Source: a virus. Taken from it: DNA of 42,012 nucleotides. Shown one piece after another: positions 1-42,012 of the stretch. Positions within the stretch are counted from its first letter, which is position 1; the number at the start of each line of letters is the position of its first letter. A program made the translations under genes and the position numbers. The notes under the pieces were generated by a model that ran no database searches, had not been told where the DNA came from, and saw nothing but the letters and a program-made list of their open reading frames with translations. The stretch lies in the IMG/VR virus record IMGVR_UViG_3300034062_002801, positions 1-42,012 of that record; one strand, 5' to 3'.

Positions 1-127
1 TTGTAGTCATCGGCCGGGTCGTCGCGCGATGCGGCCATCAGCGCGGCCGTGATAAAGCCCAGCATGTAGAACGCCCAGCACAACAGCAGGACCTGCCACC
101 AGCTCACAGCGTGAGCTCCAGCTGGCG
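1..127. repeat. Left copy of 127-bp terminal direct repeat
   Basis: Bases 1-127 are identical to 41886-42012. The stretch carries the start of a small minus-strand membrane gene and the 3' end of the Cro-like gene, so genes run across the junction. An exact 127-bp overlap is the size left by a k=127 de Bruijn assembly of a circular molecule, so I read it as an assembly overlap rather than a physical terminal repeat. Confidence 0.95.
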
Positions 128-433
128 CGCGTCGACGATCGGAAACTCCGAGACGACGGCCTTCTCACCCAGGCAGCGCTGCGCGAAGTCACACGCCCGG
201 CACGCCTCGCACAGGTCGGTGCGGTAGACCACCGGCAGCCGGCCCTTGCTGGCGCGCGCCATGAGCTTGGTCTCGCGCTCGATCGCTTGGGCCCGCTCGG
301 CACTCGCGTTGCGATGGCCGCCGGCCATCTGGTACAGCATGCCGCGAGAGGTGCCGATACGCTGCGCGAGCAGCTCCTGTTCTTCAACCGTGGCCGCGGC
401 CATCCAGTTGCGCATGGGGGTGATGGTTTTCAT
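104..433 (-). CDS. Cro-like HTH regulator with C-terminal cysteine cluster
   Basis: This 109-aa protein is probably the early repressor opposing the divergent CI-like gene. Residues 15-55 look like a YdaS/Cro-type helix-turn-helix (QRIGTSRGMLYQMAGG). The C-terminal half has C75, C78, C81 and C87 in a CxxCxxCx5C pattern that could hold zinc or an iron-sulfur cluster. I chose the ATG at 431-433 rather than an upstream ATG because a TAAAAT -10 box lies just 7 nt before it. That implies a leader of about 1 nt, and there is no Shine-Dalgarno. Its stop overlaps the GTG start of the next leftward gene. It is the first gene of the leftward early operon. The role as Cro is inferred from position and fold. 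Confidence 0.8.
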   Translation of the reverse strand: MKTITPMRNWMAAATVEEQELLAQRIGTSRGMLYQMAGGHRNASAERAQAIERETKLMARASKGRLPVVYRTDLCEACRACDFAQRCLGEKAVVSEFPIVDARQLELTL

Positions 434-440
434 GCGTCGT

Positions 441-490
441 ATTTTAGCAGTGTGTAAAGCTATTGCAGCAAGCTGCACCGACCTGCTACC
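441..490. promoter_or_regulatory. Divergent lysogeny-switch promoters and operator
   Basis: On the minus strand a -10 TAAAAT (446 to 441) serves the Cro-like gene. On the plus strand TTGCAG (463-468) and TGCTAC/GCTACC (484-490, spacer 15-16) serve the CI-like gene. A perfect dyad TGCAGC-AA-GCTGCA (464-477) lies between the two -10 boxes over the -35 region, and a TAGCAG half-site (445-450) overlaps the Cro -10. Predicted transcription starts are about 434 (minus) and 497 (plus), almost on the two start codons. The -35 of the Cro promoter is weak. Confidence 0.6.
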
Positions 491-500
491 CTGCCCGGCC

Positions 501-929
501 ATGAAGTCGGTCTACGACACCCGGCGCGCCAACCTGCGCACGCTCATCACCCAGTGGGGTGGCCCCACCTCGCTGTCGCGCAAGCTCGGCCACTCCAACG
601 GCTCCTACCTGGCACAGATCGCCGGGCCCCGGCCGTCGCGTGAGATCAGCGAGAAGGTGGCCCGCGAGATCGAGCACAAGCTCGGGCTGCCCATTGCCTG
701 GATGGACCAGGACCAGCCCGCCGGCGGCCAGCACCTGAACGACCAGGCCCTGACTGAGGTCGTCAAAGCGGTTGCCACCGTGCTCCGTGACGCCGGTCTC
801 AGACCGGACCCCGACACCTATGGGACGCTTGTGCAGTTGGCCTACGATCGAGCAAAACTGACAGGCCATATCGAAGAGTCCTACATTCAGAAACTCACAA
901 CGCTTGTTCGAGGGAGCGGCAAGTCATGA
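501..929 (+). CDS. CI-like HTH repressor without a cleavage domain
   Basis: The 142-aa protein has an XRE-type helix-turn-helix over about residues 8-60 (TSLSRKLGHSNGSYLAQI) followed by a helical tail of about 80 residues. It lacks an S24 LexA/CI autoprotease domain, so RecA-triggered self-cleavage is not expected. The start is the ATG at 501. A longer in-frame reading begins inside the opposite Cro gene and is rejected. No Shine-Dalgarno precedes the ATG, and the predicted transcript would have a leader of only a few nt, as in lambda cI made from PRM. It overlaps the next gene by 4 nt (ATGA), and the pair is closed by the terminator at 1109-1135. Likely the prophage repressor; the name rests on fold and position. 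Confidence 0.75.
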   Translation: MKSVYDTRRANLRTLITQWGGPTSLSRKLGHSNGSYLAQIAGPRPSREISEKVAREIEHKLGLPIAWMDQDQPAGGQHLNDQALTEVVKAVATVLRDAGLRPDPDTYGTLVQLAYDRAKLTGHIEESYIQKLTTLVRGSGKS

Positions 930-1087
930 CGAACGAAGAGATCAAGCAGCGCATTCAGTACCTGGTCGAGCACGGAGGCCTCTGGGATGACCCACTCGAC
1001 GACCTGCGCCGGCAGATCCGCCTGGCCATGGGCCTGGCCGCTGCGGGCCTGGTGCTGACCTGGGTGGCCATCGCCACGCTGCACTGA
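926..1087 (+). CDS. Small membrane protein coupled to the repressor
   Basis: A 53-aa ORF starts at the ATG overlapping the repressor stop (ATGA), so it should be translated by coupling. Residues 1-32 are charged and helical (MTNEEIKQRIQYLVEHGG), and residues 33-52 form one hydrophobic helix ending at the C-terminus (LAMGLAAAGLVLTWVAIATL), giving a tail-anchored topology. Being in the repressor transcript, it would be expressed in a lysogen. A role in superinfection exclusion or host envelope change is possible but unproven. No homologue recognised. Confidence 0.7.
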   Translation: MTNEEIKQRIQYLVEHGGLWDDPLDDLRRQIRLAMGLAAAGLVLTWVAIATLH

Positions 1088-1108
1088 TCCCGGCCCTGCG
1101 GCGGAAAG

Positions 1109-1135
1109 AAACCCCACGTTGCGGTGGGGTTTTTT
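1109..1135 (+). terminator. Intrinsic terminator of the repressor unit
   Basis: Stem ACCCCAC (1111-1117) and GTGGGGT (1124-1130), loop of 6 nt, followed by TTTTT at 1131-1135. Flanking AA/TT can extend the stem. It separates the repressor operon from the early promoter that follows 2 bp downstream. Confidence 0.9.
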
Positions 1136-1136
1136 G

Positions 1137-1165
1137 TTGTTGGGGGTTGTAGCAGTTGCTAAAAC
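1137..1165 (+). promoter_or_regulatory. Rightward early promoter with overlapping operator
   Basis: TTGTTG (1137-1142), 17-bp spacer, TAAAAC (1160-1165). The perfect dyad TAGCA-GT-TGCTA (1150-1161) overlaps the spacer and the -10. Related dyads occur at the other early promoters, so this is probably an operator of the CI- or Cro-like protein. The predicted start is near 1172, leaving a 139-nt leader before the first gene. Confidence 0.65.
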
Positions 1166-1182
1166 TTCTGTTAGACTCTGGC

Positions 1183-1287
1183 TGTCGGTTGTTGATCAAT
1201 AGCACAGAGTGAGTTGGGTAAGTCTTCTGGCCTCACGGCACTACAGAAGCACCGGCAAGATGGTTCCGGACTGATCAGCAACCGACA
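1183..1287 (+). ncRNA. Candidate structured leader RNA
   Basis: Bases 1183-1198 pair with 1272-1287 over 16 bp with one G-U wobble, closing a 73-nt interior. Inside are CTTCTG (1224-1229) with CAGAAG (1244-1249), and CCGG plus AA (1252-1258, one bulged C) with TTCCGG (1264-1269). GTGAG (1209-1213) can also pair with CTCAC (1232-1236), which would make a pseudoknot with the first hairpin. The element fills the leader between the early promoter and the first Shine-Dalgarno (AGGAG, 1300-1304). It has no ORF. Function unknown; antitermination or translation control would fit. Confidence 0.5.
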
Positions 1288-1310
1288 CCCGCAACAACCA
1301 GGAGATCAGC

Positions 1311-1529
1311 ATGGCAATTTACCTCTACGACGAGCAAGTTTCTGGCACCACTGCCGAGGTGCATTTCATCAATTGGTGCCTGCGTCTTGAAAACGAGCAT
1401 GAGCCGGTGGCGCACTGCGCCCTCGACGCATCGCGCGACTTCCAGGAAGGTGCCTACCGCTACAACATGGAAAAGCGCGCCATCCTCAAGCGCGCCGGCA
1501 TCGAGATCCGCGACGGCTACAAGGGGTAA
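1311..1529 (+). CDS. Small early protein, unknown
   Basis: This 72-aa protein starts MAIYLYDEQVSGTTAEVHF and has AGGAG 6 nt before the ATG. It is soluble-looking, of mixed charge, with a basic C-terminal part (EKRAILKRAGIEIRDGYKG). It is the first gene behind the structured leader, the usual place for a host-takeover or regulatory protein. No family recognised. Confidence 0.65.
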   Translation: MAIYLYDEQVSGTTAEVHFINWCLRLENEHEPVAHCALDASRDFQEGAYRYNMEKRAILKRAGIEIRDGYKG

Positions 1530-1532
1530 AGC

Positions 1533-1658
1533 ATGAAGCACGATCCTTTTGAGTTCTTCGCCCCTGACATGACCTGGATGCAGCGCGCCTGGCGCGTGGC
1601 CTTCCTGGTCGCGATCGTCATAGTCCTGCTGCTCGAGGTGCTGTTGTGGCGCCCGTGA
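1533..1658 (+). CDS. 41-aa single-pass membrane protein
   Basis: The ATG at 1533 follows AAGGGG (1521-1526). The product has a short polar N-terminus (MKHDPFEFFAPDMTWMQ) and a strong hydrophobic helix over about residues 21-38 (VAFLVAIVIVLLLEVLLW), ending RP. The next ORF overlaps it by 13 nt. No family recognised; the clear membrane helix and tight spacing support a real gene. Confidence 0.55.
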   Translation: MKHDPFEFFAPDMTWMQRAWRVAFLVAIVIVLLLEVLLWRP

Positions 1659-1774
1659 ACTGGCCCTTCCCGCCGCCCGGCGGGCCCATTCCCTGGACGC
1701 CCGCCCAGAAGCGAGCCTACGAAGAACAGCAACGCGCCAACCTCCCACCGGCGCCCTTTGGAGATCAATCATGA
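1646..1774 (+). CDS. Proline-rich 42-aa protein, unknown
   Basis: A GTG start at 1646 lies after a GAGGTG motif (1634-1639). The product is proline-rich at the start (PFPPPGGPIPWTPAQ) with a charged middle (KRAYEEQQRAN). Its stop overlaps the next ATG (ATGA at 1771-1774), which argues for translation. GTG at 1655 is an alternative start. Function unknown. Confidence 0.45.
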   Translation: MAPVNWPFPPPGGPIPWTPAQKRAYEEQQRANLPPAPFGDQS

Positions 1775-2109
1775 AATGGATTCCGCACCGCAATGACGGC
1801 GACCAGACCCCGATCGAGGCCCAGAAGTTCAAGCACTGGGTCGGCACCCAGGAGCACTGGTTTTGCGTGCATGCCAGCTTGGAGATGATCGGTCAGCTCA
1901 CTGTCAGTCACTGGAGCAGCGGTTACCGCGTGGCGCATGTTCCCGCGATGCTGCTGATCAGCTGCAACGGTGACGCCAAAGCCGCCGCCAGGCTGACCAT
2001 TACCAAACTGGTCGAAATGCACGGTGAAGGTTTGGTGCACCGCAAGCTGGCTAATGCTCCTGCCCGCAAAAAAGATTTACCCAAAGCTGTAGCAGCCGCT
2101 ACAATCTAA
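1771..2109 (+). CDS. Early protein, unknown
   Basis: The 112-aa protein starts MKWIPHRNDGDQTPIEAQ and is translationally coupled to the gene before it by a 4-nt overlap. It is rich in His and Trp in its first half and basic in the last 25 residues (RKLANAPARKKDLPK). The promoter for the downstream recombination genes lies inside its last 30 bases. No family recognised. Confidence 0.6.
   Translation: MKWIPHRNDGDQTPIEAQKFKHWVGTQEHWFCVHASLEMIGQLTVSHWSSGYRVAHVPAMLLISCNGDAKAAARLTITKLVEMHGEGLVHRKLANAPARKKDLPKAVAAATI
2077..2105 (+). promoter_or_regulatory. Internal early promoter with operator
   Basis: TTACCC (2077-2082; TTTACC with an 18-bp spacer), 17-bp spacer, TACAAT (2100-2105). The dyad TGTAGC-AGCC-GCTACA (2088-2103) overlaps the -10, the same arrangement as at 1150-1161. 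The predicted start near 2112 gives a short leader containing GAAAGGAAA before the GTG at 2145. Confidence 0.55.
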
Positions 2110-2144
2110 ATTCATCAACCGCTAAACCTCGAAAGGAAAGCACC

Positions 2145-2651
2145 GTGATCGCCATCACCCTCAACTTCAAGTCGATCGAGGCCGCCCGCCAGGCGCTGCT
2201 CGACATCCCTTCGTCCGCCCTAATCGAGGCGGCCGACGCCCCAAAGCCTGTGCAGGCCCCCGCGCCTGCGTCTGGCCCAGTTACTGCCAAGGCTGGCGCT
2301 GCGCCTGGGAAGACGGCCGCCGCAAAGACCCCCGCTGCCGCATCTGCGGAGACCGCACCAGCGGCGGAGACTGCTGCGACCGCACCCCAGGAGACCGTCG
2401 CTGAGGGAAAGCCTGCTGCGGCAGCCTCCGCACCGGCGACCCCCGCTGCGTCGACTGCCTCCTCGAGCGTGCCCGTCGAATATCCAGCGCTGCAGAAAGC
2501 CGTGTTCGCGCTCGCCGGCAAGAGCCGTGAGGCCGCTGCCGCGGTCGCTGCGAGCTTTGGCGTAAAGACGTTCAAGGAGCTGCCCGCCGACAAGTGGGGC
2601 GAGGCCCTGGGCGCGGTGCAGGAAAAGCTCGCGGAGCTGGAGAACGTCTGA
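2145..2651 (+). CDS. Ala/Pro-linker protein ahead of the nuclease, unknown
   Basis: 168 aa from a GTG start with a good Shine-Dalgarno (AAAGGAAA, 2132-2139). Residues 1-35 form a small folded segment (MIAITLNFKSIEAARQALL). Residues 40-105 are an Ala/Pro/Thr-rich, probably disordered linker. The last 55 residues are helical (LQKAVFALAGKSREAAAAV and on). The stop overlaps the next ATG (TGATG), and both neighbours act on DNA, so a partner of the nuclease or SSB is plausible. Function not known. Confidence 0.7.
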   Translation: MIAITLNFKSIEAARQALLDIPSSALIEAADAPKPVQAPAPASGPVTAKAGAAPGKTAAAKTPAAASAETAPAAETAATAPQETVAEGKPAAAASAPATPAASTASSSVPVEYPALQKAVFALAGKSREAAAAVAASFGVKTFKELPADKWGEALGAVQEKLAELENV

Positions 2652-3958
2652 TGAGCGCCGCTCACTCGTACTGGTCCGCCAGCAAGTTCGAGTCGATCAT
2701 GCTCTGCCCGGGCAAGATCGTGCTCGAGGACGGCGCGCCGGATAACACCAACGCCTACGCCGCCGAGGGCACCGCGGCGCACCAGGTGCTCACCTGGGCG
2801 TTGCAGGAAGACCGCCCGGCCTCGGCCTACATCGGCCGCCGCGTCTGGCTCGACAGCCGGGGCAAGCCCTGCGAGCCAGAGGACTACGAGTACGTCTACA
2901 CGGTCGACGACGACATGGCCGAGCACGTCCAGGTGTGCGTCGACTACGTGACCGACCTGCGCGGTGACGACGGTGTCGTGTTTGCCGACATCCGTGTCAA
3001 CTATTCGACATACCTGGACGTGTTCGAGGACACCGCCTGGGGCACCGCCGACGTCATCATCGCCCGCGGCGAGGAGCTGATCGTCGTCGACTTCAAGTAC
3101 GGCCGCGGGGTCGAGGTCGACGCCGAGGGCAACCCGCAGATGAGCCTGTACGGTCTCGGCGCGCTGCAGGCCTACCAGGGCCTGTGTGGTGACTTTAGCC
3201 GCGTGCGCCTGGCCATCAGCCAGCCCCGCTTGAAGCACGCGCCCAGCGAGTGGGACTGCAGCGTCGAGGAGCTCGAGGCCTGGGGCCGCAGCACTGCGCG
3301 CAGCGCGGTGCTCACCTGCATCACCGCCAAGAACACGTGTGAGCCCGGCGGCAGTGTGTGGGAGGAAACCTTCCTGCGCCCCGCCGAGAAGGCCTGCAAG
3401 TTCTGCAAGGCCAAGGCCACCTGCCCGGCGCTGCGCGCCGAGGTCTGGAACAGTGCACATGACGGCAGTGGCCCGGCCACCGCCGGTGACTTCGACGACC
3501 TGAGCGTGGCCGACCAGCAGCACATCCAGGTCTGCAACAACGATTGGATCGGCGCCGCGCTGTCCAAGGTCGACCTGATCGAGGACTGGTGCAAGGCAAT
3601 CCGCGCTGAGGCCGAGCGCCGCCTGCTGGCCGGCGACAACGTGCCTGGCTACAAGCTGGTGCAGGGCAAGAAAGGCAACCGCGCCTGGAGCAAGCCCGCC
3701 GACGTCGAGGCGCTGTTCAAGTCGATGCGCCTCAAAGAGTCCGAGATGTACGACTTCAAACTGATCAGCCCGGCGAGCGCCGAGAAGCTGGCCAAGGCCA
3801 AGGTCATCGGCCCGCGCCAGTGGCCCAAGGTGCAGGAGCTGATCACGCAATCCGACGGCAAAGCCCACGTGGCGCCCGCATCCGATTCACGCCCGGCCCT
3901 GGTGGTCACGCCGGTCGTTGATGATTTCACCGACGTGACCGCCGAAGAGCTCGCTTAA
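2651..3958 (+). CDS. DUF2800 RecB-like exonuclease
   Basis: This 435-aa protein matches my recollection of the DUF2800 phage family, PD-(D/E)XK nucleases related to the RecB/Cas4 fold. Visible are GTADVI near residue 135, then the catalytic stretch VVDFKYGRG near 148-156. Nearer the C-terminus is a Cys cluster (CKFCKAKATC) of the type that holds an iron-sulfur cluster in Cas4/AddB proteins. The ATG at 2651 is taken over an upstream in-frame start because it overlaps the previous stop. Directly before an SSB, it is probably the 5'-3' resecting exonuclease of a phage recombination or replication pair. Confidence 0.85.
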   Translation: MSAAHSYWSASKFESIMLCPGKIVLEDGAPDNTNAYAAEGTAAHQVLTWALQEDRPASAYIGRRVWLDSRGKPCEPEDYEYVYTVDDDMAEHVQVCVDYVTDLRGDDGVVFADIRVNYSTYLDVFEDTAWGTADVIIARGEELIVVDFKYGRGVEVDAEGNPQMSLYGLGALQAYQGLCGDFSRVRLAISQPRLKHAPSEWDCSVEELEAWGRSTARSAVLTCITAKNTCEPGGSVWEETFLRPAEKACKFCKAKATCPALRAEVWNSAHDGSGPATAGDFDDLSVADQQHIQVCNNDWIGAALSKVDLIEDWCKAIRAEAERRLLAGDNVPGYKLVQGKKGNRAWSKPADVEALFKSMRLKESEMYDFKLISPASAEKLAKAKVIGPRQWPKVQELITQSDGKAHVAPASDSRPALVVTPVVDDFTDVTAEELA

Positions 3959-3983
3959 TTCTCAACCCTGAAAGGACCTTACT

Positions 3984-4559
3984 ATGTCTACCAACCAACC
4001 CGCCGGCCGCATTCTGCTCAAGAACGTGCGCCTCGCCTTCCCCAACCTGTGGGAGCCCAACACTGTCAACGGCGAGGGCAAGCCCCGCTACAGCGCCTCG
4101 TTGCTGATGGGCCAAGACCACCCGCAAGTCGAAGAGATCAAGCGCAAGATCGAGGCGCTCGCCAAGGACAAATGGCGCGACAAGGCAGCCTCGATCCTGG
4201 CCGGCCTGTACAAGACCGACAAGGTCGCGCTGCACGACGGCGACACCAAGGCCCAGTACGACGGCTTTCCCGGCAACCTGTTCGTGGCCAGCGCCGCGCA
4301 GGAAAACGCAGCACCAACGGTCATCGATCGTGATCGCTCGCCCCTGAGCCAGCGCAGTGGCCGGCCCTACCCTGGGTGCTACGTCAACGCCAGCCTGGAG
4401 TTCTGGGCCCAGGACAACGGCTACGGCAAGCGCATCAACTGCACGCTGCGCGGCATCCAGTTCTACGCCGACGGCGACAGCTTCAGCGCCGGACGTCCTG
4501 CTGACTCCGACGAGTTCGACGACGTGAGCGCCGGTGCCGACGCCGAAGACTTCGCATAA
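3984..4559 (+). CDS. DUF2815 single-stranded DNA-binding protein
   Basis: This 191-aa protein resembles DUF2815, a T7 gp2.5-like SSB family. It begins with the usual RILLKNVRLAFPNLWEP and contains a conserved NASLEFWAQDNGYGKRINC stretch. It ends in an acidic tail (residues about 173-191, DEFDDVSAGADAEDFA), the part that in SSBs contacts polymerase and other replication proteins. AAAGGA lies upstream of the ATG. Its place between exonuclease and polymerase fits recombination and replication use. Confidence 0.85.
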   Translation: MSTNQPAGRILLKNVRLAFPNLWEPNTVNGEGKPRYSASLLMGQDHPQVEEIKRKIEALAKDKWRDKAASILAGLYKTDKVALHDGDTKAQYDGFPGNLFVASAAQENAAPTVIDRDRSPLSQRSGRPYPGCYVNASLEFWAQDNGYGKRINCTLRGIQFYADGDSFSAGRPADSDEFDDVSAGADAEDFA

Positions 4560-4564
4560 CGCGG

Positions 4565-4674
4565 GGGGCCCACTTCTCCCGCTGGGTTGACCGCCCGGCA
4601 ACAAGGCCAGATGGCTAATCAAGCTGCTCCCGTCCCCTGTTCGGCGGCTTGAGGTGCGTACACCGGTGGGCCCG
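4565..4674 (+). ncRNA. Candidate structured RNA before the polymerase gene
   Basis: This 187-nt gap has no supported ORF but contains nested stems. The outer helix is GGGCCCAC (4566-4573) with GTGGGCCC (4666-4673). Hairpin GCTGGG (4581-4586) pairs with CCCGGC (4594-4599), with one wobble. A small GCC-AGAT-GGC hairpin lies at 4606-4615. Hairpin 4619-4628 pairs with 4643-4652 over 10 bp with two wobbles. The layout is a multibranch junction followed by a terminator (4709-4733). It does not fit a tRNA. It could be an attenuator controlling polymerase or a separate small RNA. Confidence 0.5.
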
Positions 4675-4708
4675 TAACCATGGAGCCGGCAATGTGGCAA
4701 AGGTCTGA

Positions 4709-4733
4709 CACCCCGGAAAGACGGGGCCTTTTT
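4709..4733 (+). terminator. Terminator or attenuator upstream of the polymerase
   Basis: CCCCG (4711-4715), 6-nt loop, CGGGG (4722-4726), then CC and TTTTT (4729-4733). It follows the structured element and precedes the polymerase ATG by 13 nt. It would end or attenuate the early transcript here unless bypassed. Confidence 0.6.
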
Positions 4734-4746
4734 ACGAAAGCGTGCG

Positions 4747-6834
4747 ATGCCCATCCTCTGGTTTGACTGCGAAACGTACAGCGAATGCGACCTCAAGACC
4801 GCAGGCACGCACCGCTACGCCGAGCACCCCAGCACCGAGATCACCGTGGCCCAGTGGGCCGTCGACGACGCCGAGCCGGTGGTCGTTGACTGCACAGCGC
4901 AGCGCAAGCCACGCATGCCCCCCGACCTCCTGCAAGGCCTGCTGCTCAATCACAACATCACGATCGTGGCGCACAACAGCATGTTCGACCGCACCCTGCT
5001 GCGCCACTGCTGGGGCATCAACGTGCCCGTGGAGCGCTGGCAGGACACGATGATCAAGGCGATGAGCCACGGCCTGCCTGGAGGCCTCGACAAGATCGGG
5101 CAGATCGTTGGCCTCGACGCCGACCAGGCCAAGGACAAGCGCGGCCGGGATCTCATCCAACTGTTCTGCAAGCCGCGCCCCAAAAACTCTACGCTGCGCC
5201 GGGCCACGCGCGAGACGCACCCCAAGGAGTGGGCCGAGTTTCTCGAGTACAGTCGCCAGGACATCGTCGCCATGCGCGCGATCGACCAGCGTCTGCCGGT
5301 CTGGAACTACGGCACCGGCCATGCCGAGCTCGCGCTGTGGCACCTCGACCAGCGCATCAACGATCGCGGCGTGGCCGTCGACGTTGAGCTGGCCGAGGCC
5401 GCCATCGACGCGGTGGCGCGCGAGCAAAAGCGACTGAAGGCCGAGGTTCAGGAAGCCACCGACGGCCTGGTGCACAGCGCCAGCAAGCGCGACCAGCTGC
5501 TCGCCTTCATCTGCACCGAGTACGGCGTCGACCTGCCCGACATGAAGGCCGACACGCTGCGCCGCCGGGTTGAAGACCCCAACCTGCCCGAGGGCGTGCG
5601 CCTGCTGCTGGCGCTGCGCCTGGAGTCAACCAAGACCAGCACCGCCAAGTACAAGGCCCTGGTCAACGCGACCAGCGCCGACGGTCGCCTGCGCAACACG
5701 CTGCAGTTTGCCGGCGCGCAGCGCACCGCCCGCTGGGCCGGCCGCATCTTCCAGCCGCAAAACATGCCCAGGCCTGACATGAAGCAGGATCAGATCGACG
5801 AGGGCATCGACGCGCTGAAAGCAGGCTGCGCCGAACTGTTCTTCAGCAACACCATGCGCCTGACCGCCAACACCGTGCGCGGCTGCATCGTGGCGCCGCC
5901 CGGCAAGAAGCTGGTCATCGCCGACCTGTCCAACATCGAGGGCCGAGGCTTGGCCTTCCTGGCCGGCGAGCGCTGGAAGCTCAAGGCCTTTGCCGACTTC
6001 GACGCCGGCGTGGGCGAGGATCTTTACAAGGTGGCCTACGGTCGCAGCTTCAACATCGACCCCAAGGAAGCCACCGGCCAGAAGCGCCAGATCGGCAAGG
6101 TGATGGAGCTCGGTTTAGGGTACGAGGGCGGCGTCGCTGCGTTCCTGACTTTTGCTGCCGTGTATCAGATGGACCTCGAGGACCTGGCCAAAGCCGTGTG
6201 GGCCACCGCCAGCCACGAGGCGCTCGAGAACGCCCAGGGTATGTGGGGTTGGGCCAAGAAAAAGAAGCGCACGCTGGGCCTGACCATGGAGGTCTACGTC
6301 GCCTGCGAGGTGCTCAAGACCGCCTGGCGCGAGGCGCACGCCAACACCCGCGCGCTGTGGGCCGCCGCCGCGGAGGCCGTGCGCCTGGCCATCAAGAACC
6401 CGGGCGAGTCGTTCCCGATCGGCCAGCACCTGAAGGCGCGCCGCGATGGCGCCTGGCTGCGTCTGCGCCTGCCCTCGGGCCGCTACCTTTGCTACATCAA
6501 CCCCGACGTCGACGACGAGGGGCAGATCACCTACTTCGGCGTGAACCAGTACACCCGGCAATGGGGCCGCATCAAAACCTACGGCGGCAAGCTGGTGGAG
6601 AACGCGACGCAAGCCTTCGCCCGCGATGTACTGGCCTACAACATGCCCGCGATCGAGCAGGCCGGCTACGAGATCGTGCTCTCGGTGCACGACGAGCTGC
6701 TCACCGAAACGCCCGACGAGCCAGGCTACAACGTCGATCGGCTCGCCGGGATGATGGCCACCGCGCCCGCCTGGGCGCAGGGCATTCCGCTGGCTGCGGC
6801 CGGCTTTGAAACCACGCGGTATCGCAAGGATTAA
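4747..6834 (+). CDS. Family A DNA polymerase
   Basis: This 695-aa protein is the replicative polymerase. The N-terminus is a DnaQ-type 3'-5' exonuclease: D7 and E9 in WFDCETYSE, then AHNSMFDR, then YSRQDIVAM. Polymerase motif A is ADLSNIEGR (Asp about 393). Motif B is KRQIGKVMELGLGYEGG (about 446-462). Motif C is SVHDELL (HDE 648-650). There is no 5'-nuclease domain. The B motif has Leu-Gly-Leu-Gly-Tyr in place of the usual Phe-Gly-x-x-Tyr. The Shine-Dalgarno is weak (GAAAG). The primase-helicase it must work with lies in the opposite, leftward operon. Confidence 0.95.
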   Translation: MPILWFDCETYSECDLKTAGTHRYAEHPSTEITVAQWAVDDAEPVVVDCTAQRKPRMPPDLLQGLLLNHNITIVAHNSMFDRTLLRHCWGINVPVERWQDTMIKAMSHGLPGGLDKIGQIVGLDADQAKDKRGRDLIQLFCKPRPKNSTLRRATRETHPKEWAEFLEYSRQDIVAMRAIDQRLPVWNYGTGHAELALWHLDQRINDRGVAVDVELAEAAIDAVAREQKRLKAEVQEATDGLVHSASKRDQLLAFICTEYGVDLPDMKADTLRRRVEDPNLPEGVRLLLALRLESTKTSTAKYKALVNATSADGRLRNTLQFAGAQRTARWAGRIFQPQNMPRPDMKQDQIDEGIDALKAGCAELFFSNTMRLTANTVRGCIVAPPGKKLVIADLSNIEGRGLAFLAGERWKLKAFADFDAGVGEDLYKVAYGRSFNIDPKEATGQKRQIGKVMELGLGYEGGVAAFLTFAAVYQMDLEDLAKAVWATASHEALENAQGMWGWAKKKKRTLGLTMEVYVACEVLKTAWREAHANTRALWAAAAEAVRLAIKNPGESFPIGQHLKARRDGAWLRLRLPSGRYLCYINPDVDDEGQITYFGVNQYTRQWGRIKTYGGKLVENATQAFARDVLAYNMPAIEQAGYEIVLSVHDELLTETPDEPGYNVDRLAGMMATAPAWAQGIPLAAAGFETTRYRKD

Positions 6835-6852
6835 CTCACCGAAAGGACTCAC

Positions 6853-7008
6853 ATGAAGGTCACCGTACTGCGCCACGTGCGCCAGCTGTTCAACGTCCCT
6901 TACGTGCCGGCAAGCACCAACCGTCACAACCAGCGCCAGTGGGTGCGCAGCGTGCGCCAGCTCGGCGACAAGTGGCTGCTGGCCAAGAAAGTGGAGCGCA
7001 AGGCATGA
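6853..7008 (+). CDS. Basic 51-aa protein, unknown
   Basis: ATG at 6853 with GAAAGGA upstream. The product is strongly basic (MKVTVLRHVRQLFNVPYV, then NRHNQRQWVRSVRQ, ending KKVERKA), which suggests nucleic-acid binding. The stop overlaps the next ATG by 4 nt. No family recognised. Confidence 0.6.
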   Translation: MKVTVLRHVRQLFNVPYVPASTNRHNQRQWVRSVRQLGDKWLLAKKVERKA

Positions 7009-7301
7009 ACTGCTGCGACTACAACTGCAACCAGGGGCGCGACTGCCCTGCCCGCGTAGCCAAGGTCGGCCAGCGTGCGCCGGCTGCCGAGCCCCTGCCG
7101 CCGTCGACCTGGCGCGACCGCCTCGAGTACGCGGCCTGGGTGGCGCTGTTCGTGGTGACGGCGCTGCTGATGCTCGCCACCTTCGCGCTGTCAGTGACGC
7201 TGAGCTCCGAGCCCCGCCGCATCGATTGCACTTGGGCCGAAATCAGCCCCGACTTCACGCCCGCCATGCGCGAGGCGTGCCGAAAGGCCAGCCGTGCGTG
7301 A
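7005..7301 (+). CDS. Cys-rich membrane protein
   Basis: 98 aa. The start is taken at the ATG overlapping the previous stop. The N-terminal 17 residues carry four Cys (MNCCDYNCNQGRDCPAR), a possible metal site. A hydrophobic helix spans about residues 45-69 (AAWVALFVVTALLMLATFAL). The C-terminal part is soluble with two more Cys. It overlaps the VRR-NUC gene by 8 nt. Function unknown. Confidence 0.65.
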   Translation: MNCCDYNCNQGRDCPARVAKVGQRAPAAEPLPPSTWRDRLEYAAWVALFVVTALLMLATFALSVTLSSEPRRIDCTWAEISPDFTPAMREACRKASRA

Positions 7302-7605
7302 GCGGGAAGTCGAACGCTACCTGGTCAAGCGCGTGAAAGAGCTCGGCGGTGAGGTGCGCAAGGTGGCTTGGGTCGGCCGCCAGGGCGCGCCCGATCGTCT
7401 GGTGATGCTGCCCGAGTACCGCACGGGCTTTGCGCAAGACGCGGAGACTATATGGGTCGAGCTCAAGAACCCGAAGACAATTGTCAGCTTCCCCGCCAAT
7501 GCACACGAGCGCGCCCAAGCCCGCGAGCACGAGCGCATGCGCCGGCTCGGCCAGCACGTCGAGGTGATTGGCACCATTGAACAAATTGAAAAGTTGTTGT
7601 CATGA
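7294..7605 (+). CDS. VRR-NUC domain nuclease
   Basis: This 103-aa protein is a stand-alone VRR-NUC domain (PD-(D/E)XK superfamily). The N-terminus is REREVERYLVKRVKELGG. The core follows as GAPDRLVML and the ExK motif WVELKNP, then the helix ending in the LGQHVEVI strand. The GTG start overlaps the upstream gene. Family members cut branched or mismatched DNA. Its place between polymerase and SNF2 helicase is a common phage arrangement. Confidence 0.85.
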   Translation: MREREVERYLVKRVKELGGEVRKVAWVGRQGAPDRLVMLPEYRTGFAQDAETIWVELKNPKTIVSFPANAHERAQAREHERMRRLGQHVEVIGTIEQIEKLLS

Positions 7606-7973
7606 TGAAGATCAACGCATACAGCCAGGCGCAGATGATCAAGCTCTTGCTCGACGGCCCGCACACCTGCATGGAACTGGCCGAGGCCACGGGCCTGCAC
7701 TGCGTCACCGTCCAGCAGTACATGCGCGAGCTGCGCCGTGCGGACGCTGCGCACATCAGCGCCTGGGAGAAAGACTCCCGGGGGCGCGACGTGATTAAGG
7801 TCTACAAGCTGGGCGCCGGCAAGGACGCCAAGCGCGAAAAGCTCACCGGCGCCGAGCGCCAGGCCCGCACCCGTGAAAAGCGCAAGGCCCAGGAGATGGC
7901 CCAGGTCATGGCCGGCACCGCGCGCTATGTGCAAGCCGCCAACGGCCGCCTGCGATTCGAGGCTGCAGCATGA
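7602..7973 (+). CDS. Winged-helix protein
   Basis: 123 aa. Residues 5-70 form a winged HTH (QAQMIKLLLDGPHTCMELAE, then HCVTVQQYMRELRRA) with a wing strand (VIKVYKLGAGKDAKR). A basic, probably helical or disordered middle follows (TGAERQARTREKRKAQEM). It overlaps both neighbours by 4 nt. It may regulate phage genes or act in replication; there is no direct evidence for either. Confidence 0.7.
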   Translation: MMKINAYSQAQMIKLLLDGPHTCMELAEATGLHCVTVQQYMRELRRADAAHISAWEKDSRGRDVIKVYKLGAGKDAKREKLTGAERQARTREKRKAQEMAQVMAGTARYVQAANGRLRFEAAA

Positions 7974-8149
7974 AGTGCCCGCTCTGCAACGGCTGGACCG
8001 AGTTGCTCGAGACGCGCAAGCGCGCGGCCGGCACGTATCGACGCTACGAGTGCGGCAAGTTTCATCGGTTTAGCACGCTGAACAACGAGCTGCAGCGCGT
8101 CGACGAGAAGAAGCGCAGCGCCGGGCGCCCGCGCCAAAGCAATGCGTAA
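7970..8149 (+). CDS. Zinc-ribbon protein resembling the NrdR N-terminus
   Basis: 59 aa, ATG overlapping the previous stop. MKCPLCNGWTELLETR, then YRRYECGKFHRFST, resembles the NrdR-type zinc ribbon, but the second metal knuckle is C-x3-H instead of CxxC. The NrdR ATP-cone is absent. The C-terminal 25 residues are basic. Likely a small nucleic-acid-binding protein. Confidence 0.65.
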   Translation: MKCPLCNGWTELLETRKRAAGTYRRYECGKFHRFSTLNNELQRVDEKKRSAGRPRQSNA

Positions 8150-9530
8150 ACCCTACACGCCCCGCCCCTACGCCGGCCTGGCCGAGCGCCACTTGTACGG
8201 CGCCGAGCGCTGTGCGCTGTGGGCCAAGCCCGGCATGGGCAAGACCGTCATCACCATGACGTTCTTGGACACGCTGCACAACGTCGTCGGCGAGGATGCG
8301 CCGAGCCTGGTGCTGGCGCCACTGCGCGTGGCGCGCGACACCTGGGCGCACGAGGCCGGCAAGTGGAAACACCTCACCGGCCTGACGGTGCAGCCCGTGG
8401 TCGGTGACGTGAAGCAGCGCACCGCGGCGCTGCGCACCGAGGCCCAGGTCTACACCACCAACTACGACAACCTGGTCTGGCTGCGCGACCACTTCAAGAA
8501 AGCCGGCAAGGCCTGGCCGTTTCGCACGGTAGTCGCTGACGAGAGCACCAAGCTAAAGGGATTCCGGCTGCGCCAGGGTGGCGTGCGGGCTCAGGCGATT
8601 GCCGGCGTCGCTCACACCGACGTGCGCCGCTGGATCAATCTCACCGGCACGCCGGCCAGCAATGGGCTTGAGGATCTGTGGGGCCAGACCTGGTTTCTCG
8701 ACGCGGGCCAGCGCCTGGGCCGCACGTTCTCGAGCTTTCGCGAGCGCTGGTTTCGGCCGGTCAACAAGGGCCAGTTCCACCAGTGGGTACAGGCCGAATG
8801 GGCGGCCGACGACATTCACGCACGCCTGGCTGACATCTGCCTGACGCTCGACCCCAAGGACTGGTTCGACCTGCACGACCCGATCGTCAACGTGGTCGAG
8901 GTCGAGCTGCCGCCGACCGCCAAGGTCAAGTACCGGGAGATGGAGCGCGAGCTCTTCACGATGATCGGCGCCACCGAGGTCGAGGCCATGAGCGCCGCGG
9001 CCAAGTACAACAAGTGTTTGCAGATGGCCAGCGGCTCGGTCTACCTCGAGGACGGCGCGACCTGGGTGGCCGTGCACGATGAGAAGCTCGACGCGCTCGA
9101 GGAGCTGGTCGATGCCACCGGCACCGATCCGATCCTGGTGAGCTACCAGTTCAAGAGCGACCTGGCGCGCCTCCAGGCGCGTTTCCCGGGCGCCCTGAAC
9201 CTTGCCCTGGCCCGGGACCTGAAAGCCGCTCAGGCGGGCTCTGGCAAGGTCTGGCTGGGTCATCCCGGCAGCATGGGTCACGGCGTCGACGGGCTGCAGG
9301 AGCACTGCAACACCGTAGTGTTTTACAGCCAAGACCCCAACCTCGAGTACCACGACCAGATCCTTGAGCGCGTGGGGCCGATGCGACAATTTCAGGCGGG
9401 CAAAAACCGCCCCGTGTTCGTGCACTACCTGGTCGCACGCGGCACGATCGATGAGCTCGAGATGACCAGGCGAACCACGAAACGCAGCGTGCAGGACGCG
9501 CTGATGGATTACATGAAAGGCAAGCAATGA
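8142..9530 (+). CDS. SNF2-type superfamily 2 helicase
   Basis: This 462-aa protein has SF2/SNF2 motifs in order. Walker A is KPGMGKT (K34). Motif Ia is LVLAPLRVARDTW. The DEAx-like motif II is VADESTKL. Motif III is NLTGTPASNG. Then come LVSYQFKSDL, the GHPGSMGHGVDGLQE segment, and a motif VI variant QILERVGPMRQ, where the usual RxxRxGQ is altered. It is compact, as in other phage SNF2 proteins. It starts 8 nt inside the zinc-ribbon gene. Probably a DNA translocase in replication or recombination. Confidence 0.9.
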   Translation: MRKPYTPRPYAGLAERHLYGAERCALWAKPGMGKTVITMTFLDTLHNVVGEDAPSLVLAPLRVARDTWAHEAGKWKHLTGLTVQPVVGDVKQRTAALRTEAQVYTTNYDNLVWLRDHFKKAGKAWPFRTVVADESTKLKGFRLRQGGVRAQAIAGVAHTDVRRWINLTGTPASNGLEDLWGQTWFLDAGQRLGRTFSSFRERWFRPVNKGQFHQWVQAEWAADDIHARLADICLTLDPKDWFDLHDPIVNVVEVELPPTAKVKYREMERELFTMIGATEVEAMSAAAKYNKCLQMASGSVYLEDGATWVAVHDEKLDALEELVDATGTDPILVSYQFKSDLARLQARFPGALNLALARDLKAAQAGSGKVWLGHPGSMGHGVDGLQEHCNTVVFYSQDPNLEYHDQILERVGPMRQFQAGKNRPVFVHYLVARGTIDELEMTRRTTKRSVQDALMDYMKGKQ

Positions 9531-9760
9531 CAAACCCCGTCAACCCGCTCGACGTCCAGGTCGCCGGCGGGCATTACAAAGACAAGAAGATCCAGCCGGT
9601 CGAGTACATCCACGCCAACAAACTGAACTTCCTCGAGGGCTGCATCGTCAAGCGCATCACCCGCTGGCGCGACAAGCCGGCCGAGTCTCGCTTCCAGGAC
9701 CTCGAGAAGATTAAGCACGAGGTCGACCTGCTGATTGAGATGGAGCAGCGCCATGGCTGA
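9527..9760 (+). CDS. DUF3310 family protein
   Basis: 77 aa with the features I know from DUF3310 phage proteins: VAGGHYKDKKIQPVEYIHAN near the start, then GCIVKRITRWRDKP and a C-terminal helix DLEKIKHEVDLLIEMEQ. It overlaps both neighbours (4 nt upstream, 8 nt downstream). Found in the nucleotide and replication regions of many phages; its biochemical role is not known to me. Confidence 0.8.
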   Translation: MTNPVNPLDVQVAGGHYKDKKIQPVEYIHANKLNFLEGCIVKRITRWRDKPAESRFQDLEKIKHEVDLLIEMEQRHG

Positions 9761-9941
9761 TGAGATCGACCGCGCCCAAAACGAAGTCGAGCGCTCGCTC
9801 GGCGAGGCGCTGCGCGTGCGCCGCCCCGCTGGGCCCTCGTCCACTGGCCGGTGCTTGTACTGCGACAACCTGCTCGACCGCGGCCGTCGCTGGTGCGACA
9901 GCATTTGTCGCGATGACTGGGAGGCCGACCATGCCAAGTGA
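9753..9941 (+). CDS. Small zinc-finger protein
   Basis: 62 aa from the ATG at 9753; an earlier in-frame ATG at 9735 is less likely. It has an acidic helical N-terminus, then CLYCDNLLDRGRRWCDSICR. This is a CxxC...CxxxC arrangement similar to DksA/TraR-like or phage C4 zinc fingers. It overlaps the DUF3310 gene and the next gene. Possibly RNA polymerase or nucleic acid binding. Confidence 0.65.
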   Translation: MADEIDRAQNEVERSLGEALRVRRPAGPSSTGRCLYCDNLLDRGRRWCDSICRDDWEADHAK

Positions 9942-10107
9942 ATACGACGACGCGATCCGCCGCTGCATCGACGAGCAGGTCGAGATGGAGCGCAAGGCCG
10001 CGGCCTGGGACACCCTGCGCCAGATCGCCATTGACGAGCCTTGGGGCCCGATGGCTCTTGCGGTTATGGACGATCTTGTGCATCCTGCACGTGGTTCTAG
10101 CACTTGA
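9931..10107 (+). CDS. Small acidic helical protein, unknown
   Basis: 58 aa, starting MPSEYDDAIRRCIDEQVEME at an ATG inside the end of the zinc-finger gene. Helical, no membrane segment, no family recognised. It is the last gene before the regulatory gap at 10108-10237. Confidence 0.55.
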   Translation: MPSEYDDAIRRCIDEQVEMERKAAAWDTLRQIAIDEPWGPMALAVMDDLVHPARGSST

Positions 10108-10117
10108 TAGAACGACG

Positions 10118-10171
10118 CAAAGCACGATGTCCCCCTAGTGCTTTGGTGACTTTACAAATTTGTAAGGTCAC
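10118..10171. promoter_or_regulatory. Hairpin plus 26-bp palindromic operator
   Basis: CAAAGCAC (10118-10125) pairs with GTGCTTTG (10138-10145), possibly the 3' end of the early transcript though without a T-run. Next to it is a 26-bp near-perfect palindrome at 10146-10171: GTGAC, one mismatch, TTACAAATTTGTAA (10152-10165), one mismatch, GTCAC. The palindrome covers the -35 box at 10151-10156, so it is probably an operator. GTTCTA (10094-10099) and TAGAAC (10108-10113) form a further dyad just upstream. Confidence 0.6.
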
Positions 10172-10179
10172 AATATACA
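10151..10179 (+). promoter_or_regulatory. Promoter of the HTH regulator gene
   Basis: TTTACA (10151-10156), 17-bp spacer, TATACA (10174-10179): the best sigma-70 match in the window, in the only AT-rich stretch of this arm. The predicted start near 10186 leaves a leader of about 52 nt. The dyad AGCAGCTGCT (10211-10220) and a TAGCA half-site (10232-10236) lie in that leader, so both operator types could act here. Confidence 0.7.
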
Positions 10180-10237
10180 TTATGCGTCCCCAAATGGGGG
10201 TTGACGGTTGAGCAGCTGCTAAAGGAAACTGTAGCAA

Positions 10238-10804
10238 ATGCCCCGCTATCAACGCCCCTGGACGCACGTTGACCGCCCCCAAACCGAGTCCCCAGGCCCG
10301 GCCCGGGCACCGTACTACGATCCCGACTGGCGCACCAAGGGCGCCGCGGCCGAGGTGCTCAAGCTGCCGCCCAGGCCCGCCCGGGCGCAGCCCGTGCTGG
10401 AATGCAATCGCATTCCGCTCAGGGACTTATCGGCACTGCTTGAGAAATACGGTGAGCCCGGGGTCTGCCGGCAGCTGAACGTGCACCGCACCACGGTGCG
10501 CCGCTGGCTTAAAGGCGAGGTGCAGATCCCAGGCCACCAGCTGCAGGTGATCCGCCTGCTGCTCGGGCACCTGCCGGGCACCGAGGGCCAGTGGGCCGGC
10601 TGGTCGTTTTTCAAAGGCGAGCTCGTGGCACCCAACGGCAATGCCTTCAAGGCGGGCGACGTGCTTGCCATTGGGCTCGAGCGCCAGCGGGTCAAGGCGC
10701 TTGAGCAGGAGCTCTACGCGCTCAAGATCCGCCTGGCCATTGCCGAGGAAGCTGAACGGCGCCACGCGGGCGCCGCCAACCAGGACCTGGCGGTGCGGGC
10801 TTAG
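10238..10804 (+). CDS. HTH regulator, DUF3653-like; candidate late activator
   Basis: This 188-aa protein has a proline-rich N-terminus. An HTH lies at about residues 66-100 (LLEKYGEPGVCRQLNV, then HRTTVRRWLKG). A WAGWSFFKGELVAPNG motif resembles DUF3653 phage proteins. A C-terminal coiled coil follows (RVKALEQELYALKIRLAIAE). Its ATG follows AAAGGAAA at a long spacing. It has its own promoter with two operator types and is the last rightward gene, facing the end of the late operon. That placement makes it my first candidate for the factor acting at the six late promoters; no sequence proves this. Confidence 0.7.
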   Translation: MPRYQRPWTHVDRPQTESPGPARAPYYDPDWRTKGAAAEVLKLPPRPARAQPVLECNRIPLRDLSALLEKYGEPGVCRQLNVHRTTVRRWLKGEVQIPGHQLQVIRLLLGHLPGTEGQWAGWSFFKGELVAPNGNAFKAGDVLAIGLERQRVKALEQELYALKIRLAIAEEAERRHAGAANQDLAVRA

Positions 10805-10820
10805 CCTGGCGCCCGGCTGG

Positions 10821-11846
10821 TCATTTACTACCTTTCGACGCGCTCTTGGAGCGCAGAAATGTCAGGTAATCGGCGGCGGCCTCCACGTCCCAGAAAGGCT
10901 TAACACGCTCGGCCGGTATTTTCCGCGACGGGTCGATCACAACGGACACGCCCGGCGCCAGGCGCTTGGGCCGGAAGCCCTTCTCCTTGGCAAAATCGTC
11001 GATCACCTTGTAGCCCGAGACGCGGAAGAACCAGTGCACCTCGCCGTCGATCGAGGGCTCGATGCGGGCCTCGTCGACGTGGGTGTGCCCGGCCACCAGG
11101 ATGTGGTCCTTGTGACCGAAGAGCAGCTCGCGCTTCATGCCGTGGGTGTCGGAAAACTGACTCTTGCCTGGGAAGTCGTGGCGGGCGTGGATGCGGATCT
11201 CCTGCCCGCCCGGGAAGTTGAGCGCGAGCCGCGCCCCGTGCGCCTGCAGCGGCCCGCTCGGGCCCTGCTTGACGATGAAGTTGAGCAGGTCCATGCCCTT
11301 CTCCCAGCAGTCGTGATTGCCACCCACGACGAAGAGGTTGGGCGCCAGCCCCAGCATCCACTCGGTGAGCCGCAGCCCGTCGCGAAAGGTCGTGCCCTGG
11401 TTCGCGTAGAGCGCCTTCAAGCGCCCGACCCAGTTGTTGGTCAGGTCGCCCACGTGCCCGGCAAAGAACGCCTTGGTGCGCCCGACCGTGCTCAGGTCGT
11501 GCTCGAGCTGGGCGATGTCGCAGTGGTCGTCGTCGACGTGCGGGTCGCCGACCAGGAATAGGCCGATGGGCCCGGTGGTCTTGACCTGCACGGGGATCAG
11601 CTTGGCCCAGGCCTCGTAGGCGTTGGAGCGGGCCATGCCGGCCTTCTTGCGCGCGATCAGCGCCTCGAGCGGCTCGTTGGGGTCGGGCGCCGGGGTGACG
11701 TTGAGCTCGTCGGCAAAGGGCTGTATGCGGTCTGCCCAGTACCGCACCGTGCTGCGCGGCACGTTAAGCTCGCGTGAGATTGCGTGGTAAGCGTCACCGC
11801 GCCTGATCTTGTCCTCGACCACGGCGCGCAGTTTGTTTCGGTCCAT
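10821..11846 (-). CDS. HTH-metallophosphoesterase fusion
   Basis: 341 aa. Residues 1-45 are a resolvase/Hin-type HTH (HAISRELNVPRSTVRYW). Residues 90-320 are a calcineurin-like phosphoesterase with GDPHVDDDH, HVGDLTNN, GGNHD and GHTH motifs, all metal ligands present. This combination suggests a nuclease or phosphodiesterase targeted to DNA. It is the last gene of the leftward late region; its stop faces the stop of the rightward regulator 16 bp away with no clear terminator between. It overlaps the GNAT gene by 1 nt. Confidence 0.85.
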   Translation of the reverse strand: MDRNKLRAVVEDKIRRGDAYHAISRELNVPRSTVRYWADRIQPFADELNVTPAPDPNEPLEALIARKKAGMARSNAYEAWAKLIPVQVKTTGPIGLFLVGDPHVDDDHCDIAQLEHDLSTVGRTKAFFAGHVGDLTNNWVGRLKALYANQGTTFRDGLRLTEWMLGLAPNLFVVGGNHDCWEKGMDLLNFIVKQGPSGPLQAHGARLALNFPGGQEIRIHARHDFPGKSQFSDTHGMKRELLFGHKDHILVAGHTHVDEARIEPSIDGEVHWFFRVSGYKVIDDFAKEKGFRPKRLAPGVSVVIDPSRKIPAERVKPFWDVEAAADYLTFLRSKSASKGSK

Positions 11847-12262
11847 CAGTCAGCTTTCAGTTGTTTGCGCCAGTACAGCGCGCCCTTGTCCAGCCAGGGG
11901 CGGCTGGGTTCATAGAGCCGGTAGCCCGCGGCAATGAGCGAGTTGCTGCTGGCGGTGTTTTGGTAGGTGGCGGTCACGAGCCAGTTGAGCCCCACGCTGC
12001 GCGCAAAGCGCTCGCGCACGCGCAGCAGGCGCTTTTGCAAGCCCCGGCCCCGCCAGGCCGGCAGCACGCCCGCGCGCACCAGGTAACCGCAGTCGGAGAA
12101 TTGAACGCTCGGCGTTAAGCCCGCAAAGGCGATCGCGCGCTCACCGTCAAAGACCAGCCACCAGGTGCCCGACTCCCACTCCGGCTGCTCGTCGCGCGGA
12201 AAAGTGGCCGCGTGCAGCACGCGCAACAGCTTGTGACTGGGGGCAACGCGCTCGACTCGCAT
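11846..12262 (-). CDS. GNAT-family acetyltransferase
   Basis: 138 aa with the GNAT fold: strands IAFAGLTPSV and GYLVRAGVLPAWRG, the acetyl-CoA loop RGRGLQKRLL (Q/RxxGxG/A type), and the late motif NTASSNSLIAAGYRLYEP. It lies downstream of the lysis genes. Substrate unknown; small phage GNATs may modify host or virion proteins. Confidence 0.85.
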   Translation of the reverse strand: MRVERVAPSHKLLRVLHAATFPRDEQPEWESGTWWLVFDGERAIAFAGLTPSVQFSDCGYLVRAGVLPAWRGRGLQKRLLRVRERFARSVGLNWLVTATYQNTASSNSLIAAGYRLYEPSRPWLDKGALYWRKQLKAD

Positions 12263-12265
12263 GCG

Positions 12266-12763
12266 TCATTGAGGCTGGCTCGGCGGCGTCACACACACGC
12301 CTGCGGTGTAGTTCTGCAGAGCTCTTGCTTTCGCCTCCAAACCTCGAGCATGTTCGTCCAGCGCAATAAGAGCTCTTCCACATTCACCGGCGATGGCGGC
12401 AAAGGGACCAGTAGCTCCGCTGGTGGCGCCGGGATGCTCGGCGGTGCGATCACGGACGGCGTCGGCGAGGGCGGACTCGTAGTCGCGCAGCCGGTGAGCA
12501 GACTCACGAGCAGCAGCGGCAGCAGCCAACTTTTGTTTCTCAAGCTCATTGCGCACCCTTTCAACGGTGGAGGCCAGCGCCTGCTCTTTCGCTCGGGCAG
12601 ACTCGCTCGCGGCCAAGGTTTGCGTGGCAGCCGCCGCGCGCTCGGCGTCCCACTGCTGCTGGATGTCAGCGCGCCCAGTCTTGTGCCCACTGTGGTAGGC
12701 CTTCCAATGCGTGGCGCCCAGCACCACGAGCGCGACCAGCGCAATCACGAGCCTGAGATGCAT
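12266..12763 (-). CDS. Rz: Rz-type inner-membrane spanin
   Basis: 165 aa. A single N-terminal signal-anchor helix (LRLVIALVALVVLGATHW) is followed by a long periplasmic coiled coil rich in Ala, Glu, Lys and Gln, as in i-spanins. It overlaps the endolysin stop by 19 nt. With the embedded Rz1 it would fuse inner and outer membranes at the last step of lysis of a Gram-negative host. Confidence 0.85.
   Translation of the reverse strand: MHLRLVIALVALVVLGATHWKAYHSGHKTGRADIQQQWDAERAAAATQTLAASESARAKEQALASTVERVRNELEKQKLAAAAAARESAHRLRDYESALADAVRDRTAEHPGATSGATGPFAAIAGECGRALIALDEHARGLEAKARALQNYTAGVCVTPPSQPQ
12289..12549 (-). CDS. Rz1: Rz1-type outer-membrane lipoprotein spanin, embedded in Rz
   Basis: The 86-aa ORF lies wholly inside Rz in another frame. 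It starts at the ATG at 12549 and begins MSLRNKSWLLPLLLVSLLTGC, with a signal peptide and lipobox LLTGC (acylated Cys at residue 21). A proline-rich mature part follows (PPSPTPSVIAPPSIPAPP), typical of o-spanins. Longer upstream in-frame starts are rejected because the signal peptide must be N-terminal. Confidence 0.88.
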   Translation of the reverse strand: MSLRNKSWLLPLLLVSLLTGCATTSPPSPTPSVIAPPSIPAPPAELLVPLPPSPVNVEELLLRWTNMLEVWRRKQELCRTTPQACV

Positions 12764-13203
12764 TGCCGGTACTCCTTCTCGCGCCTGAGCGTCAGGCCCT
12801 TGAGCGGCTTTCCTTGGAAATTATCCCAGCGCAAAATTTCCTGGCACGCGCCGGCGTAGTCCTGGGCGTTGAGCTTGCGCACCAGTGTGGATTTGCAAAA
12901 CGCACCCGAGCCGATGTTGTAGCTCAGCGAGATGTAGGCGTCGTACTCGTGCTGGTGCAGTGGCACCTTGACGCACTGCTTGAGCGCGCCCTCGAACTTC
13001 TGCACGTCCTGCAGCGCCCGCACCAGCGCCTGCGGCGGCGTGATCCTGTCGCCCATCATCACACCGGCCGTGGTGCCGAAACCGATGGTGGGCACATCAC
13101 CGGGCACCGGGATGTAGGCCGTGTCGCGATAGCCCTCGTGCACGGCAATGCCTACCAGCGTCGCAGCGCTTAAAGCCAGGCCAGCAAGGGCGCGACGGTT
13201 CAT
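12745..13203 (-). CDS. SAR endolysin, GH24 lysozyme
   Basis: 152 aa. The N-terminus (MNRRALAGLALSAATLVGIA) is a weakly hydrophobic signal-anchor-release segment running straight into the catalytic region HEGYRDTAY, with Glu23 as general acid. PGDVPTIGFGTT follows, supplying Asp36 and Thr39; the spacing to Asp is longer than in T4 lysozyme. It cuts peptidoglycan once released from the membrane. It is preceded by the holin gene (4 bp gap) and overlapped by Rz. Confidence 0.9.
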   Translation of the reverse strand: MNRRALAGLALSAATLVGIAVHEGYRDTAYIPVPGDVPTIGFGTTAGVMMGDRITPPQALVRALQDVQKFEGALKQCVKVPLHQHEYDAYISLSYNIGSGAFCKSTLVRKLNAQDYAGACQEILRWDNFQGKPLKGLTLRREKEYRQCISGS

Positions 13204-13206
13204 TAC

Positions 13207-13452
13207 TTACCGCAATCCCATGCGCCGCTCATGCTCGGCCTGCTGGCGCTTGTCTTCTTTGTGGCGGTAGTACCAGTTGACGCCAAAGCCCGCGACCGCG
13301 ATCAAGATACCGATCAGCACCGCGAACTCGTTGGAGACGAGCCAACCAAACACACTGGCACTGGCGCCGCCGTAGGTGGCCTTGCTGCCAGACGCCGCCA
13401 TCGTTGCGTCAAAAGTGGTCTGCTGCTCTGGTGTCATGCTGCGCGCTTTCAT
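13207..13452 (-). CDS. Holin with possible dual start
   Basis: 81 aa from the ATG at 13452, or 76 aa from the ATG at 13437. One membrane helix lies near the middle (FAVLIGILIAVAGFGVNWYY), preceded by a Gly/Ser/Ala-rich stretch and followed by a highly charged tail (RHKEDKRQQAEHERRM). The two starts differ by MKARS, which adds two positive charges, as in lambda S107/S105. The transcript from the late promoter at 13465-13495 should begin near 13458, leaving 6 nt before the first ATG. Identity as holin rests on position beside the endolysin and on topology. Confidence 0.7.
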   Translation of the reverse strand: MKARSMTPEQQTTFDATMAASGSKATYGGASASVFGWLVSNEFAVLIGILIAVAGFGVNWYYRHKEDKRQQAEHERRMGLR

Positions 13453-13464
13453 ACGAATGACCGC

Positions 13465-13495
13465 ATGGTAGGAGGCGAGCTGCGTTACACGGACA
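13465..13495 (-). promoter_or_regulatory. Late promoter of the lysis genes
   Basis: On the minus strand, TGTCCGTG (13495 to 13488), 17-nt spacer, TACCAT (13470 to 13465). It has the same architecture as five other late promoters and lies 10 bp downstream of a terminator. Confidence 0.75.
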
Positions 13496-13505
13496 CGCGC
13501 CAGGC

Positions 13506-13530
13506 AAAGAAAAGCCCGCACAAGGCGGGC
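13506..13530 (-). terminator. Leftward terminator before the lysis genes
   Basis: On the minus strand, GCCCGC (13530 to 13525), 5-nt loop, GCGGGC (13519 to 13514), then TTTTCTTT (13513 to 13506). It ends the tail-fibre unit just before the lysis promoter. Confidence 0.85.
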
Positions 13531-13556
13531 CAGGATTGCAGCGCTGTGGCGGGCTT

Positions 13557-13898
13557 TTACAAGCCGTCGCCCGGCGTGATGTAGAGCGTCGTGTTGCTCG
13601 CGGCCAGGCCGCTGAAAAACGTGTCGACGTCAAAGCTGAAGATCTCCACGGCACCGGGCACCAGGGGAATGCCGGCCGCTGGGCTGCCCGAGGTCGCAGC
13701 GACAGCCGCAGCCGCTGCAGCTGCCGCACTAACACCCACGCCCAGGTGCACGGTCACGGTGCCCGGGTTGACGATGCGGTACTGGCCAGCAAACACTGCC
13801 TTGGCGGTGGAGCTGGCGCTGGCCTGCACGCCCGTGGGTGCGGTGCTGGCGGCGGTGATGGCAACTGTGTTGCCCAGGGGTTTGAATGCGGATTCCAT
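13557..13898 (-). CDS. Small virion-like protein, unknown
   Basis: 113 aa, beta-rich, with a run of eight Ala in the middle. It starts MESAFKPLGNTVAITAAS and ends FFSGLAASNTTLYITPGDGL. It has the look of a decoration or fibre-associated protein, and its place directly after the fibre genes supports that. No specific family recognised. Confidence 0.6.
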   Translation of the reverse strand: MESAFKPLGNTVAITAASTAPTGVQASASSTAKAVFAGQYRIVNPGTVTVHLGVGVSAAAAAAAAVAATSGSPAAGIPLVPGAVEIFSFDVDTFFSGLAASNTTLYITPGDGL

Positions 13899-13907
13899 AA
13901 TTACTCC

Positions 13908-14723
13908 TTAGACAAGTGTTGCGACGATGCTGGTGACAGACGTTCCAGTGCCACCTCGCATAGTTGGAATTCTTACCGTGTAGCCAATAGCGTCAGTATC
14001 GCTGGTCGGGTTAAATGTGATTCGCAAGGTGTAGTTGCCGCCGCTTGCCGCGGTCAAAGCGCCGTTAACCGTGGTGACGCCGGTGGTGGTAAAGGATGTG
14101 AATGTCGCGTCGCCAGCATTCAATGCGTAAAGCCAGCCAAAGGCAGCTCCTGCATTTCCGCCAAACTCACGAGCCGCAATTGCAATCTCTGCCAGTGCAA
14201 TCGCAGGGTTTGCCCCCCAGTTACCCCAGGTGATGTCGATCTGTAGGTTCTGCGTGTACGGCGAGCCAATAGTGGTGTCGCCGGCGAAAATCAAGCAGTC
14301 ACCAATTAGCTCGGCCTGCCCACCAGTGACGGTCGGCATCGTCTTGGAGCCAATCTTGAGATTGGTGCCATCGAACGTCAGGTTCGCACTGCTGGTGAGC
14401 TGCTTTGATGCGTTCAGGTACTGAACAGCATTGGCAGTCCCCGCAGAAAATGTTGATGTACCTGAGACGCTCAGGTTTACACCATTCAGATCGGCGCCGC
14501 CTTCGATGCGCTGCCAGGCAGAGCCGTTGAATGTGACCACATCTCCGACGCCCCAATTGGAAACGCTATCGAGAGCCGTCGAGCCGGCCACACTCACTTG
14601 GTAGTAGTCGCCTTTGGTTCCGGCGCTAGACGCCAGGGTTGGCGTGTTTGTGCTGGCATTCCAAGTGCCTTTGTAGTTCAACGCTCCGACGGCGTTTGCG
14701 ATTGAAGAAACACTTTTCAGCAT
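13908..14723 (-). CDS. Tail fibre protein
   Basis: This 271-aa protein starts MLKSVSSIANAVGALNYKGT. It then shows the YKGTWNASTNTPTL and KGDYYQVSVAGST motif seen at the N-termini of many phage fibre proteins. Thr/Ser/Gly-rich beta repeats follow. Base composition is visibly less GC-rich than the neighbouring core genes, usual for host-range modules. It probably sits next to the tail spike on the tail. Confidence 0.75.
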   Translation of the reverse strand: MLKSVSSIANAVGALNYKGTWNASTNTPTLASSAGTKGDYYQVSVAGSTALDSVSNWGVGDVVTFNGSAWQRIEGGADLNGVNLSVSGTSTFSAGTANAVQYLNASKQLTSSANLTFDGTNLKIGSKTMPTVTGGQAELIGDCLIFAGDTTIGSPYTQNLQIDITWGNWGANPAIALAEIAIAAREFGGNAGAAFGWLYALNAGDATFTSFTTTGVTTVNGALTAASGGNYTLRITFNPTSDTDAIGYTVRIPTMRGGTGTSVTSIVATLV

Positions 14724-14732
14724 GATGATTCC

Positions 14733-17147
14733 TTATCCGATAAAGGTGACGGTCACAATGTAAGTGTCGCCAAGCCTGTTCTTCACATTCAGTTGACCGC
14801 CCGTGAACCACATGTTGAATTTGCCATCAACATTCGGATTTGTTCCAGCCGTAGAAACTTCAAACAGACTCCCCGCGGGGGCCGCGATCGAGTAGATTGC
14901 GTTGCCCCCGGTGACGAACACACCTTGCGTCGTGTAGTCGTAGTTGACGCTGACAATGAACAGCCCGCGTCCGATGTTATAGAAACGCGAGTCGAACGTG
15001 CCAGACGCATCATCAGCAAGCGCAAACGACTGAACAGATGCAGCGCCTCCGTTTCGGTTTTGTGGGTCAGAAAGAGCGCCACCCGCAAGCATCGGGCCCT
15101 TGTTGTTGGATCCAATGTTTGCGTACTGGTTAAGGAACCCCTGATTCATTGCGCCCATAATTGCGCCGCCATACGAAGTGGAAGCGCCCAGCGTGGTAGT
15201 GATGAAGGGCTTGGCGTTTGCGGGAGTCGATACGCCATCGACGTTCATCACGTTGGTCGCGACAATGTCGAAGTTGGTGTCCGTGCCGTTTGTTGCTACC
15301 GCACCCCAAACCAGTTCAGGCACGGTGATGTTGTCGAGTCGCAGCGTGCCGTAGGTGGTGCCTTCGTAGCCGATCTGCGCAATGGCGGTAATCGGGTTTT
15401 TGTTCACAGACACGTTGCTGACAGAGATTAGGGGTTTGAGCGGCGTCGCCACACCCGATCCCACACCAGCGGCAACGATGTAAGCAATGTTGTTGCCGAC
15501 CCCCGCAGGGATCGAGTTCAGCACTTGAATGCCGTTGACGATCGCCGAACCGGTGTCTTCACCGTAGTCCGAGCCTTGGTAGAAACTCACCAGCGACAAG
15601 CCGGTCTGAATTGGAGACGTACTGGCGTAAGGTCGATAGATGAATTGGCAGTTCGAGACCACGCCAACGCCGTACTGAAAGTTGATTTCGACACTTCCGC
15701 CGTAGTTGGTGTAGTCATCGTCGCGGATGATGGTTTCGTCACTGACCGAGCCAATGGCTTGAATTTTGATGGCTCGACCACGGCAGTTGCGAAACACGTT
15801 GCCGTAGGACGTAACAGTCGCTTGAGCGTACTGCCCAGAATCCGCAGCAGGGTTCGGGCCAAAAAATCTGAATGCGTCATGGTCCACGTTGTTGGGCGAG
15901 GACACCGCGTCGTCACCCAATATGGCTGCGTACTGGTTGCCGTAGTGCAGACATTCACGAATGAATTGAGTGGCACTGTATGGCGTCACCGTAATGCCGG
16001 CCGTGCCGACGCTGCTAGGCGTCCCCGTTCCAGCTGCGCGGGTAATCAAACGCACACGGTTGTTGGCGATCGTCACCAACTGGAACGAACCCTCAAGGTA
16101 GACGGCGTCGTTCCAGATGCCGGCGACGTTCATTCGGAACCGAATAAACAGGTTGTTCGAGACCGTGCAGTTTGGCAGGGTGTTTGAGGACGGCACAGCG
16201 GAGTTCGTGATCCTCATGCCGGCCGCGATTTTGTTGTCACCGTCGAACGAGATCCCGTCAACCTTGAATGAGTTGTTGCCCGTCTGAATGGAGAACAGCG
16301 GGTTACTGTTGGTTGCGCCCGTGTAGATGATCTTTCCGTGGCCGTAGAACGTCACATCGGTGGCAATGGTCGCCGAGATGTTGGACGCCATTGCGTAGGT
16401 GCCAGAAGGCACGTACACGTATTGAGCACCAGACTGCAAAGCATCTAGGATTGCCGCGCTGTCGTTAACGCTGCCGTCACCGACAGCGCCAAAGTCTTTT
16501 AGGCTGACGGTTTCGCGCAGTTTTGCCTGCACCGTCGTGATGTCTGCACCTGCGCCCGCAGGCGTGTAGAGCACCGTGGCGGCGTTGTTGCCGGTGTTGT
16601 TCACAAACGAACCGACAGCCGCGTCGATCTCAGCCAGGGTGCGCTGCGAAACGGTGGGTTCACCGCCGGTGGTGAAGCCCAACACCTTGTTGGCGCGCTC
16701 CACCGCAGTCGGCAAAGTCATGCCCACATTCGAGTCACTGACCGGCACCTGCAACGAGCGGCTGGTCAGCTCGCGCAACTGCTGGATCTGCATCGCCAGG
16801 CGGTCGAGCTCGTTTTCCAGCGCGAGCGGTGAGAAATTGCCGCCGCTTGGCAAATCCAAGGGCTGGTCGTAAGGCAAATTGCCAATAATCGTGAGCTTGC
16901 TGCCCACCGGCAGCGGGCTGCCGCTCAAGGGGTAGGTAACCGTGCCGCCGGGGCTCGTGTCCTGGTTGGCGTTGACCGAGACGCTGTAGTCGGTGTTAAG
17001 CACCAGCGCGGTTTCCACGCCCAGGTTGTTGGCGATCGTGACGGCGATGTCACTCGCGGCGAACACCTTGAACGTGAACGGCCAGCTGGTCTGGGCGCCC
17101 GTGCCAAGGAGTGGCCCGGCCTTGCGCGGGGTGGAAGGGGTCGTCAT
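14733..17147 (-). CDS. Tail spike with pectate-lyase-like beta-helix
   Basis: 804 aa. Residues 1-115 form a T7-fibre-like virion-binding head (QTSWPFTFKVFAASDIAVTI). A helical coiled stretch follows (ENELDRLAMQIQQLRELTSR). From about residue 212 comes a right-handed beta-helix with the signature VSLKDFGAVGDGSVNDSAAI. The last 130 residues form a C-terminal domain. Spikes of this type bind or cut surface polysaccharide. The ATG at 17147 has AGGAG upstream, and that site can be hidden in a hairpin (17153-17195). GC is lower than in the core genes. Confidence 0.9.
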   Translation of the reverse strand: MTTPSTPRKAGPLLGTGAQTSWPFTFKVFAASDIAVTIANNLGVETALVLNTDYSVSVNANQDTSPGGTVTYPLSGSPLPVGSKLTIIGNLPYDQPLDLPSGGNFSPLALENELDRLAMQIQQLRELTSRSLQVPVSDSNVGMTLPTAVERANKVLGFTTGGEPTVSQRTLAEIDAAVGSFVNNTGNNAATVLYTPAGAGADITTVQAKLRETVSLKDFGAVGDGSVNDSAAILDALQSGAQYVYVPSGTYAMASNISATIATDVTFYGHGKIIYTGATNSNPLFSIQTGNNSFKVDGISFDGDNKIAAGMRITNSAVPSSNTLPNCTVSNNLFIRFRMNVAGIWNDAVYLEGSFQLVTIANNRVRLITRAAGTGTPSSVGTAGITVTPYSATQFIRECLHYGNQYAAILGDDAVSSPNNVDHDAFRFFGPNPAADSGQYAQATVTSYGNVFRNCRGRAIKIQAIGSVSDETIIRDDDYTNYGGSVEINFQYGVGVVSNCQFIYRPYASTSPIQTGLSLVSFYQGSDYGEDTGSAIVNGIQVLNSIPAGVGNNIAYIVAAGVGSGVATPLKPLISVSNVSVNKNPITAIAQIGYEGTTYGTLRLDNITVPELVWGAVATNGTDTNFDIVATNVMNVDGVSTPANAKPFITTTLGASTSYGGAIMGAMNQGFLNQYANIGSNNKGPMLAGGALSDPQNRNGGAASVQSFALADDASGTFDSRFYNIGRGLFIVSVNYDYTTQGVFVTGGNAIYSIAAPAGSLFEVSTAGTNPNVDGKFNMWFTGGQLNVKNRLGDTYIVTVTFIG

Positions 17148-17152
17148 TAGGC

Positions 17153-17195
17153 AGAGCTCCTACGGATTACCGGGGATGGTAGGCGTGGGAGCTCC
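17153..17195 (-). promoter_or_regulatory. Hairpin hiding the tail-spike ribosome binding site
   Basis: On the minus strand GGAGCTCC (17195 to 17188) can pair with GGAGCTCT (17160 to 17153), 8 bp with one wobble and a 27-nt loop. The second arm holds the tail-spike Shine-Dalgarno. The first arm lies upstream of the predicted start (about 17169) of the late promoter here, so only read-through transcripts would form it. Confidence 0.5.
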
Positions 17196-17206
17196 GCTCA
17201 CGGACA
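17176..17206 (-). promoter_or_regulatory. Late promoter of the tail spike
   Basis: On the minus strand, TGTCCGTG (17206 to 17199), 17-nt spacer, TACCAT (17181 to 17176). It sits in the 61-bp gap after the giant ejection protein gene. Predicted leader about 22 nt with AGGAG. Confidence 0.75.
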
Positions 17207-17208
17207 CA

Positions 17209-20200
17209 TCAGCGCTGCTTGCTCTCGGGGCTGGCGGTGCCGGTGATGACGCCGCGCGCCAGGTCGACGGGGCTGGTGGGCTCGATGTCGCCGCCCGCGA
17301 TGCCGGCGAGATACCCGATCGGGCGCTGCAAGCCGTAGATCGGCAGACCAGTGATCATGGTCGCAGCGGCTGACACATCGCGCACCGCTTTCTGCACGTT
17401 GCCGTCGTCGACGATCGCCTTGTAGACGCTCGAGGGCGCGCTTACGGTGGACTCGATCAGCGACACCGCCGGCGACAGGCTGAACTTGTCGTCGGCCGGG
17501 TTGTCGTTGAACCGGTTCACGACGAGCTGCGCGGCCTGGCCCACCAGCGGGATCTGCGCGGCCAGGCCCTTGAGCGTGCCCAGACCAAACACCGCGAGCA
17601 GCCAGTCGTCGATCCAGCCGTCCTTGTCTTCGTCCTCGGGCCCGCCCTTGAATGCTTGGGCGATCGCCTCGGCTACCCAGATCGGCACCAGCAGGCCGGC
17701 GAGCGCCACGTACAGGATCTTGCCGGCGCCCTTCTTGATGCCCATCTCGCCGGCGATCTGCTTGACCGCCGTGGCGTTGGTGTTGGCCATCATGTTGAAG
17801 TAGGACACGAACTGCGTGAACAGTCGCGCGTAGCCCGGGCCCGACTCGAACCGGCTGATGTCCTCGGGCAGGGTCGAGCCCTGCGTCTGGCGGATCACGC
17901 CGTCCGCGAAGCGCACCGCCTCTTTAACGTCCTGGCCCTGCTCGATCGCCTGGTTGTAGGCGGCGGTCCAGATGATCGGGCTCATGGTGTTGTCGACCGC
18001 GGCCTGCATAAAGTAGGCGTGCCGGTTGGTCCAGGCCTGGCCCCGTTGCAGCAGAGTCGGGTTGACCAGAATCTCTTCGATGGCGTCGTTCATGGCGCCG
18101 ACCTCGTTGAGCATCCGGTCCTTCATGTAGGGCGAGGCCTCGGCCACCTCGGTCTTCATGGCCTTGGGGTCGGCGATGAACTGCGCGGTGGCGCTCATCA
18201 TCAGCCCCGGCTTGACCTTGACGCCGGCCAGGCTGAAGCCCGTGATCTGCTGGAACGTGTTCGACAGGTTCGCGAACATGAGCGCCATGCCGGCGCGCGA
18301 GCGAGCTGCGCTCAAGAATCGACTCAGCTTGCGATCGCCCACCACCGGGGTCTCGACGACCTGCTTGGCGGCGCGGTTGAGCCAGGGGATCAGCATGCCC
18401 TCATAGGCGCCGGGATCGATGCGGTCGAGCGCGTAGCTCACGCGTTTATTGGTGAGCAGCCGGCGCACGTCGGTGACCGCGCCTTGCAGGTGCGAGAACA
18501 GCAGCACCTTGTCCATGTGCTGGCCAAGCGCGCGCAGGTCCAGCAGCAGCGGCTGGTTGTACTCGACGCGGGCCTTGGTGAACCCGCTGGGCGCGGCCGG
18601 GAAGGCGTAGGCCATCGACTCGTTTTCGCCCTCGGCGAGCTCGCGCAGCTTCGCATCCTTGACCAACCGCGAGTCGGTCTGCGCCGGCACGTAGCCGCCG
18701 CGGTAGGTGCCGAAGGGGGTGACCACCTCGTTGGCCGTGACCTCGGCAAAGTAGCGCCCGAACACCTTGCGGTGCGTCTCCTGGGCGAGGGGTTTCATCT
18801 CCTCGAGCAGGTCCCAGACGCCTTGGGCAAAGTCGTAGTGCGCCTGGTTGATTTTGCCCTCGCCGATCATGCGGGTGATGAACGCATCCCAGCGGCCGGT
18901 GTCGAGCGTACCGTCGGCGTTCTCGCTGGCCCAGCCCCGGCCCAGCAGGAGCTTGCGCTTGTTGCTGTCGTTGCCGGTGTGCAGGATCGCGTGCAGCAGC
19001 TCGGCCGTGCCTGAGTCGCGAGCGTTGCCGAAGGTGTAGCCGAGCTCGGGCGCCTCGATCGGGCCTGGCGGCAGCTGCGGTGCGATGGCCTGCAGCATCT
19101 CGGTGAACTTCTTGCGGTAGGCCACCCGGTCGGTGCGGTAGCGATCGGCGGCGTCTTTGACGGGCTGGAACACCAGGCGCAGGAACGGGCCGCCAAACGC
19201 GCCGTCCAGGCGCTCGGCCCACTGCTCGACCCGGCTCAGGATCGACTTAGCAAACTGCAGCTTGAGGCCCCGCTCCTCGCGGTCGGTGATGGCGCCCCGC
19301 TCGCCCGGGATCTCGGCCGGGATGCCGATCGTGTCCATGCGCGCCATGAGCTCGTCGGCGGCGTCCTCGATGTCCATGAGGTTGCCGTCGACTTCCATCT
19401 GGCGCGAGCGCTTGGCCAGCACCCACATGGCGCGCAGCTCGTCGGCCAGGCCCCGCAGCTCCTCCATCGTCATCTCGGGCAGGGGCTTGGCGTTCAACAT
19501 CGCGGTGTCGACGCTGGGCTTGAGCGCTGCGTACATGGCCGGGTCGTTGCGACTCACGGTTTCCATGTAGGCGATCGCGCTCTTCTCCAGGCGCGGCGCC
19601 ACGTCGTAGGCGGCGAGTATTGCGCGCATCGCGTTGACCACATCCGGGTCACGGCCGCGCTCGACGGTCTTCTCGTCGTTGCCCCGGGTCACGCGCTTGA
19701 AGAACTCGAGGATCTTGCGCACCTCGACCTGGGCGTCCTGCAGCGCCTTGGCGGCGTAGTTGTTCAGGAGCTGGTCGCGCTTGGCCTGCACGGCCTCCTC
19801 GCTCTTGCCTTCGGAGGTGAGCTGCTGCCAGCGCTTGCCGGCGCGGGCCTCGGCGGCGCGGTGCTGCCAGGCGGCGTTTTTCAGATCCTTGAGCCGGCGG
19901 CGCGCGGCCAGGTTGAGCGCAAACTGCTTGGCTGCCTCGACCACAGTGTTGACCGTAATCGGCCGGCCCCGCACGTCGGTGCGCCCGGTGTCTTGGCGCT
20001 GGTTCATCATCTCGGCCTGAGACTTGAGCTCGGTCGCAAGCGCCCGCGCGCGGGCCTCGTTGTGCACGGCCTCGTTGGCTGCCGCCTCGCGCGCCTCGGG
20101 CGTGGCGAGATCTCCATGGCGCTCGAGCATGCGCTGGTCGGTGATGCCCTCGACCACGGAGGCGATCGACTCGGCGTCGAGAATCGCGCGCACCAGCTGG

Positions 20201-23200
20201 TCGCCGGTCTCGTAGCCGAACATGTCGGCCACCATGTCGGGGTGCAGGCCTTCCTTGCCGGTCATCCCGCGCAGGCGCGTGAGGTCGGGGCGGCCCAGCA
20301 TGGTCTCGGGGTACATCTCGGCCAGCGCCTCGGTCGACAACCGAAAACCCTTCTCGGCCTTGATCAGGTCGCCGGTGGCGGGGTCGGTGGTCTCGCCCTT
20401 CTTGAGCCAGCTCATGGCCCGGTAGACGGGCTGCTGCTCGACCTCGGCGCGCACCTCGGCCTCGACCTCCTTGCGCAGGGTCTTGGCCTGCTTCTCGAGC
20501 TCCTTGAGCGTTTTGCCGCGGGCGCGCACCACCCACTTCAGGTCGCGCAGCGAGCGCGCCTGCAGCGCCTCGATCGCCTCGTTGGTGGCCTCGAAGTCGG
20601 GCAGCATGCCGGCGGCCTCCTCGGCCTGGGCGATCTGCTCGTCGGTGGCCATCAGGCGACCAAACACCTGGCGCACCTCGTCGTTGACCTTGAGGTTGCG
20701 CGCACGCATGAACTCGGTGAGCGATTTGTAGACGTTCACCAGCCAGGAGCGGAAGCGCCGGAACAGCGGCTGCAGCTCGGGGCTCGGGGCCTTGCCTTCG
20801 AACAGGTACTGCTCAAAGGACTCGGCCCAGCGCTCGTGGTATGGGCGTTTTTGGTCGAGGGTGTAGTTGTTCCAGGTCGCGAGATCGGGCACGCCGAACC
20901 ACTTCAGCGTGGCGGCCATGTCGTCTTTGATCTGCTGCGGGGTGTTGGCCTGGCTCGCGAGGTCGGCCAGCACCTCGAGGAAAAAGTGCCCGGACTCGTG
21001 CAGGAAAGTGGAAAGGTCGGCGTTTTCGTTCAGCGTGACGAGCAGCTGCTCGGGGCTGAACGTGCCGCGGGGGCCCTGCTCTAGGACGCCTTCTGGCCCA
21101 GCACTTCCTGTGCGATCGCCAGGTCCTCGTTCTCCTCGTTGAACTCCTGCTGCGCCGACAGCGGCCTGAAGCTCGGCGTCGACGGCTGCGCTGGCGGCGG
21201 CGATGTCGGCGTCGGGGATGCCTTGGCTGCGGGCGAGCTTGGCTGCTGCGTTTGCGTAGTCGGGAGCTTCGTCGTCTTCGTAGCCATCGGTTGCCTCATC
21301 GGATGTTTTTGCAGCATCGTACAGGCGCTTCTCAGGATACCAGAGCAGCGCTTGCAGGTCTGACATTGTAAGCGCTGGATAGGTTTTCTGGAGTTCGCCC
21401 AGCACCTGGGCAAACACCTTGCGAATGTTGCCGCGCTCAGGGGGCCCCGACGGAGCTTCTTTTTGTCCGTCGAGATATTTTGTTAAAGCGTTGCCCGCCT
21501 TGCGCAGCTCGTCGCCAACCGAGACGCGCTCCTGGCCTTTTTTGGGCTCGCCCAGCAGCTCGGTAAAGCGCGCCTGAAGTGTCTCATCGGCGACACCGAT
21601 GACGGCCATGGCTTTGCGGTTGGCTGGCTTTTGCGAAGCCTTCCAGATCGCCTGGCCGACCGCGTCGACGTCGCCGACCGTGAGCTTGCGCTTGATGATC
21701 GCCTCGAACGCTTTTTTGTCGGCAGGCGTGAGCGCCTGGATCAGGCCCTTGAGCAGCGTGCGCTTGGCCTTGACCTGCTCGGGGTTGGCCTCGACCAGGG
21801 TGCCGGTCCAGCGGCCCCAGGTGCGCATCAGCCAGCGGTCCATGGTGAGCTGCTCGAAGCGCCCGTACAGGTTCATGAAAAACCCGTTGCCGATCTTCGG
21901 ACCCAACGCTGCGGCACCGTACACCAGGGTGGTCTTGTTCTCGCCGGTGACCTTGTTGCCGGTGAACTTCTCAACCTCGCCAGCGGGCTGCAACGTGGTC
22001 ATGAACTTCTCGACCACCTCGAAGCCGTGCTTTTCGATCAGCGTGTTGTAAAGCCCCAGCGAGCGGTTGATCGCTTCGGCGGCGGTGCCGATGCCGACGT
22101 CGGTGGGCATCTGGCCGGTGGTCTTGTAGCCCTGGTAAACCTTCTCAGCGAGCTCAAAGTTCTTGTCGACCTTGAGCCCGTTGGAGGTCACGGCCATGGC
22201 CCACACAAACGCGAACTTGGCCTGCGGGTCGGTGGCGATCTCGGGGTGGATCAGCGACACCAGGCGCAGGGCCTTGGTCACTTTCTCGTTGTACCAGCCG
22301 ACCGCGTTGGCGTTGGTGCGCAGCGCAGTCAGGCCATCGGCCAAGGCGATGCGCACCAGGTACTGCTCGGTGCCTTGCGTGAACTCGTCGAGCTTGACCT
22401 TGGCGGCTTTGGCGGCAGCGACTACGCGCGCTTGGAGGGAGAGCTTGAAGTCGCGGTTGGTGGGGAACGACTGGGTGGCGGCGAACTCAAACGCCGACTC
22501 GACGTTGGCGGTGGCGTCGACCTCGGCCGGCACGGTCTTGCCCTTTTCCTGGACACCGCGCTGCTCGAGGGCGTTGGCGTCATTGGTTGGGGTGTAGGTG
22601 TATGTTCTTTCCCCTTGCACCAACCGGTCGCCCATCTGCAACGAAACTTGAGACGGCTGCAGCCAGTCGATGTTTTTCCAAAAGTTGTCACCACCTTCAG
22701 TCACACCGACAATCGACAACGGCTTTCCCGTGGCGTCGGCGTAGCGTTTTAATGCTTCTACGGCTTGCCGTCCTCGCCCTGTCCCTCGCACCGGTTTAGT
22801 TAGATCAGTTGGATCTTTTGCGTAGACGTTGATGACGTAAATGCCGTCTGGGTCGTCACGGACAGACATTTGCACTTTGCTGTCTGTGAACTCCAGTGTG
22901 AAGCTGGTGCCGGTTCCGAAAGCATCATCCTGAGAAATATCGGACACCGTTGCGCCGGTAATGCTTGCCACTTGATCAGTCATTGAACCGGCGTTCAGCA
23001 CCTGCCCGCCCGGCCCCTTTGCAGCTACCTTGAGGCTGTAGCGCTGGAAGAGCTCCTGCGGCGTCAGCCCGACGCGCGCGGCCATGGTGCTGAAGAAGTT
23101 GGCCTGCAGCGTGGCATAGGCGTCGTTCACGTCGGGCGTGAACCGCCCGGTGGTGCTGAGCTGCTCGAGGATCGCGGTCTTTACCTGCTCGCTGCTTTGC

Positions 23201-24768
23201 TGCCAGGCCTGGGTGTCGGCGGCTTGCTGCAGCACGCGGTCGGCTTCCTGGCGCAGGAACTGCTCGGTGAGCTGGGCCTCGACGCGCGAGGGCGCGTTGG
23301 GGCGCATGCGGGCGTTGTCGTTGAGGATCTGCTCGAGCTCGGTGCCCGGCGCCACGGTGAGCACGTCGGCCATCGGCACAGCGACCGTGCTGTTGGCCTC
23401 GAGCGCGCCCGGGATCTGCTCGCGCACCGACTCGGGCAGCTGCGCCAGCAGGTTGGGTGCGAGCTGGTTCAGCACCTCGGCGTCGACGTAAACCTCTTTC
23501 TTGGCGCCGTCGTTGGCGTCGACCACGCGCTGCACGTGGGCGCGGAACTGCTCGGGGCTGCGCTGGCGCAGCATCGAGGTCGCGGCCAGTTGCATCTGCT
23601 GCTGCAGCAGGTCCTGGTCGAACTGCAGGCTGCGATCGCTCGCGGCCTCGATGACCTTGTTGATGCCCTTGATCGTGGAGGTCTGCACGCCCACGCCGAC
23701 CAAGGTGGCGATGAACGTCTGGTAGGCGGCCTCTGGGCGCTCCTGAATAAACTCGGCCAGGGTCTTGTCCGGGTTCAGGTTCATCCACTCGTTGAAGTCT
23801 TGCGTCAGCGTGGTGAGCTGCTCGGTCCAGCCCTCGCTCAAAGTTTGGCGGCCGAGCAGTTTTAGCAAACCGGTATTGGCGGCCAGATCCCCGAACAGCT
23901 TGGCGGCGGGGATGCGCTCAAACACGTACTCAAACGTGCCCTGCGGAATCGCGTAGACGGCCGCCTGCAGCTGGTTGCGGCCTTGGTCGCGTGCCTCGTT
24001 GAACGCGGCCGAGCCCACGCCCGCCGAGAGGATGCCGGCCACGGTTGATGCGGCTTGATTGGCGGTGGCGTAGAGCCCGCGGTAGAGGCCCACCGGCAAG
24101 ACCGCAAGGCTGGTGCCGGCCGACTGCAAGCCTGAGCGCACGGCCTGGCCGGTGCTCGACTCAGCCTGGAACCCGTACTCGTCCATCACGCCCTGCAAGC
24201 GCTTGGCGGTGCCGCGCGCGGCCTGCGCCCCGCTCTGCCAGCCGATCAGGTCGTTGACGGTGCCGGCAACGTCGAAAGCCATCTTGCCCACGCCCACCGT
24301 GCCGCCGAGCGCCACGGACTTGGCGGCGCCGGCGAGATCGCTCGGCAGACCGCCTTTGCCGTCGGCGCCCATGACGTAGCGCACGCCGCGGCCGACCGAG
24401 CGCTCGAGGTTCTTGAGCGTGTCGAGGTCGTCGATCGAAGTGGTCGTGAACGTCGGGTCGACCAGCTGCCGGTAGAGCACCGGCGACTCTTGCGCCAGCT
24501 GGATCAGGTCAATGGCACGGGCGCGCTCTTTGAGGCGCAGCGCCTCGAGGTTGCGCTCGACCACCGGCAGCGGCACGCCCGAGGTTTGCGACAGGCGCAG
24601 TCGCTCGGCAGCGATGTCCGGGTCGCCCTGCAGCGCCGACTCGATGACGGTGCGGGCGCGGTTTTGTTGCAGGTTCTGCTGCTCACGCGCCAGCGGCAAA
24701 TAGGGGTTGTCCTGAACGTCGGGCGATTGCGGTGCGCGCTCCTGCGCCAGACGCAAGTAGTCGGTCAT
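17209..24768 (-). CDS. Giant polyvalent internal virion protein
   Basis: 2519 aa, 18% of the genome. Residues 1-580 are largely helical with a Gly/Ala-rich part near 220-290. Residues about 590-725 look like a GNAT-type acyltransferase fold (VRGTGRGRQAVEALKRYA), encoded by a stretch with distinctly lower GC. Residues 765-1155 form a helical module like those in large polyvalent proteins. Residues 1250-1345 hold a zincin metallopeptidase site, LHESGHFFLEV (H1257, E1258, H1261). Long helical regions follow, and near the C-terminus is a hydrophobic segment (ILYVALAGLLVPIWVAEAIA). By position after the core proteins it is probably ejected with the DNA, like T7 gp16. Start overlaps the next gene upstream by 4 nt. 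Confidence 0.8.
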   Translation of the reverse strand: MTDYLRLAQERAPQSPDVQDNPYLPLAREQQNLQQNRARTVIESALQGDPDIAAERLRLSQTSGVPLPVVERNLEALRLKERARAIDLIQLAQESPVLYRQLVDPTFTTTSIDDLDTLKNLERSVGRGVRYVMGADGKGGLPSDLAGAAKSVALGGTVGVGKMAFDVAGTVNDLIGWQSGAQAARGTAKRLQGVMDEYGFQAESSTGQAVRSGLQSAGTSLAVLPVGLYRGLYATANQAASTVAGILSAGVGSAAFNEARDQGRNQLQAAVYAIPQGTFEYVFERIPAAKLFGDLAANTGLLKLLGRQTLSEGWTEQLTTLTQDFNEWMNLNPDKTLAEFIQERPEAAYQTFIATLVGVGVQTSTIKGINKVIEAASDRSLQFDQDLLQQQMQLAATSMLRQRSPEQFRAHVQRVVDANDGAKKEVYVDAEVLNQLAPNLLAQLPESVREQIPGALEANSTVAVPMADVLTVAPGTELEQILNDNARMRPNAPSRVEAQLTEQFLRQEADRVLQQAADTQAWQQSSEQVKTAILEQLSTTGRFTPDVNDAYATLQANFFSTMAARVGLTPQELFQRYSLKVAAKGPGGQVLNAGSMTDQVASITGATVSDISQDDAFGTGTSFTLEFTDSKVQMSVRDDPDGIYVINVYAKDPTDLTKPVRGTGRGRQAVEALKRYADATGKPLSIVGVTEGGDNFWKNIDWLQPSQVSLQMGDRLVQGERTYTYTPTNDANALEQRGVQEKGKTVPAEVDATANVESAFEFAATQSFPTNRDFKLSLQARVVAAAKAAKVKLDEFTQGTEQYLVRIALADGLTALRTNANAVGWYNEKVTKALRLVSLIHPEIATDPQAKFAFVWAMAVTSNGLKVDKNFELAEKVYQGYKTTGQMPTDVGIGTAAEAINRSLGLYNTLIEKHGFEVVEKFMTTLQPAGEVEKFTGNKVTGENKTTLVYGAAALGPKIGNGFFMNLYGRFEQLTMDRWLMRTWGRWTGTLVEANPEQVKAKRTLLKGLIQALTPADKKAFEAIIKRKLTVGDVDAVGQAIWKASQKPANRKAMAVIGVADETLQARFTELLGEPKKGQERVSVGDELRKAGNALTKYLDGQKEAPSGPPERGNIRKVFAQVLGELQKTYPALTMSDLQALLWYPEKRLYDAAKTSDEATDGYEDDEAPDYANAAAKLARSQGIPDADIAAASAAVDAELQAAVGAAGVQRGERGPGDRTGSAGPEGVLEQGPRGTFSPEQLLVTLNENADLSTFLHESGHFFLEVLADLASQANTPQQIKDDMAATLKWFGVPDLATWNNYTLDQKRPYHERWAESFEQYLFEGKAPSPELQPLFRRFRSWLVNVYKSLTEFMRARNLKVNDEVRQVFGRLMATDEQIAQAEEAAGMLPDFEATNEAIEALQARSLRDLKWVVRARGKTLKELEKQAKTLRKEVEAEVRAEVEQQPVYRAMSWLKKGETTDPATGDLIKAEKGFRLSTEALAEMYPETMLGRPDLTRLRGMTGKEGLHPDMVADMFGYETGDQLVRAILDAESIASVVEGITDQRMLERHGDLATPEAREAAANEAVHNEARARALATELKSQAEMMNQRQDTGRTDVRGRPITVNTVVEAAKQFALNLAARRRLKDLKNAAWQHRAAEARAGKRWQQLTSEGKSEEAVQAKRDQLLNNYAAKALQDAQVEVRKILEFFKRVTRGNDEKTVERGRDPDVVNAMRAILAAYDVAPRLEKSAIAYMETVSRNDPAMYAALKPSVDTAMLNAKPLPEMTMEELRGLADELRAMWVLAKRSRQMEVDGNLMDIEDAADELMARMDTIGIPAEIPGERGAITDREERGLKLQFAKSILSRVEQWAERLDGAFGGPFLRLVFQPVKDAADRYRTDRVAYRKKFTEMLQAIAPQLPPGPIEAPELGYTFGNARDSGTAELLHAILHTGNDSNKRKLLLGRGWASENADGTLDTGRWDAFITRMIGEGKINQAHYDFAQGVWDLLEEMKPLAQETHRKVFGRYFAEVTANEVVTPFGTYRGGYVPAQTDSRLVKDAKLRELAEGENESMAYAFPAAPSGFTKARVEYNQPLLLDLRALGQHMDKVLLFSHLQGAVTDVRRLLTNKRVSYALDRIDPGAYEGMLIPWLNRAAKQVVETPVVGDRKLSRFLSAARSRAGMALMFANLSNTFQQITGFSLAGVKVKPGLMMSATAQFIADPKAMKTEVAEASPYMKDRMLNEVGAMNDAIEEILVNPTLLQRGQAWTNRHAYFMQAAVDNTMSPIIWTAAYNQAIEQGQDVKEAVRFADGVIRQTQGSTLPEDISRFESGPGYARLFTQFVSYFNMMANTNATAVKQIAGEMGIKKGAGKILYVALAGLLVPIWVAEAIAQAFKGGPEDEDKDGWIDDWLLAVFGLGTLKGLAAQIPLVGQAAQLVVNRFNDNPADDKFSLSPAVSLIESTVSAPSSVYKAIVDDGNVQKAVRDVSAAATMITGLPIYGLQRPIGYLAGIAGGDIEPTSPVDLARGVITGTASPESKQR

Positions 24769-26843
24769 TTAGCGGTGCCTTTCGCGGCGGCGTTGGGGCT
24801 GAACGTGACGCGGTCTTTGCTGGCGCGATCGATGATTGCTTCGATCTGCGCGTCGGTCAGACCCAGGGTTTTGAGGTCGCTGGAAATATCACGCACGCCA
24901 ACTTCCAGTTGCTCTTTGAGGGCGGTGGGCAGTCGCGTGTCGTTCAAGAGCCGCTTGACCACGTTCTCGAGCTGTCGTGTGAGCGTCGGAACATCTGCCG
25001 GCTGCGCGGGCGCTGGCGCCGCGGCGGGCCGGGTCTGAACCGTGCTTTCCGCGGCTTCGCGCATGATTCGCTGCCGGTCGTTTTCGAGATCGGTTCGCGC
25101 CGCGGGCGCCGGGGCAGGCGCCGGTGCGCGCGCGGCCGGGGCGGGTGCCCTTGCAGGCGCTGGTGCGGCTGCGGGTGCCGGCGCTGCTGCCGGCGCAGGG
25201 GCAGCGGCCGGCGCCGGTGCAGACGGCCGATTGCGCTGGGCAGACAAGTACATCTCGACCACGGACTGCTCGGTGGGCACCTGGCCGGTGGCCTGCAGCG
25301 CCTGGATGATCTGGCGGCGATCGGTGGCCGGCACCGAGGACACCTTGTAGTTCTTGCCGTTGACGCGCACGTAGGCGTTGCGCATCTCGTCGGGCGTGAC
25401 CAGGGCCGTGGGCTTTTGCGGGTCGGTGCCCCACTCGTCGACGTACACCTTGTCCATCACCACGCGGTCGACGATCGCCTGCTTCTCGTCGGCGGTCAGA
25501 TCCTTGCCGCCCTTGTTGGCCGAGGCCAGGCGTACCTGGCGGTCGATCTCGAGCGTCAGTCGCGACGCGGCGTCCGGGTCTTTTTTCTTGTCGATGCCCA
25601 GGCCGACCAGCGCGTTGTTGATGCGCGCCTCGTCGGTCAGCATGCTGTCTTGCTTGACGCTGCCGGGCTTGGCCGCGGCGCCCTGGATGTCGAGCAGCGA
25701 CTCCATCTGCGCCGGCGCGATCCGTTCGGTGTAAGCGCGCAGGTCGACCTTTTCCCCGCGGGCGAGTTTTTCGCGCACGTCGATGTAGGTGCGCATGTCG
25801 GTCTTGACCGGAGTGCCGGCGGCCAGGCGCTCGGAGCGGGTGCGCTGCGACTCTTGCAGCTGGGCGCGCTCGCGCCCCGACATTTGCGAGAGCACCGCCT
25901 CGGGGATCTTTTGCCCCTGGGCAAACAGTTGCCAGGCCTGGTCGGAGGCGCGGGCCTCGACCTCTTGCTCGGCCTGCTTGACCAGGGCGTGGTTGTTGCG
26001 GATCTGGTTGAGCGCCTTCTCGCGGCGCTGCGGGTCGGTGATTTTGGCGGCGTCGGCCAGCTGCTCGGCGAGCGGCTTGGTCGCCACGCTTGCAGCGAAC
26101 TGGGTCGCGAACTGGTTGTCGAGCTCGCCTTTTAGCACCTGCTCAACGCGCGCCTGGTTCTGGAACCCGACCTCGGCCTTGTTGGCGTCGTAGTAGGTTT
26201 GCGCGGCCTGGGCGTTGACCTCGGCGAGCTTGGTGATTTGCGCCAGGTGCATGGCGGACAGGTTCTTGCCGGCCTCGGCCTGCACCTGCTCGGTGGTCCA
26301 GCCCTTGCGCGCGCCGAGCACGGCGGCCTTCTCGCGGATCTGCTGCGCGGTGCTCGCGACGTTGCCCGAGGTGACCCCGAACTGGATCGTGGTGTTGACG
26401 TCGGCGGCGTAGGTCTCGTCGGCGTGGCGCTCTTTCTCGGCGTTGACGAACGTGCCCACCGAGTTGATGGCCTGCAGCTGCTTAGAGCTCAGGCTCCTTG
26501 AGGCCAGCGCCTTGGCGCGCGGGTCCAGGTCCTTGCCGTAGGTTTCGGCGGCGGTTTTCCACCACTCGTCGGCCGCCGCAGTGTAGCCGTCGACGTTCTG
26601 GCCGCGGTACTTTTGCCGAGCCTGGCCGTCCCACTTCAGCCACTCGCTGGTAATTTTGGCTTCAGCGTCGAACGCCTTGGCCTGCGCATCGCGCAGGTCG
26701 ATGCGGTCGGCGGCCTCGGCCACTTGCATGAGGCCCTGCCCCAGCGCACGCGCGCCCGAGCTGACGTCGGGCGTGTTTTGAAAGGCGGGCTGCAGCGGTT
26801 GCGTGCGGACCTGGCGGTCGCCGTAAACAGGAACCTGGGGCAT
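24765..26843 (-). CDS. Internal virion core protein with Ala-Pro hinge
   Basis: 692 aa, mostly alpha-helical with heptad-like charged stretches. It starts MPQVPVYGDRQVRTQPLQPA, which is typical of phage core or ejection proteins. A nearly pure Ala/Pro tract of about 45 residues (about 539-587) separates the main body from a helical C-terminal part (LTRQLENVVKRLLNDTRLP). In T7 order it stands where gp15 does. Function is inferred from order and composition. Confidence 0.75.
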   Translation of the reverse strand: MPQVPVYGDRQVRTQPLQPAFQNTPDVSSGARALGQGLMQVAEAADRIDLRDAQAKAFDAEAKITSEWLKWDGQARQKYRGQNVDGYTAAADEWWKTAAETYGKDLDPRAKALASRSLSSKQLQAINSVGTFVNAEKERHADETYAADVNTTIQFGVTSGNVASTAQQIREKAAVLGARKGWTTEQVQAEAGKNLSAMHLAQITKLAEVNAQAAQTYYDANKAEVGFQNQARVEQVLKGELDNQFATQFAASVATKPLAEQLADAAKITDPQRREKALNQIRNNHALVKQAEQEVEARASDQAWQLFAQGQKIPEAVLSQMSGRERAQLQESQRTRSERLAAGTPVKTDMRTYIDVREKLARGEKVDLRAYTERIAPAQMESLLDIQGAAAKPGSVKQDSMLTDEARINNALVGLGIDKKKDPDAASRLTLEIDRQVRLASANKGGKDLTADEKQAIVDRVVMDKVYVDEWGTDPQKPTALVTPDEMRNAYVRVNGKNYKVSSVPATDRRQIIQALQATGQVPTEQSVVEMYLSAQRNRPSAPAPAAAPAPAAAPAPAAAPAPARAPAPAARAPAPAPAPAARTDLENDRQRIMREAAESTVQTRPAAAPAPAQPADVPTLTRQLENVVKRLLNDTRLPTALKEQLEVGVRDISSDLKTLGLTDAQIEAIIDRASKDRVTFSPNAAAKGTAK

Positions 26844-26846
26844 GGC

Positions 26847-27485
26847 TCAGGGTCCTTTCCGGGTGTAGGTGTACCACTTGTCGGCCACCTGACCGCCGCC
26901 GGCCAGCAGCGACCCCGCTGCGCCGTACATGGAGTTCAGGCTGTCGGCACGACCCTGCGCCAGCATGTTCTGGCCGCGGGCGCGCAGGTTGTAGGCCTCG
27001 CGCCGGGCGTTGTCGCGCGTGGTGGCGACGTCCGACTGCGTGAAAAAGTCGGTCTGGTCTTGCAGGTCGGCGGCCGTGCCGTAGGTCAGATCCAAGCCTT
27101 TGCTGGCCAGGTTCACGCGCTGGGCGGACTTGAGTGCCGCGCCCTTGCGCTGCACCGCCAGGGCGTCTTGCTCACCGCGACGGATGGCGTCGTCGGCCGC
27201 CATCTCGGCCATCTGCGCGTTGTTGCGCGCGACCTGTTTGGCGGCGTCGGCCTGGTTCATCGCGCTGATGGTGCTGATGCCAGTGCCCGCCGCGGAAAGC
27301 CCGAGGGCGATCATTTGCGCGGTGGTCATGCCGGCGGCGGCAGTGCCGGCGGCAGCGGCCGCAGTACCGGCTGCAGCAGCGGTGCCCGCAGCGGCCGCGG
27401 TGCCTGCAGCAGCCGCGGTGCCTGCAGCGGCGCCACTGCCGGCAAGCCAGGTGCCGATGGCGGCAATGGTGGTCGGCTCACACAT
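26847..27485 (-). CDS. Small internal core protein, gp14-like position
   Basis: 212 aa. After MCEPTTIAAIGTWLAGSG comes a tandem (GTAAAA) stretch to about residue 52, then a membrane-friendly helix (MIALGLSAAGTGISTISAMN). Next is a long Ala/Gln/Arg-rich helix (DAAKQVARNNAQMAEMAADD). This matches T7 gp14-type core proteins, which insert in the outer membrane at ejection. The assignment rests on layout and composition. Confidence 0.7.
   Translation of the reverse strand: MCEPTTIAAIGTWLAGSGAAAGTAAAAGTAAAAGTAAAAGTAAAAAGTAAAGMTTAQMIALGLSAAGTGISTISAMNQADAAKQVARNNAQMAEMAADDAIRRGEQDALAVQRKGAALKSAQRVNLASKGLDLTYGTAADLQDQTDFFTQSDVATTRDNARREAYNLRARGQNMLAQGRADSLNSMYGAAGSLLAGGGQVADKWYTYTRKGP
27341..27437. 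repeat. 18-bp tandem repeats coding GTAAAA
   Basis: About five 18-bp units of form GCGGTGCCNGCAGCNGCN on the plus strand (the gene reads the complement) encode a six-residue repeat in the core protein. Units differ mainly at synonymous positions. Confidence 0.7.
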
Positions 27486-27487
27486 GG

Positions 27488-27949
27488 TTAGGCTCGCAGT
27501 TCAAACGGGTGGAAAGGCTCACCGAGCGCGCCGTAGGGCACGGCTTCATGCAGCGTGAACCCCAGACGGCGCAGCCAGCGCACGCTGGTGGTGTTCTTCG
27601 CGTGCACAAAATTCACCAGGTGCGGGAACGCCTTTAGCATTCGGGCAATGTACTCGGGGGTGCTGCGGACAAGGACACGCTGGTGTCGGTCGAGCACCGG
27701 CGTGCCGAGCATCCAGGGTGAGCCGATGCCGGTCAGCACGTTGACCGGGGCCACGCCCAGGATCGCGGCAAGCTCCCCGTCGACCCACCCGCTCCAGCAC
27801 AGCACCGAGCGGCGCACGCTCGCCTCAATGCCGGCGGCGATGTCGTCCCGACCGTAGGCCTGGCACTCGGCCTGGTCGGCGGCGCGGAGGTTGGCGATCA
27901 GCAGCGCGGCGTCGCCCGATGCGGTGGGTCGGATCGAGACCTCAGCCAC
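27488..27949 (-). CDS. T7 gp13-like (DUF2833) protein
   Basis: 153 aa with a GNAT-like layout as in T7 gp13/DUF2833: MAEVSIRPTASGDAALLIAN, GELAAILGVAPVN, then ATPEYIARMLKAF-like RSTPEYIARMLKAFPHLVNF and NTTSVRWLRRLGFTL. gp13 is needed for T7 virion morphogenesis. It lies between the nozzle and core proteins, as in T7-type order, and overlaps the nozzle gene by 8 nt. Confidence 0.75.
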   Translation of the reverse strand: MAEVSIRPTASGDAALLIANLRAADQAECQAYGRDDIAAGIEASVRRSVLCWSGWVDGELAAILGVAPVNVLTGIGSPWMLGTPVLDRHQRVLVRSTPEYIARMLKAFPHLVNFVHAKNTTSVRWLRRLGFTLHEAVPYGALGEPFHPFELRA

Positions 27950-30389
27950 CGCTCTGGATCTCGAGCGTCATCGAGAGCACGGTGAGCGGCAGCGGCAAAT
28001 CTTGCCGCACGCAGATCGCGGCGTCCTGGTTCCAGCTCGGGTCGATCGAGAGTGTGAGCTCGCCGTCGCGCAGCGCGGGCGGTGAGCCGTAGGGGTCGGA
28101 GATGGCGCGCGCCGGGTACTCGCGCAGGCGATCAAACGCGGGCCCGGCCTTGATCACGCTCGACTGCGACACGCGCAGGTGCACCTTGTTGACGTTCTTG
28201 ACCGTGCCCTGCCCCGCCGCCTGGGCGCCTTCCATTGCGAGCGGCAGCGTGCGCAGATCCGCCGTGATCGGCAGCCCGATGTGCACCAGGCTTGCGGCCG
28301 TGCCGAGCACGACCTGGCCGCCGGTCACGACCTGGCGCGCCTCGACCGCGCCGTCGGCCAGGATGTCGACGGTCTTGCCCTCGAGGTGCGTGAGCCCACT
28401 GATTGTGGTGGCCGGGGCGCCCGAGTAGGTGAGCCCGGAGTCGACAAAAAACGCATCGTCCTGGTTGGTGAACAAGCGCGAGCGCAGACGCTCGATGTAG
28501 CGCAGTTGGCTGGCGCCGATCGTGCGGCGCACCACGGCGTAGAGCACGTCCTCGTTGTTCTCGGGGACCACGCACACCGACTCGAACGTGCCCTGGGTGT
28601 CGTGCGCGTGCCAGCCGTAGACCTGCTGGTCGGGCACGTAGGTCAAGCCGAGCAGCACGCCGTCGTCGCGCACGGCCCACAGGATCGAGTCGGGCGCGCG
28701 GCTGTAGGCCAGCTCATCAACCGTAAACCCGTTGAACCGGTGCGTCGCCATGATCGAGGCGTCGACCGTGCGGTAGCTGTTGGCCTCCCAGCTGTAGGAG
28801 AGCTCACGCACGCGCGAGCCCTGGGCTTGTACGTACAGGATCGAGCCCGTCGTGACCACCGGCTGCACGTTGGCGGCGCCGGCGTAGCCCTGCGGCTTGA
28901 TCGTGACCGAGGTGGGCGTGATGGCCGGGGCGTTGTCGGAGTAGATGCGGAACTCTCCGCCGGCGGTGAACGCGATCAGGTCCGAGAGCGCCACCAGGTG
29001 GCGGATCTGGTTGTACTGGCTCGAAGCAATGCGCAGCTCCATGGCGTCGGCCTCGCGCGAGGGGATCGAGCTCGTCAGGTTCGACTCGGTGCCGGTGCGC
29101 GTGGCCCACAGCACCTGGGGCTTGGTGTTGGTGCCGGCAAACCAGCGGCGCTGCTCGTGGTAGGTGGTGGCGGCCGGGTAGTCGTTGGTGCCGGCGTTCA
29201 GCGCGATGATGTCCTCGGGCGGGGAGGCGCTGGTGTCGGGCAGCACGTTGTCGTCGATGATCGAGAGCTCGGGGATCGAGGCGGTGCCGACCACCGCGTT
29301 GTCGGTCGAGTCGGTGACCGACTCGTAGGTGAATGTGCTGGCGCCGGTGACGGTGATGACCCAGGCGCCGTTCAGGCTCGCGACGCCGGTCGCCTCGATC
29401 AACACCAGGTCGTTGTTGGAGAACCCGTGCGCGCTCGAGGTCGTGACGGTCACGGTCTTGTCGCCGGCGCCCGGGCGGTCGATGGTGCTGATCGTCTTGG
29501 TGACGACGCCGGTGTTGGGTCGGGCCTGGCCGATGTAGCCGTAGATGCCGCCGCGGAGCTTGTAGGCGTTGTAGCGCGTCGCCCCGCCCACGGCCGACCA
29601 GGTGATGGTGTTGTAGTTGCCGGCGAGCGTGAGGTTGTTGGAGACGGCCTTGGGGGTCGAGGGCAGCGACTCGGTGACCCCGTCGGCGCCCACGGTGGTG
29701 ACCACGTACTTTTGCGTGGTCAGGTTCTGGTTTTGCGCGACGGTCGCGGTGACCGTGATCGTGGGCGCGTTGGTGGGTGCGGCAAAGGACAGCGTCGACA
29801 GCGTCCAGGTGGTGGCGCCCAAGCGCTTCAACTCGCGCGTGGCGTAGCTCGGGTGCGTGATCGTGATCACGTCCGCCGACTGCGTGTAGTGCAGGTCGAA
29901 AAGGTCGGCGCCGCTGAAGGGGCTGGGGATCTGGTACTCGCCGCTCGCCGGCAGCGCGTACCAGCGGCCCGCAGCGAGATCCGTCGCGAAGGTGCCCGAG
30001 GTGTGCGCGGCGGTGCAGTAATACTTGGTGCCCGCCTGCAGCACCAGGGCGCCGATCGCGTAGACCGTGGCCGTGACCCAGGCGGCGGGCGTGGGCGAGA
30101 GCAAGGTGGCGCCGTTGATGTGAAAGCGGATGTATTGGTGCCCGAACTCGAGCACCGCGGTCTGGCTGGCGCTGAAGGTGAACGGGATCAGGCGCACACG
30201 CTGCGCCGAGTTGCCGGCGGCGCGAATGAACTCGAACCCCGGCCGGCGCGTGGCCGGGCCGTGAGGGAGCGTCACGAAGTTGCGCGCCAGGGCGAGGCCC
30301 GTCTGGTACTTGGTCAGGTCCAGGCGCCCGGCAAGCTCGGGCGTGATCTCACCGCCGGCAAACGATCGCAGCAGGAACTTCGTGCTCAT
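27942..30389 (-). CDS. Tail tubular protein B (nozzle), gp12-like
   Basis: 815 aa, beta-rich. It begins STKFLLRSFAGGEITPELA and LTKYQTGLALARNFVTLP, a signature of T7 gp12-like nozzle proteins in podoviruses. Several fibronectin-like stretches follow in the middle (residues about 210-380). It forms the end of the short tail and overlaps the gp11-like gene by 4 nt. Confidence 0.85.
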   Translation of the reverse strand: MSTKFLLRSFAGGEITPELAGRLDLTKYQTGLALARNFVTLPHGPATRRPGFEFIRAAGNSAQRVRLIPFTFSASQTAVLEFGHQYIRFHINGATLLSPTPAAWVTATVYAIGALVLQAGTKYYCTAAHTSGTFATDLAAGRWYALPASGEYQIPSPFSGADLFDLHYTQSADVITITHPSYATRELKRLGATTWTLSTLSFAAPTNAPTITVTATVAQNQNLTTQKYVVTTVGADGVTESLPSTPKAVSNNLTLAGNYNTITWSAVGGATRYNAYKLRGGIYGYIGQARPNTGVVTKTISTIDRPGAGDKTVTVTTSSAHGFSNNDLVLIEATGVASLNGAWVITVTGASTFTYESVTDSTDNAVVGTASIPELSIIDDNVLPDTSASPPEDIIALNAGTNDYPAATTYHEQRRWFAGTNTKPQVLWATRTGTESNLTSSIPSREADAMELRIASSQYNQIRHLVALSDLIAFTAGGEFRIYSDNAPAITPTSVTIKPQGYAGAANVQPVVTTGSILYVQAQGSRVRELSYSWEANSYRTVDASIMATHRFNGFTVDELAYSRAPDSILWAVRDDGVLLGLTYVPDQQVYGWHAHDTQGTFESVCVVPENNEDVLYAVVRRTIGASQLRYIERLRSRLFTNQDDAFFVDSGLTYSGAPATTISGLTHLEGKTVDILADGAVEARQVVTGGQVVLGTAASLVHIGLPITADLRTLPLAMEGAQAAGQGTVKNVNKVHLRVSQSSVIKAGPAFDRLREYPARAISDPYGSPPALRDGELTLSIDPSWNQDAAICVRQDLPLPLTVLSMTLEIQSGG

Positions 30390-31021
30390 GCGCGCACCGA
30401 CAAGATGGTGGACTGCGGCAGGTTGTCGGCGCTCGAGGCGTTGGCGCTGGCGGTCGCCGACACGTCCGCCAGGCTCATGGCGCGTTGGCGCATGGCATCA
30501 CCGACGCGAATGCCCTCGTTGCCTTTGATGATGGGGCCGGCGAGATACGAGCTCAGCAAATAGGAGAACGAGCTCGTGAACGAGGCCGGGAACTTGGTCG
30601 AGTCGGTCACGTCTTGCACGTAGACCAGCACCGCGTCGGGCTCGTTGGTCAGGATCACCTGGCCCTCGATGTCAAAGGGCGCGCTGTCGCGGTCGTCGGT
30701 GTGGGGCTCGACCACCAGGTCCTGCGTAAACACCGTGATCGCGATCGAGGGCCGCAGGATGCGCAGCGCGCGCAGGCAGTTGGAGGGCTTCACGTAGGCG
30801 TAGGCCCAGATGGTGCTTGGGTTGGTGGTTTGCGCGAGCGTGGCGCGCTTGAGCGAGAAGGCCCAGTTGCCGGGCTCGAGCATCTCGGTGCGCGCAACGT
30901 CGTAGAACGTCGCGCAGTGGCCGGCCTCGACCGAGCCGTCGGGCGGACTGATCGAGGCGACGCGCGCCTCCGAACCGATGTGGCTCAGGGCCATGTTGCA
31001 GATTTGGACGTCAGAGGCCAT
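30386..31021 (-). CDS. Tail tubular protein A (adaptor), gp11-like
   Basis: 211 aa, starting MASDVQICNMALSHIGSEAR, with GHCATFYDVARTEMLEPGNW and FSLKRATLAQ. This is the usual pattern of gp11-like adaptor proteins that join portal and nozzle. GGAG precedes the ATG. It has its own late promoter (31042-31072) behind a terminator, so it begins a separate tail transcript. Confidence 0.88.
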   Translation of the reverse strand: MASDVQICNMALSHIGSEARVASISPPDGSVEAGHCATFYDVARTEMLEPGNWAFSLKRATLAQTTNPSTIWAYAYVKPSNCLRALRILRPSIAITVFTQDLVVEPHTDDRDSAPFDIEGQVILTNEPDAVLVYVQDVTDSTKFPASFTSSFSYLLSSYLAGPIIKGNEGIRVGDAMRQRAMSLADVSATASANASSADNLPQSTILSVRA

Positions 31022-31041
31022 TCGATTCTCCAGATGCCGGC

Positions 31042-31072
31042 AGTGTAGGTGGCACGTTTGCGACCACGGACA
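31042..31072 (-). promoter_or_regulatory. Late promoter of the tail unit
   Basis: On the minus strand, TGTCCGTG (31072 to 31065), 17-nt spacer, TACACT (31047 to 31042). Predicted start near 31035, a 14-nt leader with GGAG. The terminator at 31079-31106 ends 6 bp upstream. Confidence 0.75.
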
Positions 31073-31078
31073 CGCAAC

Positions 31079-31106
31079 AAAAAGGGCACCCGTTGTGCGG
31101 GTGCCC
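31079..31106 (-). terminator. Leftward terminator after the head genes
   Basis: On the minus strand GGGCACCCG (31106 to 31098), 5-nt loop, CGGGTGCCC (31092 to 31084), then TTTTT (31083 to 31079). A 9-bp perfect stem. Confidence 0.92.
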
Positions 31107-31131
31107 TTCCGGTGCTATCAGCGACCGCCGA

Positions 31132-31374
31132 TCAGGCCAGGTCGGCCTTTTCGCTGTGGGCTTGGACGAAGGTTTTAGCTTCTTCCTTGCCCGCCTGCGA
31201 CAGTGCGCGCGGGGTCTCGCGCGAGGCCTTGGCCGGCTTGACGACGGCCTTGGCTTCGGGCGAGGCGACCTTGGCGAACCAGGACGCCCGGTAGCCCTCG
31301 GGCACCTCTAACGTGTCCCCCTTGCGCACGCGGGAACCGTTGTAGAAGGCTGAGGTGATGGCGATCACTTTCAT
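31132..31374 (-). CDS. Small head-region protein, unknown
   Basis: 80 aa: MKVIAITSAFYNGSRVRKGD, then LEVPEGYRASWFAKV and a Lys/Glu/Ala-rich tail. The N-terminal half looks like a small beta-barrel. It is the last gene before the head-unit terminator. Possibly a head accessory protein; no function known to me. Confidence 0.65.
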   Translation of the reverse strand: MKVIAITSAFYNGSRVRKGDTLEVPEGYRASWFAKVASPEAKAVVKPAKASRETPRALSQAGKEEAKTFVQAHSEKADLA

Positions 31375-31386
31375 GCACTCACCTCA

Positions 31387-31863
31387 TCAGGCCTGGAACG
31401 GCGCGTCGTAGCTCTTCCACTTCGACACGTCGTGCGTCAGGAAGGCGTTGATCTTGCCGGCGGTGACGGTGGTGGTCGCGATAACGGCCTGCACGGCCAG
31501 GTAGCGCTCGTAGGCCTGGCCTTCCATCGGCAGCGCCACGATCACCGGGAAAGCCCCGGCGCTCAAGGCGGCGTCGTTGGCGGCGGCGTCGTCAGTCACG
31601 AAGTCGCGCGACTTGAAGTGCACGGTCTGGGTGCCGTTGGTGGCGATGGTGTCCGTGGAGTCGGAGACCAGCTGGAAGGCGATCGTGCCGGCGCTGCCGC
31701 CGGTGATGATCTCCGTGTCCACGCTGATGACCAGGTACATCGGCTCACCGTTACCGACGTCGCGAGCGACCGACAGGTCGATCACGTCGCCGATGTTGGC
31801 CGTACCAGCGCTGGCAGCAACGCTCACCGCGTCGGCAAACTCGAGGGTGTTGTCGAGAATCAT
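31387..31863 (-). CDS. Bbp16-like capsid cement protein
   Basis: 158 aa: MILDNTLEFADAVSVAASAG, LSVARDVGNGEPMYLVISVD, and a C-terminal INAFLTHDVSKWKSY. I recognise this pattern from the Bbp16 cement family of Bordetella phage BPP-1, which stabilises the capsid shell. It directly follows the major capsid gene, as expected. Confidence 0.85.
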   Translation of the reverse strand: MILDNTLEFADAVSVAASAGTANIGDVIDLSVARDVGNGEPMYLVISVDTEIITGGSAGTIAFQLVSDSTDTIATNGTQTVHFKSRDFVTDDAAANDAALSAGAFPVIVALPMEGQAYERYLAVQAVIATTTVTAGKINAFLTHDVSKWKSYDAPFQA

Positions 31864-31896
31864 GATGGTTTCCTTTCAGTGTTCAGAGGCTGCGGC

Positions 31897-32889
31897 TTAG
31901 ACGACGCGGGACTCGGTGTTGATCAGCGCGTCGGTGCGGCGCACGGGGATGTCGTCGAACGTCATCACACGCTCGCCGGCCACGGTTTCCCAGGTCAGGT
32001 TCGAGGAAACCTTCTCCAGGATGCCCAGGCGCAGCTTCTCGCGCAGGCGGCGGTTCATGTAGAACGCAGCACGGCCCTTGCCCATCTCGGGAATACGCTC
32101 CGACGCCTGGATCATCCAGCTGATGATGTCCTTGGTGTTGGCCAGCGTGTTCAGGGCCGAGATGTCGATGTTGGCGATACGCACGAAGTAGCGCCAGTCG
32201 CGGATCGTCAGGCCGCAGTCCCAGCGGTAGTGGGTGCGGTAGGCTTCCATGCGACCACCGTTGCCGTCGACGTTCTCCACCGTCACCTGGCCCTTGTCGG
32301 TCATCTGCAGACCGGCGAGCGAGCCCTTCGGGTAGATGCCGTGGCCGGTCTGGTTGCCCCAGACGCACAGCCAGATCGAGGTCAGGTCGGTGTCGTTGCC
32401 GCCGGCGTCGATGATGTTGTCGCCGTTCTCGGCCGACAGCGCGTTGTAGCGCGGAGCCAGGCCCGTGAAGGCCTCGGGCTCGGTGCCCTCGTTGCCGTAG
32501 AACAGCGTCGAGGCCATCTCCTGGCCCATGCCCTCGATGTGGGCAGCGTCTTCGGACAGGCGGAAGGCGGCGGTGTTGCCGTTCAGATCCGCCAAAGCCT
32601 TGTCGACTTCAGCGTAGGCCTCGAGCATACCGGCCGAGTCGGTCACCTGCACGGTGGTCGACTTGGTGGGCTGCACGCCGCCGTAGAGCTTGCGCCAGGT
32701 GGGTGCGGGCAGGCCGGTGCGGATCGTGGTGCGATGGCCGGTCGGCAGGTTGCCTTCGACCATGGACAGGTCGTCGAGCACCGGGTTGGTGGCGTTGAGG
32801 ATCTCGACGATCGAGGCGATCTTGCCATCGGGGTCGAGACGCTTGGCGACGTCGAGGAGCGTCGGGTTGTTTGCAGCGAGGGTAGCCAT
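31897..32889 (-). CDS. Major capsid protein
   Basis: 330 aa, starting MATLAANNPTLLDVAKRLDP with LPTGHRTTIRTGLPAPTWRK and a conserved middle around FYGNEGTEPEAFTGLAPRYN. This is the BPP-1/Bbp17-type HK97-fold major capsid pattern. It lies between scaffold and cement genes. AAAGG lies upstream of the ATG. Confidence 0.9.
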   Translation of the reverse strand: MATLAANNPTLLDVAKRLDPDGKIASIVEILNATNPVLDDLSMVEGNLPTGHRTTIRTGLPAPTWRKLYGGVQPTKSTTVQVTDSAGMLEAYAEVDKALADLNGNTAAFRLSEDAAHIEGMGQEMASTLFYGNEGTEPEAFTGLAPRYNALSAENGDNIIDAGGNDTDLTSIWLCVWGNQTGHGIYPKGSLAGLQMTDKGQVTVENVDGNGGRMEAYRTHYRWDCGLTIRDWRYFVRIANIDISALNTLANTKDIISWMIQASERIPEMGKGRAAFYMNRRLREKLRLGILEKVSSNLTWETVAGERVMTFDDIPVRRTDALINTESRVV

Positions 32890-32902
32890 TTGAATTTACC
32901 TT

Positions 32903-33508
32903 TCAGTTCATGTTGGGAAACAGTTTTTTGGCCGGATCGTTCGAGACGTTGCTTTTGGGCGCGCCCGTCACAAACCGGTCTTCACTGATGGCCTTACCGA
33001 CCTTGACCGCCAGCTTCACGACTTCGGGGTGGTTGCCCAGCCCAGTGCTGTTGAGCAGCGCCTTGAGCTCTGGCGAGCCGAAGGTGTCGATCGCTTTGCG
33101 GGCGACGCCGAGGTTTTCTTCGAGCTTGTCGCCGCCGATGTCTTTGTCGGCTTTGACTTGCTCGGTCCAAGTCTCAACGAGCTGGGCGTGCGCTTCTGCC
33201 TGACGGGTCGCCATCTTGGCGCCGATGTCAGCCAGCTTTTGCGCCGCGGCCTGGTCGAGCTTGAGCTCCTTGGCAATCGCGGTGAACTCGGTGGCCGCTG
33301 CCTTGTCGAGTTCCACCCCGTCGGGCATCTTCAGATCGTAGGACTCGGGCACCACGGGTTCCGTGGGTTTCGGGTCCTGCGTGCCTGCAGCCGCGTCGGC
33401 TTGCGCCGGTGCCGCTGTGCCCGCTGCGGGTGCAGCAGTACTGTCAGTGTTTGTCGGTTCCCCGGCGTCGTTGGAAGGTGTGCCGGCTCCCGCGTCTACG
33501 TCACTCAT
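32903..33508 (-). CDS. Scaffold protein
   Basis: 201 aa: an acidic, Ala/Thr/Pro-rich disordered N-terminus of about 55 residues, then helices (AATEFTAIAKELKLDQAAAQ; VETWTEQVKADKDIGGD). The C-terminus is basic. Typical of podovirus scaffolds by composition and place directly before the capsid gene. It overlaps the Bbp19-like gene by 8 nt. Confidence 0.8.
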   Translation of the reverse strand: MSDVDAGAGTPSNDAGEPTNTDSTAAPAAGTAAPAQADAAAGTQDPKPTEPVVPESYDLKMPDGVELDKAAATEFTAIAKELKLDQAAAQKLADIGAKMATRQAEAHAQLVETWTEQVKADKDIGGDKLEENLGVARKAIDTFGSPELKALLNSTGLGNHPEVVKLAVKVGKAISEDRFVTGAPKSNVSNDPAKKLFPNMN

Positions 33509-33824
33509 CTTTGGTCTTTCCGTACTCTTTGAGCACTTTCATAAACCCCTCGGGCGTTGCTTCGATGAACTCCGCGGTGAGGAACAGGCCCATGTGTCGT
33601 TTGCCTTCGTTGAACGCCATAACGCTGCCGCTATGGTTGAAGGAACTGCGATACACGCCCGCCTCGTCCAGGAGTCGCATGGCAATGCGCCGCCCTTGGG
33701 GGTGACCGAGCAACCACCGCAGGTCCTCCAGTTCTTTGCGCCGGATCTCGCGCGCCCCCGCCTCTTCGGCTTCGGCATCGCGCTCTTGGCGTCGCAGATC
33801 TGTCGGGTCGTTGGTAGTTGCCAC
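33501..33824 (-). CDS. Bbp19-like protein
   Basis: 107 aa: EIRRKELEDLRWLLGHPQGR, RLLDEAGVYRSSF, EGKRHMGLFLTAEF, which I recognise from the Bbp19 family next to phage scaffold genes. The GTG start at 33824 is the base where transcription from the late promoter at 33831-33861 should begin, and there is no Shine-Dalgarno, so the mRNA may be leaderless. Role unknown, probably head assembly. Confidence 0.8.
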   Translation of the reverse strand: MATTNDPTDLRRQERDAEAEEAGAREIRRKELEDLRWLLGHPQGRRIAMRLLDEAGVYRSSFNHSGSVMAFNEGKRHMGLFLTAEFIEATPEGFMKVLKEYGKTKDE

Positions 33825-33830
33825 GCGCGC

Positions 33831-33861
33831 ATGGTAGTGCGCACGATTTAGCTCACGGATA
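33831..33861 (-). promoter_or_regulatory. Late promoter of the head genes
   Basis: On the minus strand, TATCCGTG (33861 to 33854, one base off the family consensus), 17-nt spacer, TACCAT (33836 to 33831). Seven bases from the -10 bring the start to the GTG of the Bbp19-like gene. Confidence 0.7.
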
Positions 33862-33864
33862 CGC

Positions 33865-34434
33865 TCAGGCCGAGTACGGCGCGATTTCTTTGACGGTGAG
33901 CAACAACGACGGCGAGACGGGTTTGCCCTCCTCGGCCGCGTGATACGCGATCGTGACGTCCTCGCTGTTGGTCTCCCACATCACCTCGATGAACTCGCCG
34001 GCCTGCAGCGCCAGCCAGAAGTTTTGCGAGGGGATCAGCGTGCCGGGGTTGGTGCTGTGGCTGGCGAGCACGCTGTAGATGAATCGGCTGTTGGCAATGT
34101 TGGTGGTGCCGTTCAAGCGGCCCCAGAGCTCAAAGCTGTGCGACTGGTTGTCGTCGTTGTGCACGTGCACCGACAGCTGGAACTCGTAGAGCGCGGTGCG
34201 ATCGACGTAGATCTTGGAGCTGTCGACCAAACGCACGCCGCGGCTCAGGGCCTGGGTGTTGAACTCCATCGGCACGGCGCCCGCGCCGTCGGTCTGGGTC
34301 GTGGTGTCGAAGAACACGCCCAGGTTGGGCACGCGCTGAAAGTAAAACTCGCTGCCGTCGGGGTCGCGCACGCCGACGATGTCGGCGCTGTTCTCGTCGT
34401 ACAGAAACGAGGACCCGTGGCGCAGGCGTGCCAC
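33865..34434 (-). CDS. Virion protein with jelly-roll-like domain, unknown
   Basis: 189 aa, beta-rich: SFLYDENSADIVGVRDPDGS, then a C1q/TNF-like pattern (ALYEFQLSVHVHNDDNQSHS; LWGRLNGTTNIANS). Such domains occur in head decoration and fibre proteins. It lies between the staple-like gene and the head promoter. Exact role unknown. Confidence 0.65.
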   Translation of the reverse strand: MARLRHGSSFLYDENSADIVGVRDPDGSEFYFQRVPNLGVFFDTTTQTDGAGAVPMEFNTQALSRGVRLVDSSKIYVDRTALYEFQLSVHVHNDDNQSHSFELWGRLNGTTNIANSRFIYSVLASHSTNPGTLIPSQNFWLALQAGEFIEVMWETNSEDVTIAYHAAEEGKPVSPSLLLTVKEIAPYSA

Positions 34435-34437
34435 GGG

Positions 34438-34776
34438 TTAACCCAGCATGCTCGGGTACATGGCCTTGGCCGGGTCCTTGCCTTCGTCGTCTTCTTCCTT
34501 GGCCGGCGTGAGCGCGAGCTGCTCGATCTGCAGCTCGACCGAGCGGTAGGGCTCACCCTCGCCGGCGCTCTCGTTCATGCTCAACCCCACCACGCAGACA
34601 AGGGCCACGAGCTTGTGCTCGCTGTCGATCGCGGGCAGCTCGGTAAGGCCGAGCTTTTTCAGGCTGTCGTTGTCCAGCCGAATGCGCAGCCCGTAGGGGT
34701 ACTCGTCCTGCTCCACCGGCGAGACCAGGCTCGAGTCCTTGGTCTTGACCGTGTTCTTCATGTCGGTGAGTTGCAT
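34438..34776 (-). CDS. Capsid staple-like protein
   Basis: 112 aa, with DEYPYGLRIRLDNDSLKKLG and GLTELPAIDSEHKLVALVCV. This matches my memory of phage proteins annotated as capsid staple proteins (pattern YPYGL...L.L..LGL). It lies directly after the portal gene. The C-terminal 30 residues are acidic and disordered. The family name is moderately certain; the function is inferred from it. Confidence 0.65.
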   Translation of the reverse strand: MQLTDMKNTVKTKDSSLVSPVEQDEYPYGLRIRLDNDSLKKLGLTELPAIDSEHKLVALVCVVGLSMNESAGEGEPYRSVELQIEQLALTPAKEEDDEGKDPAKAMYPSMLG

Positions 34777-34777
34777 C

Positions 34778-36472
34778 TCAAGCTCCAGTCATTGCAGGGC
34801 TGGGCGTGTTGTAGCCCATGAGGCCGTTCATCACGTCTTGCAGGTTGTCGGTGTTGATCTCGCTCGCGGTGCGGGCGGATTCCACCACCTGCGGGGCGGT
34901 GGCCGCGGCCTGCTGCGCCTGCATTGCGGCGGCGCGCTGCTGACGGATCGCAGCGACCTCGCTGTCGGGCACGATGATCTTCGGGTCGACCCCGTAGGCG
35001 TCGCCGTAGTTGTCGACGATCTGGTCGAAGTCGAGCTTGTCGAGCACCTCGGGCTTGGCCGCTGCCATCTGGCTCACGGTGCCGAGCAGTCGGTCCATGC
35101 CCTGGGTCGCGACCGCACGCTGCGCCTGGGCCAGCACCGAGATGAACTCGACGTTCAGGTCCATGCCCTCAAGCTCGGGCGGGGCCTCGGGCAGGATGTT
35201 GGCGCGGGCAGCGAAGTCAAAGGCCAGGTCGATCAGGGGCTGCAGCAGCTCGTTGTGCAGGCGCTCGAGCACGGGGCCGAGCATCAGAAGTTTTTCCTCG
35301 TGGCGCTCGGCGACTTCCGTGGCAGTGATGCCGGAGCGGTTGTCGTTCGCCAGCATCAGGAACAGGTCGGCGTAGTAGGCACTGCGAATGCGCTCGCGCA
35401 CGTCCTGGATGTCGAGCATCAGGTGCTGCAGGTTGAGGTTCACATCGAACGCCGAGCGCACGCCCTGCTGCGTGCCCAGGCTGTCGACGTAGAACACGCC
35501 GCCCGGCAGTCGCGCCTTGGTCGCTTCCTTGTACTTGGTCGGCACCTGCAGCGGTGGGTTGACCTGGTAGTCGATCGCCTGGCCCTTGCGCAGCTGCTGG
35601 TGCTGCAGCTGCTTGACATCGCCCAGGCACTCCATGCCGGGGCTCGTGCCGTAGACGTCGTTGCCGGTCACGACCCAGCGCGGGGCCAGCACCGGGAACC
35701 GATCGAACCCCGACTCGCTCAGGAACTTGTCGTTCTGATCCTTGCCGGGCTCGATGTAGCACGATGCAAAACGCATGTTCTTGCCGTCGCGCTTGCCGTA
35801 GTCGCGCAGCTTGCGCGGCTCGATCAGGTGAATCACGTCGACCCAGGCGTCGTAGTTGGCGCGGTCGTACAGGTTGCGCACAGTGGCGCTGCAGTTCTCC
35901 TTGCCGAACTGCTCGACCATCTGCGCGACCGTGAGCTGAAACTCCCGGCACAGCGTGTCGACCTCGCCCTTGCTGTTGGTGGCGAGCGCGTACTCGCCGA
36001 TCGTCAGCGGGTAGTGGTGTAGCACGTTGCTAAAGTCGGGCAGCACGATCGAGGCGCCGGTGCCAAACAGGCCGAGCTCCTCGTAGATCGTGTGCAGGCT
36101 GCGGTAGGTGTTGGAGCTTGCGAAGATGGCGCGCAGCATCGCGGCCACGTCGTGCAGCCAGGTCTTGACCGGGCCCGACTCCATCAGGTCCTTGTCCTGG
36201 ATCTCCAGCCGAAACCACGGCCGCGCGGGGCTTGTGACACCCGACATCAGGCCCGCGGCCAGCGTGCGGGCGCCGAACACGGCGGTGTTGTCGAGGATGT
36301 GGTTGGCGCGCTTGTCGCCGCGGTTGCGGTCGGTCACGACAAAGCGCCCGGCGCGCGGCTGCTGGTAGTCGCTGATCTCGCGCCAGTGCGTGATCCAGCT
36401 CGAGCGCTCGGTCCACAACGCGCTTTTGCGCGCCAGGATGCGCTGCCGTTGATTGACCGGCTGATCCATCAC
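34778..36472 (-). CDS. Portal (head-to-tail connector) protein
   Basis: 564 aa, T7 gp8-type portal: RKSALWTERSSWITHWREIS, then LAAGLMSGVTSPARPWFRLE, later ECLGDVKQLQHQQLRKGQAI and GITATEVAERHEEKLLMLGP. All are hallmark stretches of the podovirus head-tail connector family. It overlaps the small Pro-rich gene by 4 nt. It forms the dodecameric ring through which DNA is packaged. Confidence 0.93.
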   Translation of the reverse strand: MMDQPVNQRQRILARKSALWTERSSWITHWREISDYQQPRAGRFVVTDRNRGDKRANHILDNTAVFGARTLAAGLMSGVTSPARPWFRLEIQDKDLMESGPVKTWLHDVAAMLRAIFASSNTYRSLHTIYEELGLFGTGASIVLPDFSNVLHHYPLTIGEYALATNSKGEVDTLCREFQLTVAQMVEQFGKENCSATVRNLYDRANYDAWVDVIHLIEPRKLRDYGKRDGKNMRFASCYIEPGKDQNDKFLSESGFDRFPVLAPRWVVTGNDVYGTSPGMECLGDVKQLQHQQLRKGQAIDYQVNPPLQVPTKYKEATKARLPGGVFYVDSLGTQQGVRSAFDVNLNLQHLMLDIQDVRERIRSAYYADLFLMLANDNRSGITATEVAERHEEKLLMLGPVLERLHNELLQPLIDLAFDFAARANILPEAPPELEGMDLNVEFISVLAQAQRAVATQGMDRLLGTVSQMAAAKPEVLDKLDFDQIVDNYGDAYGVDPKIIVPDSEVAAIRQQRAAAMQAQQAAATAPQVVESARTASEINTDNLQDVMNGLMGYNTPSPAMTGA

Positions 36473-36666
36473 TGGCCGAGCAGCGTGGTGCGCCCGGTGG
36501 TCATCGAGCCCGCGGCCACGCCCGAGGGGCCGGTCAGCAGCGAGCCGCCCATCATCCCGCCGACGCGATTGCGGCGCGCGTTGGCGCTCATGTTCGCCTG
36601 ATCAGGCTGCTTGACTTCTTGCGGCGGCGGAGGCGGCGGCGGGATGTTGGGGCTCGACATGCACAT
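36469..36666 (-). CDS. Proline-rich small protein before the portal
   Basis: 65 aa: MCMSSPNIPPPPPPPQEVKQ, then ANARRNRVGGMMGGSLLTGP. The ATG at 36666 has AGGAG at 36675-36679. Similar short Pro- and Gly-rich proteins stand between terminase and portal genes in related podoviruses. Two Cys lie near the start. Function unknown. First gene behind a late promoter. Confidence 0.7.
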   Translation of the reverse strand: MCMSSPNIPPPPPPPQEVKQPDQANMSANARRNRVGGMMGGSLLTGPSGVAAGSMTTGRTTLLGQ

Positions 36667-36692
36667 GGGGCAGACTCCTGTGAGTTGGCCGC

Positions 36693-36723
36693 ATTGTGCT
36701 GCGCGCAGTTTGCAACACGGACA
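36693..36723 (-). promoter_or_regulatory. Late promoter of the portal unit
   Basis: On the minus strand, TGTCCGTG (36723 to 36716), 17-nt spacer, CACAAT (36698 to 36693). Predicted start near 36686, leader about 20 nt with AGGAG. Confidence 0.72.
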
Positions 36724-36731
36724 CCCCGCGC

Positions 36732-38060
36732 TCAGATCCGCGCGTAGGGGTCGTACTCGAGCGGGTTCTCGTCCACGGTCGGCAGCCCCATGGCGCGCGC
36801 CCGGGCCACGGCCGAGTGGTCCTTGTAGATCGGGAACGCGAACGTGAGCGCCAGCGCATCGCCCAGGTCGGGACTCGGAAGACCGCGCGCCTTGATGTCG
36901 TCCTTGCTCTCGAGCTGGATCTTGTCGGCCGGCGTGAAGCGGTAGGTGGGCGCGGCCAGGTCCTGCTTCAAGTCCACCAGGTCGGGGATCGCGCCACCGG
37001 CACGCAGCCAGTCGCGCAACTCGAACCACATCTCGGCGCGCTTGTTCAGGTAGCGAGCCTGGCTTGGGGCTCCGCTGAAGTGCACCTCGACCACCTCGTG
37101 GTGCAGCTGGCGCAGGCGATCGATCACGCCGGCGCCGTTGCCTGCGTCCACAAACACCGCGTCGGGCCGAAACAGCTCGATCTGCTGCGCCACCTTGTCG
37201 GCCAGCGCCATGTTGTCGATGCCGCGGTAGACCAGGGGCTTCATGGCGTACAGCCCCTGGCGCGGGAAGATCACGCTGCGATCGTCGCCAAAGCGCGCCG
37301 GGTCGACGCCCAGGATGCGCGCCGCGTGCGCGTACTCGTCCTGGCGCAGGTGCCGGCGGCAGGCCTCGTTGACGTCGGTCAGGCTCATGAGCTGATCCTC
37401 GCCCGAGGCGCTGAAGTCGCACAGCATCTCGCGCTTGAACGTGTTCTCGTCGACCGATTGCCGGTAGCGCTCGACCTCCTCGGGGTTGAGCGCGTCGGTG
37501 TCGTACACGGTGTACAGCGAGGCGTGCCAGTCGACCAGGTCGCGGCCGCGAAAGAACAGTTCCGAAAACAGGTTGATGCCGTGCGGCGTGCCGATGAACA
37601 TGGCCCAGCCCAAGCGATCGGCCAGCGCCGGCTGCAGCACCTCGCGCCAGGTCTCGGGCTTGACGTCGGCCACCTCGTCGATCACCACCCCGTCCAGGCG
37701 CACGCCGCGCATCGCATCCGGGTTGTCGGCGCCGTAGACGCGGATCATCGCGCCGTTGGTGAGCAGTCGCACCCAGAGCTCCGACTCGTTGACCTCGGCC
37801 ATGCCGGCCATCTGCAGCGGTGCGACGATCTGCTTGAGCCTGGCCCAGGCGATGGTCTTCGCTTGCTTGAGCAGCGGCGCCACGTAGAAGAACAGCCCGA
37901 GCTCGAGGTTGCAGCGCAGTGCACTGTCGAGCAGCTGGCGCAACGCGAGCTCGGTCTTGCCGGCCCGGCGGTGCAGCGCCAGCACCGTGAAGCGCTTGCG
38001 GTTCAAGTGGCACTCGCGCTGCCACTGCCGCGGGCGGTAGCCCAGGTCGATCGTCTTCAT
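36732..38060 (-). CDS. Terminase large subunit
   Basis: 442 aa from the ATG at 38060, which overlaps the previous gene by 4 nt; a much longer in-frame reading upstream is a shadow of other genes. ATPase: LALHRRAGKTELA (K35) and Walker B GVVIDEVADV. The nuclease domain includes ILGVDPARFGDD, VFVDAGNGAG and a late Asp in SPDLGDALAL. It packages DNA into the prohead. Confidence 0.93.
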   Translation of the reverse strand: MKTIDLGYRPRQWQRECHLNRKRFTVLALHRRAGKTELALRQLLDSALRCNLELGLFFYVAPLLKQAKTIAWARLKQIVAPLQMAGMAEVNESELWVRLLTNGAMIRVYGADNPDAMRGVRLDGVVIDEVADVKPETWREVLQPALADRLGWAMFIGTPHGINLFSELFFRGRDLVDWHASLYTVYDTDALNPEEVERYRQSVDENTFKREMLCDFSASGEDQLMSLTDVNEACRRHLRQDEYAHAARILGVDPARFGDDRSVIFPRQGLYAMKPLVYRGIDNMALADKVAQQIELFRPDAVFVDAGNGAGVIDRLRQLHHEVVEVHFSGAPSQARYLNKRAEMWFELRDWLRAGGAIPDLVDLKQDLAAPTYRFTPADKIQLESKDDIKARGLPSPDLGDALALTFAFPIYKDHSAVARARAMGLPTVDENPLEYDPYARI

Positions 38061-38299
38061 GCCGCGCGCAGGTACAGCGGGGCAAGCACCAGCGCGCTGC
38101 CGGCCACGTTGGCCACGGCGTCCCAGGCGTCGAGCGTGCCCTTGCCGCCGACCAGGTCGATGAGCTCCTTGCCGACGGCGGCGAGCACGCAGACGACGAG
38201 CGCGAGCGGCAGCGGCATCAGCAGCGCCGTCACCGCAGCGATCGCAGCACCGTAGGCCAGGTGGTTGGCCTTGTCGTGGGGCAGCATCGGCAGCTTCAT
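38057..38299 (-). CDS. Small membrane protein between the terminase genes
   Basis: 80 aa: MKLPMLPHDKANHLAYGAAI, followed by hydrophobic helices (residues about 17-43 and 62-78) and a KELIDLVGGKGTLDAWD loop. I know similar DKxNH...G...KE..D proteins from other phages without a function. It overlaps both terminase genes by 4 nt. A holin role is possible given two helices, but the lysis cassette has its own holin candidate. Confidence 0.75.
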   Translation of the reverse strand: MKLPMLPHDKANHLAYGAAIAAVTALLMPLPLALVVCVLAAVGKELIDLVGGKGTLDAWDAVANVAGSALVLAPLYLRAA

Positions 38300-38724
38300 G
38301 CCAGGTCGGTGAAATCGTTGTCGCTCGGCACACCGGTGGCGATCAGCACCTGGGTCGCGGGCAGTGCCGCGCCGTCGGCGCCGGTGAGCTCCTTGCGCTC
38401 GGCATAGACCGACTTGCGCCGACCCTTGAGGAACAGGCCGAGCAGCGCGTCGCTGTAGACGCGCTCAGAGCCCACCAGCACCCCCTGGTGCCAGACGCCC
38501 TTGTCGGTGCCCTCCACGGCCCGCCGGAAGGCCTCCTGCTCGGCCTTGTCGATGCCCTCCTCCATCGCGTCGTCCCAGTCGGCGCGAAAGTCCGGGTCGG
38601 TTTCGGCGGCACGGTAGGCGGTCGAGCGCTCGATGCCGACGGCTGCGCACGCACGCGACACCACCGGCACCTCACGCAGCGCAGCCAGGAAGGCGGGTTT
38701 CCAGTCAAAGTGATGATGGGCCAT
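38296..38724 (-). CDS. Terminase small subunit
   Basis: 142 aa with an N-terminal HTH (VPVVSRACAAVGIERSTAYR) and a central helical oligomerisation part (DDAMEEGIDKAEQEAFRRAV), as in phage small terminases that recognise the packaging site. The ATG at 38724 is the base where transcription from the late promoter should start; no Shine-Dalgarno is present. Confidence 0.85.
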   Translation of the reverse strand: MAHHHFDWKPAFLAALREVPVVSRACAAVGIERSTAYRAAETDPDFRADWDDAMEEGIDKAEQEAFRRAVEGTDKGVWHQGVLVGSERVYSDALLGLFLKGRRKSVYAERKELTGADGAALPATQVLIATGVPSDNDFTDLA

Positions 38725-38730
38725 GGCTCG

Positions 38731-38761
38731 AATTTAGCGGCTTGCTATCACGACACGGACA
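38731..38761 (-). promoter_or_regulatory. Late promoter of the terminase unit
   Basis: On the minus strand, TGTCCGTG (38761 to 38754), 17-nt spacer, TAAATT (38736 to 38731). The upstream half lies inside the end of the preceding HTH gene. Confidence 0.75.
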
Positions 38762-38981
38762 CCCGGACCATCCGGCACACGGCCTGGCCCCGGCGGCGGC
38801 CGGTGGCGATGTGGGCAATGCAGGATTTGCTGACGTCGAACTTGAGCGCCACCTCGGCGTAGCTCAGACCAGCGTCGAGCAAGTCCAGGACCTGGTCGAC
38901 TTCATGGTCCAGGAGTTTGGCGCGCGGGTGGCTCTCGCCGATGCGTCGACCGTTCTCGTTGAGGGCGATGGTTTTGGGCAT
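38748..38981 (-). CDS. Small HTH protein
   Basis: 77 aa from the ATG at 38981, preceded by AAAGGA. Residues 20-65 form a resolvase-like HTH (AKLLDHEVDQVLDLLDAG; SYAEVALKFDVSKSCIAH), followed by basic residues (TGRRRGQ). It lies between the repeat array (39002-39290) and the terminase unit, so it is a candidate to bind those repeats or the late promoters. Confidence 0.75.
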   Translation of the reverse strand: MPKTIALNENGRRIGESHPRAKLLDHEVDQVLDLLDAGLSYAEVALKFDVSKSCIAHIATGRRRGQAVCRMVRVSVS

Positions 38982-39001
38982 GCCAGGTCCTTTCCAGTCC
39001 G

Positions 39002-39290
39002 GCAACGCAACAACACCCCGATCCTCTGCAACACTGCAACGTAGCCTATAGGCTTACGTTGCGTTGCGTTGCAGCTTGAGGATCTTCGCAACACGAGTGC
39101 AACGTCGTGTTGCAGTCCGTGTTGCACGTGTTGCACGCGCCAATTTCACAAGCAAAAACAACAACTTAGATGCTCCGTGCAATTTTCTGCACGTGTTGCA
39201 CTTGGCGTTGCACTCGTCTTTTCGTTTAGCAGTTGCTGTGACGTTGCAACGACCCCAAAAAACCCCTCGTGTTGCACTTGAACGCGCAAC
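39002..39290. repeat. Iteron-like GTTGC/GCAAC array, candidate origin
   Basis: In the 350-bp gene-free stretch 38982-39331 I count 19 copies of GTTGC (11) or GCAAC (8) within 289 bp, against less than one expected by chance. Several share a longer form CGTGTTGCAC (near 39106, 39118, 39127, 39192, 39268). There is a perfect CGTTGCAACG palindrome (39242-39251) and an AGCCTATAGGCT palindrome (39043-39054). A TAGCAGTTGCTG dyad (39227-39238) resembles the early operators. The adjacent primase-helicase supports an origin; a multi-site regulator target is the alternative. Confidence 0.65.
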
Positions 39291-39331
39291 AAACCGCACG
39301 TTCAGTGCTAAAGGGGCAAAGTTTTGCACGT

Positions 39332-39529
39332 TCACGCGGCACCACCGCCGTCGGTGTCGTGCTCGGGAAAATCAAAAAACTCGTGCAGGTCCGACCAGAT
39401 CGCCTCGTCGATGCAGTCCTTCACAAAGCCTGGCGCAGGCTCGTCGTCGTGCTTGTGCGCCCGATTCCAGCCCCGCTCGATGCCTGAGCTGATGCACTGC
39501 TCGAGCAGCGGTATGACCTTGGGTTTCAT
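39332..39529 (-). CDS. Small acidic protein, unknown
   Basis: 65 aa: MKPKVIPLLEQCISSGIERG, then WNRAHKHDDEP and EAIWSDLHEFFDFPEHD. Similar short proteins with a GxxRAHKH-type motif are common in phages of this kind. GAAAGGA precedes the ATG, 12 bp after the primase-helicase stop. Function unknown. Confidence 0.7.
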   Translation of the reverse strand: MKPKVIPLLEQCISSGIERGWNRAHKHDDEPAPGFVKDCIDEAIWSDLHEFFDFPEHDTDGGGAA

Positions 39530-39541
39530 GTTCGCGTCCTT

Positions 39542-41530
39542 TCAACACACCGATATGCAGCCGTCATCGCCCAGCCAGTAGGGCGCCTCATCGCCTTGCG
39601 TCAGCGCCTCCAGTGCCCGCCTGGCCCGTTGCTTGCGCGAGTCGCGCTTGCCATCGGCCGGCGGCTCCATGCGCTTGACGGCCTCGACCAGCACCGGACC
39701 CACCTCGATGCCCTCGGTCTGCGCCTGGGCCATCTCCTGGATCACCTCGTTGACGACCTTCTCGACCGGGCCGAGCTTCCTGGCCGGGCCTGCGCCCACC
39801 ACCGGCATCTGCGCCTCAATCACCACGCAGCTGGTGATGGGCTCGAGATCCTCGTCGACGTCGACCTGGATCACCTCGAGGTCAAAGCCCCACTCCAGGC
39901 CGTCCTCGCCGTCCTTGCTCTTGGTCAGGCGCAAGAAGCGCCCCGTCGTCTCGCGGCAGACCTCAATCTCGGCATCGGCCGCGGCGCGCAGGCCCGACCA
40001 GCCCCTGGCGCCCTTGGTCGCGTCCTTGCCGCTGTGGTGCACCAGCAGCACCATGGCGCCGGTGACCTCGTGGATGCGCTTGCAGTAGCCCAGCGCCTTG
40101 CCCACGTCCTCGCCGGCGTTCTCATTCGCGCCGGGCGTGGTCTGAGCAAAGGTGTCGATCACGATCAGGTCGGCGCCCCCGCTGGCACGGATGCCCTTGG
40201 CCACGTCGACCGCGTCCTGCTTCTCGAGCAGGTTGGGCGCGGCGTTGAGCACCGTCATCGGCACTGTCGAAAGATCGACACCGTTGTGCTTGGCGTAGGC
40301 GGCCAGGCGCTTGCGAAAACCGTCGGCGCCCTCGGCCGCGATGTAGGCGACGCGCCCCTGGCGGGTTCTCTTGCCGCGCCAGTCGACACCGCGGGCGATC
40401 GCCATGCCCATGTCGAGCACCGCAAAGGACTTGCCCGAGCCGCTGGCCCCGTAGACCACGCCCAGGCTGGCCTTGGGCAGCACGCCCTTGATGATCCAGG
40501 GCAGCGCCTTGGTGCTGCTGAAGGTGTGCACCGGCTCGAACGTGAACCGCTGGGGCTTGTCGGTGGCCTCCATTTCCTGGAGGCCATCCTCGACCAGCTC
40601 CTCGAACTCCTCGGCACTGGCCGGGCCGTTTAAGTTGATGCGCGCGCCGTGCTCGTTGGCGAGCTTGACCAGGCTGCGCCCGGTGACCTGGGCCCCGCCG
40701 CCCTTGCCAAAGCTGCGCCAGCGCTCCTCGTTGTACTCGCGGCTGGTGTACTTGGGGCTGCTGGTGCTCCACTCCTCCCAGAGCTCGAAGCCCTCGCCGC
40801 GGGTCTCGCAGTGGATGGCCATGCCGACCATGAGCCAGTCGTCGTAGTGCAGGTCCGTGGGCAGCGCCTTGAGACACTCCTCGAGCTGCGCCGTGCTCAA
40901 GCCCGCAGGCTCACCCGATGAGCCTGTCTCGAGCGGCTCCTGGCTGCGCGCAAAGCGCTCAGCGTGCAGCGCGAGCACCTCCTCAGGCAGCGGCGCCACG
41001 GCGTCGGTGTTGCCCAGCAGCTCCGTGATGTCGAGCGTGTTACCGGTGAACGTGACAAAGCCGCGCGTCGAAAAGCACTCCATGCCGAACTCGCCGCCGC
41101 GGATCGCTTTGCCGTTGCCCAAGTCGCCCTTGAAAAACACCCGGATGCCCTGGCCGGAGGGCGAGAACTCGGCGTAGGTCTCGCCGAGCAGCGCCTCAAC
41201 CTGGGGGTGGATCTTGCCGTCGGTGATGCAGTTGTCGAAGTCGAGCGCGCAGATCCCAAATTGGGAAAGCGCGGCAAAGCCGACGCCGTCATAGCCCCGG
41301 CGCGCGGCGGCGACCTTGGCGGCGTCGAAGGTCACGAGGTTGGCAATGTCTTTAGGTCCGCCTTGCTCACCGTGACGTTTGCCGCCGTTGGCGTAGTAGG
41401 GAATTTTGCGGGGCTTGCTGGCGCCGGGCACGGCCTCGAAGCGCCAGATCACCCAGGCGGGCAGATCACGAATGGCGGCGGGGGCCTCGACGTCTCGGAG
41501 GTGCGGGGTGATGCGGTGCACGTTACTCAT
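39542..41530 (-). CDS. Primase-helicase (PrimPol, PriCT, RepA-like ATPase)
   Basis: 662 aa from the ATG at 41530 with GGGGGG upstream; a GTG two codons earlier is possible. Residues 20-195 look like a PrimPol domain (GVGFAALSQFGICALDFDNC; FSPSGQGIRVFFKG). Residues 210-305 resemble a PriCT-2 linker (LEECLKALPTDLHYDDWLMV). Residues 320-560 are a RecA-fold helicase with Walker A GASGSGKS (K367), Walker B LIVIDTFAQ and LLVHHSGKDATKGARGWSGL. It should prime and unwind for the family A polymerase encoded on the opposite strand. Confidence 0.88.
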   Translation of the reverse strand: MSNVHRITPHLRDVEAPAAIRDLPAWVIWRFEAVPGASKPRKIPYYANGGKRHGEQGGPKDIANLVTFDAAKVAAARRGYDGVGFAALSQFGICALDFDNCITDGKIHPQVEALLGETYAEFSPSGQGIRVFFKGDLGNGKAIRGGEFGMECFSTRGFVTFTGNTLDITELLGNTDAVAPLPEEVLALHAERFARSQEPLETGSSGEPAGLSTAQLEECLKALPTDLHYDDWLMVGMAIHCETRGEGFELWEEWSTSSPKYTSREYNEERWRSFGKGGGAQVTGRSLVKLANEHGARINLNGPASAEEFEELVEDGLQEMEATDKPQRFTFEPVHTFSSTKALPWIIKGVLPKASLGVVYGASGSGKSFAVLDMGMAIARGVDWRGKRTRQGRVAYIAAEGADGFRKRLAAYAKHNGVDLSTVPMTVLNAAPNLLEKQDAVDVAKGIRASGGADLIVIDTFAQTTPGANENAGEDVGKALGYCKRIHEVTGAMVLLVHHSGKDATKGARGWSGLRAAADAEIEVCRETTGRFLRLTKSKDGEDGLEWGFDLEVIQVDVDEDLEPITSCVVIEAQMPVVGAGPARKLGPVEKVVNEVIQEMAQAQTEGIEVGPVLVEAVKRMEPPADGKRDSRKQRARRALEALTQGDEAPYWLGDDGCISVC

Positions 41531-41557
41531 GTACACCCCCCGAAGTGATAGGGGTCA

Positions 41558-41667
41558 TTGGCGACTTTCAAAAGGCGCCATGGGTGGGGGTTCCAGAAAA
41601 GTCGCCAAACCCACCCGCTGTCCACGGGCTGGAACCCCCACCCATGGCGGGACAGTTTCGGTTTGGC
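41558..41667. repeat. Overlapping inverted repeats upstream of the primase-helicase
   Basis: The gap 41531-41697 holds no supported gene. A perfect 21-bp inverted repeat joins 41576-41596 with 41629-41649 (32-nt loop). Overlapping it are an 11-bp repeat (41558-41568 with 41598-41608), an 8-bp repeat (41604-41611 with 41660-41667) and CTGTCC/GGACAG (41618-41623 with 41650-41655). These cannot all form at once, so alternative folds are possible. On the minus strand a TGCTAAAG element near 41678-41685 precedes it. It may be a leader RNA or a replication start structure. Confidence 0.7.
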
Positions 41668-41697
41668 TGGGGCAGACTTTAGCAGACCGTACAGCGG

Positions 41698-41871
41698 CTA
41701 TACCTGGCGGCCGTATTTGCGCAGAAACAGCCCGGTAAAAACCACCAGGCCGCGGGCCCGGGCGAGCTCGGTGTACTCGCAGATCCACTCGGTGCGCTCG
41801 CGACGCAGCAGCACCAGGACGTTGCCGCTGGGCAGCATCAGGCGCATGCCGATGTGCAATGTGTCAATCAT
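41698..41871 (-). CDS. Small beta-barrel-like protein, unknown
   Basis: 57 aa from the ATG at 41871, which overlaps the stop of the preceding gene by 8 nt. MIDTLHIGMRLMLPSGNVLV then EWICEYTELARARG and FTGLFLRKYGRQV look like an SH3/KOW-type barrel ending in a conserved KYGR tail seen in other phage small proteins. Function unknown. Confidence 0.65.
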   Translation of the reverse strand: MIDTLHIGMRLMLPSGNVLVLLRRERTEWICEYTELARARGLVVFTGLFLRKYGRQV

Positions 41872-41992
41872 CGTTGAGCCCCGCCTTGTAGTCATCGGCC
41901 GGGTCGTCGCGCGATGCGGCCATCAGCGCGGCCGTGATAAAGCCCAGCATGTAGAACGCCCAGCACAACAGCAGGACCTGCCACCAGCTCAC
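41864..41992 (-). CDS. 42-aa membrane protein across the circle junction
   Basis: GTG start at 41992 (same as base 107 in the left repeat copy), overlapping the Cro-like stop; the left copy at 1-107 is the truncated duplicate. Residues 1-26 form a hydrophobic helix (MSWWQVLLLCWAFYMLGF and on), followed by an acidic tail (SRDDPADDYKAGLNDD). Second gene of the leftward early operon. No family recognised. Confidence 0.65.
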   Translation of the reverse strand: MSWWQVLLLCWAFYMLGFITAALMAASRDDPADDYKAGLNDD

Positions 41993-42012
41993 AGCGTGAG
42001 CTCCAGCTGGCG
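41886..42012. repeat. Right copy of 127-bp terminal direct repeat
   Basis: Identical to bases 1-127. Joining the ends gives a 41885-bp circle in which the leftward early operon is continuous from the Cro-like gene to the primase-helicase. Confidence 0.95.

Follow-up and report, generated by a model that had tools for sequence, protein, structure and literature searches.

What is a dense array of GTTGC pentamers doing in the gap between a primase-helicase gene and the gene for a small helix-turn-helix (HTH) protein, and which protein reads it? We take up this question for a viral DNA stretch of 42,012 nucleotides, referred to here as the window, in which the initial annotation had proposed an iteron origin near the primase-helicase, with the small HTH protein as a possible binder of the repeats. 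Comparison with relatives upholds the first part of that proposal, through the conserved position of the array and its covariation with a protein domain, and goes against the second: the array is very probably the replication origin of the phage, and comparative sequence evidence points to the C-terminal winged helix (wH) domain of the adjoining primase-helicase as its reader.

A dense pentamer array between two minus-strand genes

The 19 GTTGC/GCAAC pentamers originally counted on both strands of the 289 bp at 39002-39290 are indeed there, and their number lies beyond anything in shuffled sequence. Dinucleotide shuffles of the same 289 bp contain 3.1 of them on average and 11 at most (2000 shuffles), whichever 5-mer is commonest in the shuffled stretch averages 6.3 copies and reaches at most 10 (1000 shuffles), and no other 289-bp stretch of the 42-kb window has more than four. 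Over the whole window the pentamer shows no enrichment (127 observed, 143 expected). A longer form of the repeat had also been described; this is CGTGTTGCAC, present in exactly four copies whose pentamers lie at 39121, 39130, 39195 and 39271. Both neighbouring genes of the earlier description are real open reading frames (ORFs), and the placement of the array in non-coding DNA holds not only in the window but likewise in relatives. Beyond the HTH gene, on its far side from the array, are terminase genes.

Read in the sense of the helicase gene, the elements follow in this order: a distal set of seven pentamers, an AT-richer stretch, block 1, the block 2 hairpin, a GGGG and, beyond it, two last pentamers at 39011-39002 (Table 1). 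From its composition, the AT-richer stretch is a possible melting region. The cumulative GC skew is uninformative on the origin: it has its maximum at about 36-39 kb, its sign is the reverse of that usual in bacteria, and its effect is confounded with that of gene direction.

Table 1. Features of the array and its surroundings, in window coordinates
Feature	Position	Strand	Basis or remark
Small HTH protein, 77 aa	38748..38981	-	By comparison, not the iteron reader
Iteron array, 19 GTTGC pentamers, candidate replication origin	39002..39290	both strands	Count; position kept in 81 non-redundant relatives
GGGG directly 3' of hairpin	39016..39019	-	Direct reading; frequent in relatives
Block 2 hairpin, five pentamers in inverted arms, outer stem GATCCTC/GAGGATC	39020..39084	-	DNA fold; relatives share the plan
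Hairpin tip CCTATAGG	39045..39052		CCTATAGG/CCTTTAGG type kept across repeat classes
Block 1, five pentamers in inverted sets	39088..39134		Window sequence; relatives with the same plan
AT-richer stretch (43% GC) between block 1 and distal pentamers	39131..39190		Composition
Second palindromic motif, GTGCAATTTTCTGCAC	39177..39192		Motif search
Distal set, seven pentamers	39195..39290		Extension absent from most relatives
Second palindromic motif, GGCAAAGTTTTGCAC	39315..39329		Motif search
65-aa ORF between helicase gene and array	39332..39529	-	No family match (Pfam, PHROGs)
PrimPol / PriCT_2 / RepA-type helicase / C-terminal wH protein, 664 aa, proposed initiator	39542..41536	-	Pfam, PHROGs, AlphaFold, Foldseek
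C-terminal wH domain, residues 590-664, proposed iteron reader	39545..39769	-	Model; covariation
Recognition helix alpha3, residues 634-646	39599..39637	-	Model; 636-637, with 631 and 633 just before, track the repeat unit

The primase-helicase and its C-terminal domain

The array faces the 3' end of the primase-helicase gene across the small ORF of Table 1. The product of this gene carries PriCT_2 and AAA_25 domains (Pfam). In Foldseek comparisons of the AlphaFold model of this protein (mean pLDDT 82.5), the N-terminus matches the NrS-1 PrimPol and the helicase core, of RecA fold, matches RSF1010 RepA (1g8y, 1nlf, 1olo). In a model of the C-terminal part, the last 75 residues form three helices, the third of recognition type, and a short terminal strand pair, with pLDDT mostly 88-97. 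We note that Foldseek gave no significant fold match in the PDB for this wH model, and the label "winged helix" therefore draws on the shape of the model and on how PMC5862659 describes the family. That account of the PrimPol-PV1 families suggests that the C-terminal WH of PrimPol-RepA proteins recognises origins, and gives for PrimQH and other families the order primase, PriCT, helicase, WH that is also seen here (PMC5862659). Among open-licence full texts we found no paper naming the sites of the C-terminal WH in PrimPol-RepA proteins.

Arrays in relatives

When viral contigs and bacterial genomes were scanned with the helicase profile, 183 loci matched, from which near-duplicates were then removed. 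In 81 non-redundant relatives the 700 bp 3' of the helicase gene contain a significant short-repeat array, and nothing comparable is found on the 5' side of the gene in the same relatives; the comparison of repeats in related genomes that the initial annotation had advised thus reveals an array whose position is conserved, and the lack of conservation which that annotation named as speaking against an origin is not what is seen. The repeat unit falls under 28 labels at the 6-mer level (27 once ATGTTG is placed in the GTTGC family), the main classes among the 81 being GTTGC (34), GGTGC (11) and CTTC types (10), and the array class shifts at least 40 times on the helicase-core tree.

Among 98 new non-redundant loci, described below, 31 have no array 3' of the gene. 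One clade (L117/L218, which is Caulobacter phage RW, L143-L151, L160, L258, L265 and L272) lacks an array beside the gene; its wH motifs include RRQS and RRQN. The RW helicase is 43% identical to that of the window over the whole protein, and the same scan found no array in the non-coding DNA of RW; dense repeats at about 6.7-7.2 kb of RW were rejected as an array, lying as they do inside an annotated pentapeptide-repeat gene. Given this clade, RW included, not every member of the protein family comes with an array.

The repeat unit tracks the winged helix

Array similarity was compared with protein identity, domain by domain, by Mantel tests over the 81 loci. The wH correlates with the repeat unit at 0.52, and still at 0.41 after helicase-core identity is removed; once the wH is accounted for, the core has nothing to contribute (-0.04). 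Nearest neighbours share arrays (similarity >0.4) in 58% of cases when judged by the wH, as against 38% by the helicase core, 33% by the primase domain and 17% for random pairs. Because this covariation is strong, we infer that the wH binds the array.

With helicase identity removed, the best single columns are 636, 631, 637, 626 and 633, all at the beginning of the predicted recognition helix or immediately ahead of it. By residue rules framed on the 81 loci after the data had been viewed, training loci with QH at 636-637 carry GGTGC in 11/11 cases, H637 accompanies GGTGC in 11/11 and a residue other than H accompanies GTTGC in 34/34; the H637 split between GGTGC and GTTGC agrees in all five independent pairs, and the wider GTTGC rule in about 10 of 11, none being opposed (p ~0.002).

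The rules were then fixed before new loci were fetched, and these came to 98 non-redundant loci, 67 of them with arrays by an automatic criterion. Here the QH rule predicted GGTGC in 5/5 cases and the CTTC rule held in 6/6. The GTTGC rule as literally written held in 17/36, a figure in which it overlaps the CTTC rule: 11 of the misses show DQRK.N or a close variant of it and belong with the CTTC class, and three more (L222, L241 and L283) are GTTGC arrays of 10, 13 and 10 pentamers under a shifted 6-mer label. After the overlap and the shifted labels are resolved the rule holds in 20/25, and the five remaining failures comprise two loci that resemble coding repeats (L254, L299) and three that carry GGAACA (L455, L460, L461).

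Natural chimeras lead to the same domain. For instance, L036 and L037 have helicase cores 99% identical, primase domains 98% identical and fully identical HTH proteins, and differ in the last 80 residues (69% identity) and in their repeats, GGTGCA versus GCAACA. In L090 and L096 the helicase cores are identical, the HTH proteins 98.6% identical and the last 80 residues 39% identical, with repeats CGTTGC versus CAAGGG; in this pair the primase domains are likewise divergent (52%). L130 and L131 share 98.7% identity over 549 residues and 42% at the end (CGTTGC versus CCACAC), and L103 and L109, with identical HTH proteins, have CGTTGC versus GAGTAC together with a changed wH. In those pairs none of the HTH protein, helicase core and primase domain can by itself set the specificity, and the chimeras, taken with the covariation, point indirectly to the C-terminal domain as what determines that of the iterons.

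What the array might do other than initiate replication

The same covariation would arise if the wH bound the array for copy control, incompatibility or partition and not for initiation, and the crr locus of phage P4 is a comparison for such a role; the window array, with its distal set of seven, is moreover longer than usual. We nevertheless consider this reading unlikely, since the window holds no second array to serve as the origin, the placement of the array immediately 3' of the helicase gene agrees with that of known origins (PMC7581432), and the record, which may be incomplete, yielded neither a ParA nor a ParB family.

Alternatively, the array might be an operator or immunity array, stoperator-like, bound by the small HTH protein, whose gene adjoins it, or by a CI/Cro-type repressor, for which a CI-like gene exists at 246-929. 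We regard this as very improbable. The suggestion that the HTH protein binds the pentamers does not survive comparison: HTH proteins 98.6-100% identical lie beside wholly different repeats (L036/L037, L090/L096, L103/L109), those just 42-55% identical adjoin the same repeat, and the repeat follows the wH of the helicase. In L029 the HTH gene is 1.2 kb off and the array remains with the helicase. The pentamer also lacks the enrichment elsewhere in the genome that dispersed operator sites would bring, and the HTH protein has a better candidate site of its own.

This candidate is a second palindromic motif (GTGCA...TGCAC), of the GTGCAAA-n-TTTGCAC type. Within the window it is confined to the intergenic stretch of the array, and in relatives the 700 bp upstream of the HTH gene contain it at 0.29 per kb, about 90 times its density elsewhere (0.003 per kb); the strict motif is present in only 16/91 loci. 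The small HTH protein may bind this motif, which is a better candidate for its site than the pentamers.

It is harder still to credit the repeats as template start sites recognised by the PrimPol domain in the style of NrS-1. The N-terminal domain does match the NrS-1 PrimPol, whose priming depends on an 8-nt sequence (PMC7102993), yet primase domains 98-99% identical occur with different repeats (L036/L037, L130/L131), and the primase domain is a worse predictor of the array than the wH.

A hairpin with variable arms and a recurrent tip

The local palindromes remarked on from the outset take definite form in block 2. The minus strand from 39084 to 39020 (65 bp) folds as a single hairpin of -22.5 kcal/mol as DNA (z = -5.0), and none of 200 shuffles folds as well. 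As a transcription terminator of the helicase gene, with the repeats having no other role, this strong hairpin 3' of the gene makes a scarcely believable case, for no T-run follows it in the window and the repeats reach far beyond it and covary with a protein domain.

By tip patterns picked after the sequences had been viewed, a CCTTTAGG/CCTATAGG-type tip lies between inverted iterons in 58/81 arrays, regardless of the repeat unit. The arm sequences vary widely among relatives (GCTTC/GAAGC, GATCC/GGATC, GATGCC/GGCATC, GGCGCC/GGCGCC). With the iterons masked, self-complementarity of the outer stem is 4.49, as compared to 3.79 with arms swapped between loci (20 swaps; sd 0.10, maximum 4.09). Arms that vary and yet keep their pairing fit selection for pairing and not for a fixed site. 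We speculate that the GGGG next to the hairpin is a priming or melting element.

A proposed route to initiation

Taking the covariation, the position of the array and the hairpin together, replication most likely starts at the array. In the mechanism we propose, the wH domains of one or two helicase hexamers would dock on the inverted pentamers of blocks 1 and 2; a docked hexamer would thereby be loaded and might melt the origin, perhaps with extrusion of the hairpin. As the helicase unwinds, the fused PrimPol would lay the first primer, speculatively at the hairpin tip or the neighbouring GGGG, after which the phage DNA polymerase (4747-6834) and ssDNA-binding protein (3984-4559), whose genes are present, would presumably take over. 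The wH end and the array most likely act as one specificity cassette, exchanged jointly in evolution. We lean, if only slightly, towards the full form of this model: a one-protein initiator combining a RepA-type helicase with a PrimPol, whose wH reads the pentamers by a short residue code, with the matched cassette repeatedly swapped and the hairpin with its CCTATAGG/CCTTTAGG tip serving as a common melting or priming element.

If so, the role suggested for the WH of PrimPol-RepA proteins would gain a concrete DNA target and a rule testable at the level of single residues. Initiator specificity in these phages would appear to shift repeatedly, a repeat set and the protein end that matches it being replaced together (the repeat class changes at least 40 times on the helicase-core tree), and this bears on the origin compatibility of co-infecting phages and on locating origins in unannotated viral contigs.

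Relation to known replication systems

A close parallel in function is with the staphylococcal self-loading initiator helicases SaPI Rep and SCCmec Cch2, in which iterons directly 3' of the helicase gene are read by the helicase C-terminal domain; those of Cch2 are 5 nt long and are bound by the isolated C-terminal domain (PMC7581432). The window array is also 3' of its putative initiator helicase gene. However, the cores of SaPI Rep and Cch2 are of the D5/Primase_Cterm or DUF927 type, whereas that of the window is AAA_25/RepA-type with a fused PrimPol, and the window system would therefore work like SaPI Rep without being a member of that group. Their plan is one of two iteron sets flanking an AT-rich region; the 43% GC stretch that separates block 1 from the distal set in the window might correspond to that region, but most relatives have only the hairpin between inverted iteron sets.

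The IncQ plasmid RSF1010, with RepA, RepB' and RepC, shares the RepA-type hexameric helicase core, a primase and iterons, and its primer is made at a stem-loop (PMC4234260). There the functions are spread over three proteins, with the iterons read by a separate RepC, whereas the single chain of the window appears to hold all three functions. ORF904 of pRN1 joins a PrimPol, a helicase and a C-terminal winged helix, and has a stem-loop origin of ~100 nt 3' of its gene; the same authors proposed a similar stem-loop for phage BIP-1 (PMC4234260). The window likewise has a conserved stem-loop 3' of its replication gene, but pRN1 has an SF3 helicase and no iterons, in contrast to the RepA-type core and iterons found here. 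With NrS-1, which has an 8-nt recognition sequence in two genomic copies and an SF3 helicase C-terminus (PMC7102993), the window protein has its N-terminal primase-polymerase fold in common; the window repeat differs in apparently not being read by the primase, as near-identical primase domains accompany different repeats.

Bordetella phage BPP-1 (Rauchvirus) resembles the window in gene order (primase, gap, the HTH homologue bbp27, small terminase) and in having AACGAGGCA units arranged as inverted sets that flank an AT-rich stretch, and differs in the type of primase (a 2565-bp gene) and in the repeats. In its sister phage BIP-1 the primase is of the D5/SF3 type (PMC4234260). Between the BPP-1 primase gene and bbp27, at about 26,590-26,730 of the BPP-1 record (about 4590-4730 of locus L217), lie TTTGCCTCG / CGAGGCAAA units, and on sequence grounds we put this stretch forward as a candidate origin in a well-studied phage. 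Four further relatives with an adjacent HTH gene (L028, L048, L019 and L021) have helicases of other types, VapE- or D5-like with C-termini judged by eye, and other arrays; L048 has four TGTCACCCT units either side of an AT-rich stretch.

Other features of the window

The lack of an integrase pointed out by the initial annotation stands, in that no tyrosine or serine integrase family was found in the record; since the record may be incomplete, this says little on lifestyle, including the plasmid-like maintenance that the initial annotation had considered, as is also true of the missing Par families. The protein encoded at 246-929 on the plus strand resembles phage transcriptional repressors (phrog_12107, E 9e-13), which hints at a temperate life. 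Among the virion genes, positions 17209-24768 of the minus strand form one ORF of 2519 aa.
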